DNA from: Siphonodentalium dalli | Lineage: Eukaryota > Mollusca > Scaphopoda > Gadilida > Siphonodentaliidae | Assembly (NCBI GenBank): GCA_032622095.1 | Contig: CP136067.1 | Coordinates: 120,005,030-120,069,029 of the forward strand | Reading direction: 5' to 3' | DNA length: 64,000 bases | Part shown: one piece after another, positions 1 to 64,000 of the stretch | Layout: each line of letters opens with the position of its first letter | Position numbering within the stretch: the stretch's first letter is position 1 | The notes under the pieces: generated by a model | What the model saw: the letters and a program-made list of their open reading frames with translations, nothing else | What the model was told of the DNA's origin: nothing | Databases searched by the model: none | Made by a program: the position numbers and the translations under genes

Positions 1-106
1 TACGGTCATGCGCAGTCTCTTTGTCCGCCATCTATCGGGAATAGAATCAATATTTATTTTGTCCAAACATAATTCCCGTAATTCCTTTTATATCAGAATT
101 CATTTT
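1..106 (+). repeat. A1 split direct repeat (left copy)
   Basis: Positions 1-106 are identical by eye to 7750-7855, with no mismatch or gap; the two diverge at 107 versus 7856. The sequence contains CATGCGCAGTC. Full identity suggests recent replication or gene conversion. The window begins inside this repeat, so its true start is unknown. Confidence 0.9.
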
Positions 107-2130
107 AACGTCCCGTTGGTTGTGTTATTTGTCGCGACATAATAGTCAATAGTTTCTTTTTTCAACTTATATAAGTAAAAAAAAAATTCACTGTTTATTT
201 ACGGGGACACGTGTTTCAATATTTCAGTGTTCGGCGTCAGACACGTCCCAGTACATTTTTCTTCTATTTAGTTACTATTATCTTTCCTAATTCGCCTCGG
301 GGCGTTATACATAGATTGTAGTTATCAGTGCAATAATTTATTTATGTTGCACGAATGAACAATTTGCTAATGCTATTTTTTGCACGAAATTGGGACAAAT
401 GATAATGCTATCCGCTACAACTTCCGGATATTTATCACATCGTTGTTCCGTTTTGTTGGATACCCGTTTTATCGCTGCATTCCTACTTTTTGGTTGTACT
501 CGTGAATAAGGAATCGCGAACTGGTATCTCGGTTTAGTCTATGTTTCCGCTTTGGCAAATATAAACCTGTTTCACCTTCTTTAGAAGAAAGCTACTATTG
601 TACTCCAAAAATAACAGTGATCAGGGCACAAATACTACAGAGTTATATGTACTCTATAAGACTGGAATTTACAATTACATGGATCTTTTAACTTAAGTTT
701 TACCGTCCTGTAAAAGCCAGCTTTTGTTACTAGGACGTAACAACTACACAAGTTTAAGTTAACTTAAGTAATTTATGTTTATCCTTAATTTTAACCTGCC
801 ATGTCATGTGTGGTCAGGGTTCTCCTAACTATTAGTAAAGACGAGATTTCCTACATTGAGCTGGACTCAACTCTGTTGCAAGTTAAAACACACAAACCGG
901 GTAACCTTTCATAAAAAAGGTACAGATCAAATGACTTGGATTTCCTTTTAATGTTACACCAAGTGACTTCAGCGCTTGGTATAAATGAGTAAAGTGTGGG
1001 TTGGGGCAACAAACATGTGCTGCTGTCCCACAAGGTGATTTTTAAGTACAAATGAATTAAGACATTGTGGACACTGGCATGCATTTAACAATAGCAAACG
1101 GTACTACCATGATGGAATATCCTTTTGCAATCCGACATAGCTCGGTGAGCGCTTGAGTGTTTTAGCTGCTCATACCCACTTATTCTATACTTCTTAGAGA
1201 GCTTATACATGCATCCAGATGTTCAAGTGCATTGGTCAATTAACTCACATGAGCTAGTTAGGACATATTTGATTTGCCCATCGGTGGTATTATTCCAGGG
1301 TGGTTGGTCAATGTTGGCTTGGCTGTATTCTGGAGATTTCGACATACATAAATAATCACACATACATTAAAAATTTAAAATTACATAGACAGTTTTATAG
1401 TACTTATGGCTGTTGAGACATTGTCGAACAGTGTTCGGGATCTCTTTTGGGACAAATAGAACAATATGGTTGGCATTTTGACAACTGTTTTGCGTTTAGT
1501 TTTATCCCTAAAATATTTCTTCAGATTTGCTGGAGTTATTGTAAATTCTTCGCTTGGTTACTTATGAGGCTGTTCGCGGGACTATGGGTCGTTTCTTGCA
1601 CATAAAGCCGTTTTGACAAACCATTAGCTTTTAAAATCTTTTCGTCATATTGGTAACGATATTTTACTACATGAGTCTTAACACATGTATATATTGATCA
1701 ACCTTATACATATTACCAGTACACATGAACATTAATTTCACCTGATCAGTTGATATTTAATTCTTCACCTTGCAGGACGGGACACACCACTATAATTGTG
1801 ACTATATCTACATGTATGCTACCATATATATACTTGTAGTTTATTAACTTTAAAAGAATTTATAGCTAATGCAGTTATAATATCTGTTTTCTCTCAGGGC
1901 ATGTTTCTTCCAGGAACATTGAGGCCTCGACTTGATGGTGACACAATTTGTATGCAAATTTTACTCTGCCTTTTCAGTCAGCATTATTAAAATTTTCGGT
2001 TTAAAACACGGATACACAATTATACTTGTCGCGAGGTGTATATCGGTACTGGTTGTTTATTAGTGTATAGCTAATGCTAACTTTTCAGTGTTCGCGTTGC
2101 TGTATAGCAATCTGGTTATTGTGCAATGTT
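107..2130. other. No gene seen; AT-rich element interior
   Basis: No reading frame with protein-like composition, no recognisable domain and no strong repeat were seen. The stretch lies between A1 and the first tandem array of the split-repeat element. Confidence 0.5.
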
Positions 2131-2790
2131 TTATAACCAGGCGGTTATTATTATCGTTTATAAACATTTGGCTCTATACATGCGTTTATCATTCCAGATT
2201 TGTGGAAGTGATTTGCGATTGTTGCTTTAATTTACAGGTGGATTTATAAATATATTACCTTACAGGCTCAGGCTTCCTAAATACATATCTTTCACAGGAG
2301 GTTTTCCAAATCCATTATAAGTTTATAACGAACTGGTTATTATGTAATCGTCTGTTGCTGAGCGGTAATTATGTATATGCCTGTATGGTACGTGTACATA
2401 ACTCTTCGGTTATTGTGCACATATTTGTTGCTGGAAGTTTATAAATATGTGGTTATTGGGCACACGTTTATGACTGGTGACGAACTTATGGTACATACAT
2501 TTATAACGGTTCGGTTATTATATGCATACATGTCTGTTTCGGACTTCTTGGTCATTGTGCACACACATATAACTTTATGTTGATGAAAGATGGTCTTATG
2601 CACACGTTACGACAGTGGATGTTATGCATACGTATGTGTATACCTCTTTGGTTCTTGTGCACACGTCCTATACCTCCAATGTTCTTATACATACATGTAC
2701 GTACACTGGTTGTGTTATTAAGCCTGTTTACGGGTTAGGCATGTTTGCTCATAGGTATGCTCAATTTTTGTACCTTGGAGCTGTTGCTCT
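2131..2790. repeat. Degenerate tandem array, GGTTATTGTGCACA motif
   Basis: The motif GGTTATTRTGCACAC, with TTTATAA nearby, recurs at irregular spacing of roughly 40-60 bp. Positions 2235-2330 already hold two or three copies of the TTACAGGTGG-type unit that dominates 2930-3430. Open frames here (for example 2371-2583) are a by-product of the repeat and show no protein-like signal. Confidence 0.5.
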
Positions 2791-2800
2791 AATACAGGTA

Positions 2801-2928
2801 CCGTAAAACGTGTTTACTTTGGCCCAGTGGGGTAACTTTGACCCAAAACAAAAAGTGACAAGTCTCCTTGGTTGTAAGTTATCAAACTGGAAAGTAAAAA
2901 AGTGGGCCTAAGTATGCCCGCTTTACGG
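2801..2928. mobile_element. Small TA-flanked inverted-repeat transposon (MITE)
   Basis: The ends are imperfect inverted repeats of about 27 bp: the left starts CCGTAAAACG...GGCCCA and the right is its complement ending GGGCC...GCTTTACGG. The dinucleotide TA flanks both sides (2799-2800 and 2929-2930), as expected for a Tc1/mariner-type target duplication. The element is 128 bp, has no coding capacity and sits inside the tandem-array interior of the 1-8245 element. Confidence 0.65.
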
Positions 2929-2929
2929 T

Positions 2930-3430
2930 AGCTTTCTGGATATATTATTTTACAGGCTCTTTCTACATATATTATTTTACAGGAGGCTTTCTAACTATAT
3001 TGGTTTACAGGTTGCATGTTAAATATATACTATTTTACATAGTTTTGTTTGCTCCAAAAATATTACTTTACGGGTGGTTCTCTACATATCAAGTTTTCTT
3101 TTAGGTGGCATTGTATATATGCATATTTCACAGGCTGTCCTCTTTACATATTATTTTGCAGGTGGTGTTCTAAGTATTTTTGCCTGATTTAGCAGGTGGC
3201 TTGCTAACTATTTATTGCAGGTAGCCGTCTAAAGATTTTATTCTCATTGGTGACTTAATGGATATGTTAGGTTACAGGTGGCTTCCTCAATATATGCCAT
3301 ATGCTGCTTTTTACACATATTATTTTACATATGTTTTATTTCTGCATAGCTTACAGCACAAGTGGCTTTATCAATACATTATTCTCCATGTGGCTTTCTA
3401 ACTACATTCTTCCATAGGTGACATTATACA
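2930..3430 (+). repeat. Tandem array of ~35-bp units resembling 3' splice sites
   Basis: About a dozen degenerate units carry a pyrimidine-rich tract, then TTTTACAGGTGGC, then TTTCTAA and an AT-rich tail. Almost every unit therefore contains a polypyrimidine-AG that looks like a splice acceptor. Spacing is about 33-45 bp. Whether this is functional is unknown. Confidence 0.6.
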
Positions 3431-4190
3431 TATCTTAGGTACTTGTTCATGCCATTAGTTTAGGGCAGCATAATTCATCCTAAGGAATTTGCACATTCAA
3501 TAGCATCCTTGGAACATTATTACATGGATTTGCATGGACCAGTTAATAGCCTTCTTGAGTTTCAATCCATTCAACCATTCTTCCAAGAATACTGACATTT
3601 TATCATTTGTTGTCAGTAGTACATGTACCTATGGTAGCAATCGAGTACCTAATATTACTTTAAATCCTTAATAATTTTACTACCTATATTCTTTCAGCGT
3701 ACCGCTATTTGTTTTATTACCAGTTAATATTTAAAGTATTACTCGTTTCGTGGTTTACCATAAATTTGGTTCATAATTCAATTCTTCACATTCAAAATGA
3801 TAATGATTTGCGATATCTCTGCCATCATATTATAACCGGAAAATCATAGTCCGTAATGGTACCGCACTCACGATCATATATTATATAACCACAGTTGTAA
3901 TTATGGAATAGAACATATATTGGCTCCCGAATGACCAACTCATAGAATTAATCGCTTTGCACTTCTTGGCATTCGAACAACGATTGTAACCCATTTTATA
4001 AACAAAACGCCCATGCGCCCACGGTATACCAAGAACCGCGAACCATCAATTACTTCTGTTCCGTTTGGGGTCGTCGAACTATGCGAATTACGTGCCTTTT
4101 GGGACCAAGCAAAAACCTATGCGTTATCAGGGCACGGTTAAAGTGTGTGCTTGTCTGCCTATCATGGTGGATACGTATATACGTCGGCGA
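3431..4190. other. No gene or clear repeat seen
   Basis: AT-rich sequence between two arrays; no domain, RNA gene or inverted repeat was recognised. Confidence 0.4.
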
Positions 4191-4259
4191 TAGCAATTGA
4201 CGAATCTCAAATTTATTACATCTTATACATGTAGACGGTTAAAATCGCTGTCAGCATTG

Positions 4260-5240
4260 CCATTTACGTTTTGCAGGGCTTAAAATCTGATGAGTATCAG
4301 AATCGTGAATCTCAATTTTATGAAACAGCTGGTTCGCTGTAGAAATAGTTCAGTTTGATTCTTGCAAAACATTATGGGATTTAGGCTTGTTTTCTGTGCT
4401 AGCCACTTGCACGTTCAATTGCTGTCAGACTTTTGCGCGCCTTTTTGTTTTGGAGATGGCTATTCTTTTTGCGATTGTCTTCCCATCATGGTTGGCTCGT
4501 AGGTGATAGCGATTTGCTGCGATTTCTCAATTATTACACCATACATATGTTTAAACGGACGTTATCATAGGCATAGCCATTTACATTTTATAAGCTAACT
4601 GCTCGCATGTACCAATGCTGTCGCTCTTATCGCGCCCTCTCATTCGAGATGGCTATTCTAGTTTGCGATGGGCTTCCTTTCATGGCTGCCACATCAGAGT
4701 TCTCATTAGGCGATTTTCAAATTTATTATGCCTCAGCCGTTTAAACAAACGTTATCAAAGGCAAGTAGCCATTTACATTTTATGAGATAAACAATCGCAC
4801 GTCAATTTGCTGTCGCTTTTATCACGCCTCTCGTTTGAGATGGCTATTCTTCTATTGCCTTCCAATCTGGGTTCACACTTCGGCGATAGCAATTATACGA
4901 CTTTCCAAATCCATTACACCCTATATACATACTTTTCAACAAACGTAACAAACAGTATAGCCATTCCATGGCTTGAATTAGAATCGTTATTCTCAATGTG
5001 ATTCTCGGACAATATAAACAATTTCGGTGATTTTGGGCCTAATTTATGAGCTAGCCACTCATACGTTCAATTGCTGTCGTTCTTATCGCGCCACTGAACT
5101 TAGGGGAATGTTTATCCCCACGCGCAGGCCTTTCCTGGCCATGGTATACGTGCCATCTCTTGCCATGCTTGCCATGTATACAGAGATCCTCTTCCATAAT
5201 GTTGTTCAAACGAAACTCGACCTTTCATAGTCTCAATTTT
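4260..5240. repeat. Tandem array of ~185-260-bp degenerate units
   Basis: A block containing CACGTTCAATTGCTGTC, then TTATCGCGCC, then GAGATGGCTATTCT recurs near 4400, 4605, 4790 and 5050. An AT-rich part carrying CATTTACATTTTAT lies between blocks. The units are diverged and no protein was recognised. Confidence 0.55.
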
Positions 5241-5378
5241 GGGGAATGTTTATCCCTACGTGCAGGCCATTAAGGGCCAATGTTACTGTGTGCCATCTCT
5301 TGCCATGCTTGCCATGTATTCAGATATCCTATTCCATAATGTTGTTCAATCGAAACTCGACCTTTGTTCCACCTGGTT
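5103..5378. repeat. Two tandem copies of a 138-bp unit
   Basis: GGGGAATGTTTATCCC begins one copy at about 5103 and another at about 5241. Both continue through GTGCCATCTCTTGCCATG and CCATAATGTTGTTCAA to CGAAACTCGACCTTT. The local duplication sits at the edge of the longer 4.3-5.2 kb array. Confidence 0.75.
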
Positions 5379-5879
5379 CGGGTTTTCCCATCGCAAATTA
5401 TAGCAGTGAAACCTTTATATTCTTTCGCTTTCCTTTGCCAGTGAGCTTATCACGCTATACAATGCGTCCACAGACTTGGCTTGTAGTCTGGGTAATATAT
5501 CAACATGTAGATACATTGTTACTGTATCTTTCATATACCATTAAAAACCACTGTATTTTTATAATGACTATCAGTGTGTTTTATTTGTGGAAGTGTGGCT
5601 TGTATATTAATATACTGATTACTGAAACATATACTTACTTTACCGTAGTAAAACTAGATGCTTAATTGACCACTCCACTCATGATATAGTATGTGCGGTC
5701 CCGTTAGGTATTACGCCTCTCTAGTCCTCGATAGATATTCAGCTTACCGTACTCCACATGTTAACTGCTCACTTTATACTGTCATCGTCGCATTACTAAT
5801 ATATCTTTAATACCTCCTGGGTTGAAATAATGTTATATTCTGATCAGTCAGGTGGTAAATGATTACAATTTTCCGATTA

Positions 5880-7150
5880 CATGAGTGGATGGTGATCGAA
5901 AATAATTGAGACCAGACTATCACATACAATGAGGCTGAAAAGTATTATGCAAAGTTATACTATATCTCGAACATATTTTATATCATGGCTGGTGCTGAAA
6001 CGTATCCAGACCAGTTTTATGTAAATAATTACATTAGTCTTATCGACTTCACAATCGTGAAAAGAATTTACATCAGACAACTCATATATCTGACATACCT
6101 GGGGATGAAAAGCATTCAGACCAGACACTTCATTACACAACACTGCATTCGAGCATAGTATATATTATTGCTGGGGCTGAAAAGCATTCAGACCAGACAA
6201 TTTTATATCCACAATTTCACACTATGATGGGGCTGCAAAGCTTTCAGACTAGTATGTTATGTAAATAATTTCATTGTTCTTATTGCATACAACAGTATCT
6301 GAAAAGAGTTCTTACTAGAAAACTCACTATATACCTGGGGTTGAAAAACATTTATACTATATACAACATATGTTTATATTAGCGCTGGGGCTGAAAAGCA
6401 TTCAGACCAGACACTTCTAAAGTAACAAATTTCTTACTATGCTGATACTGTAAAGACCTGTATGTTATGTAAATAATTACATTTGTCTTATTGCTTACGG
6501 CATTAGCTGAAAAGAGTTTGTACCAGAAAACTCACCAACCTGGGGCTGAAAAGCATTCAGACCAGGCCATTTTATGGATGTAGAATTATACTGAACATAG
6601 TTTTATTATCGCTGGGGCTGAAAAGCATTCAGACCAGACAATGTTATGTACATGTAGTAGAATTATACCAGTACATAGTTTATATTCTCACTGGGGCTGG
6701 AAGCATTCAGACCAGACAATTTTATGTATGCATATTTATAATAGAATTTAGTTTATATTGTCGCTGGGGCTGAAAAGCATTAAGACTAGACAATTTTATG
6801 TCTGCAGAATTATACTAGTACATAGTTCATATTATTACTGGGACTGGAAATTATTCAGACCAGACAATTGTATGTATTAAGAACTACAACAGAACATAGT
6901 TTATCATATCACGGGTGATGAATTATAATCTGACATGACAATTTTAAATTTACTAATTTAATCCTCACAAATTTCACACAAGAACATAGTTAAGACTATG
7001 CTGGGGCTGAAAAATATTCAGACCTGTCGGTTTGGTAAATAATTAGATTTGTCCTATTGATTAAAATAGTAGCTAACCAGTTTTCAGACCAGCCCACTCA
7101 TATTCACTGGGGCTGACCAGTATTTAGCTCTGACAAGTTATTATGCAATT
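5880..7150. repeat. Tandem array, GGGGCTGAAAAGCATTCAGA unit
   Basis: About 15 units of roughly 55-110 bp (mostly near 75) share GCTGGGGCTGAAAAGCATTC, then AGACCAGACAATTTTATG, then an AT-rich tail ending near ACATAGTTTATAT. Examples are near 6172, 6385, 6540, 6610, 6764 and 7001. The array lies just inside B1, the same relative place as the hairpin-motif array (53655-54545) in the related element. Confidence 0.8.
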
Positions 7151-7461
7151 TCAATATGATTAAGTTAATATCAATTAGCAATGTCATTTACAGTATTACT
7201 GGTTACAGTATTACCTGTTTACACTCTGAATCTACTGTTCTGTCAATTCGCAGAACCCACTATAAAATTACACTTTTGATCAATCATTCAACAACTTGCA
7301 CATTAAGTTGATATGTCTTTTGCTGCTAGCATAGCCAGGGTGGGTATATCAATATCATGCTTTGGATATCCCCTTCAATGGGCACTCGTCGGCTTCGGGT
7401 GGGGCAAAGGCATCTTATTACTGTAGCAGATGAATACTGCCAGTAACCCTGTTGTCTTTTT

Positions 7462-7713
7462 GGCGGTTATTGGCCTCCACCTTCTTGACAATATATTTTG
7501 TTTAAGTTATTATTGGTTGTTTATGTTTATAATAATAAACAGCCCAATTGAATCTGAACTACAGTGTTTGTTGTCAATGAACCGGCTCATCCTCCGAGTT
7601 CCCCCTCTTGTCCCTATACATAGGCTGTATATTCCGAAGAACATAAAACCTTGATTATGAAATAATCAATTTTATTTTCTAGGGAGCGTACTAAATTAAA
7701 TAGGTCCGGGACT
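7462..7713 (+). repeat. B1 split direct repeat with polyadenylation signal
   Basis: Compared with B2 (8043-8245) there are about a dozen differences in the first ~185 bp. It contains CCACCTTCTTGACAATAT and AATAAACAGCCC, which includes a canonical AATAAA. B1 carries about 45 bp near 7645-7690 that B2 lacks. Confidence 0.8.
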
Positions 7714-7749
7714 CCGGTACCCCTTTAACAACAGGATGTACATTTTATA

Positions 7750-7855
7750 TACGGTCATGCGCAGTCTCTTTGTCCGCCATCTATCGGGAATAGAATCAAT
7801 ATTTATTTTGTCCAAACATAATTCCCGTAATTCCTTTTATATCAGAATTCATTTT
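7750..7855 (+). repeat. A2 split direct repeat
   Basis: Identical by eye to 1-106. It lies between B1 and B2, as the split-direct-repeat model requires. Confidence 0.9.
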
Positions 7856-8042
7856 CCCACCCTCCCACCCCAATATTATGTTAGCAGCTTGAGATTTATG
7901 TTTCATCTATCACTTATCCGTCTCTTGAAATTCCAAAACTTGTATTATGGCTACATATATGTTACCACTATTACTAAAGCAATAGCTAGTTTATGATGCT
8001 AGGTATGTTTATGGAACATTGTTATATATCAACAGGTGGGAA

Positions 8043-8245
8043 GGCGGTTATTGGCCTCCACCTTCTTGACAATATATTTTGTTTAAGTAATTATTGGTTG
8101 TTTATGTTTATAATAATAAACAGCCCAATTGAATCTAACTACAGTGTTTGTTGTCAATGAACAATCTAATCCTCCGAGTTCCCCTCTTGTCCCTATATAT
8201 AGGCTGTAGATCCCGAAGAACACAAATAGCTAGGTCCGAAACTGG
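8043..8245 (+). repeat. B2 split direct repeat, right end of the element
   Basis: Near-copy of B1, including AATAAACAGCCC. It ends near a TAGGTCCGAAACT stretch that matches TAGGTCCGGGACT in B1. The outer boundary is approximate. Confidence 0.75.
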
Positions 8246-9171
8246 CAGATAAATAACTGGATGAAAAAATGCCTAGTATGTTGGTTGTAGGTTTTATGTT
8301 CCTGTAATTACATGTATGTTTGGAGACACCAAACAGCCACATAATTGGATACACAACGGAAAACAAGAAGTAATATTCAAATAAATCAGTTATGAAATAG
8401 TATACACACAACTGACTGTTCGGTGATATTTTGGTGCACAACAGAATCTAGTCTGTTTACCAATCAGGTACTGGTTATGAAAAATAATTTACAACCTTGG
8501 CCAGTTTTCAAGTATTTTCAGGAATAACATATTTTTTTTTTATTTGTCACTCGTTAAACCTATTATATATATTCTTTGTTTGGGAAATCACAATTTGCCG
8601 ACTGCATGGCTTTTATCTACACCTGATATGACTATATTATTTTTGTGGTCTCAATGCAGCAGATTCCCTCAATCCAAGGTGTCATATGCCGCCCTACATG
8701 TATATGCATAATATTGCATACTTCCTGATAGCACAGCCGTTTTTCCACACCCACTCTCTTTTTTGTGTGAATAGGATAAGTAATCTTCAAAAACATGCAA
8801 AAATTAATAATTGTGATATCTTGGTACCAAAAATAACCAATGGTGGTGTTTCAAGTTATTTGCCAACCGGGTTTTGTAAATGTTGTTGATCATATTTATT
8901 GTGACCCACACTGTATATAAAATTATACATTACACATATTATTATAGACATAGATAGTTGTGTGGGCACAGAGGATCGGAGCACAAGTTGCAGAACTTAT
9001 CAGAGGCCCTCTCCTCTGGCATTCTGGCTGCTAATAAATGTATTTAGAGATAGGATCAAACAATTTATGTTTGAAATGGCTGCTGCTGTGGCTGTTTGGT
9101 GTGGCTGTGGTCTCGTGTTAGTGGAGTAGGATAAAAAAAAATTAATGAGAAACGGTCAGTCGATGAAATAA

Positions 9172-9725
9172 ATGAATGGACTGTCTCGAAAATGCGCGTA
9201 TGTATTGCTTCACTGTAGTGCGGAATGCCAAACAGGATATCTTTTCATAGAAGATGGCCACATTAAGTTCGTCCAACCGTGCCTTCATAAGTTCTCTGGA
9301 GTCTGCGTACAAAGGACAACTGAAGAAAAATGGTTTGCATCTTCACATGGAAAGTCCACAATTACATGTTGGTTGAGCCGAGATGTAATTTTCATATCTG
9401 TCAAAGTTTAGATCATTCCAGTTATTTCTGAGTCTACAGTGAAGTATGTTTAGTTTCCTCTGACCAACGTTATAGTATGGTGGTGATGGTGGTGGGGGGG
9501 GGGGGGGGGGGGGGGGGGCAGGGGGGTTATAGTCATTTCCTGTTTGCAAAAAGTTCTATAAATATTGCTTATGATTTCGTTGAAATGGGTCGTATTCGTG
9601 AAGTAGTTTATGTATCGCAAAGGGTTTCTGATGCGGTATCGAGATGCTTCTCTGACAGTTTGGGGTAGTAAATTTGTGAGGTAGTTTGGGACATGATTAG
9701 TTAATATATTGTTCCAGGTATGCAT
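9172..9725 (-). pseudogene. LINE RT C-terminal region with zinc knuckle, broken by a poly-G run
   Basis: The minus strand encodes a LINE C-terminal tail. It begins with a RIWNNL-like motif (HTWNNILTNHVPN), followed by RLRNNWNDLN and a knuckle-type PTCNCG, then CPLYADSRELM. Between the first and second parts, 25 consecutive G bases (9494-9518, plus strand) encode a proline run and disturb the frame. A stop follows CNCGLSM, and the usual histidine after the knuckle appears lost (CKPFFFSC). Identification rests on motif order; the fragment is not functional. Confidence 0.75.
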
Positions 9726-9972
9726 TTTATGAAGGTTTGTCTTTCGTTAAGGGGAGCCCATCCGAGTTCGAATAATACTCTCTTATCTGATACCGAACGT
9801 GTTAGGCCACACTATTCTACCAGCGTCAATATAGAGGCAGTCGAGTTTCCGGAGGAGGCAATGTCCCAAAACAACGTCCCCGTATTCCATTATCGGGAGT
9901 ACATAAGTTTTAATAATTATTTTTAAGAGTTTGTCTATTTACAAGAAATTTTATTCTCCTTAGTTGTGACAA

Positions 9973-10878
9973 TCAGGCTTCCACTCGATTGCAGATTTCA
10001 TTGATATGAGTGTCCCCATAAAGATTTGATTGTATAGAAATTCCAAGATGTTTGTGGCAAGCTACTTGCTCAATGTGGCGATCAGCAAGTTCAAGATCCA
10101 AATGATCTTCCCAGGGAGTGAGTGAAAACACCATATATTTTGTTTGATCTGCATTGCATGTAACCAACCATTGTTTCGACCAGCAAGATACTCTATCAAA
10201 ATCTTCAAATAGTTCCCGCAAACTGTCATCGAGTGATGGTTGGACAGTCAAAAACATGTATCATCTGAATATATACGAGCAAAGGAGTGTTTGGTCGTTG
10301 CCAGGTCAGGAATAAGAAGGGTCCAAGGACATATCCCTGCAGAACTCCTGCCGGAATAATGTGGTACATGTAATCAGAAAAGAGGTTACCAAGTAAAACA
10401 CGTTGTGATATATTGGAGAGATAGCTATTGAGCCAGTTGTGGATGTTCCGGCAACTCCATATTGTTCCAGTTTGAATAGCAACCCCCTATACCAGACTCT
10501 CTCAAACGCGTTGGAAATATCGCAAAAATATTGCTGACGTATTTAACGTCTCATCGAGGGCATGGCACAGGGTGTGGTATATCCCGAGTAACTGGAAAGT
10601 TGTGCTATGCCCTGGGACAAATTCTGATTGATATTGGAATAGTATATTATTTGAGAAATGGGCCGATAAGTATTTCAGGAAAATTTTCTCCATGATCTTG
10701 CAGAGGCACGGGAGAAAAGATAATGGGCGGTCGTTTTTACAGCTGGATTTATCGTTTTTCTTGTAGATATGGATAACATTTGCCTGCTTCCACTGTGTTG
10801 GAAAAACGCAGAACTCGATAGATTTCTTAAAAAGAGCTTTAAGGGGGTGGCGATAGCTGGTCTTGTGATTTGGATCAT
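9973..10878 (-). pseudogene. LINE reverse transcriptase domain, decayed
   Basis: From 10878 downward: an NYRP-like start, then MEKIFLKYLSAHF and QSEFVPGHSTT (the RT block usually reading QxGFRxxxST), then a block near 10350 equivalent to PQGSVLGP but degraded. The YADD catalytic region near 10265 has lost its aspartates. The thumb contains WLVTCNADQTKYMVFS and HKHLGISIQ. At least three frame changes are needed, so no active polymerase can be made. Confidence 0.8.
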
Positions 10879-10968
10879 TTTAACGTAATTACATCGTGGC
10901 CAGATGCTTTATTAGGTTTTAACGTTCTAAAGCACAAATTATATCTTCGATAGTGAATTCAATATCTG

Positions 10969-11505
10969 TTACAGTGTTGCTACATTTCTGAGTGAATATT
11001 GGTAGACTATACACGACGGCTCGTTGAGGTATGAACTAGAGATGAACACACCATTGAGCATGGATGCTTTGGTGTGGTTGTCAAATACTAAGATGCCGCT
11101 GTCATCGGTAAGAGAGAGAGAGAGGGGGTAGCGTCTTTGTGTTTGGTTTGCATAATTTCCTTTATGCAGTGCCAAAAGTATTTTGACGATGGGTGCTCTC
11201 GAACGAAGCTGCATGTTACTACTAGGAAATGTTGCATCGATGTGGGTTTCAGTGAAATATAAAATGTCATAATCTTCGATTTCGTCTAACAGCCTCATAA
11301 GTTTTTGTCTGATGCTTCTTATGTTCAAATGAAAGATCGAGATCGTTTGATGGACGTCGTTGGATTGATCACGATTGTTATCAGGACCAGGGTTAAGTTC
11401 TAGGGACCCACTGGTACAAGAAGTAACGTTAATAATTTTTTTTAGACTAATTGCGCTTATTCCAAACGGAAGCCTGACTGCACGAAATATGGGTGGCGAA
11501 GACAT
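10969..11505 (-). pseudogene. LINE N-terminal and endonuclease start, internally deleted
   Basis: An open frame of 178 codons. Residues 30-41 read TSGSLELNPGPD, resembling the 2A-like ending (DxExNPGP) found at the start of some CR1-type LINE proteins. ISIFHLNIRSIRQKL and DYDILYFTETHID are the first blocks of an AP-type endonuclease. After about residue 95 the sequence jumps to a pre-RT segment (ALHKGN..., then KASMLNGVFISS), so most of the endonuclease, including its catalytic core, is missing. Confidence 0.75.
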
Positions 11506-11559
11506 ACTTCTTTTCGGGAGACCGTCTAATGTAGAAAACTGGAATGTAATACGTTGAAA

Positions 11560-11860
11560 TTCTCCACGTATTTATATCAACTCCCATGAGAAATGGTGTG
11601 CAATGATCTAATTACAAGATGTTTCAACAGGGACTTCCATAACAGTTCCATTCCGTCGCGAGGCCACAGCCACAGTCACAGCTTAGCCGTAATTATATAA
11701 TTGTTGCAAACAGAGATAGACATATATAACTGTAAAAGAAATAGTAAAATAGCTCACATTAGTTGGTGTGCACAACATAAATGGTCAATGTAGCAAAGAT
11801 CAATATATCCGAAATATACCCCAAATACATGTATTACCTTTATCCAATTGACCTTGACCC
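11560..11860. other. No gene seen
   Basis: AT-rich spacer upstream of the LINE; nothing recognisable on either strand. Confidence 0.4.
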
Positions 11861-11864
11861 TAAT

Positions 11865-12425
11865 GTCCGTTTGGTGGAAATTATTGGCACTATATGAGCT
11901 GACATAATGTCTTCAAACACAAGGCTCATCGGATTGCCAACTGTGGGTTTTTTCAACTGTTCTCCAAATATTTTATGCCGTTTCCATGGCAATAACATCA
12001 AATATTTGGAGAAAATTTGAAAGCCCCCCCCCCCCTCCAACAAGTTTCCACTATATGTGAAGTTTCATGCTTTAGTTACTAAAGTCACAAAATAGTTTTT
12101 ATATTTGGTCTGATGGTCTCTTAAAGGTAAATGAATCGTTACCACTAATACTATACAAAGGGTAGTACTTAAAATATTATTATAATTTGAGTTCGTTTGA
12201 TGGACTCTTAACGGCAATATGAGTTAACATAATTTATTCAAACAAGGCTCATTGGTTCTCAACACTGACCTTTTTCAACTTTTCTCCAAATATTTGAGGC
12301 CTTTGCCACAGATTTTATCCCGAAACAGGACCCCCCTCACACCGGGCACCCCCTCCAAAAAGTTTCACATATAGCAAAGCAACATACATTTGAAGTTTCA
12401 TGCCTTAGTCACGAAAGTCAAGAGT
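11865..12425. repeat. Tandem pair of ~330-bp units
   Basis: Unit 1 (about 11865-12085) and unit 2 (about 12195-12425) share in order GTTTGATGGA-like starts, ACAAGGCTCAT, TCTCCAAATATTT, a C-rich run with CCCCCTCCAA, and GAAGTTTCATGCYTTAGT. The units are diverged and non-coding. Confidence 0.65.
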
Positions 12426-12664
12426 CCACCACTGAAGGGACCCCACTATAACAAGTTATCTTATTTGTCGTTGCTGGCTTTACTTGTGGTCGTATTTTAT
12501 CCCGAAATAAATTTAGGATATAACTGGTCACCATGCGCAGTCACAGCGAACTGTTGGATGGCATTTCGAACTCTCGCGACAGCGTGTGAGCATGTCCATA
12601 TATTTCTGGAAAAAGATTATTGGAATATTTGCCAATATTCGATATGGTGAAAAGTAACAGATAA

Positions 12665-12790
12665 AAAAAAATCGAAATATGATAACTCTGAGGATTGGAT
12701 CCTCGACTCAAATCAAAGATTGTTTACCACACGAAGCCGAAGAAATTGTAACATAGGGTCGTTAAATCAGATTATGCATCTTTAAGTAGG
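12665..12790 (-). mobile_element. Fragment of the TTTAAAG-ended inverted-repeat family
   Basis: Its reverse complement starts TAAAGATGCATAATCTGATT and continues through GAGTCGAGGATCC and CTCAGAGTTAT. It therefore matches one end of the family seen at 30287-31227 and 58754-59078. The rest of the element is absent. Confidence 0.65.
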
Positions 12791-12879
12791 CATATTATAT
12801 AGTCAAGTCTCATTATTAGTAACGAGCTACGATAGTATAACGGAGAAAACAACCAATCTCATCTTGTGAATTCATATAC

Positions 12880-13130
12880 CACAAATCTTTCAAATCCGTT
12901 AATAATTGTTCGAAATAAATCCTGGACAACTTTCCTGGTAGCTGAACCTAAAGATTGCAATCAAAGAGCCATAACTCTGGTAAAAATGTACGGCCGGGAA
13001 GAGTTTGGAAACACGTTTCAGAAACTCCTTTTGTGAACTCACATACCAAAATGTTTGGAAATCAGATGATATTTGTTCGAAATAACCCCGGGACAACTTT
13101 CTGTGGGTGCTAAAAGCAAAACAAAAATTA
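12880..13130. repeat. Two copies of a ~185-bp dispersed repeat
   Basis: Copies near 12890 and 13045 share TTGTTCGAAATAA, then GGGACAACTTTC-like sequence, and an AAAGAGC(C) motif; the first contains GCCATAACTCTGG. A related sequence is found at 29560-29830. Open frames on the minus strand here are repeat by-products. Confidence 0.55.
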
Positions 13131-13189
13131 TAACCAAAGAGCGTAGGTGTAGGTAATGCAAATGACCTGTAATCGACGGGCATGGGATG

Positions 13190-13758
13190 CTGAACATGTT
13201 TCTGAACTGTTGAACTGACAAGGCGGTCGGTCAAATTGTGTCCCCTCACATTATTTGGTTATGGCGCATCAATTACAAGTCATTTGCATAACCGACATCG
13301 GACTCTCTTCGTTAGCAATAAGTTAAACTGCTTTTCCGGACTATCTGCTGATCTGTTCCCGATGAAGTGCTGAACGGGTTTTTTTTAACTGTTGAACTGG
13401 CATGGTGGTCGATCAAATTGTGTTCCCCCATTATATTTGGTCATTATTGACCGATAACATGCCATTTACACAACCTATATCCGACTACTTTCGTTGAAAA
13501 TCAGTTAAACTGCGTTCGGGACCATCTGCTGAACTGTGCCCAATAAAGTGCTGAACGGGGTTTTGAACTGTTGAACTGGAATGTTGGTCGATTAAATGGC
13601 TTCCCCTCACTGTATTTGGTTGTGACCCATTGATTACAAGTCATTTGCATATCCGATAGTTGACTATCTTCGTTACAAATCGGTTAAACTGCGTTATGGG
13701 ACTTCCGTATTTGCTGATCTGTTCCCAAATGAAGTGCTGAACGGGTTTTTGAACTGTT
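13190..13758. repeat. ~178-bp satellite, left block (three full units plus a partial)
   Basis: Units start near 13242, 13423 and 13603. Each runs TATTTGGTYATGRCCCAT, ATTACAAGTCATTTGCAT, TCTTCGTTA...AGTTAAACTGCG, then CTGATCTGTTCCC, GAAGTGCTGAACGGG and GAACTGTTGAACTGG. The same satellite resumes at 18066, on the other side of the glycosyltransferase segment. Confidence 0.85.
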
Positions 13759-13971
13759 GAACTAGTCGGAGGGAATTATTCTCAAAGAAAATATGACACG
13801 TGAATTTGGGGATATCGAGTTCGCCAATTTTGCTGGAAATTCCCGCTCTAAATATAGAAAGCAAAGACTGATACCCAGCCGGTGACAAAGTCAGAAAGGA
13901 GGTGTGCCTGGTAGATATTAGCCATATCCACTGACCACCACGTTGAGATCACGTGACATATCTTTCGAAAC

Positions 13972-14936
13972 TCAACGGCTGATCATTGTACCTTCGTTTT
14001 GTTCACTGAAAGTGACATTTCTTGGTGCATGCAGCCTGTTCACACATATATTTCCCAAGTGAAACCAGCCACCTTTGTATGGCTGTAATTTGACACTCAT
14101 GTTATATTTCAGAGAACTTTTAACGTTCATCCCGTATATAATTTGTTGGCCGGTACTCATCAAATTGTTCTCGAGGAATATGTAGAACATTCGTTAGTAT
14201 TGATTCACGAAATTCAACATGACCTCTTTTCTGGCAAGGGCTGCCCCAGTAGCAACATAAAAGTGGTTTTCAGAAACAATTTGCGACAAAGATAAACTTC
14301 TGTTCACTCCATTTACATCAGTAAATGCCACACGCGTTGCATCGAGGTCGTCTGGAACACGCAACGCAAACAATCCGCTTCCACTAGTCATTGACAGATC
14401 TCGAAAATATCCGATGTCAAGCCACATTACGTGATCTGTTGCTACGAGACCGTTTTCTATCGTCTTCTTCAGCAGATGCCATCGAGTACTTACTACGCAT
14501 GCGTAATCCGGATTCACTGTGTTTTGTAAAATTTTCGGATAACCGGGTCTTTTGAATATCTTCTCAATCTCGGGCCTGTGTTGAAATGGCCATACTTCTC
14601 TTCTCAGTTTTTGTCAAGGAGTATCACATGAACATATTCGTTATCTCCGGTGAAATGTTTAAACATAGTATAGTAGTCTATATCGTCTAAATATGCCACC
14701 AAAGGAGTCCTTATACCCCGGTATGATCGCATCCATACTTTATAATCGTTAGTATCGCGAACAATCGAAGTAACTCCCTTTGAAAAATTTCCAATGTTGA
14801 AATACGCCGTTACCATGGTAATTGTGCTATTGATCCCATATAGCAACTGGACTTCCGGTGCTGTTCTGATGTTGGGTTTATCTGGTTCAGTCATATATCT
14901 GTGATACTGGAAAGAGAATAACAGGGCTGCATGCAC
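13972..14936 (-). pseudogene. HtrL/YibB-like glycosyltransferase exon, pseudogene copy
   Basis: The same protein as the copy at 46902-47831 (minus), including TMVTAYFNIGNF, WMRSYRGIRTPLVAY, WLDIGYFRD and GGWFHLGNICVNRL. Three kinds of damage separate it from that copy. A 1-base loss near 14607-14612 shifts the frame just after the block ending VILLDKN. A stop codon near 14191 sits where the other copy has lysine (QYKRM). The last few residues also differ. The exon is preceded on its own strand by pyrimidine-rich acceptors (TTCCAG and CACAG) near 14893-14905. It lies between two blocks of satellite. Probably not translated into a full product. Confidence 0.8.
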
Positions 14937-15479
14937 ATGTATATGGAAACAGAGTCAAACCTCGGGAAATGTATGGGGTTTATCGTAAATCTACTAGCCG
15001 ATATATTATAGGCCATGTCACACAGTTATTAGTTTAATATTTAATTTTGTTCAAGAAAGACCACAGTAAGTAAATTTCACTGACACATCACAACACTGCA
15101 CACATATAAACCACTGAACCAAAGATCCAATTGCCATAACGTCCAGTTGTCATAGCAACGTCCTGATATGTGTTGAATTGATTTGACTTTAAACACATTT
15201 CATTTGTATATTAAACTTGATAAAAAATGGATTGGGGACAAGTTACAGAAACTTACTGAGCCTCTCCCGGTGCAAGTTAAGGATGTACTACATCTTCATC
15301 TATATTTGCGAATGTCTGTCTGTCTGTCTGCGTTCTATATAAATGCACAGGGGACCATCTAGATGACACCAAAGGGGCCCACTATGGTTATCTTTTTACG
15401 AGAAAGATAATGGCGGGGGTAAAACATTTCTAAAGTGACGCCGTTGTTGTCAGGGGCAGAAAATGGTGAGGGGTAGAAA

Positions 15480-15900
15480 ATAATTTTGTCGTCGTTTGCC
15501 ACTAAATTTATATATAATCATCCCCATGATATGATGAATCTAACGTTTGCCACTAAACTTATATATAATCATTCCCATGATATGATGAATCAAACAGTGT
15601 GGTTTAAATATGTCAAAAGTGGCGCCGTTCGAGTCAGGGATGCACGGAAGGGAAGAGGGGCACCAAAATTAATAAAACTATTTTTAGCGCCGATAATAAT
15701 TTTGTCGTCGTTTGCCACTAAACTTATATATAATCATCCCCATGATATGATGAATCAAATAGTGTGGTTTAAATATGTCAAAAGTGGCGCCGTTCGAGTC
15801 AGGGATGCACGGAAGGGAAGAGGGGCATCAAAATTGATGAAACTATTTTTAGCGCCGATTTCCACCAAATTAATATACATTCTTCTCCATGATACAAAAA
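15480..15900. repeat. Tandem units inside the Helitron
   Basis: GTCGTCGTTTGCCACTAAA begins copies near 15488 and 15704 (period about 216 bp), with a further partial at 15545. Each continues through ATATAATCATYCCCATGAT and GTGGCGCCGTTCGAGTC to GGGAAGAGGGGCA. More diverged relatives follow to about 16970. Confidence 0.8.
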
Positions 15901-16500
15901 ATATAATTGTGTGATTTAAGGATGCAATATTGGTATCGTTTGGAACGAGGAATCTAATCGTGTGATTTAAATACGCCATATTGGTGCTGTTTGGGTGAGA
16001 GATGGGGTGGGTGGGCACTAAATTTGATCCAAATGTGTTTAGTCGCCAATTAGCACCAAACTTATAAATAATCATCTCCAAGATATCAGGAGTCTAATTG
16101 TGTGTTTTAAGGATGTCACAACTAGTGCCATTTGAGTCAGGGGTGCATAGAGGGTGAGAGGGACACAAAACATGATAAACAATATGCTTAGCTCGGTGAT
16201 ACGAGGAAGCTAATCGTGTGGTTGAGATATGCCGTTTAGATGAGATATGAGGCCCTAAATTTGATACGAATTTGTATACTCGCCAATTTTCACCAATTAT
16301 ATATTCATCTCCATAACGAGTCTAAGTGTGTGGTTTAATGACGACAAAATTGGCACCGCTTGAGTCTGAAAAAGGGACGGGAGGGTCACAAAAACTGATA
16401 TACAATATGTTTAGTGCCAATTACCATCAAATCCATACAGGTTCTTCTCAAATGATACGAGGAATTAAATCGTGTGTGTTAAAAACGCAACATGTGGTGC

Positions 16501-16740
16501 CTAGATATATTTGCGAATAACTGTCTGTCTGTGTGTGTTCTAAATATAACTTCACGGGGTACAATCGAGATGGCACCAAGGCGGTCTAACAGGGGTAACT
16601 TTTTACGAGGAAGATAATGGTGCGGGATAAAATGTTCTAAAGTGACGCTGTTTGTGTCAGAGCCAGAAAAGGGAGGGGCAAACAAAAATGATGAAATAGT
16701 TTTGTCGCCGATTTCCACCAAATGTATACATAAACACCTC
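16501..16740 (+). repeat. Internal second copy of the Helitron 5' region
   Basis: TATATTTGCGAATAACTGTC, then AGATGGCACCAA, AACTTTTTACGAGGAAGATA and TAAAGTGACGCTGTT repeat the sequence just inside the Helitron start at 15300-15470. It may mark an older nested element or an internal duplication. Confidence 0.7.
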
Positions 16741-17268
16741 CGCGATTCGAGTCAGGGGTGCATGTGGGAGCTTCAATAATTGATCTAATAAACTATTGTT
16801 AGCGCAGATTTCCACCGAATTGATATATTATTCTTCTCCATGATACGAGGAATATAATCGTGTGATTTAAAGACGCCACATTGGTATATATTTAGCACTA
16901 ATTTCCACCAAATTCATACACGCTCTTCTCTAATGATACGATGAATTAAATCACATTTGTTGTCGTTTGGGTCATTTCACAATCTTGACAAATGGTGACC
17001 CAATTAAGTCATTTGAACAAGTATATCTTCTCAACTGTCATATTTATATGGGGAGATAGCATATGAGATAGCAAAACAGATACATTAAAAGTATATTTAT
17101 CATTCTATTTAAGAGATACCTATATTCTTGCTAACATAGACCTCGAACTGTCAGAAGATTACATATAAGAATGGATCATGTATATATTACAACACAATTG
17201 AGTCTGTTCCATTCAATATAACGTCCACAAAATTTGTCAAGAGATATGGATATGTATCGAAGGCCTGT

Positions 17269-17493
17269 TCAAAAATAGTGCTCACAGTGTTCCTTAAAAT
17301 ATTGTTTCTTTTGAGAAAAAAAAACGCAGTCAGTAGCACATGACTTTTCGGGATCATCCAATACTGACATCTGACAAGGGTAGATCTGTCCGATACAGCG
17401 GATTTCTTTCATTTTTAGAACAGACTCATCGCCTAACAACTCAAAATTTCGCTGTGTCGGGCACATGTACCTGATATGCTTGCATAGCAACAT
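17269..17493 (-). CDS. Cysteine-rich open frame in the Helitron, possible captured exon
   Basis: Seventy-four codons with mixed, protein-like composition and eight cysteines, including RYMCPTQRNFELLG, CIGQIYPC and CATDCVFFSQKK. On its strand, the sequence just before the frame reads TATTCTCACGATAAAAG, which could be a splice acceptor. The spacing of cysteines suggests a C-terminal segment of a secreted or extracellular protein, but I do not recognise the family. It lies about 500 bp from the 3' end of a Helitron, a transposon class known to pick up host exons. Capture is inferred; chance is not excluded. Confidence 0.3.
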   Translation of the reverse strand: MLLCKHIRYMCPTQRNFELLGDESVLKMKEIRCIGQIYPCQMSVLDDPEKSCATDCVFFSQKKQYFKEHCEHYF

Positions 17494-18065
17494 TTCTTTT
17501 ATCGTGAGAATATTTAGCCAATATATAGCAACATAAACAGAGGAGCACCTGGCAATTTCTTTACATCTGCATCTTCATGGAGATATGAAAGACAGCTTCC
17601 TCAAGATTTTAGTCTAACCCACTAGATCGATTGATATATCTCTATATGTAAAACCTAATGCCGTCTTTTATTTTTGCAAACGAATATGATGTTCATGTTT
17701 CATGTTATAACTTCGGAATTATATACAGTTGTAAATAAATAAATACTTCTTTATTGATGGAACGAATTAGTCGCGATAAACAAAATGACAATCGGCATGG
17801 TGAGCGCTACTTATATTCCATGTGTAAAATCATGTTTTGTGATGCTATTTGAATATACAATTTATGAGAATACGTGTAACACTTTGAGCAAGAGTATTCT
17901 TTATTCCCACCAAATATCCACATAATGCAGAGGGTTTCACATCACTTTAACCTGGGCAACGCCGGGTAACCATGCTAGTAACATGATATTTACATAGTCC
18001 GTCTGTGTTCCACTAAATTGTGGTCGGTGATTGGCCAACTGCCAATTGGAACACCCGTTTTGTGT

Positions 18066-18636
18066 CCCCTCACAGTATTTGGTTATGGCCCATAAATTAC
18101 AAGTTATTTGCATCGGACTCTCTTCGGTAACAATCAGCTAAACTTCGTTTCCGGACTATCTGCTGATCTGTTCCCGACGATGTTCTGAACGTGTTTTTTA
18201 ACTGTTGAACTGGCATGGTGGTCGGTCAAATTGTGTTCCCTCATTTTATTTGGTCATTGTCGACCGATAACATGCCATATACACAACCTATATCCGACTA
18301 CCTTCGTTAAAAATAAGTTAAACTGCGTTCGGGATATCTGCTGAACTGTGGCCAATGAAGTGCTGAACGGGGTTTTGAACTGAGATGAAGGTCAATACAA
18401 TGGTAATCACTCACTTGTTATGGCCCATTGATTACAAGTCATTTGCATATTCGATAGTCGAATATCTGCGTTAAAAGTCAGTTAAACTGCATTCGGGTCA
18501 ATTTCGGGTCTAACGTATCTGCTGATCTGTTCCCAGTGAAGTGCTGAACGGGTTTTTGAACTGTTAAACTGCGATGGCGATCGGTCAAATGGTGTTCCGT
18601 TACTGTATTTGGTTATGGCACATCCATTACAAGTTC
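18066..18636. repeat. ~178-bp satellite, right block
   Basis: Units start near 18066, 18242 and 18411, with a partial near 18594. They have the same internal order as the left block at 13190-13758, including GCTGATCTGTTCCC and AACTGTTGAACTGGCATGG. The block starts immediately where the duplicated gene segment ends. Confidence 0.85.
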
Positions 18637-19139
18637 AAAACCTAGATAGATTAGATAATTTATTCGATAAAGCATGTACATATACAATAAGATTTATAAA
18701 ATACAATGCACATGCAGAATCCGGGCGGTGGTGTGATCTAATGGCCGTCTTCCCAACATCGCCCAGGCAAAAAAAAATTAACGTCATGTTTTATCTTTGT
18801 TCAGCAGATCTCATCCACACATATATATTAGAATAAATGAGGGCTCATGCATCTGCTTCTATAATTTTTATTGTATACTTCATCATACAGCAGATTACAG
18901 ATTTAACTTCTCGGCAGTATGTTAAGATAATGTAATACTTTGTAATAATGTAATAGTAATATACATAAAAAATGTACATAGAATGTGACATAGAATGTGA
19001 CAAAAGCGATATTTATATATAACACTTTGTTACTTATTGGTTCGTACAATATCGATTTTTGCAAGTGACTTTGCTTTTATAGTTTTCAATATAACTATCT
19101 ACTATAAGTCGTTTAAATGTAGATCTTGGGATAGAGGTT

Positions 19140-19450
19140 TACATTGGGGAAGGTAACGAATTCCAGGCATTTGGGATTTGGTGAAGTGGCAATCGCTCAG
19201 TATAATTTATCCTGGGTGTCTTATGTGCAAGATTGTTTTCTTGGCGGGAAGCCCTACCAGTCCGCTGGGTATTTTCCAAAAGACTAGTCAATGAATGTGG
19301 TAAGAGTCCGTTTTTCCAATCTTATGCAAACAGGGATGATTTCAATGAATGTAGGTCACTAACTTTCAATATTTTACTTCCTTTAAATAAGCGTTCCGTG
19401 TGAGAATTATATTTGGTATTGTTTATCAGTCTACTAGCTTTTATTTGTAG
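19140..19450 (-). pseudogene. LINE 2 C-terminal tail
   Basis: Read on the minus strand, one frame gives NTQRTGRASRQENNLAHKT and later IPNAWNSLPS. The second matches the conserved xxWNSLP motif near the end of many LINE ORF2 proteins. A stop follows shortly after. Confidence 0.6.
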
Positions 19451-19675
19451 TTTAAATAGTTTCTCAATATCTGTTGAGACACCCCAGACTTCAATGCCAT
19501 AGGACAGTTTGCTATGTATAAGAGAGTCATATATGCGTTTTAATGCATTTCTTGGAAGAAAAGGTTTTGCCCTATTTAGACAATGTATAGTTTTTGGTTT
19601 TCGGTGCTTGAATTCCCAGGTTTTCGTCTAAATGAATTCCGAGAAATTTGAAAGATGGATCTCCCACTAATGCAC

Positions 19676-20045
19676 TTATAGGTTAAATACATTGCTCATC
19701 CAATTTAAGTTTTTACGAACAAGGTAGGTCCGGTCAGAATTGACTTTAAACACCATATATTTTGATTTAGATGCATTTAGAACGAGTTTGTTTGCAGCAC
19801 AGCATAGGAATATGTTGTGTAATTCAATATTTGCACCATGAAAAAGTTTCTCAATGACAGGACTGCACGCATATGCAGTTGTGTCATCTGCGAAAGACAG
19901 CATGTTGAATTTTGTGGAGTTTGGCATGTCATTTACATATATTAAAAATAGTATCGGTCTGAGTATAGAGCCTTGAGGCACTCCAGTGGAAACAGCTCTA
20001 TAATCAGATTTTTTCCCAGAGTGATCTACATATTGCTTTATATAT
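19676..20045 (-). pseudogene. LINE 2 RT palm domain (FADD)
   Basis: The frame contains PQGSILRPILFLIYVNDMPN followed by MLSFADDTTAYACS. FADD is an accepted variant of the YxDD catalytic pair, and both aspartates are kept. KLVLNASKSKYMVF is the usual block after it. The preceding codons toward 20045 read through HSGKKSDYRAVSTG. The reading frame ends soon after the thumb starts. Confidence 0.85.
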
Positions 20046-20065
20046 GTTAGATAGCTTCTGAAAAA

Positions 20066-20335
20066 TTGTTAACTACTCCCCGAATCCCACAGTGTTCCAT
20101 TGTTACTACTCCCCGGATCCCACAGTGTTCCATTGTTACTACCCGAATCCCACAGTGTTCCATTGTTACTACTTCCCGAATCCCACAGTGTTCCATTGTT
20201 ACTACTTCCAGAATCCCACAGTGTTCCATTGTTACTACTCCCCGAATCCCACAGTGTTCCATTGTTACCACTCCCCGAATTTCACAGTGTTCCATTGTTA
20301 ACTACTCCCCGAATCCCACAGTGTTCCATTGTTTT
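20066..20335. repeat. 33-bp minisatellite inside the RT coding sequence
   Basis: Eight tandem units (one of 30 bp) encode MEHCGIRGVVT on the minus strand. The first unit follows the RT block DHAILLKT, and the last runs on into VNNFSEAI, so a single original copy of this segment in the RT has been expanded in place. All unit lengths are multiples of three. The plus strand reads CCCGAATCCCACAGTGTTCC in each unit. Confidence 0.9.
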
Positions 20336-20743
20336 CAATAAGATAGCATGATCTATAGTATCAAAGGCTTTCGAAAAATCTAGAAATAATGCCAGTGTTG
20401 AATCTTTAGTTTTTTTATCGTTCATTTTGCCGATGTGATTTAGAAGTTTCGGGAGCGGGTGGATCGTGGAGTGATGCTTTCTAAAGCCAAATTGCATTGG
20501 GTTTAATAAGTTCTTCTCTAAAAAAAAATCACTCAGTCTTCTACAAGTAGCCTTTTCTAATATTTTTGAAAATACGGGAAGGATGCTTATGGGTCGGTAG
20601 TTACGGACATAATTTTTATCTCCAGTTTTGTGTATTGGGACTACACAGGCAGTTTTCGTTGCTTCAGGAAATTTACCACTCTCATATGAAAGATTTACAA
20701 TATGCGATATTGGATGAGACATGTATTGACATGTCTCTTTCAA
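20336..20743 (-). pseudogene. LINE 2 RT fingers and palm start
   Basis: The frame carries VVPIHKTGDKNYVRNYRPIS, LPVFSKILEK, QFGFRKHHSTI and LALFLDFSKAFDTIDH in order. These are RT blocks 1-3 of non-LTR elements, including the first catalytic aspartate (FLDFSKAFD). The frame then runs directly into the 33-bp minisatellite. Confidence 0.88.
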
Positions 20744-21003
20744 AAGCTCTGTAGTAAGACCAAAGTTATCAACCCTTTTTTATTTATGAAACTGTTGGTA
20801 ATATGAAGAATTTCATTTGGACTTGATGGGTAGAGGAAAAAACTATCCTTTTTAGGTTCCTTTAAATATTCTATGTAGGATTTTGTTATGGGTACCTCAT
20901 TAAGTTTGTTAAGTGTATCTTGAGCTACTTCAGATAAGTATATATTGAAAGCGTTTGCTATTGATTATGGATCATTGTAGTCTACACTATTCGTAGTTAT
21001 TCT

Positions 21004-21291
21004 TCATGGTTTCTCAGAATTATTATGTTTTCTGATAATTGCACTGTTCATAATTTGCCAAGTTTTCTTCATATCTTTTTTGTTCGCATCTAGAGTGGTT
21101 TCATAATACAATCGTTTACTAACTCGCAAAGTGGAGTTAAATATTTTACAGTATTTTTTTTTATATTTTTCTTGGTTTCCTGTTGTCGGATGTTTGAATA
21201 TTTTTCGCAATAGTTTGTTTTTATTTAAGGATGATGTAATTAGGCCATTTGTCATCCATGGATTTCGCTTTTGTTTCTTGTTTTGTTGCAC
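21004..21291 (-). pseudogene. LINE 2 linker between endonuclease and RT
   Basis: NPWMTNGLITSSLNKNKLLR and the lysine-rich stretch that follows are typical of the region before the RT in CR1/Jockey-like LINE proteins (usually KPWMTxGI). Upstream and downstream frames differ, so it is a frame-broken part of one protein. Confidence 0.8.
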
Positions 21292-21396
21292 CTTAATAAG
21301 TTTTAGAGGGTATGCAGTCTCATAAGCTGTAGATATAATATTCTGAAATTTATTAAAAGCATCATTTGGACAAGATGAGTCAAGAACAGAAGAAAA

Positions 21397-22200
21397 TTAA
21401 CATGAGGAAAGTAAAAATTTAAATCGTTCTTTCTTGTGAGTGTTTAAGCAACGTTTTTTGACAAATTTACTTTCAGTAGACGTCATTTTTTTAGTTAGGC
21501 AATAGAATACACCAAAATGATCACTTACATCGGTAACAACAACACCTGATATGAAAGGAGATGGATTGTTTGAGTATATGTGATCTATTAGTGACGATGA
21601 ATAGTCCGTGACGCGAGTTGCCTTTGAAATGACTTGAACAAAACCTTGAGTGGATGCGTTATCAATAAAAGTTTCAGTTTTTGGGTGAACATGATAATTT
21701 AAGTAATTAATATTGAAGTCACCCATTATTTAAGATTATTTCCCTTCTTTATTTATAGCTTTAGTTATTGTATTGAAGTGTGTCATGAATAAGTATAAAT
21801 CAGCCTTTGGTCGCGTGTTGGGGCGTTATATTACACCAATGATATATGGTTCACTATTTTGGGGCTGAACTTCTATAAAGGCTGATTCAAATACATGTGG
21901 TATGAATAGGGTTAGATCATCTATTAGTTTATGAGTCAGGTTATTATTAACAAAGTGCCCAACTCCTCCATGGCAGTCATCATCAACTGATCTGGTTTTA
22001 GTGTACAGGGTAAAGCCATAAAGATCAAATTACGATTCCTCCGGTTGCCTACAGAACTCGCTTATTCCAATTATATCGAGGGTATTGGATTTTGCATGTA
22101 GAGAGTCGATAAGTTCATTAAATGAATCCCAATGAGCTCCAATGCCCTGACAGTTCAAATGAAATAGCTCGAGTGACAGCCCTGTTTGTTTGTTTAACTG
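21397..22200 (-). pseudogene. LINE 2 AP-like endonuclease
   Basis: The C-terminal half (21726-21397) carries MGDFNINYLNY, SSSLIDHIYSNN and VVTDVSDHFGVF. These are the conserved GDFN, D-x-hydrophobic and SDH catalytic blocks of APE-type endonucleases. The N-terminal half, in other frames between about 22200 and 21740, reads LELFHLNCQGIGAHW and VFESAFIEVQP. Stops near 21735 and 21830 and a frame change interrupt it. Confidence 0.85.
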
Positions 22201-22299
22201 ACTGTATTCTACAGGGGAGTAATACTTACAATCAGTACTTAGCTCAGCATCGTCGCTGTCACTTTCATCTTAAATTTCACGGTTAGCCATTTGGAATTA

Positions 22300-23820
22300 T
22301 AAAAATATTCAGGGCCTGGTCGAGTGATGGAGTCAAATATCGGAATGAGATTTATCAGATAAGATCTATTAATTAGTAGTATACATGTATCATGCTGAGA
22401 GCTGGTGAACAAAAACAAATAAAATATATAACAAAATGAAAATAAAAATGAAAGTGGTATGTACATTCAGTACATCTCAACTTTTGGAATTTAAGGTCGC
22501 ATAGGTTTATAAAAACAAACGCAAGTGGTGATTCTATAAGAAATGCATATAACGCACTTATTTAGTGTTGCATAATAATATTTAGCCTTGTACGATACAT
22601 CATATGATAGATGGTTGAAAACTAATGTATGCAAAAGAAAAACATATGTGTCACTCATGCATTGTAGTGTATGTCGTCATACCACACATTTCACACATTT
22701 CTGATCATTGACGTCCATATTGCCAATATTAATATATCGTTGTGTTGAATCACGGGTATTTTATGCATATTAATAATTAGTTTGTGTTGATATTGTTAGT
22801 ATAAATAAGTTGTTTGGTAACCGTTTTCTAGGTCGCTAGTTCCCAAAAGTTAATATGATTATAATCTTTCGACTTATACTGAATTCAAGATATGTTTTAT
22901 GTTCAAGATGTGCAGTATACATTCAGTCGAAAATTAATCTGCATGAAACAGAGTTGGTCTAAATTTAGAAGTGGGCGGTCTTGTTATTAAAATTATGTTT
23001 ACCAAATCGAGGTCGGCTGACATATCCACGTGCGAACTGTCAAACAATATTGGGGATAAATAATATCTTTTAAAGTAAATTTACAGTATATTCCGGATAT
23101 TGGCCTGCAGTGATAGAAAATTTATATCGAGTATAAATGGTGATGTGCAGTACTACTACCAGTAGTAAATTATGAATGTTTCAATTAATTTCAAGTCACG
23201 TCCAGTAAAATTTAGGTCATAATCTGATATTAGTTATTACTGGATATTGGTAAAAACAGTACAGGAAACCAATAGAGACCAGCATATGCAAAGCTGTATT
23301 TAGCAAAGCTATCATCAACTGTCGTGTGTTACTAATTGAATGTCAGTAGAATGACAATACAGAAACAAAAACCGGTGAGTTTTAAGAGAAACATTGTCAT
23401 AGTTTCTTCATATGTAACAAATATTTGAAAATATTGGTATATTCGGATATCTTGACAATACAACATAAATTATATGGATTGAATGGCAACAGCACTATAG
23501 CAAGCCTAATTAATTTTCAATTTGTATGTAATAATTAAATCGTTAAAGAAACAAAGTTATTTTGAGTGTGAATTTATTAGAGAACATAGTACAATTCAAA
23601 TCAAAAATTGTATGGCAAAATGTTTGGCTCCCAAGTGAGGCCTCTCGTCAGTGTGCAAGAAAAAGACAAAGAGTCCCGAAAGCATCCAACCTCTTCTGCA
23701 CAGACATGAGAGTCAAAAATTGACAATCAATATATAAAACTTCACCAAAGTTGAATAAATGTTGATAGGTGAACTTAAAATAAATGACACAAGATTGTGT
23801 GGATATTCAACAATACCATA
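22300..23820. other. No gene recognised
   Basis: AT-rich sequence. A minus-strand frame near 23720-23615 has a protein-like look (DSHVCAEEVGCF...) but is too short and isolated to call. No inverted repeat or RNA gene was seen. Confidence 0.4.
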
Positions 23821-23844
23821 AACATTCTGGTCCGAATCGGCATC

Positions 23845-24010
23845 TCTGGTTTAGACTAGGGTTTATTCTAGACCAGGTTTAGCTCCAGTTTAAACTAGGT
23901 TTAAGTATGATTTAAACTTGGTTTTACTGTAGTTAAGCTAGGTTTTATGGGAGTGAAACTGGGTTTTAGTGTAGTTAAACCCAGTTTTGTGATTAACTCA
24001 GTTTAAGTTT
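23845..24010. repeat. GTTTAAACTAGGTTTTA-type tandem repeat
   Basis: Seven or more degenerate units of 22-30 bp contain TTTAAACTAGGTTTTA or close variants. Its left border GGTCCGAATCGGCATCTC matches, in reverse complement, the border of a second copy at 44525-44640. Confidence 0.7.
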
Positions 24011-24589
24011 GTGGAATTCGATCTCAATTGAAACTAGGTTTTATTGACGTGATAAAGATATGGTAATATTACTAATTGTTAGTGGTGAATTGGCTATATA
24101 ATCATCAGTATAAGCTTAGGTATATATGATTTATACGTACCATACATCTCGTCTCGAAAATATACCTTTAAATATACTTTGAAAAAACATCAAAGTTAAA
24201 CCACCCTACCCCAGGTTTTACTAAAACCTAGTTTTTTGGGTTTAATTATTCGGCTGATTTTTTCCGCCCAGTATTGATGTTGTTTCTTCCCGTATATGGG
24301 AGTGTTTATTTTGAATTGGGGGAGGCGTTTATGCGCGGGCGTTTGTCACTCAATGTACATTCAGGATAGTCTTAGTGGAATTCGGGGAGGAGATGTCGGT
24401 ACTTATGAGATAAATTCTAACAAAATATGTGCCAGTGTGATGGATGATTTCTTGCTATATATGTCTGTTTGCAATTCGCTCGTTCGGATGTCGGTTTGGC
24501 GGCTGAGAGCATGGCGGGATCGGACTGATCAGATTGACACGTTAGACACGAACATGACCATTGAAACTGATTCCTTATTCACAAAAAAG

Positions 24590-25915
24590 GTCTCTTTCGG
24601 TCAATTTGACGCATGGGTTGGTGGCCCGCCCAAATACCCATCAGAGACACCCCAGTCTTCACCCGGGGGAGGGTAACGGCCACCCTGAGGGGGTGAAGTA
24701 TGGACTATTTTGGAGAACTGTAAGAATTTTGGCCAATTTGATGGTATGGTTGGGTGGCTCGCCCCAAATAACCCATAGAAACGCCCCACCCCTCACATCC
24801 GGGGGGTACCACCCGAGGGGGTGAACGTGGGATATGGACCATTTTCGAGACTGGTAAGGATTTCGGCCAATTGACGGCATGGATGGATGGCCCGCTCAAA
24901 TGTCCCAAAGAAACAGCCCACCCCTGAACGCTGGGGGAACCACCCCAGGAGGTGAAAATGGGGTATGGACCATTTCGAGAACGGTAAGGATTTCGGTCAA
25001 TTTGACGTCAGCAGTGTGGGTAGCCCGCTTCAACTACCCCATAGAAACACCCTCACCCGGGGGTACCACCCCGAGGGGGTGAAATGGGGTATGGACCATT
25101 TTCGAGAACGGTGGGTGGCACATCCCAAATGCCCCCCATAGAAACACCCCAACCCCCACCCGGACCCCATTTTCACTCGCTCGGGTAGAACCACCCGCGG
25201 TGAGGGTGGGGTGTTTCTATGGACTATATTTGAGGGCGGGCCGCCCACCAATGATGTCATATTGGCCGAAATCCTTACCGTTCTCGATAACGGACAATAC
25301 CCCATTCCGACACCCGGGTGAGGGGTGGGGGTGTTTATATGGGGTATATGGGTGAGGGTAGGGTTTCTATAGGGGATATTTGGAGCGGGCCACACACCCA
25401 TGTCGTCAAATTGGCCGAAATCCTTACCGTTCTCGAACATGGTTCATATCCCATCTTCACCCCTCGGTGGTAACCCACCCCACCCCGCCCGGATGTGAGG
25501 GGTGTTTATATGGGTTATTTGAGGTACCCTTCCCCGGGGGTGAGGGTTGGGGTGTTTCTATTCGGTATTTGGGCGTACACAATTTCCACCTCCTCGGTGG
25601 CACCCCCCCCCCCCGGTGAGGGGTGGGTAGAGGGTGGTTCTATGGTGTATTTTGATCGTGCCACCCACTCCTGCTGCCAAATTAATTAGCCTAAATCCTT
25701 ACCGTTCTCGAAAATGGTCCATACTCCTGTTATGCCGGGGTGAGGGGTGATGTTTCTATCGGGTATTTTGGGCGAGCCACCCATTCATGCCTACAATTCG
25801 CCGAAATCCTTCCCGTTCTCAAAAATGGTCCATACCCCATTTTCAGCCGTCCGGATGGTACCCCCGGGGTGGTGGTGTTTCTATGGGGTATTTGTGGCGG
25901 GCACCCCACCCATGC
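24590..25915. repeat. GC-rich ~130-bp tandem array with an internal orientation switch
   Basis: Units contain CGAGAACGGTAAGGATTTCG, GCCAATTTGACG, TGGGTGGCCCGCC, CCCCATAGAAACACCCC, GGGGGTACCACCC and GGGGTATGGACCATTTTC. They read forward from 24590 to about 25115 (starts near 24720, 24854 and 24984). From about 25190 to 25860 they read as the reverse complement (AAATCCTTACCGTTCTCG near 25270, 25420, 25690 and 25805). The many overlapping open frames here come from low stop-codon density in GC-rich repeats and are not genes. Confidence 0.85.
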
Positions 25916-26019
25916 CCTCAAGAGATATTTTTGAGTTCCAAAAGTCATGTTCGTCCATGATATTAGATAATATCTAACCGCTATACAACAGACCGTGCAT
26001 TCGTCGTGATTTGTCAAAG

Positions 26020-26150
26020 CGCACGGGTTATTCCCCTTTTATTTCATTTTATTTCAATAGTTTTATTGCCTTCGTCAAGAAAATATATGACATACAAGAC
26101 AAAATACAAAATACAAAATCAAAATACAATATACATCACGCACGCGCCAC
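26020..26150. repeat. AT-rich simple repeat (AAAATAC type)
   Basis: A T-rich run near 26036-26062 is followed by several AAAATACAAAATAC-type steps near 26099-26135. Low complexity; no gene. Confidence 0.6.
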
Positions 26151-26812
26151 CATAACGATCACACCACGCATCCTGACTTTCCAAAAAATGATCTGGGCCC
26201 CCACTGACTATCCCTTCCAGTGTCGTGTTGCGACACATGGCAGCTGATACTCAGGTAGGGCCCAGTGCCATCACATGCGTACTTAAAACCACCCACCACC
26301 ACTAGCAATTCATTTTTAAATACATTAATTGAATACGGATTACAATTATTGCTCTATAGATACATATTATCATATTTTGAATTTGTACGGATTATCTTAG
26401 TTAATTAAGCCTATCATTGAAAGGGTGTATTCGTACATGTATCTGTAATAGGGTGGTGTGTGGTGTTACTCACTGTCTTACTCGCCTTACACCTCTCATT
26501 CATAGGAGAACATATTACATTAAGCTTAAATTTTACGTGTTTTACAGGTTTCAACTAACTTTTAGAAGCAATCATTTCATATAATGTAATGGTCCATATA
26601 CGGCATATAGGTCATATGATAGGGCATGCAATAATATTTTTGGTCAGCAATATATCTGTGATAATAACGATTTGGCATGGTATATTTTAAATTATATTAA
26701 TATATTCGGGTCATCGGACCACCAGATCAGTGGCAATTTAACTCATGTCCCTCTTTATTGGTCTTTGGGCATACCGGGTAGTTAGCCTCACTTGTGTCAA
26801 GGTCGTGTAATT

Positions 26813-26842
26813 AGGTCAGCACGTGCTGACCTGCTTATAAAT
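26813..26842 (+). promoter_or_regulatory. 20-bp perfect palindrome followed by a TATA box
   Basis: AGGTCAGCACGTGCTGACCT (26813-26832) is a perfect palindrome centred on the E-box CACGTG. Four bases later comes TATAAAT (26836-26842). This resembles a core promoter with an upstream dimer-binding site. A 94-codon frame begins at 26841, but it starts inside the TATA box and no domain is recognised in it. Promoter function is inferred from the arrangement only. Confidence 0.35.
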
Positions 26843-27470
26843 GGAATGCGGTGTCTGGGCGAGTCGCTTCAGTGACCTAGTGATTATCTTTACCAGTGCG
26901 ACAAAAGTGGTCGGAATGTTTAGTTTTTCATCAGGATTTTATTTCCTATCATCCAATGTGGATTTATGCTGTGGAAACTCGACATTTGTGTTAATTGCTA
27001 TACGGAGAACGTTCAACTTATATTTTACTTCCGAAGTTCCGTCAATAATAATAAATCAAATTCAATTGTTACCGGTATTAAATTCAATATGTTCGCACAT
27101 TCGGATATATATTGAAACATGGTAGTATTGATACATTGTGTCAGATTCAGCTCAGTTCACACCGCAGTGCTTTTTAATGGCAATTAGTCACAAGGGAATT
27201 CATGATAGATTGAAGGACTAATATCTATGCTGCTCAAAGGGTGAGTATAGTCCACTTGATACTAGTGGTACGGTTTACAAGTATGCTCTACAGTTTCCAG
27301 ACACTTGTTAATGATTTATTCACAAAAGTATATGCAGATTCCTTAATTTTAAATAATAAATTATATTATAGATTACACTGGAATATACCTAACTCATCCA
27401 CAAATGGCACAATCGGCCATTAAATACAATTTCAGCCCAAGTGTCAAGGAACTTCGTTTAACACCTCTCC

Positions 27471-28275
27471 CCATATAAAAATGTACCTGGGTAAATCCAC
27501 CCAGGTTTTTTGGGCCGAAACCCAGGTAAAAATCTATCTACCAAGACATCCACCAACCATCAAGACCCCGCGAAACCTGGGTTTTACCATGATTTACCCA
27601 CCTGAAACTGGATAAAAACCCTGGTATGGGTAAACCTGGGTGTAATTACCCAGGTGACCACACCCAGGTGTACCCTACCTGGGTGTTTCCCACCCAGGTC
27701 TACCCTGGTGTTTCCTACCTGGGTGTTTCCCCACCCAGGTGTACCATGGTGTTATTTACCCAGGTGTACCCTGGTGTTTCCTACCTGGGTGTTTCCCATC
27801 CAGGTTACCTTGGTGTTATTCACCCAGGTGTTTCCCACCCAGGTGTACCTTGGTGTTATTCACCCAGGTGTACCCTGGTGTTTCCTACCTGGGTGTTTCC
27901 CACCCAGGTGTACCTTGGTGTTATTCACCCAGGTGTACCCTGGTGTTTCCTACCTGGGTGTTCCCCACCCAGGTGTACCTTGATGTTTCCAACCCAGGTA
28001 TACCTTGGTGTTTTTTTTACGCCGGTGTACCTTGGTGTTTTCTTACCCAGGTGGATTTCCCATTGAGATGCACCTGGGTACACCCAGGTAAGGAAACACC
28101 AAGGTACACCTGGGCAGGAAAACACCAAGGTACACCTGGGTAAGAAAACACCAAGGTACACCTGGGTAAGAAAACACCAAGGTACACCTGGGTAAGAAAA
28201 CACCAAGGTACACATGGGTAGGAAACACCAAGGAACACCTGGGTGAATAACACCAAGGTACACCTGGGTGGGGAT
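27471..28275. repeat. CACCCAGGTGTACC minisatellite with inverted halves
   Basis: From about 27620 to 28060 the units read CACCCAGGTGTACCTTGGTG, with lengths near 22-26 bp and a TTTCCTACCTGGGTG variant. From about 28065 to 28270 they read as the reverse complement (CAAGGTACACCTGGGTAAG, period 26). The two halves could fold on each other. The left border CCCATATAAAAATGTACCTG also occurs, inverted, at 41718-41746. Confidence 0.85.
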
Positions 28276-28279
28276 ACCA

Positions 28280-29560
28280 AAGTGAAATGATGAGGATGAC
28301 AATGAAGTAGATTTTGATGGGATGCAGGGGTATTGTTATCAATGGAGTTGTTTTAGTATAATAGAACATTAAGGAAACTGATTGTGCAGCAATACAAGTT
28401 TATTCAAGGACAACAAACTAACTAAAGATAAAATACATGTATAGAAACACATGTAATATATAAATATATAAACTCATTAAACTGCATGGGTTAAAACTTA
28501 CTGACAACAAGAGTTGGGTTAAAATTTTGATTAAAAAACACTTGCAAAGTCCCTCTTCATACATGTATATGGTATGTTAGGCAAGTTACATGTACATGTA
28601 GTTGCAATGTATACTAGTACCGGTACATGACATACCGGTGGACACAAAAATCATTATTTTAGTTCCAATGTCATTTACCAGAATACATGTACATGTTGTA
28701 CCTTGCAACTACATCTACAGTGAGGTAGTTTTGTCTCATTTAAACTTTCTAAATGGGTTTCTCCCTTTGAATGACATAAACTAATGTGAGTACACATGAG
28801 CTGTGGTGTGAAATACACACCAAAAAATTATTTCTTAGTCTGAGGACATGTTTCCCGTCATTATCTTACTGCTTACAAATATAGATTTGTAATAATGTGC
28901 TGTAATGCTCCAGAAATAGTCATATTTTGTCCTGGTTCATAAGAACATATTATTTCTTAGTGTTAAAAGGACATGTTGTCTGATATTATTTGACTCATAA
29001 ACCCCCAAATGTACATGTAAACAGAACATTCGGGAAAGAGACACACCATCTTTATCCTGTTTTATATCAGTACTAAGTAGCAATATTGATCAGATAGCAA
29101 AATATGCTATAAATAGATTTCAGATGGTAGAGATTAAACAATCACATTAATTGCACCAACTCGAAACAGTTAACATACCCTGTAGAATACAGACTATGAT
29201 CAAGGAGGGTGTCACACACACCCCCACCCCGCTTTGGTATGTGATATTCAAGCCATTTTCAGGTGGTATGCTATATACATGTACATACCCAATGTTATCT
29301 GGTACTAGGATTTCACACGGCAATATAACCGGCATTCACGATTCAGCAAAAAGGCTAGTATGCAGATATAATAGCAGAAAATTATACAAATTTTGAGTAT
29401 TTTCCAGCTTAAACAGACCCAAGTGATATATTTTTATCTAATTCAGTCTAATGGCTCTTGATATGTTGATGTTTTGGATACTATTTCAGCAAATGTGAGA
29501 AAAGGTGGCTTCTTTGGGGCATCAGCTTGTCTGAAAAATATATCAAGGTCCCCTAAATCC
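28280..29560. other. No gene recognised; ACATGTACATGT motifs
   Basis: AT-rich sequence in which the self-complementary ACATGTACATG recurs (near 28562, 28588, 28688 and 29276). No coding signal. Confidence 0.4.
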
Positions 29561-29830
29561 GATACTACATTTCAGAACAATCCAACCAGTGTCCCATGAA
29601 ATGGTGGATAATAAACTATCATACCAAATTTGATTCAGATTTGATCACACAAACTAAAATTATGATGCGGAAACCAGAAATTAACACGATTCTAAGTCGA
29701 AAAAGGGCCATAACTCTCGCAAAAATGAGCGGAGCACACCTATATTCGAACTTGACCTGTATTTTGGTCTGATTAACTTACATACCACATTTGGTTCAGA
29801 TATGATCACACAAACTGAAGTTATCATCCG
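29560..29830. repeat. Two units of a ~130-bp dispersed repeat
   Basis: CATACCAAATTTGATTCAGA / GATCACACAAACTRAA / CGGAAACC recurs near 29620 and 29775. GGGCCATAACTCTCGCAAAA lies between the two. It is related to the repeat at 12880-13130. Confidence 0.6.
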
Positions 29831-29865
29831 GAAACCTACAATTTTCAAAGTTTAAATGTCTATTA

Positions 29866-30256
29866 GGCGACACCAATTTTTAAGTCTGGTTTACGAACAT
29901 GTGGGCTGATGTGGGGAGAAAAAAAGTAGATGCAGGAGGGGGAAAAAATAAAAATAAAAAAATTGTCCCCCCCCCCAATTTATATCAAGTAAATCTTGAA
30001 ATTTTACATAAATTTTACAAAAATTGTGAAAAAAAACTTTTCGAATGAAATTCTGAACCAAACAAGACATTTCTTGTCATGAAATACATGAAAATATGGA
30101 TCTGCAAATGATCATAAGCAGAACCGGATGCGACAGCACATGAAAATCAGTACGCGTGTAAAAAAATTTGGGACAAACAAGTAAAAAAAAATTTCATGAA
30201 ATGGAAAAAAAGTTGTAGGAGGTGTTCGTAAAACGGACTTAAAAATTGGTGTCGCC
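29866..30256 (+). mobile_element. PIF/Harbinger-like MITE, copy 1 (TTA duplication)
   Basis: Ends are inverted repeats of about 35 bp, starting GGCGACACCAATTTTTAAGT and ending with its complement. TTA flanks both sides (29863-29865 and 30257-30259). A second copy at 37204-37581 is flanked by TAA. TTA and TAA together are the TWA target duplication of the PIF/Harbinger superfamily. The copy is 391 bp and has no coding capacity. Confidence 0.88.
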
Positions 30257-30286
30257 TTATGTGTATATAACTCATATAGCTAACTA

Positions 30287-31227
30287 TTAAAGGTGCTCAA
30301 TCAGATTCGATGGTCCCCATATAATTAGATTCCAACAACAACATTTTTTTTAGAAATGCTGCTTCAGTAATATCAGAATCGATTAATTGCCCAAAAATAA
30401 TGCTAACCACTGTCAACTACATGTATAGTATAAAATCGCCTGATACGTTATATTTATCAACATGCTGTTCGACGAAGTTTGACCTTATTATCAACACAAA
30501 GCCTCTTCATTTTAGAGTTATCCATCTTCATCCGCAATTTGGTCTGAGACCGCGGCTCGTCAAATTTTTCTGGGCCACTATTAAGTATCGATGGTGATAA
30601 ATATTAAAATTTCTAAAATTGATATCTAATAACTCTGAGCTTTGATACATGTAGGTGGGTCCCTCGACTTGATTAAAATATTTTTACCCCCCCCCCCGAT
30701 TCCATATACATGTATATGTAAATAGCAAATGAGGGGCACTTAATCGGATTATGCATCTTTAAACTGTATTTGAATTTAAAGATGCATAATCTGATTAAGG
30801 GCCCCCTGAATTAATGCTCGCACATTACTCTTTATTTGGACTTGGGGGGTAAAAGATATTTGGTACGAGTCGAGGAACCCACCACCTATCAAAGCTCAGA
30901 GTTATTAGATATCAATTTTTGAAATATACTATTTTTCACGATCAAGAATTAATAGTGGCCCACGGTCTCGGACCAAATTTCAGATGAAGATGGATAACTC
31001 TAAAATCAAGAGGCTTTCTGTTGATAATAAGGCCAAATTTTGTAGAACAACATGTTGATAAATAACATATGTCAGGCAATTGTATACTTTAGTTGACAGT
31101 GGTTAGCATTATTTTAGGGCAATTAATCAATTCTGATAACGTAACTGAAGCAGCCTTTCTAAATACAAATGTATGATGTTGGAATCTGATTATATGGGTA
31201 TCATCGAACCGGATTGAGTACCTTTAA
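30287..31227. mobile_element. 941-bp palindromic (head-to-head) MITE
   Basis: The arms 30287-30763 and 30775-31227 are inverted copies separated by 11 bp. The outer ends read TTAAAGGTGCTCAATC and its complement GATTGAGTACCTTTAA. The inner ends read TTAATCGGATTATGCATC and its complement. Single-arm relatives at 58754-59078 and 12665-12790 show that one arm is the basic element, so this is two arms joined tail to tail. Arms share GACAGTGGTTAGCATTATTT-type blocks. Not coding. Confidence 0.88.
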
Positions 31228-31828
31228 AATGAACTGTATCCAGTATAAACATGTTAAACCTGATAATTAATTAGAGCATGCAGTCCCTGTTGACATGCGG
31301 TATCCGCTGGTAATCTTACCACAGTGTGTTAACTGTGATAACCAAGTTAATTGTTTTTACCACAAAAATTCTGAATTCTATCTAGACATTTTGAAACAAT
31401 AAAAAAAAATTCTGGTGTGATTACAATGTCAACTTTAAAACAAAATTCATATAAACATCGCATGAAAAATACAGCCTAACTGCAAATGTGAGGTGGACCA
31501 CATTCTGCGGCGGTATAACTGACTGCGGTTGATCGCATGAACACGCCTGAATACTGCAGTAATACCCGAGTAATATAAGGCGAGTTGATTAATTAAAGCA
31601 TAGCTGTAATTTTACATGTATGTTCTATAGACTTTGTTGGGAAAGAGAATATAGCTGTGCGACAATGTTAATCCTGATGAGCTAAGTTAGAAATTTTTCA
31701 ATCGAAACCTCATAAAAAAAAATATAAATTCAGTTCTCAATTTTCGAACACTTCTAGGAAATTGTTCAAAAATATTGTTAAAAGATGCCCATTCGATTTG
31801 ACACTGTAAATATACCCTGTTCAAGTGT

Positions 31829-31938
31829 TCCTGCTAATGTGCTATGATGCGGTTGGGTCCTGCTTAATTGCTATGAATTGCACTACCCGCATCATAGCAA
31901 TTCAGCAGGACCACCAGCATCATAGCATATTAGCAGGA
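31829..31938. repeat. Nested double hairpin
   Basis: An outer pair (TCCTGCTAATGTGCTATGAT at 31829 and its near complement ending 31938) encloses an inner pair (GGTCCTGCTTAATTGCTATG at 31856-31875 and its near complement at 31893-31912). All four arms share the AGCAGGA and CATAGCA motifs, so they may be four copies of one ~20-bp unit. Confidence 0.75.
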
Positions 31939-32363
31939 CCACTTGGCCAGTGGTAAAATAGTTTGTTTTCCATACGGATATGTGTTTTCAAATAATCATG
32001 TAATGATATCTAACATACATGTATATGATCCCATTTATAGGTTTTATTCATCACGGCCAGATAAACTTTGTATACAGACAGTTTTACCAAACTTATAATT
32101 TTTATTAGGTGCTTTCATTGTAGCTGTAATTACTAGTATTAAAAGAGTGCTCAATAAAGTTTGTTTTATCATTTATGCTCATTTGGAATTTGGATGCTAT
32201 TTAATTCTGTTTATCTATATAATTGGCTGCACTGCTAAATTTTGACTCATTTCAGTCATTTGATGTCAGTACATGTAGTTGTCCATCGAAATGGCGAACA
32301 CAACCAAAGACAAATTAGAAGAGGAAAGACAACAAATACATTTGATGTGCACTAAAACAGATA

Positions 32364-32528
32364 CAGTAGTGCCCTAAGAAATCGACCCCTTAACCACAGC
32401 AGAATTATGTGTAACTTTCAGGATTTAGTCGGATATATGGCTTGTTGCCATTCATCGGAAAGCTCTCCCCGAGTTTAATACCCGTAATTCTGCTGTGGTT
32501 AAGGAGTCGATTAATTAGAACATTACTG
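32364..32528. mobile_element. TA-flanked MITE, short family member
   Basis: CAGTAGTGCCCTAAG... at the left and ...AGAACATTACTG at the right, flanked by TA on both sides. The interior shares TAACCACAGCAGAATTATG and GGATTTAGTCGGATATATGG with the element at 34028-34244. 165 bp, non-coding, Tc1/mariner-like by target site. Confidence 0.78.
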
Positions 32529-34025
32529 TAGTTACAAATGTATGTCTAGCCTCCTGTTGTGTCACTAATAAGATCTTTAATTCACATACGGTACACATGT
32601 ACATGTACATGTACTATATACCCGTTCAAGCGTTTACAAGTGTCAGTCATCGAGAAACTGACCAAAAGTTTTGGTAGTATATAATATAGGCTAGCACTGC
32701 ACTTGGGCTACATGTACATGTACTGTAAGTGATTATAATGTACTATTTTTATATTCTGCTGTGAAAGTGTTGCTGAATGAAATTTAAGTTTACCCCGATA
32801 TTCTAAGTCCGCTCGACTAAGATGGGTTTTTTCTCGAAAACTGATATCTGAATATACATGACTTTTTGTACGTCTTCCACTGGTTGGTATTCCCTCTAAA
32901 ATGACTAATTTTAACTGATTAGATTAGCCCTGGTATGGAAAACTCTAACTGTTATAGCCCGATGAGCGGTTTACTGCCAACAGCGGTGATGATATGATGA
33001 CCAGCGTTGTACATGGCATATGTTGATCCAGGTAAGAATGCTACCATACATTCCAAACATTCATTAAATATCTTATTAATAGTAACCCAAACTACACAAG
33101 AGACTAGTATAACTAAGATTGGGCTCGATTAATGATGTGACACTTTCAGTACTTCATTTACTAGTAGCCTGGTACTGGTGGGCCTGGCTACAGATACTTG
33201 TTTGGCGTGTTTGAGGCCTGTGGCACAAGGGCAGCAGAATCAATTAAAATTTCTCTTATTGTAGTGTAGTACATGTACATGAATAGCACCGGTAGTACAG
33301 CACACAAAGAGGTATATAGTACCGGCACATGTACATGTATTCTCTCTGTTTTCACACATGTTTTTTTTCAATTTAACAACATGAGTCTTTTATGACACAT
33401 ACATGTACTAAAGTGAAAGTAGGCCTACATGTATATAATGTGCACCCAGTATACCGGTACATGTACTGATATATTACATTGCAATACAGTCCGAGTACAA
33501 TGATATAGCAAAATTATGCATAGTAGAATAACAACCTTTTGTACAAACAGTCCTGACAATGATATACCGGGATATCATGGTGATAGTTCATACATTTGGA
33601 ATTACCGAATACCTGAGTTTGTGGATAGACCGCTTCATGCGATGTTTATGTGAATTTTTATTTTTAAGTCGGCATTGCATACGGTAGTCCTATAAACCAC
33701 ACCAGAGAATAGCAATTGTCGGTCAGTGACCAACTTCTTATGTTTATGCAATCGATACAATCCGGTTCTGCTTTTGATGTCCAGTTCGATATTTGTGGTG
33801 TGTTCTTGTGCAAAAATATAATTCTAACTAATGCGCCAAAAATCAGGTTTATAAATTTATCCATTCTTGAGCAAGAGCAACTCGTAAAACTTGTATGGTA
33901 TAACATTCCAAACTGAGTATTTCTGCTATCAAACCATATGATATTAATGTTGAACCGGACATCGAAATCTGAACCGCATTTATGGATTGCAGCACGTGAT
34001 GTTGAATAAACAGTTATAGAGGATA
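32529..34025. other. No gene recognised between two MITEs
   Basis: AT-rich sequence with ACATGTACATG motifs (for example near 32595, 32710 and 33330). Short open frames around 33664-33916 lie on both strands at the same place and show no protein signal. Confidence 0.4.
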
Positions 34026-34027
34026 TA

Positions 34028-34244
34028 CAGTAATGCTCTAATTAATCGACTCCTTAACTACAGCAGAATTATGGGTAACTTTTCAGGATTTAGTCGGAAA
34101 TATGGGTTGATGCCATTCATCGGAAAGCTCTCGGTGAGAGCTTTCCGATGAATGGCAACAAGCCATATTTCGGACTAAATCCTGAAAAGTTACCCATAAT
34201 TCTGCTGTAGTTAAGGAGTCGATTAATTAGCTCTAGAATTACTG
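34028..34244. mobile_element. TA-flanked palindromic MITE
   Basis: CAGTAATGCTCTAATTAATC at one end and its near complement at the other, flanked by TA. The two halves are almost perfect complements along their whole length and meet near CTCTCGGTGAGAG. 217 bp. Same family as 32364-32528. Confidence 0.85.
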
Positions 34245-35394
34245 TAACATGGTTTATAATATACAAATGTATACTGTATGGGAAACATCAGAGGTTTACA
34301 AAGTAATAAAAACAGTTGATTTGTTCTTTATTCTTGTGGTTATATACACGTACATACATGTATTCTAAAAATAAATGTCCTTTACAACGTGGATCAATGA
34401 AATGCGGTTGTTGCATTTAAAATGCATTGAGGGTACATTGTGTCACGCCACTTTGTAAATGCCTTAATGACAGCATTTAAATTAAATGCACTGCATTGGG
34501 AATAATCGCAGTCGCATTGAAATTACCGATCATTGCGCCGAAAAAGTATACTAGTATGAACACCCAAATAACGATACGATAGTGTATTTTGCAATTTTAG
34601 TTATAATTTTGTTTAATTTAAATTCACATCTGAATAATTCTGTGTTATTTTCCCACTCCTGGTGTACATGTATATGTTCGGAATCGGACATTCATGATGT
34701 AGTTTTCCATTCAAAATGGAATAAACATAAATAAACACTGTTGACATTAATTGTTTTATAATCAGAATCTGAGAATCATGATTCTCATTTTGATTCTAGT
34801 AAAAAGTCTTGATTCCCTGTAGAAAGTGAAACACTAACATTTTGATTATTGCCAAAAATCTGATGGATTTTAAGGCCTGCATCAAGACATTTGTTTGTGA
34901 ATAAATCAAGGTAAATGTGTTAAAATATGAACGCATTTACAAATGCGTTGCTCCAAAATAGCAAAGTAGATTCGAACATGTGGTCGCTTTTCTAAGAAAT
35001 TTGTGAGTGGTCTGTACATGTACATACATGTATGTTACTTGACCAATTACACAAGGAGTCGAGGGACACAATCAATGAGGACGTTTGTACTAAAAAATAT
35101 TTTTTTTACGCAAGGAACGAACACAAGGCCACTTTCTTAATTTATATTATGAGCCAACAAGACAGATCGTAAATCGCTGTTATATGACAATATATGTGGC
35201 CATCAGAATGGTCGACAGGCATGACGCCAACAAAAACCAATCTGTGAGGCCAATATAAAGAAGTCGCGACTTATTGCTGGTGGAACCTATTAAAGGCATC
35301 GTTCCATTTCGTTAATAACAACTTACATGTAACATTCACCTCCACCTCTTTACTCTTGGGCTCCAAATAAATATGCATGCACCAGCCGCATCCA

Positions 35395-36295
35395 CGTTTA
35401 TTATTTTTCTTGGGAAATCCCCCCCCCCCTGCACAGTGCTTATTTGGGTCTGCACGTTTATTAATATTTTGAAGCTATGAAAATTTAAATCAGCACAAAT
35501 TCAAGATTTCTATATGATTCAGATGTAAAAATGATCAACACGTCTACATTAGTTACTAGCTAAACAAGACATTTTGTCATATGTTTATACTTTACTGTGA
35601 AATTGCGTTTCTTCCGTTCTCCATGAACGGATTCTCAAAATGTTTGGTTTTCCAAAAAACAAGGATTCGAACTGTCTGAACTGAACTCCATGCGTTTGTT
35701 TAAATAGATGAATAAATAATGGGAAAGACATACAATCCTAGTTCATAATGAATTTAAGTATATAAATATAAATAATAAACGGCGGATTCAACGTGGTCAT
35801 GGGTTTTGACCGCGTTAAAAAAATCAGCAAACTCTGCATGAACCCCGAAGTTTGCTGATTTTTTCTCGCGGTCAAAACCCCATGACCGCATTGAAACCGC
35901 CGTTCATTTCTTATATGAATAACACAATTTAAGATTGGTGAATTATTTCTTTTGGTTAATTTAATAAACGTACAGGACCAAATAACGATCGTACAGGTGG
36001 GAATTTTACCTCGATTTTAATAATCGTACATTAGGCACTCAAGAGTACATATTCAAGTATTAGTATGTGGCAAACCAAAAAAACACCACATGATACATAC
36101 ATGTACCTGTACTACATGTTGACTCGTATACCTGAACCTGCTATAAAAATTATTTGGTTAACCACAGTTGATGTTTTGCTCAGAGTTCCCCCTGCACTAT
36201 TATTTGGGTCTGTACTTTTATTAACTTTCAATGGAATTTCCCCCCCCCCTGCACTATTATTTGGGCCTGCACTTTTATTTGGAGCCTGAGAGTAA
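35395..36295. repeat. Dispersed CCCCTGCACTATTATTTGGG motif
   Basis: C-rich runs followed by TGCACWRTTATTTGGGYCTG and CTTTTATT occur near 35417, 36187 and 36241. These are short copies of one unit; the last two lie about 54 bp apart. The hairpin at 35774 lies between them. Confidence 0.6.
35774..35908. mobile_element. Hairpin element (~135 bp)
   Basis: AACGGCGGATTCAACGTGGT at the left pairs with its near complement at the right, and GGTTTTGACCGCG with its complement further in. The centre lies near AACCCCGAAG between two TTTGCTGATTTTTT-type arms. No clear target duplication. May be a small fold-back element. Confidence 0.65.
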
Positions 36296-36333
36296 GTTGC
36301 ATTGACATTTATTTTCACAAATTACCATGCTAA

Positions 36334-37017
36334 AGGCCAAAGAAAAAAGATTGTATGTTTCCGGTAAAAAAAAATTAGGGTACTAGTAGGTAGGTAGGGA
36401 ATTTTTTTTATTTTATTTTATTTTGATATTTTTTATCCAGCTGCAGAAATATTGAACTACCTCGACCAAAGTGACATAAAATGCCAACCCGTGCCATGGG
36501 GAAAGTATTACTTGATCAACACAGTGGAAATATACATTAAGATTGATAAAAAATCAAACTTACTTCATGCTTACGTATGTTTTTTATTATATCTAATACC
36601 ACATTTTCATAAATTTGGCTATAAACTTGGTACAAAATTGATGTCACTAACTTTTTATAAGAATTTTACCAATAATACCGCCATTATACCGTACATGTAT
36701 TGTGACGATTACATCCCATTGTCTGGGGGTAGCCAGTACACCCACCGAGCATGCCTGGTTTTTGGAAACAGTAGCTACTAGTACATGCAGTGATAACCTC
36801 TTTACATGTATATATACAGATACACACCCACCATGTCTGTTGATAGTGTTCCATAAGTCCCAAACAAGACATAAAGCAGGCAGGAGATCCACTCTCAGGA
36901 AATTAAAATGGCAAAATTTTTGACTTTTTCTCAAAATATCAATAAAAAGTTTAGGGTCGGCGGGTTATTTTTAGGGTCGGTCGATGTACGGAAACATAGT
37001 ATCTTTTTTCTTTGGCC
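36334..37017. mobile_element. Inverted-repeat element, ~685 bp, possible Harbinger-like
   Basis: The left end GGCCAAAGAAAAAAGAT and a TATGTTTCCG block pair with the complement at the right end (CGGAAACATA then ATCTTTTTTCTTTGGCC). TAA lies just outside each end (36331-36333 and 37018-37020), with one extra A on the left. Open frames inside (36452-36781 and overlapping ones) have no recognised domain. A TWA target would fit PIF/Harbinger, like its neighbour at 37204. Confidence 0.65.
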
Positions 37018-37203
37018 TAAGGAACATTGCAACTGGTTTGAAGTAACATGACCGCGTTGCGTCAACACTGGAACTGCATTGATGGTAATTTTCAACATGG
37101 TCTCACTGAGGTTCTATCAAATATAAATACTAGTATGGTTGAGGCCAACTTGAGGGAGACAATTATTTTGAGAATATGTGATCCTGTGTTAACATGAGCC
37201 TAA

Positions 37204-37581
37204 GGCGACACCAATTTTTAAGTCTGGTTTACGAACACCTCCTACAACTTTGTTTCCATTTCATGAAAAAAAAATTAACTTTTTTTGTCCCAAAATATTT
37301 TACACGCGTACTGATTTTCATGTGCTGTCGCATCCGGTTCTGCTTATGATCATTTACAGATCCATATTTTCATGTATTTCATGACAAGATATGTCTTGTT
37401 TGGTTTGAACAGAATTTCATTCAAAAACATTTTTTCACAATTTTTGTAAAATTTATGTAAAATTCCACGATTTACTTGATATAAATTGGGGGGACAATCT
37501 TTTTTATTTTTATTTTTTTCCCTCCTGCATCTACTTTTTTTCTCCCCACATCGTAAACCAGACTTAAAAATTGGTGTCGCT
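37204..37581 (-). mobile_element. PIF/Harbinger-like MITE, copy 2 (TAA duplication)
   Basis: Reverse-oriented copy of 29866-30256: the same ends, the same GCTGTCGCATCCGGTTCTGC block, and a matching T-rich and C-rich middle. TAA flanks both sides (37201-37203 and 37582-37584). 378 bp; it lacks the short GTGGGCT stretch found near one end of copy 1. Confidence 0.88.
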
Positions 37582-37884
37582 TAAATATCATCTGATGGAG
37601 TCAAAATCATTGAACCGTCACTTATGCATGCACATGTTGTCTTGATGTTGAGTCTGGCTTTCATCATTTTCATTAGTTTTAATACTGTTATATCCACCAA
37701 AGGTTGAGGTGTTATGGAACAACTGTATGGCATCGTATACTGTTATCTTCCGAGTAAATATGGAGTCTCTAATTCTTTTATCAGTCACGCATCTACTCAT
37801 CAAATAGTATAATCCTTAAATATTTGTAGTCCAGGTGATCTCGACTGCACAGTACATGTATAAACATTCATCTGTGCACAGTGT

Positions 37885-38110
37885 GTTTTAAATTTCTTTG
37901 CCGTGTAACAACTGTTGTCCCAAGTTTCAATGCCTTGTCCTCCTGGTATGTAGGGATTACCAATTTACCATTGCCGTGTTTTAATTTGCAATTTTGATGA
38001 TGACGCTCACTAAGCTTGTTGATAATTTTCTTTGTCGTGTAACAACTGTTGTACCAAGTTTCTATGCCGCGTCCTCCTGGTATTTAGGGATTACCGGTGC
38101 CTTTAATAGC
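37885..38110. repeat. Tandem pair, ~145-bp unit
   Basis: GTGTAACAACTGTTGTNCCA, AAGTTTCWATGCC and GTCCTCCTGGTATKTAGGG occur near 37903 and 38037. Two copies only. Confidence 0.75.
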
Positions 38111-38279
38111 GTCAGATGCATCATTGCCAGTTAATGTACATTAGAGTGGAACTGAATTAACAATGTCACATTGACACAGTACTCAGTTAAGACCAGTAAA
38201 ACAGCAAAAGTAGTATTATTGTACAGCAGGCTTATCACTATCAGTACTTACTACATGTACTGACCCCTTACTATCGTGG

Positions 38280-38880
38280 ATCAATCTGAATCTGAATGGT
38301 TACGCTGCAGATCCCAATTATGGTAATTTCGCAGCGGGCGAGAGAGTCTCAGATCTTTTCCTTCAGCGCACTCTTGAAGGAATCCACAGGCTGTTGTTGT
38401 AGGATTAAGGATTCCTCCAGCTGATTCCAGTCGCATATAGTTCGAACAAATGTGGAATTAGCGAACTGAGCTGACACGTATGGTATAGCCTCGTAGCACT
38501 GACTGTTGTTCCTTTAAATTAGGTGCCGAGGAATTTGGCTGGTGACGTAGCCTGTCAGAACTTTGCTCTGCGATCTAAGACGCCTTGTTTCGGGTGTAAA
38601 GTATTGATTAGGTGGTATAGCCGGGACCAATCCACCCACCACCTTACTCATGAATCCCAGCCGATTTATTTTCCGCCGTTTCTGCAATGTTGGTAAATCT
38701 AGCTCGTAGAGGATCATGGACTTGGTCATATATCCATCTTCTTTGCTCTTATAGTCTCTTTTAATGAAACGGGCTGCTCTACGCTGGATTCTTTCCAGCT
38801 TGTCGATGTGATTTTGTTGGTAGGGGTCCCAGATGGTGTCTGCGTAGTCCATGATCTTCAAACTTCTCAATTCTTCTTCT
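38280..38880 (-). pseudogene. 5'-truncated LINE, RT C-terminal region
   Basis: The frame 38870-38514 reads YADTIWDPYQQNHIDKLERI then QRRAARFIKRDYKS, the standard C-terminal region of CR1/Jockey-type RTs (usually EYASxxWDPY...LExVQRRAARF). After a frame change near 38510 it continues FANSTFVRTICDWNQLEES and DSFKSALKEKI then stop (about 38344), the true C-terminus. The RT core and endonuclease are absent, as in a 5'-truncated insertion. Confidence 0.88.
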
Positions 38881-39590
38881 TCTGGACAGGTGCATTATGA
38901 GCAGGCCACTGGCACTACATCATGATTGTACCGGTACCACAAATTCAATTTTGAGAAAATATTCTGGTTATGGCCAGGTAGCTGAGGTACTGTTCAATAC
39001 TATAGTTGATCCGTTTCGTTATCGTAGCTTAATTCTTACTGTTCCGGGAATTGAAATATTTTTTGTCACATGAAATTCAGTCTTTTTCGATATTTGCGCA
39101 CATCCATGGGGAGAAATCGGCGAATCTTATATATAAGTCCACAGTTTATCCGTTTGTAGCCAATACACCATTTCCTTCTGTCAATCCGCGTTGATTCGCG
39201 ACAAAATTAACTCAAAATACCACAAGGAATAATCCGCGCTTCATTTTGAAGAACGATAACTAAAAGTTAAGATTGTAATTTGGCTGCAGAAACGAAACGA
39301 AACGAATTTTGAAACACAATAATTGTATTCACTAATATTTTCCTGTTGGCATATGGTCTACTATAGTATATGCAATCATTTATTTGAAATAATAAGTATC
39401 ACTTAGAGAATAATTCTTACTGATAATTAGAAATCTCTTTATTTTGTATCCCTTTAAAATTAAATAATGGCCCTGAAAATTGTCTGTTTGTCAGTTTAAT
39501 GTTCACTAATTATAGCTAGGCTGTTAGATAAAGTATGATATTGCTTCATTTGTCCGGGGTAGTGTATTGTCATACTGTCATAATAAACTT
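38881..39590. other. No gene seen
   Basis: AT-rich; a short run of CGAAA steps near 39293-39306; nothing else recognised. Confidence 0.4.
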
Positions 39591-39594
39591 CAAG

Positions 39595-41420
39595 TAATAA
39601 GGTAACTACTCGTCAATGATGCTTGAATACATAAATGATTAATAAGGTAACAACTACCCGTCAATGATCGACGTCTTAATATAGAAAGGTTTTATAAGGT
39701 AACTAACTACACGGCAATGATACTTATTATAGAAGGTTAATAACTTCTTGTCAATGATGCTTTAATATAGAAAGGGTTAATAAGGTAACTACCCGTCAAT
39801 AATGCTTTAGTGTAGAAATTGTTACTAAGGTAACTACATGTCAATGATGCTTTAATAAAGAAAGGGTTAATAAGATAAAGTTCTACACGTCAATGATGCT
39901 TAAATATAGAAAGGGCTAATAGGGTAACTACACGTCAATGATGTTTTAATATAAAAAGGGTTAATATGGTAATTACACGCCAAGGGTGCTTTAATATAGA
40001 AAGGGTTAATATGGTAACTACCGTCCATGATGCTTTAATATATAACTGGCTACTATGATAACTACATGTCAATGATGCTTTATTGTAGAAAGGGTTAATA
40101 ATGTAACTAATCACCAATGATACTCATTATAAAAAGGGTTAATAAGGCAACTGCCTGTCAATTATTGCTTCAACGTAGAAAGGGTTAATAAGCTAATTAC
40201 ACGCCAATGGTGCTTTAATATAGAAAGGGTTAATATGGTAACTATCAGTCAATGATGCTTTAATATAGAAAGTGTTATAATATGGTAACTGCACGTCAAT
40301 TATGCTTTGATACAAAAATGGTTAATAAAGTAATTACCCGCCAATGGCGCTTTAATATAGAAATGGTTTATAATGTAACTACTCACCAATGATACTTAGT
40401 ATAGAAAGGGTTGTTTAATGTAACTACCTGTCAATTAATGCTTTAATATAGAAAAGGTTAATAAGGTAACTACACGCCAATGATACTTAGTATAGAAAGG
40501 GTTGGTAAGGTAACTACACGACAATGATACTTTAGTATATAGAGGGTTAATTAGGCAACTACCCGTCAACGATGCTTTAATATAGAAAGGGTTAACATGG
40601 TAACTACACGTCAATGATATTTTAATAAAGAAAGGGCTAATAAGGTAACTACATGTCAATGCTGCTTTAATACAGAAATGGTTAATAAGGTAACTTCACG
40701 TCAATGATGCTTTAATATAGAAAGGGTTAATACTGTAACTACTCACCAATGATACTTAGTATAGAACGGGTTAATAAGATAACTACCCAGCAATAATGAT
40801 GCTTTAATATAGAGAGGGTTATAATAAGGTAACTACACGTCAATGATGCTTTAATACATAAATGGTTAATAAGGTAACTACCCGCCAATGGCGCTTTAAT
40901 ATAGAAAGGGTTAATAATGCAACTACTCACCAATGATACTTAGTATAGAAAGGGTTAATAAGGTAACTACCTGTCAATTAATGCTTTAATATAGAAAGGG
41001 TTAATAAGGTAACTACACGCCAACGGTACTTAGTATAGAAAGGGTTAATAAGGTAACTATATACGACAATGATACTTTGATATATACAGAGTTAAGGAGC
41101 CAACTACCCGTCAATGATGCTATACTATAGAAAGGGTTAACATTGTAACTACACATCAATGATATTTTAATATAGAAAGGGTTAATAAGGTAACTACGCG
41201 TCAATGATGCTTTAATAAAGAAAGGGTTAATAAGGTAACTTCACATCAATGGTGCTTTAATATAGAAAGGGTTAATAATGTAACTACTCACCAATGTTAC
41301 TTAGTATAGAAAGGATTAATAAGGTAACTACCTGTCAATTAATGATTTAATATAGAATGGTTAATAAGGTAACTACACGCCAATGGTGCTGTAATATAGA
41401 AAGGGTTAATAAGGTGACTT
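39595..41420. repeat. 45-bp tandem array, about 40 copies
   Basis: The unit runs GGGTTAATAAGGTAACTACA, CGTCAATGATGC, TTTAATATAGAAA. Two neighbouring unit starts at 39961 and 40006 give the 45-bp period. A variant with CTCACCAATGATACTTAGT recurs about every few units, suggesting a higher-order repeat. Minus-strand frames reading INPFYIKASLTCSY and the like are by-products, since 45 is a multiple of three. Confidence 0.9.
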
Positions 41421-41439
41421 CAATGCAGATTATACAGTT

Positions 41440-41746
41440 TAACAAAATACCACAGGTGTATATATCCGGGTGAACACTGTAGTAAATACCTGGGCGAAAC
41501 CCTGGTGTAAATACCTGGGTGTAAATACCTGGTGTAAATACCTGGGTGTAAATCCGTAAAAACCCGGGTAAACTGGGGTTTATACCTAACATATATCGAA
41601 AACACCTGGGTAAATCTATATAAATCCCTGATTTACCTGGGTGTAACCTGGGTGTGACCTGGGTGGAACCAGGGTAAAACCTATATGTACCGGGGTATAC
41701 CTAGGTAAACACCAAGATTTACCCAGGTACATTTTTATATGGGTCA
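41440..41746. repeat. ACCTGGGTGTAAAT repeat block
   Basis: Units of about 14-20 bp around ACCTGGGTGTAAATACC. The right border reads GATTTACCCAGGTACATT then TTTATATGGG, the complement of the left border of the 27471-28275 array. The two loci therefore belong to one family. Confidence 0.75.
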
Positions 41747-41759
41747 CTCTGTTCCACCA

Positions 41760-42515
41760 TTCTCAGCAACTAATTAATGGTACACTTTTTATCTATATAG
41801 TTACATGGTTATTGGTTAGCATTTTGCTACTTAGGAGCTGCTGACAGCTGTCCATCTGAATTTATGATATTTATGATGTTTAATACCGGTACCTACATGG
41901 AAAGTGCGGTACATCAAAATCATTGGAATTGGCTGTCTCATTTAAGTGTCAGATGTAAATTGTAACATCTTAAATTAAAGTCATATGTAGATTTTAACAT
42001 TTATAGTCTGAGAGAAAGCAGCAATTTATTTGTGCAAGTGCTTACCCATTACTATCAGTATTACTAATGTAGTTGAGCCAGAGTGAGAGGTTTTATGTTC
42101 AGACATGATGATTATTATTTATCAAATTTATGATTAAACATCATATACATTTTTATACAAATCAAATAATAATTATTTTAGATTTGATTTGTAATTTATA
42201 ATGAAAATATATACACAATTTATACAATTAAGTATACTCTCCATATGAGAGGTCAATTCAGTCTGGTGCTAGTCTTACATGGCCGCCATGCCATCACGGT
42301 TAGCTATAATTCCATCAATATCGATGGTGTTGCCATATGCAGCAACATGTATAGTCGGGTTTGTAATGTTTAGTGCCTGAAGCACTAGTACATATAGTGG
42401 GCCTTAATTCCCGGGTTACGTCATTCTCACTTCATATAAGTGGGTATTGTGTATGCGGTAAATTCACATTTCATTTGATAGGGGTTGGGGCTGCTAAATT
42501 GTAAATCATTAGTGT
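41760..42515. other. No gene seen; probable LINE 3' flank
   Basis: AT-rich sequence directly downstream (minus strand) of the LINE at 42518-44351. No repeat or domain was recognised. Confidence 0.4.
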
Positions 42516-42517
42516 TT

Positions 42518-44351
42518 CTAAGCACATAAAATCTTAGGTATTTCTCTGATAAGTCTTACAATTGGCTTTAATTTATCAGTGTTCAAATTAAATAACTCAT
42601 TTAGTTTGAACACACTTGGTCTTTCATAGAAGTACTTATCCATACATTTCATTCGGAGTGTTTTGAGTTTTTTGCACACTAAAATAGCATGATATTCATC
42701 ACCTATACCTTCATTACAGGCTTTACAAATTCTCTTTGAGAGATCCAATTCCTCCCAATCACCAGTTTCTATAGGGAGTCTATGGTTTCTGGTTCTAATT
42801 CTTGCTATGACCTTTGCATCTGATTGGTTGAAGTATTTGAGATATGGTTCCATTGCATAATTGTGTTTAACTGCTCTATAAAATATGTATTTATTAGAAG
42901 TATCAAGTTTACCCCTCCATTCTTGCATGTGCATATCTCTTAGTCTATCCCTTGTTGCATTTTTGAACCATTTACTTCTACATAAATTTTGGTCACTCCA
43001 AATAAATGACATTCCAGTTTCATTTAATATTTTTCTGATGCCATTCACCCATTTAAAGGCACGCTTAGTTTTTTTTACTACAAATCATTGAATCATATAG
43101 TATTTTTGTCAATTTCCAGCCTTCGCCTTCAATTATTCTGGTCCAGTAACATAACATTTTGTGTTTAATTATAGTTGAAACTGGGATTATGCCCAGTTCA
43201 CCATATACCATAGCAGTCGGTGTTGTAGTTTTCAAGCCCAAGATGAATTTAAAAAACCATAACTCTGTTGTCTCAATCATAGCATTAGAACCATATCCCC
43301 ATACTTCACATCCATACGTGAGGGTTGGTAAGATTGCTTTATTATATATATCAATTATAACATCAAAGGTTAGTTGTGATTTTCTCATTTTGTGAATGAG
43401 TGAGAACATAGCCTTTTTGGCCGCAGCACACCTTTTTTTCTTTTCATCAATAAATAATTGGTTCTCATTGCTAAATGTCACCCCAAGATACTTATAACTT
43501 TTGGATAATTCTATAGGCTCATTTCCAATATAGAAGATCTCATCTTCATATTTCCCTTGGCCAAATACAACTATTTTTGTTTTAGAGCAGTTAATGCTGA
43601 GTTTCCAGTCTAGACAGTATTGATGATAAGAATCTAGGATTTCTTCTAATCCCTCAGCTGTGTCAGCCATGAGTATGGTATCATCAGCATATAAAAGTGA
43701 AAACAGTTTAACAAATCTGTGCATTGCTTTACCACTCAAGGCTGACAAAGCTAGGGGATTTTGACAGTTTTGGCCAAGGTATGACTCCAGATCATTCAGA
43801 TATAGGGAAAAAAGTATTGGGGAGAGATTTTCGCCTTGCCTCACGCCAATTGGACATTTAAAAAGGGGGGAAACATTTTCATCAACTGAAACACATGATT
43901 TTATATCCTGATACATACTTTGTATGACCTTTAATAATTTTCCATCAATACCTGATGAGATAAGTTTATACCAAAGACCATTCCTCCAGACACTGTCAAA
44001 AGCCTTAGACAGGTCTATGAAGGCACAATATAAACTACCATTAATAGAATTGGTTAACTCAATCATCGAATTCAATGTATGTATGTGGTCAATGGTGGAA
44101 TAGTTTGGCCGAAATCCAGCTTGATTTACAGAGAGGATGCCATTTATTTCTAGGAATGAGTATATTCTCTTACTGAGTATACTAGTAAACAATTTGGCCA
44201 AACAGCTGACAAGTGTAATTTGTCTATAGTTATCAGGGGAAGAAAATTTCCCAGATTTATAAATTGGTTTAATAAGTCCAATACTCCACTCTTTGGGTAT
44301 ATGTCCAGTTTTGAGAATCAGATTAAAATATTTAAGATAAACTATTTTCAT
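42518..44351 (-). pseudogene. LINE 3: RT and C-terminal zinc region, one frameshift
   Basis: The 428-codon frame (44351-43065) holds a complete RT: NYRQITLVSCLAKLFTSIL, QAGFRPNYSTIDHI, CAFIDLSKAFDSVWR, GVRQGENLSPILFSLYLND and LLYADDTILMAD with both catalytic aspartates, then SYKYLGVTFS and TYGCEVWGYG. The C-terminal part (43048-42518) carries RIRTRNHRLPIETGDW and a CxxC...H...C knuckle (RICKACNEG...HAILVCKK). The two are separated only by an extra or missing base in an A8 run (43069-43076 on the plus strand). No endonuclease was seen upstream, so the insertion is probably 5'-truncated. Best preserved RT in the window. Confidence 0.93.
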
Positions 44352-44524
44352 TTTAGGGTAGGAACCTCTGATATACCCTGATTAGGAGATTATATAGCGA
44401 CAACAGGTCGCGTGACCGGACAATGCATTGACAAGTAGCGATAATAAACAGACAGACCACGCCTCCTATCCTTGCAATTGGACAAGTGTGGCCCACAGGT
44501 AACGCAATCGATCAAATCAATGTC

Positions 44525-44640
44525 GTCCCAGCGGTGGAGAAAAACTTGGTTTTACTACTAAAACCCAGTTTAAACTGGTAGTTTAAACTAGGTCTAAACT
44601 GGAGATCCCGATTCGGACCTTTATGTTTCAGTATATATGA
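44525..44640. repeat. GTTTAAACTAGGTTTTA-type repeat, inverted second copy
   Basis: AACCCAGTTTAAACTGGTAG, TTTAAACTAGGTC and the border CCGATTCGGACC match 23821-24010 in reverse complement. Confidence 0.65.
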
Positions 44641-44888
44641 GGAAATACTCAATTGATTGACTCCTCGTAGAAGTTGTTAACTGTAACTAGGTCGCCTTGC
44701 ATATATAGCAGAACGCATTTTCCTAACAAATTTTATATTATTTTTTATTTTTCGGGTAGATCAAATCCTGTACTACGTGAACAGACACGGTGTGACGATT
44801 TTATCTATTGACCTTAACAGTAGATTGAAATCAACATATCCCTTCCTTTCCCCCATGGAAATCAATAGGGAAATTGGAACATAATATT

Positions 44889-45388
44889 TCAGTATTTGAT
44901 CATTTTGAATCTAATGTCAGTGCGGGGGAATGGGTGGCCTTTAAAAACTAATTTAACATCAAGTTCCCGCACGAACCGCCTTACCAAAACTGCAACTTCC
45001 GCTGCAACTGAGGGATCAGTCTTGGTTGGCTGAGCTAATGAATTTCCACCGGTCTGTAATATCACAATGTGAGGGCGGTATTCAGCAACCTGGGCCCAAT
45101 CCCTCATTTGCACGGAATCACATGTGGATATGGTCTTTGCTGACTGTGTACGTGTTTTAGTTTGGGGTCACAGTTATATTATGCGTCTTGCCGATTCTTT
45201 GCTCTATTTTGTTCTGCCTCGAGATCATCCACAAGTGAATTTTGAATGACTGCATATGTGTCTTCATTACGGTGCTCCTTGTAACCATAAAACAATAAGC
45301 TATATTTTCTGTCTCTTAAATAATCACTGACCACTGTTTTATGGCATATGCCTATCATGCATTCTGATCTTAAGCGACGATAAATCAT
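44889..45388 (-). pseudogene. Possible LINE ORF1 or SGNH-hydrolase-like fragment
   Basis: Two adjacent minus-strand frames. The first (45388-45179) contains RKYSLLFYGYKEHRNEDTYA, resembling the RRM-like opening of LINE ORF1 proteins (usually NLLFFGxPE...ED). The second (45113-44889, open further upstream to about 45165) reads EYRPHIVILQTGGNSLAQ and later ELDVKLVFKGHPFPR, similar to the GGND-containing block of SGNH/GDSL esterases, a domain known in some LINE ORF1 proteins. A stop separates them. It could be a broken LINE ORF1 or a host-like gene fragment; the assignment is weak. Confidence 0.35.
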
Positions 45389-45567
45389 GTTTTATATACA
45401 TAGCCGACAGTACTTTTTATTTCTTATTTCGGTATGAAATCCCGATAGTATATGTGCAACAAATAATTTAAATAGATAATAGAATGCGTGATATCAAATT
45501 AATTTTTAGAAACTATGTAAGAAATTCGTATACCCCCACCCGCCCCAGAAAAAAAACCAGACAAAAT

Positions 45568-45690
45568 TCTTTGTGATCTAAGGTATATATATATTTAATT
45601 TGTTGTACAAATTGTAACATGTTCTATATATATTGTGTTATTATATATTGTCTGAATAAAAACATTTAAATAAAAAAAAAAAAAAAAATA
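45568..45690 (+). mobile_element. Retrotransposon 3' end with poly-A tail
   Basis: An AT-rich 3' region with TTGTACAAATTGTAACATG, then TGTCTGAATAAAAAC (polyadenylation signal), then 17 consecutive A (45672-45688). This is the form of a 5'-truncated LINE or other poly-A retrocopy on the plus strand. The source is not identified. Confidence 0.6.
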
Positions 45691-45845
45691 TTTTCTGTCG
45701 TGGATTTCAGCCAATAAGATTAAGTCTCTTATCTCACTACATTCTGCTTTAAAGTTTGCTTCAATGGATGGAATAACATTGTTGGTGACGTCATCAATCT
45801 GCTCATGAAGTTCAGCATGATCTATTCTAATTTGCTTTATTTTAA

Positions 45846-46237
45846 CCCTTTACCCAACAGAAGGGCCCTGTGCCAATGCATTCTCTTATATATGCGAGTC
45901 GACCATAGGTCGCCTCGCATATATAAGAGAATGCATTGGCTTAACACATTAAAAATTATAAAAATGTTAAAGAATGTAAGAAAAAATGGTAAAAAGTGTT
46001 AAAAAAAGATTTTTTTTAGGCCAATGCATTCTCTTATATATGCGAGGCGACCTATAGTCGACTCGCATATATAAGAGAATGCATTGGCACAGGGTATAAC
46101 TGTAACTATCACAATGTGGTCAAGGAGCCGGTTCCAATGATATCCATATTTGTATGGTTCTATTGAGACAGACCGAAGATATTTTAGGCTGTTGAAGCTT
46201 TATTTGGCCGGTTTTGGCCGGTTTGTTGGGTAAAGGG
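45846..46237. mobile_element. piggyBac-type MITE (TTAA flanks) with two inner palindromes
   Basis: TTAA (45842-45845) precedes CCCTTTACCCAACA, and TGTTGGGTAAAGGG precedes TTAA (46238-46241). Exact TTAA duplication plus CCC-starting inverted repeats is the signature of piggyBac. Inside are two 69-bp near-perfect palindromes (45872-45940 and 46020-46088) that are themselves inverted copies of each other and contain CTCTTATATATGCGAG. 392 bp, no transposase. Confidence 0.9.
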
Positions 46238-46901
46238 TTAATCGTGTCAAGTGAAGATATCATATGTTGTTGCAATTGAAGGATCAAGATCTTCAGGTAA
46301 CTTCTTCTAACATCGTTGGCAGATTCAGATTTGTTTTCATCGGCCGGCATGTTGAAAGAATGTCAAGGTCACGTGTCGATTTCAAACTATCTCCGATTTG
46401 GTTATCAATTTACTATTATTCAGGAGCCTTACGCCTAGAAGAATGTTACGATGCACAATAGTCAAAACTGTAACATGAAGAAGAGAATTTACGAAATCAC
46501 CTCCACTGTTAGGCATTTAAGCGAGAATTCCTCCCAAAAATTTACGATCGACTGTCGTGTAACATTACCGGAAGTGATATGACTATCTTCGTTACAAATC
46601 GGTTAAACAGCGTTCGGGACTACCGTAATATGTTCGCAATGAGGTGGTGTGAGGATTTTTGAACTGTTGAACTAGTCGGAGGGAATTTTTTTCTCAAAGC
46701 AAATATGACATGTGAATTTGGGGGGATCGAGTTCGCCAATTTTGCTGGAAATACCCGCGTTAAATATAGAAAGCACAGACTGATACCCAGCCGTTGACAA
46801 AGTCACAAAGGAAGTGTGCCTGGTAGAGATTAGCCATATCCACTGACCACCAAGTTGAGATCATGTGACAATTGCTATATGTTTCGAAGCATAACGGGTG
46901 A

Positions 46902-47831
46902 TCATTGCACCTTCGTTTTGTTCATGGAGCTGAAAGTGACATTTCTTGGTGCATGCAGCCTGTTCACACATATATTTCCCAAGTGAAACCAGCCACCCTT
47001 GTATGGCTGTAATTTGACACTCATGTTATATTTCAGAGAACTTTTAACGTTCATCCCGTAAATAATTTGTTGACCGGTACTCATCAAATTGTTCTCGATG
47101 AATATATAGAACATTCGTTTGTATTGTTTCACGAAATTCAACATGACCTCTTTTCTGGCAAGGGCTGCCCCAGAAGCAACATAAACGTGGTTTCCAGAAA
47201 CAATTTTCGACAAAGATAAATCTGTGTTCACTCCATGTAGAGCACTAAATGCCACACGCGTTGAATCGAGGTCGTCTGGAACACGCAACGCAAACAATCC
47301 GATTCCACTAGTCATTGACGGATCTCGAAAATATCCGATGTCAAGCCACATCACGTGATCTGTTGCTACGAGACCATTTTCTATCGTCTGCTGCAACAGA
47401 TGCCATCGAGCACTTACTGCGCATGCGTAATCCGGTTTCACTGTGTTTGGTAAATGTTTCGGATAACCGGGTCTTTTGAATATCTTTTGAATCTCGGGCC
47501 TGTGTTGAAATGGCCATACTTCTCTTCTCGGTGTTTTGTCAAAGAGTATCACATGAACATATTCGTTATCTCTGGTGAAATTTTTAAACATATTATAGTA
47601 GTTTATATCGTCGAAATATGCCACCAAAGGAGTCCTTATACCCCGGTATGATCGCATCCATACTTTATAATCGTTCGTCTTGCGAATAATCGAAGTATAT
47701 CCCTTTGGAAAATTTCCAATGTTGAAATACGCCGTTACCATGGTAATTGTGCGATTGATCCCATATAGCAACTGGACTTCCGGTGCTGTTCTGATGTTGG
47801 GGTTAACTAGTTGAGTCATATATCTGTGAAA
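46902..47831 (-). CDS. HtrL/YibB-like glycosyltransferase-type protein, last exon
   Basis: An uninterrupted frame of about 305 codons ending at a stop at 46902. It opens after candidate splice acceptors on its strand (TTCCAG ending at 47832 or TTTCACAG ending at 47824), so it is probably a terminal exon rather than a whole gene. Blocks in order: TMVTAYFNIGNFPKG (about residue 30), VWMRSYRGIRTPLVAYFDD (about 70), VMWLDIGYFRDPSM (about 165), ASGAALARKEVM (about 220) and GWFHLGNICVNRL (about 280). These fit the HtrL/YibB family, which has a glycosyltransferase-A-like look; the exact substrate is not known to me. The lack of stops compared with the broken copy at 13972-14936 suggests this one is, or recently was, functional. 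Upstream exons were not found. Confidence 0.7.
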   Translation of the reverse strand, partial: FHRYMTQLVNPNIRTAPEVQLLYGINRTITMVTAYFNIGNFPKGYTSIIRKTNDYKVWMRSYRGIRTPLVAYFDDINYYNMFKNFTRDNEYVHVILFDKTPRREVWPFQHRPEIQKIFKRPGYPKHLPNTVKPDYACAVSARWHLLQQTIENGLVATDHVMWLDIGYFRDPSMTSGIGLFALRVPDDLDSTRVAFSALHGVNTDLSLSKIVSGNHVYVASGAALARKEVMLNFVKQYKRMFYIFIENNLMSTGQQIIYGMNVKSSLKYNMSVKLQPYKGGWFHLGNICVNRLHAPRNVTFSSMNKTKVQ

Positions 47832-48209
47832 CTGGAACGAGAATAACAGGGCTGCATGTACATGTATATGGAAACAGAGTCAAACCTCGGGAAATTTATG
47901 GCGTTTATCGTAAATCTACTAGCCGATAGGCCATGTCACAAATTTATTAGTTTATTATTTCATTTTGTTCAAGAAAGACCACAGTAAGTAAATTTCACCG
48001 ACACATCACAACACTGCACACATATAAACCACTGAACCACATATCCAATTTCCATAACGTCCAGTTGTCATAGCAACGTCCTGCTATGTGTTGAATCGAT
48101 TTGACTTGAAACATATTTTATTTGTATAGTAAACATGATAGAAAGGGGATTGGGGACAAGTTACATAAACTTACTTAGCCTCTACCGATGCAAGTTAAGG
48201 ATGTACTAC

Positions 48210-48211
48210 AT
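48210..48211 (+). other. Empty target site of the Helitron at 15293-17978
   Basis: GGATGTACTACA|TAACA is uninterrupted here, whereas the duplicate copy has 2686 bp between the A and the T. Confidence 0.92.
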
Positions 48212-48754
48212 AACAAAATATTTACATATATAGTCCATCTGTGTTCCACTAAATCGTGGTCGGTGATTGGCCAACTGCCAATTGGGACACCCGTTTCGTA
48301 TCCCAGTAATACACATACCCCCAATAACACAGAGACCGTAACACCAACCCGATGTCACAAATTGTTGATATAACCTGACCCATTCACTAAAATCGGTGAG
48401 CACACTAATTGGGCGTGCTTTTCTAAATTCAGCCGAATTGTACCTGAAGCCAGTTATTTATATCGATCACGTTATCGTTTCGAAGTGCTTGGAAATCCTA
48501 TAATGGGCTGAGCTAATGTGCTGTTGGCTAGTCTCAAATTCTCCGCAGATTTTGTGCAAATACGTAAGAATACACTCAGATTTGTTATTGGAATAAACCA
48601 TCAAAAAGCTATATAAATATAAGAAATACATGTAGTGGATGTGTGTGTTATTTGGAGATATGATGCTGTGGTCGTTGAGGGCACATTTAGTGTAAATCGC
48701 GAAGCCATAGCGCCTTATCCCCCAATAACGCCCACACGCACTAAATTCATTTCT

Positions 48755-48985
48755 TAAATAGCAGCACCCACCGTGCTAAATTATAACGGCATAAAAATAA
48801 CTGTAAACCAAAGCTTGCAAAAATTATAATTTGCCACATGCTTTATACAAGTTATTACATTCTTAACACAATAAGAGCACTCTCCGTGCTCAATTAAAAC
48901 TCATAACATATTATAGCCGTAAACCAACGCTGGTCAAATTATAATTTGTCAAATAACAGCACTCTCCGTGCTCAAGCGGCATAAA
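48755..48985. repeat. GCACTCTCCGTGCTCAA motif repeats
   Basis: GCACYCWCCGTGCTMAA occurs near 48762, 48878 and 48958. Each is followed by AT-rich sequence with GTAAACCAA and AAATTATAATTTG. Diverged tandem unit of 80-116 bp. Confidence 0.6.
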
Positions 48986-49228
48986 CCGAGTCGTATAACC
49001 ACACTGGCAAAATTATAGATTACCACTTACTTTAACATCTACATTATTTTATAATAACTTTTCTCAAAAGATGGATAGGAGTAACAACCCAAATGTTGCT
49101 TTTCAGATTTAAATTAAATTATCACGAACGTCACAATCATGATTTCAAAACCGTGAATTAAACATGGACACGTTTGCATTATGACAAGCAATATGTTTAT
49201 CGTATGTAGATCCCATTTTAAAATAAAT

Positions 49229-49460
49229 CATCACTAATATAACAAACACCCATATTGATAGACTTACTAAATCATAACTAATATAAGAAACACCCATATT
49301 GGTAGACTTACTGAAGCATCACTAATATAAGAAACACCCATATTGATAGACTTACTAAATCATCACTAATTTAAGAAACACCCATATTGATAGACTTACT
49401 AAATCATCACTAATATAAGAAACACCCATATTGATAGACTTACTAAGATCTACTAAAGCA
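49229..49460. repeat. 44-bp tandem repeat, five copies
   Basis: ATCACTAATATAAGAAACAC then CCATATTGATAGACTTACTAA repeated five times with few changes. The array lies about 500 bp before the DIRS-type gag region. Confidence 0.9.
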
Positions 49461-49952
49461 TCAACTTTCCTTTAAAGTGATATGAAACACTCAGAGAGTG
49501 TGATCAAATAGAAATGGAGTATACTCTTGTTCAAAGTAGTTATGTTTATAAATAGTATATAAAAGTTTACAATATACGCCGTCATTCTTATATATTCATT
49601 AAATTCAGTGACACTCGATGGCGAAATAATTTTCGTTAGTTTATCGACGACAGTAGCGTCCCGAATCGAGATGTAAATATTTACAATTGAGCGTAGTTCA
49701 TACGATGTTTTCTATGGCGTGGTATGGTCGATTTGCTTGAGATTTTCGGCGATGTTGGTAGAAGGCTACATTCCTCTAGTTGTCATAGCGCCTGAATACT
49801 AATTTATTAGTTTCACGCACCCGAACAAGTCCATAATATGTCTTTAAAATCTTTGTATATCCACAAATCAATTTATCGTTCCATATTAAATTAAGAAAGA
49901 TACAAATAAATTTATCATTCCATATAAATTAAGAAAATATCGCATTCAAATC

Positions 49953-51411
49953 TTGCACAAACACGGAAGAGTCACCCACAAGACCCTACTCAGCGCGCAA
50001 ACGGGGACGTCCGCGGAAAGTGCCAGCCGCTGTGGTCGACATTCAGCCGCTCGATTTGACGGTGCCTGCTCGGACTTCTATACCTCTATCGTTGCCAGTG
50101 TCAACTCCATCTGTGCATACCTGTTCGGTACCTCACCAGCCATTCACTCTTTCAGTACCTCCCAGTCCAGAACCTCACTAGGCTTTCCTTCACTCTGACA
50201 CACCTACCCGTGCAGTGCCACAACAACTGTTTTCACAGGCGGACCCGGAGCGTGCGGACTTTCTCGGACACCCTTCATGGGCTAGCTCGGCAGTGGGTCA
50301 TCAACCACTCCCACCTTTTGACAGCCAACTAGTGCTATTCAATCCTCAGCTGTTTCTGCATTCCGTCCAGTGGTTACTCAAACACGCTCAGTGCCAGTCG
50401 TTCATTGGATAGCCTCCACTCCAGTGGTCAGCACATTTCCGATTACCGTGTCGGCCCACCATCAGGCAACTGCCGGGCCTCAGCCAGGTCTGTCCGCTCA
50501 GCACCAACCTCGCCTCGTGGTGGAACAGTTTTCTTCAGACTGTCCTTACGACCAGCCAGGTCGCCGAAATGAACATTGGATGAGTGCAGTCTCTCAACCC
50601 AATACATTGTCAGCATCCCCCATGCAGGGTCACTCCAACCAAGGTGCATTTGCAATACCATCTATGCCAATTTTTCCTGAAGTTGATACATGCAATACCC
50701 CTTTAATTGCAGAGCCTTATCTCAATGCAAATAGTTTTGTTTCAACCACCATTCCCCTAGAGGGCATGGTGCCCCTCCGATTAAAATAAAAAATTTGGGC
50801 AGGGGAGTTTATCGAGTTTTCCGAACTCCTCCCCTCCAATCGTAATTCTCAGGACTACAATGTAAAAATAGCCGGATTTGAGAACGATCATCCAGTGTTT
50901 TCTTGCTCCACAAAACCCCCTAAGGGCTTACGAGATTTTTACTTGATGAAGCACGGTGATTCAACCAGTACCGTCGCCCGACAAATGTTAAAATATCAAT
51001 CAAACATTCGTAACATTGCTACTGGGAACGGTCCGTCGCTTGCACCACTCGCACAAATTGGCATGGAACCAAATACACAACGAGTTATGGTTTGAAGCCC
51101 GCTTTAGCACCAACTTAAACACATTGCAGAAAGACAATGCTCCACAGAAGCAAAACTCAAATAGAAACCAGACCTACTCTTCCAGAACATTTAACCGCTC
51201 TCACCCTTACCACTCAGTACCCCGCGGTTACTGCATCCGATTTCATAGTGGGCGCCCATGTGGCGGCCAATGTCCGTACATCCACACTTGCCATGCATGT
51301 CATAAGAACCATGCTCTTCACACATCTACCGCGTCAAAAATACAAATACTCAGCCATTTCGGGCCAATGCCCACCCCAAGCCAGGGCGAAGCCAACCTGT
51401 ATCCAAAATAA
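49953..51411 (+). pseudogene. DIRS-type gag-like ORF1, frame-broken
   Basis: GC-richer than its surroundings. Frames shift near 50200, 50400, 50790 and 51060. Recognisable parts are TTIPLEGMVPLRLK followed, after a stop, by IWAGEFIEFSELLPSN and IAGFENDHPVFSC, then MLKYQSNIRNIA, HNELWFEARFSTNLNT and a C-terminal zinc-binding stretch near 51225-51320 (RGYCIRFHSGRPC, then GQCPYIHTCHAC). This layout is known from DIRS and Ngaro ORF1 proteins, which are thought to package the RNA. Confidence 0.75.
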
Positions 51412-51419
51412 ATCCAAGC

Positions 51420-52520
51420 AGTGTGATGGTCATCCGATTACTCCTATCAAAGTTGAACAACTGAAAATACTGCTCGATGGTTATCCCATTGTCAAATTTA
51501 ATTACCTTATCACCGGGTTTTCTCACGGATTTAGATTAGGTTATACCGGTCCTCCAGGAACACAAATGTCACCTAACCTCCAGTCTGCCCTAGACCTACC
51601 CAGAGTTGTTGATGCAAAACTGGCCAACGAACTTCTTGCAAGTCGAGTTGCAGGGCCTTTTGACACTCACCTCTGCAACACTTTCGGGTTTCCCCATTTG
51701 GATTGGTCCCGAAGAAAAAACCTGGGGAATATCGTATAATACATCACCGTTCATTTCCGTCCAGTTCCTCAGTCAACGATGGCATTCCCACATGTAACTC
51801 ATCAGTTCAATGATGCTATCCGTCTTATAAAATCAGCAGGCAAGGGAGTTTCTGCTCAAGGACGGATGTTAAAAATGCGTTTAAGTGCATCGGGGTACAT
51901 CACGAAGACCATAACCTCCTGGGTTTCCGTTGGCGTGACCAATTTTACTATGACCTAAACCTCCCCATGGGGCATCCAGTTCATGTTTAATATTTGAACG
52001 ATTTAGCACAGCTCTCGAATGGGTAGCTGTCAATAAACTTGGTATCTCCAGGGTAACCCATGTTTTGGATGACATATTCATAGTTCAGGCTACAGAAGAA
52101 CTGTGCCCTAAATCATTTGAAAGCTTTTGAGGATGTGCACATTTCTTGGGGTACCTATGGCTGCTGAAAAAAACGTTCCAACCCAGTCAGGTTATGATAT
52201 TTTTGGGTGTTGAATTAGACACTATTATAATGGAGCCCCGCCTCCCTTTGGACAAGATGTTAGACTGTCAGACTCGCATACAAAACCTGTTGTGGGGTGA
52301 AGAAAACAACACTGCGGGAGCTTCAAAGTATAATAGGGGTGCTAAAGTTTGCTTGTTCAGTGGTATTACTGGGACGTGTGTTCTTAAGACGCCTCATTAA
52401 TTTGGCCCTTCACATAACTAAGCCCAATCATAGAACTCGTCTTAATAAACAAACAAAAGCTGACCTACAGCTTTGGCTTACATTTTTAACCAATTTCAAT
52501 GGCAGAACCTTTTTATTTTA
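51420..52520 (+). pseudogene. DIRS-type reverse transcriptase, frame-broken
   Basis: Starts with PIKVEQLKILLDGYPI and GFSHGFRLGYTGP, the usual lead-in of DIRS ORF2, then LLASRVAGPFD. The RT blocks follow in changing frames: VPKKKPG-like near 51710, SVNDGIP near 51770, HHEDHNLLGFRW near 51900, and the catalytic block THVLDDIFIV near 52058-52088, which keeps the DD pair. The thumb reads FLGVELDT near 52205. At least five frame changes or stops. Confidence 0.8.
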
Positions 52521-52526
52521 GATGAA

Positions 52527-52960
52527 CGTTGGCTCAGTACCGACAACCTACATGCGTACACAGATTCCGCCCGATAGGTTTCGGCGCAATTTTCAAAGTT
52601 AAATGGTTCTATGGTGCTTTTCCATTAGAAACAGCCTACCATATTTCAATTCTAGAGCTTTACCATATAGTAGTAGCCCTTTCCATATGGGGACCAGACA
52701 TAGCGAATAAAAGTATCATCTTCAATAGTGACAATGAAGCAGTAGTTACAATTATCAACCAACAAACATGCAAGGATGTCAATTTGTTAACACTTCTGTG
52801 TTGTCTCATTTTGTTATATCTCAAGTATAACATTCTTATCCCAGCTTGCCACATTCCAGGGAAATCTAATGTTTTGCCTGATATGCTTTCTCGCCAACAG
52901 GTAGACAAATTCCAAGAGACAGCTCCATGGATGTCACCGGTGGCAGAGCCAGTGCCACCG
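52527..52960 (+). pseudogene. DIRS-type RNase H domain
   Basis: A YTDSA motif near 52556-52570 lies in a frame that stops at once. The next frame carries GFGAIFKVKWFYGAFP, SILELYHIVVALSIWG (catalytic E), FNSDNEAVVTIINQ (catalytic D) and ACHIPGKSNVLPDMLSR, the typical end of DIRS/Ngaro RNase H. One frameshift near 52572 is the main damage. No methyltransferase domain lies between it and the recombinase, which fits Ngaro-like rather than DIRS1-like elements. Confidence 0.85.
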
Positions 52961-53623
52961 ACTTACATCTCCAATGCTTACCGGAATAGTTTGCCATCTC
53001 CTCAGTCGCCCTTTAGTGCCAGCCACATTCAAACTATACAAGAAAGTATGGGGCTTATATCAATCATTTGCTACGACCTCAACACGAACGCAGCACTGCC
53101 TAAATAACATATTGCACTTTGTAGCGTATCTGTTTCATCATAATTATGGCCACAAATCTGTACAAACATTTTTATCAGCCTTAGCCTTTTATCATAAATC
53201 AAGAGGATTCCCAGACCCCACCACCAATTTCTTGGTGAAGAAAACCATGATGGGAATATGCCGACTTAAGCCATCTTCGGACGTGCATTTGCCAATAAGG
53301 TATTGACCCGACTTATTGACGCGTTAACTTACTGTTTTTCGGACCAGTCTCTTACCTTATTGTTTCAGTGTATTTTCTCATTGGCTTTTTTCGCATTGGC
53401 TCGTATTGGTGAATTGTGCATCACAAATAATTCACAAATTGACAAAGTCCTGCAATTCCAGGACGTATCATTCACGGACACAGGAGCGTCTATATGCTTT
53501 CGCAACTTCAAGCATAACCCATCTGGGCTACCTCACTACATACATTTACGGCATCAACTTCCAATTTCGGCCAAATACATTATAGCATTACTATTTTCCT
53601 TCTATAGACAGTATCTTAAGTGA
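52961..53623 (+). pseudogene. Tyrosine recombinase, C-terminally truncated
   Basis: The N-terminal SAM-like part reads LVPATFKLYKKVWGLYQSF and later ALAFYHKSRGFPDPT. After a frame change near 53305 the catalytic domain starts RLIDALTYCFSDQS and FALARIGELCI, which includes the first catalytic arginine (ARxGEL). It continues to FYRQYLK and stops at 53623. I could not find the downstream HxxR and nucleophilic tyrosine blocks, so the catalytic centre is incomplete. The hairpin-motif array starts about 30 bp later. Confidence 0.8.
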
Positions 53624-53654
53624 CAAGGCGCCAAACGTTAATGACGGGTAATTT

Positions 53655-54545
53655 TCAAGTGAATGCTGGAAAGCAGCCAGGCCACCCTCCCCCAAGTCAC
53701 ATTGTTATAACAGACCGTATTTTCCTTCTAGTGCTGGCAAGCAGCCAGGCTACACCGAAGCACATACTACGAGCATAGCGCCGGCTTCAATTTTTGTGAA
53801 CGCAGGCAAGCGGTATATCTGAGGTTTCAGGCAAGCACCCCCCCCCCAATCACGTCACATGGTTTTATCAGATAAGTATTTTTCTTTGAGTGCTGGCAAG
53901 CAGCCAGGCTCCACCCCCACGCACATCTGACGAGCTTAAATATTTATGTGAATGCAGGCAAGCAGCCTGGTTACTTTACAATTAAGCTTATAGTCTGGCC
54001 AGGCATCAAACATATCACGGATGGCTATTTCCTGTTTTCCTATTATAACTATTCCTGCAAGTACCCCCCAAATGTCACATTGTTTTATCGGACAAGTATT
54101 TCCTTCGAGTGCTGGCAAACAGCCAGGCTACACCCCCAATCACATCAGACAAGCATAGCGCCGGTTTCAATTTTTGTGAACGCGGACAAGCAGTCTGGTC
54201 CATTTATACTAGTTACACAAATTGAGTCATATTTGTTATTGTAATTATCAGATCACCAAGTTGCTAATCCTTCTCTAATGTACTGGGTTCAGGCAAGCAG
54301 CCTGGCTCATTTCATATGTTCACCTGAAACTTTGCGTTACTCACATGTAGTAAGTGTTAATAATGAGTCACCGTAATTATCAGTTCACCAATAAGTTATT
54401 ACCACTCCAGCATAATTTCGGGTATAGGAAAGCAGCCTTGCTCACTTCCACAGTTACCTCCTAGACAGGTTTTTGAGCCTCAAACCGCTTCAGTTTGGAT
54501 ACATATGCCCCGTTCCGGTTGATCAGTGAGCTGGTCAGCAGCCAG
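53655..54545 (+). repeat. Array of GCTGGCAAGCAGCCAGGCT hairpin motifs
   Basis: The 19-bp motif is an imperfect palindrome (GCTGG...CCAGG). It recurs near 53664, 53731, 53890, 53954, 54108, 54290, 54432 and 54533 with spacers of 60-180 bp that are themselves partly repeated (ACATTGTTWTA, CATAGCGCCGGYTTCAATTT). It stands between the truncated recombinase and B1. Confidence 0.82.
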
Positions 54546-54825
54546 ACTCAAACAGCACATCTATACATAGGTTTTCATCCTCATAATTAGTGATTCATAC
54601 CTTATATATACATGTTACCTTTATTGTGGTCAGACATTGGAGATTTTCTTTTACGGTCGTGCTACTGCATACTGATATCCATAGTTAATCAATCTGGATT
54701 ATGTTCATTCCATTACCATTCTTCAGCCTAATTCGTAAGGCTTCGTGCTGCTCTCTTGTTTGGGTGGGGGCATGACATCTCCGTCACTGAGTAACATCTT
54801 TTGATACAGCTCAGTCGCTGTCCCT

Positions 54826-55720
54826 TTGGCGTTTTTTGCCCACCACCTTCTTGACTATATATTTTGGTTATGTCAATTTTGATATATATAAATTTGTTTG
54901 TTTATCAATAAACAGCTCTATTGAATCAGACCAACTCGTTTAGTCATTGCACGTAGAAAACCCTGAGCGCAGCCCTTATTACTACCCCGGGTTATGCGGC
55001 ATTGGTTTGACAGTAAGCAATTATTTCATGTGTATTTTGGGAACAGTAAAAATTGTTGTCCCGAGGTATCAGGAATGACTATCGAACTGTTGCCCAAGGC
55101 CGAAGACCAAGGGCAAGAGTTCGATAGTCATTCATGATACCGAGGGACAACAATTTTGCCTGGTCCCAAAAGACGCATGAAATAATTGCTTTGTTACCCA
55201 ATACATTTACTTGTATATAATCAGGTCATTCCTAATTAATCACACTCTTTAATAGTGTCAGTGACAATGCGGAAATCCGGTATAATTAAAAACCGAAACC
55301 GGAAATTTCCAGAAATAGCTGAAACGTCACGGAAATTGCAAACCATGTAACAGTTCGTTCGGGCCAGTCAACAGTTCGCTCGGAGCCAGTCAACAGTCCG
55401 CTCGGGTCGGGCAACGGTTCACTCGTGACGTCACGAAAGCTGACCGTGATTGCAAACCGGGCAACAGTTCATTCAGGGCGGGCAACAGTTCGTTGTGGCG
55501 TTACGAACGCGAATTTGGGGTTAACCAGTGAATTCTAAATCCCAATGATTTACGAAGTAAAACTCTACTATTGGGTAACAATAGGATCTGTAGAATATAA
55601 ATACACGATTACGAAATAATCACATTTATTTTCGAGCTATCCGTCTCTACAGTAGTCGAATAAACTATTACTTTTGGGTATGACGGTATTGGAACACGAG
55701 GTGTAGATTTCCAGTTTTGC
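54826..55720 (+). repeat. B1 repeat of the DIRS-type element, split by an insertion
   Basis: 54826-55015 and 55582 onward together match B2 (56010-56225): GGCGTTTTTTGCCCACCACC, AATAAACAGCTCTATTGAAT, CCCGGGTTATGCGGCATTGG, then (after the insertion) TAGGATCTGTAGAA. Contains AATAAA. Confidence 0.85.
55016..55581. mobile_element. 566-bp insertion made of two abutting inverted-repeat modules
   Basis: TA is duplicated at 55014-55015 and 55582-55583. Module one (55016-55190) has perfect 15-bp ends AGCAATTATTTCATG / complement and is nearly palindromic throughout (TTGTTGTCCCGAGGTATCA...). Module two (55191-55581) has 13-bp ends TTGTTACCCAATA / complement. It contains GGGCAACAGTTCRYTC repeats near 55350-55490. 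The modules meet without spacer. Confidence 0.8.
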
Positions 55721-56009
55721 GCATGCGCTCACAAATCTTTGAGACGCCATTTCAACCATTGCCAAATTAGAAAATTCTGGCAGCATAGATAAAGCTTCAG
55801 AACTAAAAAAATGTAGAAGATTTTATTTACATTCAACCCACCCACCCTCTAAGTATGTCTCCTTTGTCTATCACTTCTTACCCCGTGAGGCCCGGGGGAG
55901 CATTTTGGAACTTGTTTCCTCTACATTTTATGATTGTTATGTCATTATATATTGATAATTTTATATTATGTCAATATATATTGATAATCTTATTTTTCTT
56001 AAGTGGATG

Positions 56010-56225
56010 ATGGCGTTTTTTGCCCACCACCTTCATGACTATATATTTTGGTTATGTCAATTTTGATACATATATATAAATATCTGGTTGTTTATCAATA
56101 AACAGCTCTATTGAATCTGACCAACTCGTTTAGTCATTGAACGTAGCAAACCCTTAGAGCAGCCCCTATTACTATCCCGGGTTATGCGGCATTGGGTTGA
56201 CAGTAGGATCTGTAGAACATAAATA
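56010..56225 (+). repeat. B2 repeat of the DIRS-type element
   Basis: The uninterrupted version of B1, ending TTGACAGTAGGATCTGTAGA. It gives the right border of the element, and its AATAAA could serve as the polyadenylation signal. Confidence 0.85.
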
Positions 56226-56269
56226 ATTTGTTTCTTACATTTTTTAACAATTATAAAAAATAATATAAA

Positions 56270-56530
56270 ATGTGTTAGTCGACTCGAATATATAAGAAAA
56301 AGCAATGGCACACGATTTTCGCAAAAATTCAGGAAGCTCACAATTACAACAATTTATTATCATTTTTTTCATGTTTTTTCTTACATTTAAAAAAAATAAT
56401 ATCAAATTTGTCAGAGCACTGCGTTCTCTTATATATGCGAGGTGACCTATGGTCCACTCGCATATGTAAGAAAATGCATTGGCGCAGGGTTTTCGCAAAA
56501 ATTCAGGAAGCTCACAATTACAACAATTTT
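56270..56530. repeat. Relative of the piggyBac-type MITE interior, duplicated ~174 bp
   Basis: CTCTTATATATGCGAGGTGA and AATGCATTGGCGCAGG near 56412-56490 match the inner palindromes of 45846-46237. TTTTCGCAAAAATTCAGGAA then GCTCACAATTACAAC occurs twice (near 56316 and 56490). Confidence 0.7.
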
Positions 56531-56569
56531 TTTTTATAAATCCCGATGTCATGACTATAAAGTCATGAC

Positions 56570-58060
56570 ATTGTGACGTTGTGATGAAAATACAGATAAA
56601 ACTGAAGATTTTGTATAAAATTTGTCTATAATGGCATAATAAAGCGGTATATTTACATTAAATCATATTTCGCGATGAAATCTATCGATGACATGCAATT
56701 TGCATTGACTGAGGGTGGTAACACGATAGCTATTCCTCTTGGTACTCCCCAACGTTTAACGTTCTTAAAATAGCCTCTAAAGCTGCCCGAATGTGATAAG
56801 TAATTATAAATAAAAGTGATATTAATTGATAGCAGCTTTTTCCGGACAGGTAGAGGTGCCCTTGATTCATATGTATTATTTTATACCCCGGAATTTATAT
56901 AAAACTTGCTGGGACCCAGTGGACTTGGATCAGTCTTACTACAAAATCCTTACGAATTTCATACATGCATGGGAGTTTCCCCATATAATTTTCTCTGCTT
57001 TGTTGCACCATACACCAGACCATTAAGCCAAGAATGTTCACGGTCCCCTCAGTAATCAGTATTCTCTGAATCACTTATATTTTATAGGATGGACTAAATG
57101 ACATCGCATATAATTGCTTAACACCCCATTAACGCCCGATCGTTGTCCTATCCCCTCCATGAGTATAAACATTATAAATACACCCAACTATATATTTGCC
57201 TTGTCGGCTCGGTCGGTGTCTTTCTAACCGTTCTTCGTTTATCTGGGAACGGGACAAATCTACTAGTGTCAGCACTTGTGTCCCAATCCCAATTGTTGTA
57301 TGTATATATATATATGTATATCTGTAATTATCCTCCATTACTGAAGATTGTATATATGAACACAATAGTATATACAGAACATAATACACACGGTCATATA
57401 CATGTATCAACAAATCAAAGTATTTACATATATATACAATTATCGAGTTGGGTCTGCGCTCTTACCAGCAGGTACCGCCCAAACCAAACCAAAACAGTTC
57501 AGCATGACTACATGCGTTGCAATTCTTCAAACGCAATTGCCAGCGTCATATATATGGGTACGCACACATAAGGGCACAACCGCAACTTTGTTGGTGTATT
57601 CGCGTACGCACGTGCATCTGGGCGCGCAGGACAATCAGTCACGACACCCTGCCATCTCCCGATGCACAGAATAATGACGAACGACTTGCATTGTCATTCT
57701 ACTGGCCACTGAATCCAACAGAATTGGGCGCGCGCATCCACATATACACGGCCGCACGTATACACGCAACTCACACCATATATGTTTGTATATTGAATGC
57801 CTTTATATGGCATGTGCGATTACTATATACATGTAATATAAACCATGTGGTTGTCATAATTGGAGACATAAAGATAATATGAGGTTTCTCTTTCATATAT
57901 ATTGATGGACGTCACGACAAGGTTCCACATATAAAAAGTGAAGTATAGAGAGAGATAGATAATTATACATCGAAATATTACTTCGATTACAGTAGTTTAA
58001 TGTATATCTATAAAGTAAAAATAAAGGGTGCGAGTCGATATATAGTGTATGAATAACGAG
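56570..58060. other. No gene recognised
   Basis: AT-rich, with a short TA run near 57300. Open frames at 57129-57882 overlap on both strands and have no recognisable domain; they are probably chance. Confidence 0.45.
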
Positions 58061-58122
58061 AATGTCGAGCATGCACTATATTAAGTAATACCTGTCATAC
58101 CAGCATACATATAATATGCCTG

Positions 58123-58732
58123 TCACATTTTGACAACATGTTTGAAAATTTGAATTGGAATGTCATCATCTGCAATCAATTGATCGCCCTCAATTTCTGG
58201 TAAGTGCCCAAGGAGCACACTTAATTTGGCTTCTCTTGGTAGCGTTTCGTATTTGCTGTAGGCGTTAATCCCAAGTGCATCCATAATAAAATATTCCATC
58301 TCATTTCCAAATGAATACATGGGTGTGCAATCAATGAATATGTGAGATAAAATGTCGGTCGTGGTAGAACCACAATTCGTACATGATATTTCCCTGTTAA
58401 TTCCTATTTGGCTTATCAATTTGCCAATCGTCAGATAAATGGTCTTGTCGTCTGGATGCGATTTACAAAGGCGCCAAACATAAGACATACATAAGTCTGT
58501 GTGTATTCTATTGCAGAATGCAGAGTGAGAGACTTGGGTCAGAATTTGTTCTTGACTTCCACGCATCATCGTGTGATGTTACCATTCCCATGTTAAAAAT
58601 TTGTTTCCATGAGTTTTTGTCCGGAAAACAAGACTGTGTGGCAAATTGGTTAAGGTAGTACGAAATATCATATCGCTCAAGTGTTTGCATTATGTCACAA
58701 AAATAGTTATGGAAACACGATGTAATATACAT
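58123..58732 (-). pseudogene. LINE RT C-terminal fragment with zinc knuckle
   Basis: 58732-58508 reads NKLxx-like SWKQIFNMGMV. After a frame change, 58569-58123 contains RLCKSHPDDKTIYLTIGKLI and the knuckle CTNCGSTTTDILSHIFIDC (C-x2-C...H...C), common near the end of LINE ORF2. No RT core was found upstream, so it is 5'-truncated. Confidence 0.75.
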
Positions 58733-58753
58733 GCATATATGGCAATAAAATAT

Positions 58754-59078
58754 TTTAAAAGATGCATAACCGAATTAACGCCCGCAAATTACTATTTCTT
58801 TGGCTTCGGGGCTAAAAATCGGACCAAATTGCGAACGAAGATGGATAACTCTAGGACTTTTGTGTGTCAGATATTTGACAAACCGGCAAAATGTCGTTGA
58901 ACAAAATGTTGATAAATAACAGATTTTGGACAATTTTATACTATAGTTGACTGTGGTTAGCATTATGTTTGGGGAATTAATCGGTTCGGGTAACTGAAGC
59001 GGCATTTAAAAAAAAAATGGTGTTGTTGTTGGAATCTGATGATATGGGGACCATCGAATGGGATTGAGTACCTTTAAA
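58754..59078 (+). mobile_element. Single-arm member of the TTTAAAG-ended family
   Basis: Starts TTTTAAAAGATGCATAAC, ends GGATTGAGTACCTTTAAA, and shares GATGGATAACTCTA and GACTGTGGTTAGCATTAT with the arms of 30287-31227. About 325 bp; shows the basic unit from which the palindrome was made. Confidence 0.82.
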
Positions 59079-59099
59079 CTAAACTTGCTTGGAAGAGAT

Positions 59100-59640
59100 A
59101 GACGATATGTAACGCATTACATCCAAATCTAAACTATAATTGGCCTACCTTATTCCACACCCCTTGTTCTGATGAGATAGTTCTGCGCACCCATCTCGGT
59201 TTGGGCATCAGAAGAATCGCGGCAACTGTTGATGAAAGAGAGCCAAGTTGTTAAAATATTCGTTTCAGCCTATATGCGTGCGTCAATATGATATCAATCT
59301 ATTAAAATTGTGCAGTACATCACAGAACCCTTTTTTTATACCACAAGTTTCAACACGAGCCTGTCGTGCAGCGGCCAAACGCCAAAAGTGGTCGAGTATC
59401 CCTACCCACGGTAGAACAAGTTGAAACCAAATTGTTTTGAAGAAGAAATATATACTCTGGACGAAAATGATAGTGAAAAATAACGGAATTGGTGGTGGCT
59501 ATTGTCAAATCGACGATGAATGATACCAACCAGTGACGTTTTCCAGAAATTAACGATTTTGGTAAAGCGAGCCCTGCGGCTATGTCCTAAATTATTTGCC
59601 CACATTATTGGTGTAGACATTACTACATCATACCATATCT
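59100..59640. other. No gene recognised
   Basis: AT-rich sequence. A minus-strand frame 59620-59402 has no recognisable motif. Confidence 0.35.
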
Positions 59641-60490
59641 CTATTTCATAAACAAAAATTGTTGGTTAATTTAGATTTTCCTGCTATTTGGAGCCGAATC
59701 ATTTTTTTTTTTTTATGAAAAATCGCTCTTTTTCACATAAATATCATTTTTCAAACATTATCATTCAAACGGATATTGCAATAATGCCGGAATATTTAAT
59801 CCGCATGGTGAAGTAGTTATCTGACAACCATATGAAGAAAGAAGTTAACATAAATTTAGAACGGTTTGCGAGATACTAGATGTTAGCAACCCCTCCCCCG
59901 AACACCTTTTTGGTCGAAAAAAATACATATGTTTGATAACGACTTTGCAAACATTTTCTAATTGATCTTAATGGGACCCAATATGAATCTTGTACTGAAT
60001 GTTTTCCAGAGATACCGTTTAATTGATTACAGATGTGTTCAGGCTTCCAGACCCCCAGTTATAACAAGAACATATTTTATTGATAACAGGTAATTCTGCA
60101 TGCTTTTAACATCGATTTTATAGTACTAAAATATTTGTTATAAACAACACATGACCAACTATATAATTCATATGGCTCAGTAGTTATTTGGACATCACAA
60201 TTAGAAAGAATTTGACAGAAATTGTGAACTGTTTGCCAGATATTCGATTTAGGTACTGCTCCCCCGAACGCGTTTTGGTAGAAATATTATCATATTTATG
60301 ATAACAACACAAACTTTTCTAAATGATTATAATGGGCATCAAATCATGATTCATGTGATGAAAACCTGATCCGTAGACACCGCGAGCGTGGTTAAAGATG
60401 TCGTCATGCTTCCAAACCCCAGTTACAACACATGTTATTTATATTAATATCTGGAGACTTCGTAGAACTAAAGTAAAGTATACGTTATAA
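59640..60490. repeat. Tandem units of ~355 bp
   Basis: Two full units share CCCCCGAACRCSTTTTGG, ATAACRACWYWGCAAAC, TCTAAWTGATYWTAATGGG, then CTTCCARACCCC-AGTTA and TTATTKATA. Unit starts are near 59790 and 60150, with a partial unit before. Confidence 0.65.
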
Positions 60491-60649
60491 ATGGCACATA
60501 ATATAGACTAACATATAGAGAACAAAACTATTGTTGCTGCCATAGTGATTGTTAGAGTCCCTCTAAATCGACCAAAATATAAAAACAATGGATATTGTTT
60601 TTTATATCTCATAAACTAGTCTGACCAAGGTGGTAAGCGTTAGTAAAAA

Positions 60650-63590
60650 TATGTTCTATGTTTTGAGGTCCCCTGCACTATTAGAAGTATTGAACACACC
60701 ACGAACTGAAAGAATATGATCTCAATATTAACTGAGGGTGTGTACAAAGGATAGTTATATAAGGAAATACACAATGCTTATGGATGGGTTGGTTCCCGAA
60801 ATAGTGTGGCACTTTACAAAACGCGGCTGCGTGGCAAATATGAAAGGCGAATTTTCTATTTGCTATTGAACACAATACGAGCTGAAGATATTTTCTCTCT
60901 ATATTAACAGAGAGTGTGACTGGAAGGTAGTGCTATCAGAGAATACATAATATGTATGGGTGTCTTGTGCCTGTGTCGCTTTACACAAAGCGGCTGATAA
61001 ATTAAAAAGACGAATTTGCTATGTTTTGAGGACTCCTCCCTACACAATTGAAGACTTGAAGTGTTAAAGTTGAACAAACCACGAACTGAAAGGATTTCTT
61101 TAAATATTGACTGGGGATGTGGGCAAAGGGTAGTAATATCAGGACATACACAATGTTTATGGATGGGTTGGTTCCCGAATGCCTTTGGCACTTTACAAAA
61201 ATCGGATGGCAAAGGCCAAAGGCGAATATTTTTTGTTTTGTGGGACCCCTTTATAAGCCCATTAAACTCTTGCGGAATCGACGTGGTTTAAACCAACAAA
61301 CAGCGTGTGGTGATGCGCTTATATTTCACGCATTGTAAGGCGCTACATACATCGACTAAAATCTCTGATAGAAACTGAGGTGTTGAGTATATAATCACAT
61401 TTTCACAATACAAAAAATATATATGTTATTATTATTAACTGACAGTGTGAACGAAATATTTCACGCATTGTAAGGCGCTACATACATCGACTAAAATCTC
61501 TGATAGAAACTGAGGTGTTGAGTATATAATCACATTTTCACTATACAAAAAATATATATGTTATTATTATTAACTGACAGTGTGAACGAAAGGTAGTGCT
61601 ATCAGGGAATATACAATTTATATGGGTAGTTTGGTTCCCAACATCCTATGGTACTTTACAAAAGGCGGATGGCAAATGCAAAAGATGAATTTTCCTTGAG
61701 CACCCTACCCAATTTAAATTCTTAAACACACCACGAATTGAACGGATATGCTCTGAATGTTAATTGAGGGTGTGGATACATGGTAGGTGATTTAGGAAAT
61801 ACATATCTTTAATGGGTGGGTTGGTTTCGAATGTCTGGGACACTTTACAAAAAGTGGCTAGCAAATGAGAAAGACGAATTCTCACTGTTTTGGGTACCCA
61901 TAGTCCATTTCAACTATTGAGCACACATTGAACTGAAGCTATATATATGGTCTCAATATTAAATGAGTGTTTGGACGAAAGGTGGTGCTATCATGGATTA
62001 TATACAATTTTTATGGGTGGTTTGGTTCCCGAGATCCTGGGGCACTTTACAAAAGTCGGCTGGCAAATACTAAATGTTATTTTTTTTTTAGGCCACACTA
62101 CCTCATTTGAAGCCTTGAACATGCTCTGAATATTAACTGAGTGTGTAGAGAAATGGACGCTCTATCAAGAACTTCACATCTTTTATGGATGGGTTGGTTC
62201 TGGAATGTCTGGGTTACTTTACAAAAAGCAGTTGGCAATTGAGACAGGCGAATACTCATTGTTTTTGGGGACCCCTTAACCCATTTAATATCTTAAACAC
62301 AACATGAACTGAAGTTATATGCTCTCATACTTAGCTGAGTGTGTGAACAAAGGGTAGTACTAGCAAGGAATTATCATTTGATATGGGTGGTTTGGTTCGC
62401 CCGAATTACTGGGGTACTTTATAAAAAGCAGCTGGCAAACACGAAAGGCGATTTATTTTATGTTTTGAGGACCCTACTATCTCACTTGAAGTCTTAAACA
62501 AATAATATGCTCTCAATGTTAACTGAGGGTATGGATAAATGGTAGTATTATCCGGAAATACGAATCTGTTATGGATGAGATGGTTCCCGAAAGCCTATGC
62601 CACTTTACAAAAAGCGGCCGGCAAACGAAAAGGGATAATTTTCGCTGTCTTAGGGGACTTCAATCCCTATTTGAAGTCTTGAAAACACCACTAGCTGAAG
62701 GCATATGTTATCAATATCACCCGAGATGGTGGCCAAATGGCTGATCTGTCAGAAAAGATGCTATGCTCTCGCGGACCAACCGTTTGCGAGAACACCGTGG
62801 CATCGTACACAAAGCAGACGGCAAACGATAAAGGCGAATTTTAAGGGACCCCTACCCCATGTAAATCATTGAATCCATCACGAACTGAATTGATGTGCTC
62901 TCAATGTCAAACGACGATCTGGACAAATGGCTATTCCATCAGGAAATACACAATTGTTACAGATGGGTTGGTACCCGACAGTCATGGACACCGGAAAATA
63001 AGTAATACGATTTTCACTGTTTTTATTACCCCCTACCCAATTTGAAAACTAAAACACACCACCAACTGGAACGATATCCTCATTGGCTGAGTGTGTGGAT
63101 AATGGAGACTTGTATGAGGATGTACACAATTTATATATATGGATAGGGTTAAGAAAGCATGAGCTCTTAACGAAAAGTGGCAGGAAAATAAGAAAGGCAC
63201 AATTTTGGGGATCCCCTACTTTATTTGGAGTCTTGAAGACGCCACATGCTTAAATTATATGATCTCAGTATTAACCGAGGGTTTGACCAAAGTTAAATTT
63301 TTATCAGGATATACATTACATGTTTGTTCCCAAAAGTCTGCACCGTGTGCCACTTCACAACAATCGGCTGGCAAATGTTCAGTTTTATGTACCCCTACCC
63401 TATTTGAAGTCTTGAACACATCATGTACTGAAGGGATTACGCTCTCAATATCAACATATGTTGTGTCTGAATGGCTATTCTATCCGACATTTAAGGCTGC
63501 ATGTATTGTTTTCCGACAGCATGTGACACTTTACCAAAAAAAAAACGGCTGGCAAATAACAAAAATGCAATTTTAACCACGTTATGAAAA
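60650..63590. repeat. ~190-bp satellite array, about 15 units
   Basis: Units carry CTTGAACACACCACGAACTG, TCTCAATATTAACTGAGGGT, ATGGATGGGTTGGTTCCCGA and CACTTTACAAAAAGCGGCTG in order. Examples of the first block are near 60690, 60866, 61070, 61724, 61916, 62293, 62680, 62865 and 63412 (spacing 180-205). Well over 10% divergence between units, so it is old. Open frames inside are by-products. Confidence 0.88.
61321..61590. repeat. Recent 135-bp tandem duplication inside the satellite
   Basis: 61321-61455 and 61456-61590 differ at one base by eye (CACAATAC versus CACTATAC). Both contain GGCGCTACATACATCGAC and TATATGTTATTATTATTA. Confidence 0.92.
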
Positions 63591-63850
63591 TCGCTATGTT
63601 TTCGAGATAAATGTTTGAACCGCGTCAAATATTTTAACGATGATTGAGTTCCTGTGTTCCACACAAAGGAGTATTTCTGATAAATAACATTCGGTATTGC
63701 GTATAGATATAGAAGTTCAGTCCTAGGACCATTGTGTTCAGGACACTCCAATAAGTAATGATGTGCTGTTTCTATTTTGCCACAATGACAGAGAGGGGAC
63801 GTTTTAATGTGATTACTCAATAAGTCATAGTGCAAACTATTGCATTTCAA
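63491..63850 (-). pseudogene. LINE RT C-terminal fragment with zinc knuckle
   Basis: Reads MKCNSLHYDLLSNHI, then PLCHCGKIETAHHYLLECPE, a C-x-C-G...H...C knuckle, then VWNTGTQ. This is the standard end of a LINE ORF2 protein (usually RLRxGxSxLxxDLxxxHI...CxCG...EHYLLxCP). It is a 5'-truncated fragment next to the satellite. Confidence 0.85.
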
Positions 63851-64000
63851 TCTTAAGCGAGAATTGCGTACTTGTGATATGCGACACTTTCTGTGGTAAT
63901 AGTAAATAAAATTTGTTGTTGTTGTTGCAATTTGAGGCCTGGAAGCCCGAACACGTCTTTAATCATTTAAGCAATGTTCCCGGGCACAATTTTCAGCAAA

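Follow-up and report, generated by a model that had tools for sequence, protein, structure and literature searches.

The window, the whole 64,000-nucleotide stretch of DNA analysed here, contains two copies of a gene-bearing host segment: copy A, interrupted by a 2686-bp insert, and copy B, which provides the corresponding empty site (Table 1). Copy B carries an open 325-codon frame matching PF09612 HtrL_YibB with an E value of 4.7e-14. In copy A, a frameshift and an in-frame stop have broken this frame into two pieces (14194-14613 and 14604-14954, minus strand), the first of which still matches HtrL_YibB (E 6.3e-7). The insertion point corresponds to 48210/48211 of copy B, on the 5′ side of the frame and 0.33 kb past its outer limit. 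We also observed that an HtrL_YibB-like frame is found here in an apparently eukaryotic window, although PF09612 is described as bacterial.

Copy A lies inside a 182-bp satellite: the units on its left stop at 13754, and the satellite starts again at 18060, at position 31 of the model. On either side of copy A (13188-13763 and 18060-18647), the units point the same way and are almost in phase, so that the gene segment looks as though it had been placed within an array. Copy B retains only about half a satellite unit, at its left end (46573-46663), which suggests that it was derived from a satellite-embedded, A-like source then devoid of the insert. We also asked whether the duplicated unit might itself be a transposon; the edges of copy B share 4-base words only, and no target duplication was seen. 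The sequence-only reading had treated the two copies as segmental duplicates: the duplication is real, but it covers only about 1.7 kb, bears a gene and stands beside a satellite, and is not a long segmental duplication.

Table 1. Positions of the insert, its parts and the two host copies in the window
Feature	Positions	Strand	Basis
Left host flank, copy A; broken HtrL_YibB-like frame (minus)	13661-15292		BLASTN, alignment, Pfam
Putative non-autonomous Helitron, whole insert, TC...CTAG between A and T	15293-17978	+	Filled/empty comparison with 48210/48211
Outer 5′ terminus (TCTTCATCTATATTTGCGAATGTCTGTCTG...)	15293-15400	+	Indel edge; copy from 16506 on
Degenerate ~165-bp tandem repeats behind outer head	15408-16501	+	nhmmer, 10 of 14 pieces
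Inner second copy of the 5′ end, 74-77% like 15301-15530	16506-16746	+	Self-BLAST, alignment, Smith-Waterman
Shorter run of ~165-bp repeats behind inner head, overlapping the head copy	16604-16951	+	nhmmer, 4 of 14 pieces
3′ body, about 1 kb, unrepeated inside the insert	16960-17949	+	
Imperfect palindrome ACCTGG-GCAACG-CCGGGT, one G.T pair, putative rolling-circle terminator	17950-17967	+	Fold
3′ terminal CTAG	17975-17978	+	Indel edge
Right host flank, copy A	17979-18068		BLASTN, alignment
Copy B; empty site 48210/48211; open HtrL_YibB-like frame 46902-47879 (minus)	46580-48304		

The limits of the insert were obtained by comparison of the two copies. BLASTN paired 13661-15293 with 46580-48211 at 91.3% (gaps included) and 17991-18068 with 48227-48304 at 92.3%. 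When the flanks of copy A were joined and aligned with copy B, the alignment ran ungapped across the junction (...GATGTACTACA/TAACA..., the stroke marking the junction): all 20 left bases displayed and the first five right bases were identical in copy B. The two copies thus differ by a single large segment, and the 2686-bp difference that the sequence-only reading had placed at 15293-17978 proved exact to the base. The only alternative placement is a shift of one base to the right, the first base of the insert and the next flank base both being T. We chose the conventional placement, which gives TC...CTAG between A and T. The empty site reads ACTACA^TAACA and no target-site duplication was seen at the insert. 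Substitution divergence between copies A and B amounts to 6.9% in the left flank (112 of 1613 sites, K2P 0.073, 8 gaps) and 8.0% in the right flank (7 of 88 sites, 1 gap).

Paralogous empty sites are described as routine proof of element ends (PMC4067079, PMC7492417). Ends are otherwise difficult to define when an element has neither inverted repeats nor target duplications; here, the filled and the empty site lie in the same window and fix both ends to the base. With these ends known, the element family and its partner could be sought by a simple search of the source genome. Separately, 33 bp of A+T-rich sequence at 57402-57434 resemble the empty-site junction at 85% (BLAST E 7e-4), which we took as chance.

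The same comparison could be read in the opposite direction, the element predating the duplication and copy B having lost the segment by precise deletion. One base of microhomology (T) is available at the edges, and two copies alone give no direction. However, such a deletion needs cuts exactly at TC and CTAG. A^TC is found at 1.55% of the positions of the window and CTAG^T at 0.064%, and the probability of meeting both edge motifs at independent random breakpoints is about 2e-5 (two strands). Moreover, clean excision of Helitrons is rare. Circles suggestive of replicative transposition have been described (PMC4778049). We regard a precise deletion as very unlikely. Insertion after the duplication, as proposed from the letters of the sequence, is the simplest order of events, although two copies alone give no proof of it.

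Canonical Helitrons are described as starting with 5′ TC and ending with 3′ CTRR, with a palindrome of 16 to 20 nt about 11 bp from the 3′ end, and as inserting between A and T without duplication (PMC4067079). Similarly, the description of insect Hel-2 gives TC, CTAG, flanking A/T and a 3′ stem-loop (PMC4344730). The insert (37.2% G+C) has TC at its left indel edge (15293) and CTAG, a form of CTRR, at its right indel edge (17978), an 18-nt palindrome located 11 nt inside the 3′ end, and an A/T insertion without target-site duplication as judged at the empty site. All canonical marks readable from one copy are thus present, and the TC start, the CTAG end after a GC hairpin and the A/T insertion claimed earlier all fall at the edges of the indel, in support of the Helitron reading. 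We conclude, with a probability of about 0.9, that this segment of 2686 bp belongs to the non-autonomous canonical Helitrons.

The energy of the hairpin contributes little to this assignment. It folds at -9.6 kcal/mol over 40 nt (RNA parameters), and 18 of the 198 CTAG sites on both strands, the insert end counted, fold equally low under the same settings, which rules out energy as a strong signal. When we scanned for exact GC stems ahead of CTAG, three other sites were returned but not the insert end, whose stem holds a G.T pair. Hence the weight rests on the position of the palindrome and the indel edge: the insert end is distinguished by where its palindrome lies and by motifs that fall on the indel edges, not by energy.

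We also searched for further copies of both ends. A search of the window with 28 bases of the 3′ end, allowing up to 9 mismatches, detected no second copy. With 30 bases of the 5′ end (up to 10 mismatches) or 24 bases (up to 6), the search returned an inner head, considered below; the only other matches, three in number (39081, 11736 on the minus strand, and 19408), stood at the mismatch limit and were taken as chance. The end patterns gave 0 exact matches in viral_contigs and genome_contigs, collections of viruses and prokaryotes that are uninformative for a eukaryote, and the core letters of the hairpin gave 0 matches in the literature text searched, a result confined to that text.

The insert apparently has no genes of its own. 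Its longest stop-free frame measures 145 aa and falls largely within repeats. Pfam gave no match to Rep or helicase in 12 of the 42 window frames of at least 110 aa, nor in 10 of the 17 frames of at least 50 aa that overlap the insert. Based on these scanned frames, the insert was read as non-autonomous. The search for a captured gene covered the same 10 of 17 insert-overlapping frames and produced only two Pfam rows, DUF1003 (E 0.15) and Toxin_11 (E 0.087), both below curated cut-offs and attributed to chance. For a 101-aa frame at 17269-17574 (minus strand), a PDB search with E values up to 1 returned nothing. Across the window, Rfam at the gathering threshold and ARAGORN each returned 0 matches.

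Similar elements are described in a mollusc, the Pacific oyster, where 751 intact Helitrons carry TC, CTAG and a 16-20 bp palindrome, with A/T insertion in 86%; in the account given there, they are without Rep and helicase features and no autonomous element was detected (PMC7992393). The insert resembles them in its TC/CTAG ends, near-3′ palindrome, A^T site and in the absence of any Rep or helicase match in the frames scanned, but differs, as far as description allows comparison, in its greater length (2686 bp, where the oyster elements average 1092 with an SD of 558) and in its doubled 5′ head (PMC7992393). With Helraiser/Helibat of bats, as portrayed in PMC4778049, it shares 5′ TC, 3′ CTAG and a palindrome 11 nt from the end, the palindrome being 19 bp there and 18 nt and imperfect here; this likeness is one of description, and unlike these elements the insert has no transposase gene in the frames scanned.

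Internal satellite-like tandem repeats and the lack of target duplication are features that the insert has in common with Helentrons and HINEs (PMC4067079, PMC7492417). The insert could accordingly be a Helentron/HINE-type or other tandem-repeat-bearing transposon rather than a canonical Helitron: such internal repeats are reported in oyster HINEs (PMC7492417), and subterminal inverted repeats occur in 257 of the 751 oyster Helitrons, so that mixed forms exist (PMC7992393). Nevertheless, the insert is bounded by TC and CTAG and its target is A^T instead of the TT or T-rich target of that class. Nor did comparison of the first 100 with the last 120 bp reveal any subterminal inverted repeat of 10-15 bp at up to 1 mismatch, a range that includes the 12-15 bp typical of Helentrons and HINEs; the best was 9 bp with one mismatch (class features as described in PMC4067079 and PMC7492417). 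We consider this assignment very unlikely and retain that of a canonical Helitron.

The element is thus of an ordinary kind and unusually well delimited; its notable feature is a two-headed structure, which the sequence-only reading had missed. The 5′ end (15301-15530) recurs in tandem at 16506-16746, the two heads having a single 3′ end in common. By self-BLAST, positions 9-238 of the insert match 1214-1454 at 73.9% over 241 bp, and the terminal 110 bp aligned to the inner head with a Smith-Waterman score of 58, whereas none of 500 base-order shuffles scored above 14. At the inner head, nothing corresponds to the first eight bases of the insert, so the 5′ terminus rests on this one insertion. 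Each head is followed by degenerate repeats of about 165 bp, for which nhmmer listed 14 pieces at E up to 1 (weakest and last, E 0.087); TRF called a 165-bp unit at 15544-15859. Divergence between the heads (K2P 0.27 over 230 sites) exceeds that between the host copies (0.073). Assuming similar rates for repeats and host flanks, the doubling is thus probably older than the insertion.

We considered that the two heads might stem from two separate insertions, one Helitron landing within or next to a second, with loss of the 3′ end of the outer element. Helitrons landing next to others are described as yielding new 3′ ends (PMC4778049 section 12), and a CTAG stands at 16501-16504, one base ahead of the alignable inner head. 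No clear short GC hairpin was seen beside this CTAG; the 50 nt that end with it form a long imperfect stem of -10.5 kcal/mol. Against two insertions at this site, host sequence starts again immediately behind the one 3′ end, with nothing left of an outer element. We thus find this scenario unlikely, and nesting, if any, would most simply have taken place at a donor site before the present insertion. Since the host resumes directly after the single 3′ end, either the whole arrived as one piece or the second part exactly replaced the outer tail.

The 3′ body also resembles another place in the window, a likeness that the sequence-only reading had likewise missed. The 215 bp at 17736-17950 match 49683-49472 on the minus strand when the insert is compared by BLAST with the remaining window (62%, E 7e-8). 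A Smith-Waterman alignment of the 3′ part with the 49472-49683 region, a target picked after the BLAST match, scored 34, whereas none of 200 dinucleotide shuffles exceeded 22. The resemblance does not extend beyond the first hairpin base; the other region continues into a 44-bp tandem array (49224-49446) and not into a terminator. Either this region is an ancient relative in which the terminator was lost or was never present, or the Helitron may have taken up the segment. Changes of terminator are a known event: 39 of 395 bat copies are reported to have new 3′ ends (PMC4778049 section 12), and changed 3′ ends are accordingly known in Helraiser/Helibat (PMC4778049).

Given that the 215 bp before the hairpin recur in the window with similarity ending at the hairpin, the 3′ terminator may be swappable. 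We tentatively propose, as a possibility short of an even chance, a two-headed Helitron lineage with long-diverged tandem 5′ heads and one terminator, copied and inserted as a unit, in which the 3′ terminator can be exchanged. A doubled head with one tail would record how rolling-circle elements build composite units.

A simple model of the insertion would proceed as follows. A Rep/helicase presumably encoded elsewhere would have nicked at the 5′ TC, and one strand would have been peeled off or copied by rolling circle until the hairpin and CTAG ended it. This strand would then have been joined into the flank upstream of the HtrL_YibB-like gene copy, at the A/T site, probably after copy A and its sister at 46580-48304 had parted. 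The two-headed element may have moved in one step, as a unit.

Other features of the window were noted. Reverse transcriptase frames, which we take to be non-LTR-like, lie at 42518-44381 and 19676-21729 (both minus strand), the second in pieces, with Pfam matches to RVT_1 in 43065-44381 and 20282-20779; together with the repeats, the RVT_1 frames suggest a eukaryotic origin of the window. At 39595-41419, a 45-bp unit is repeated about 40 times in an array for which TRF also called a period of 408 bp. Microsatellite arrays of the CCTGGGTG type are found at 27593-28399 and 41482-41682, the former being present in both orientations (inverted match at 27834-28272, BLASTN). Finally, 30287-31227 forms an imperfect inverted repeat of its own, with 78.9% identity over 989 aligned columns, and is possibly a foldback element.
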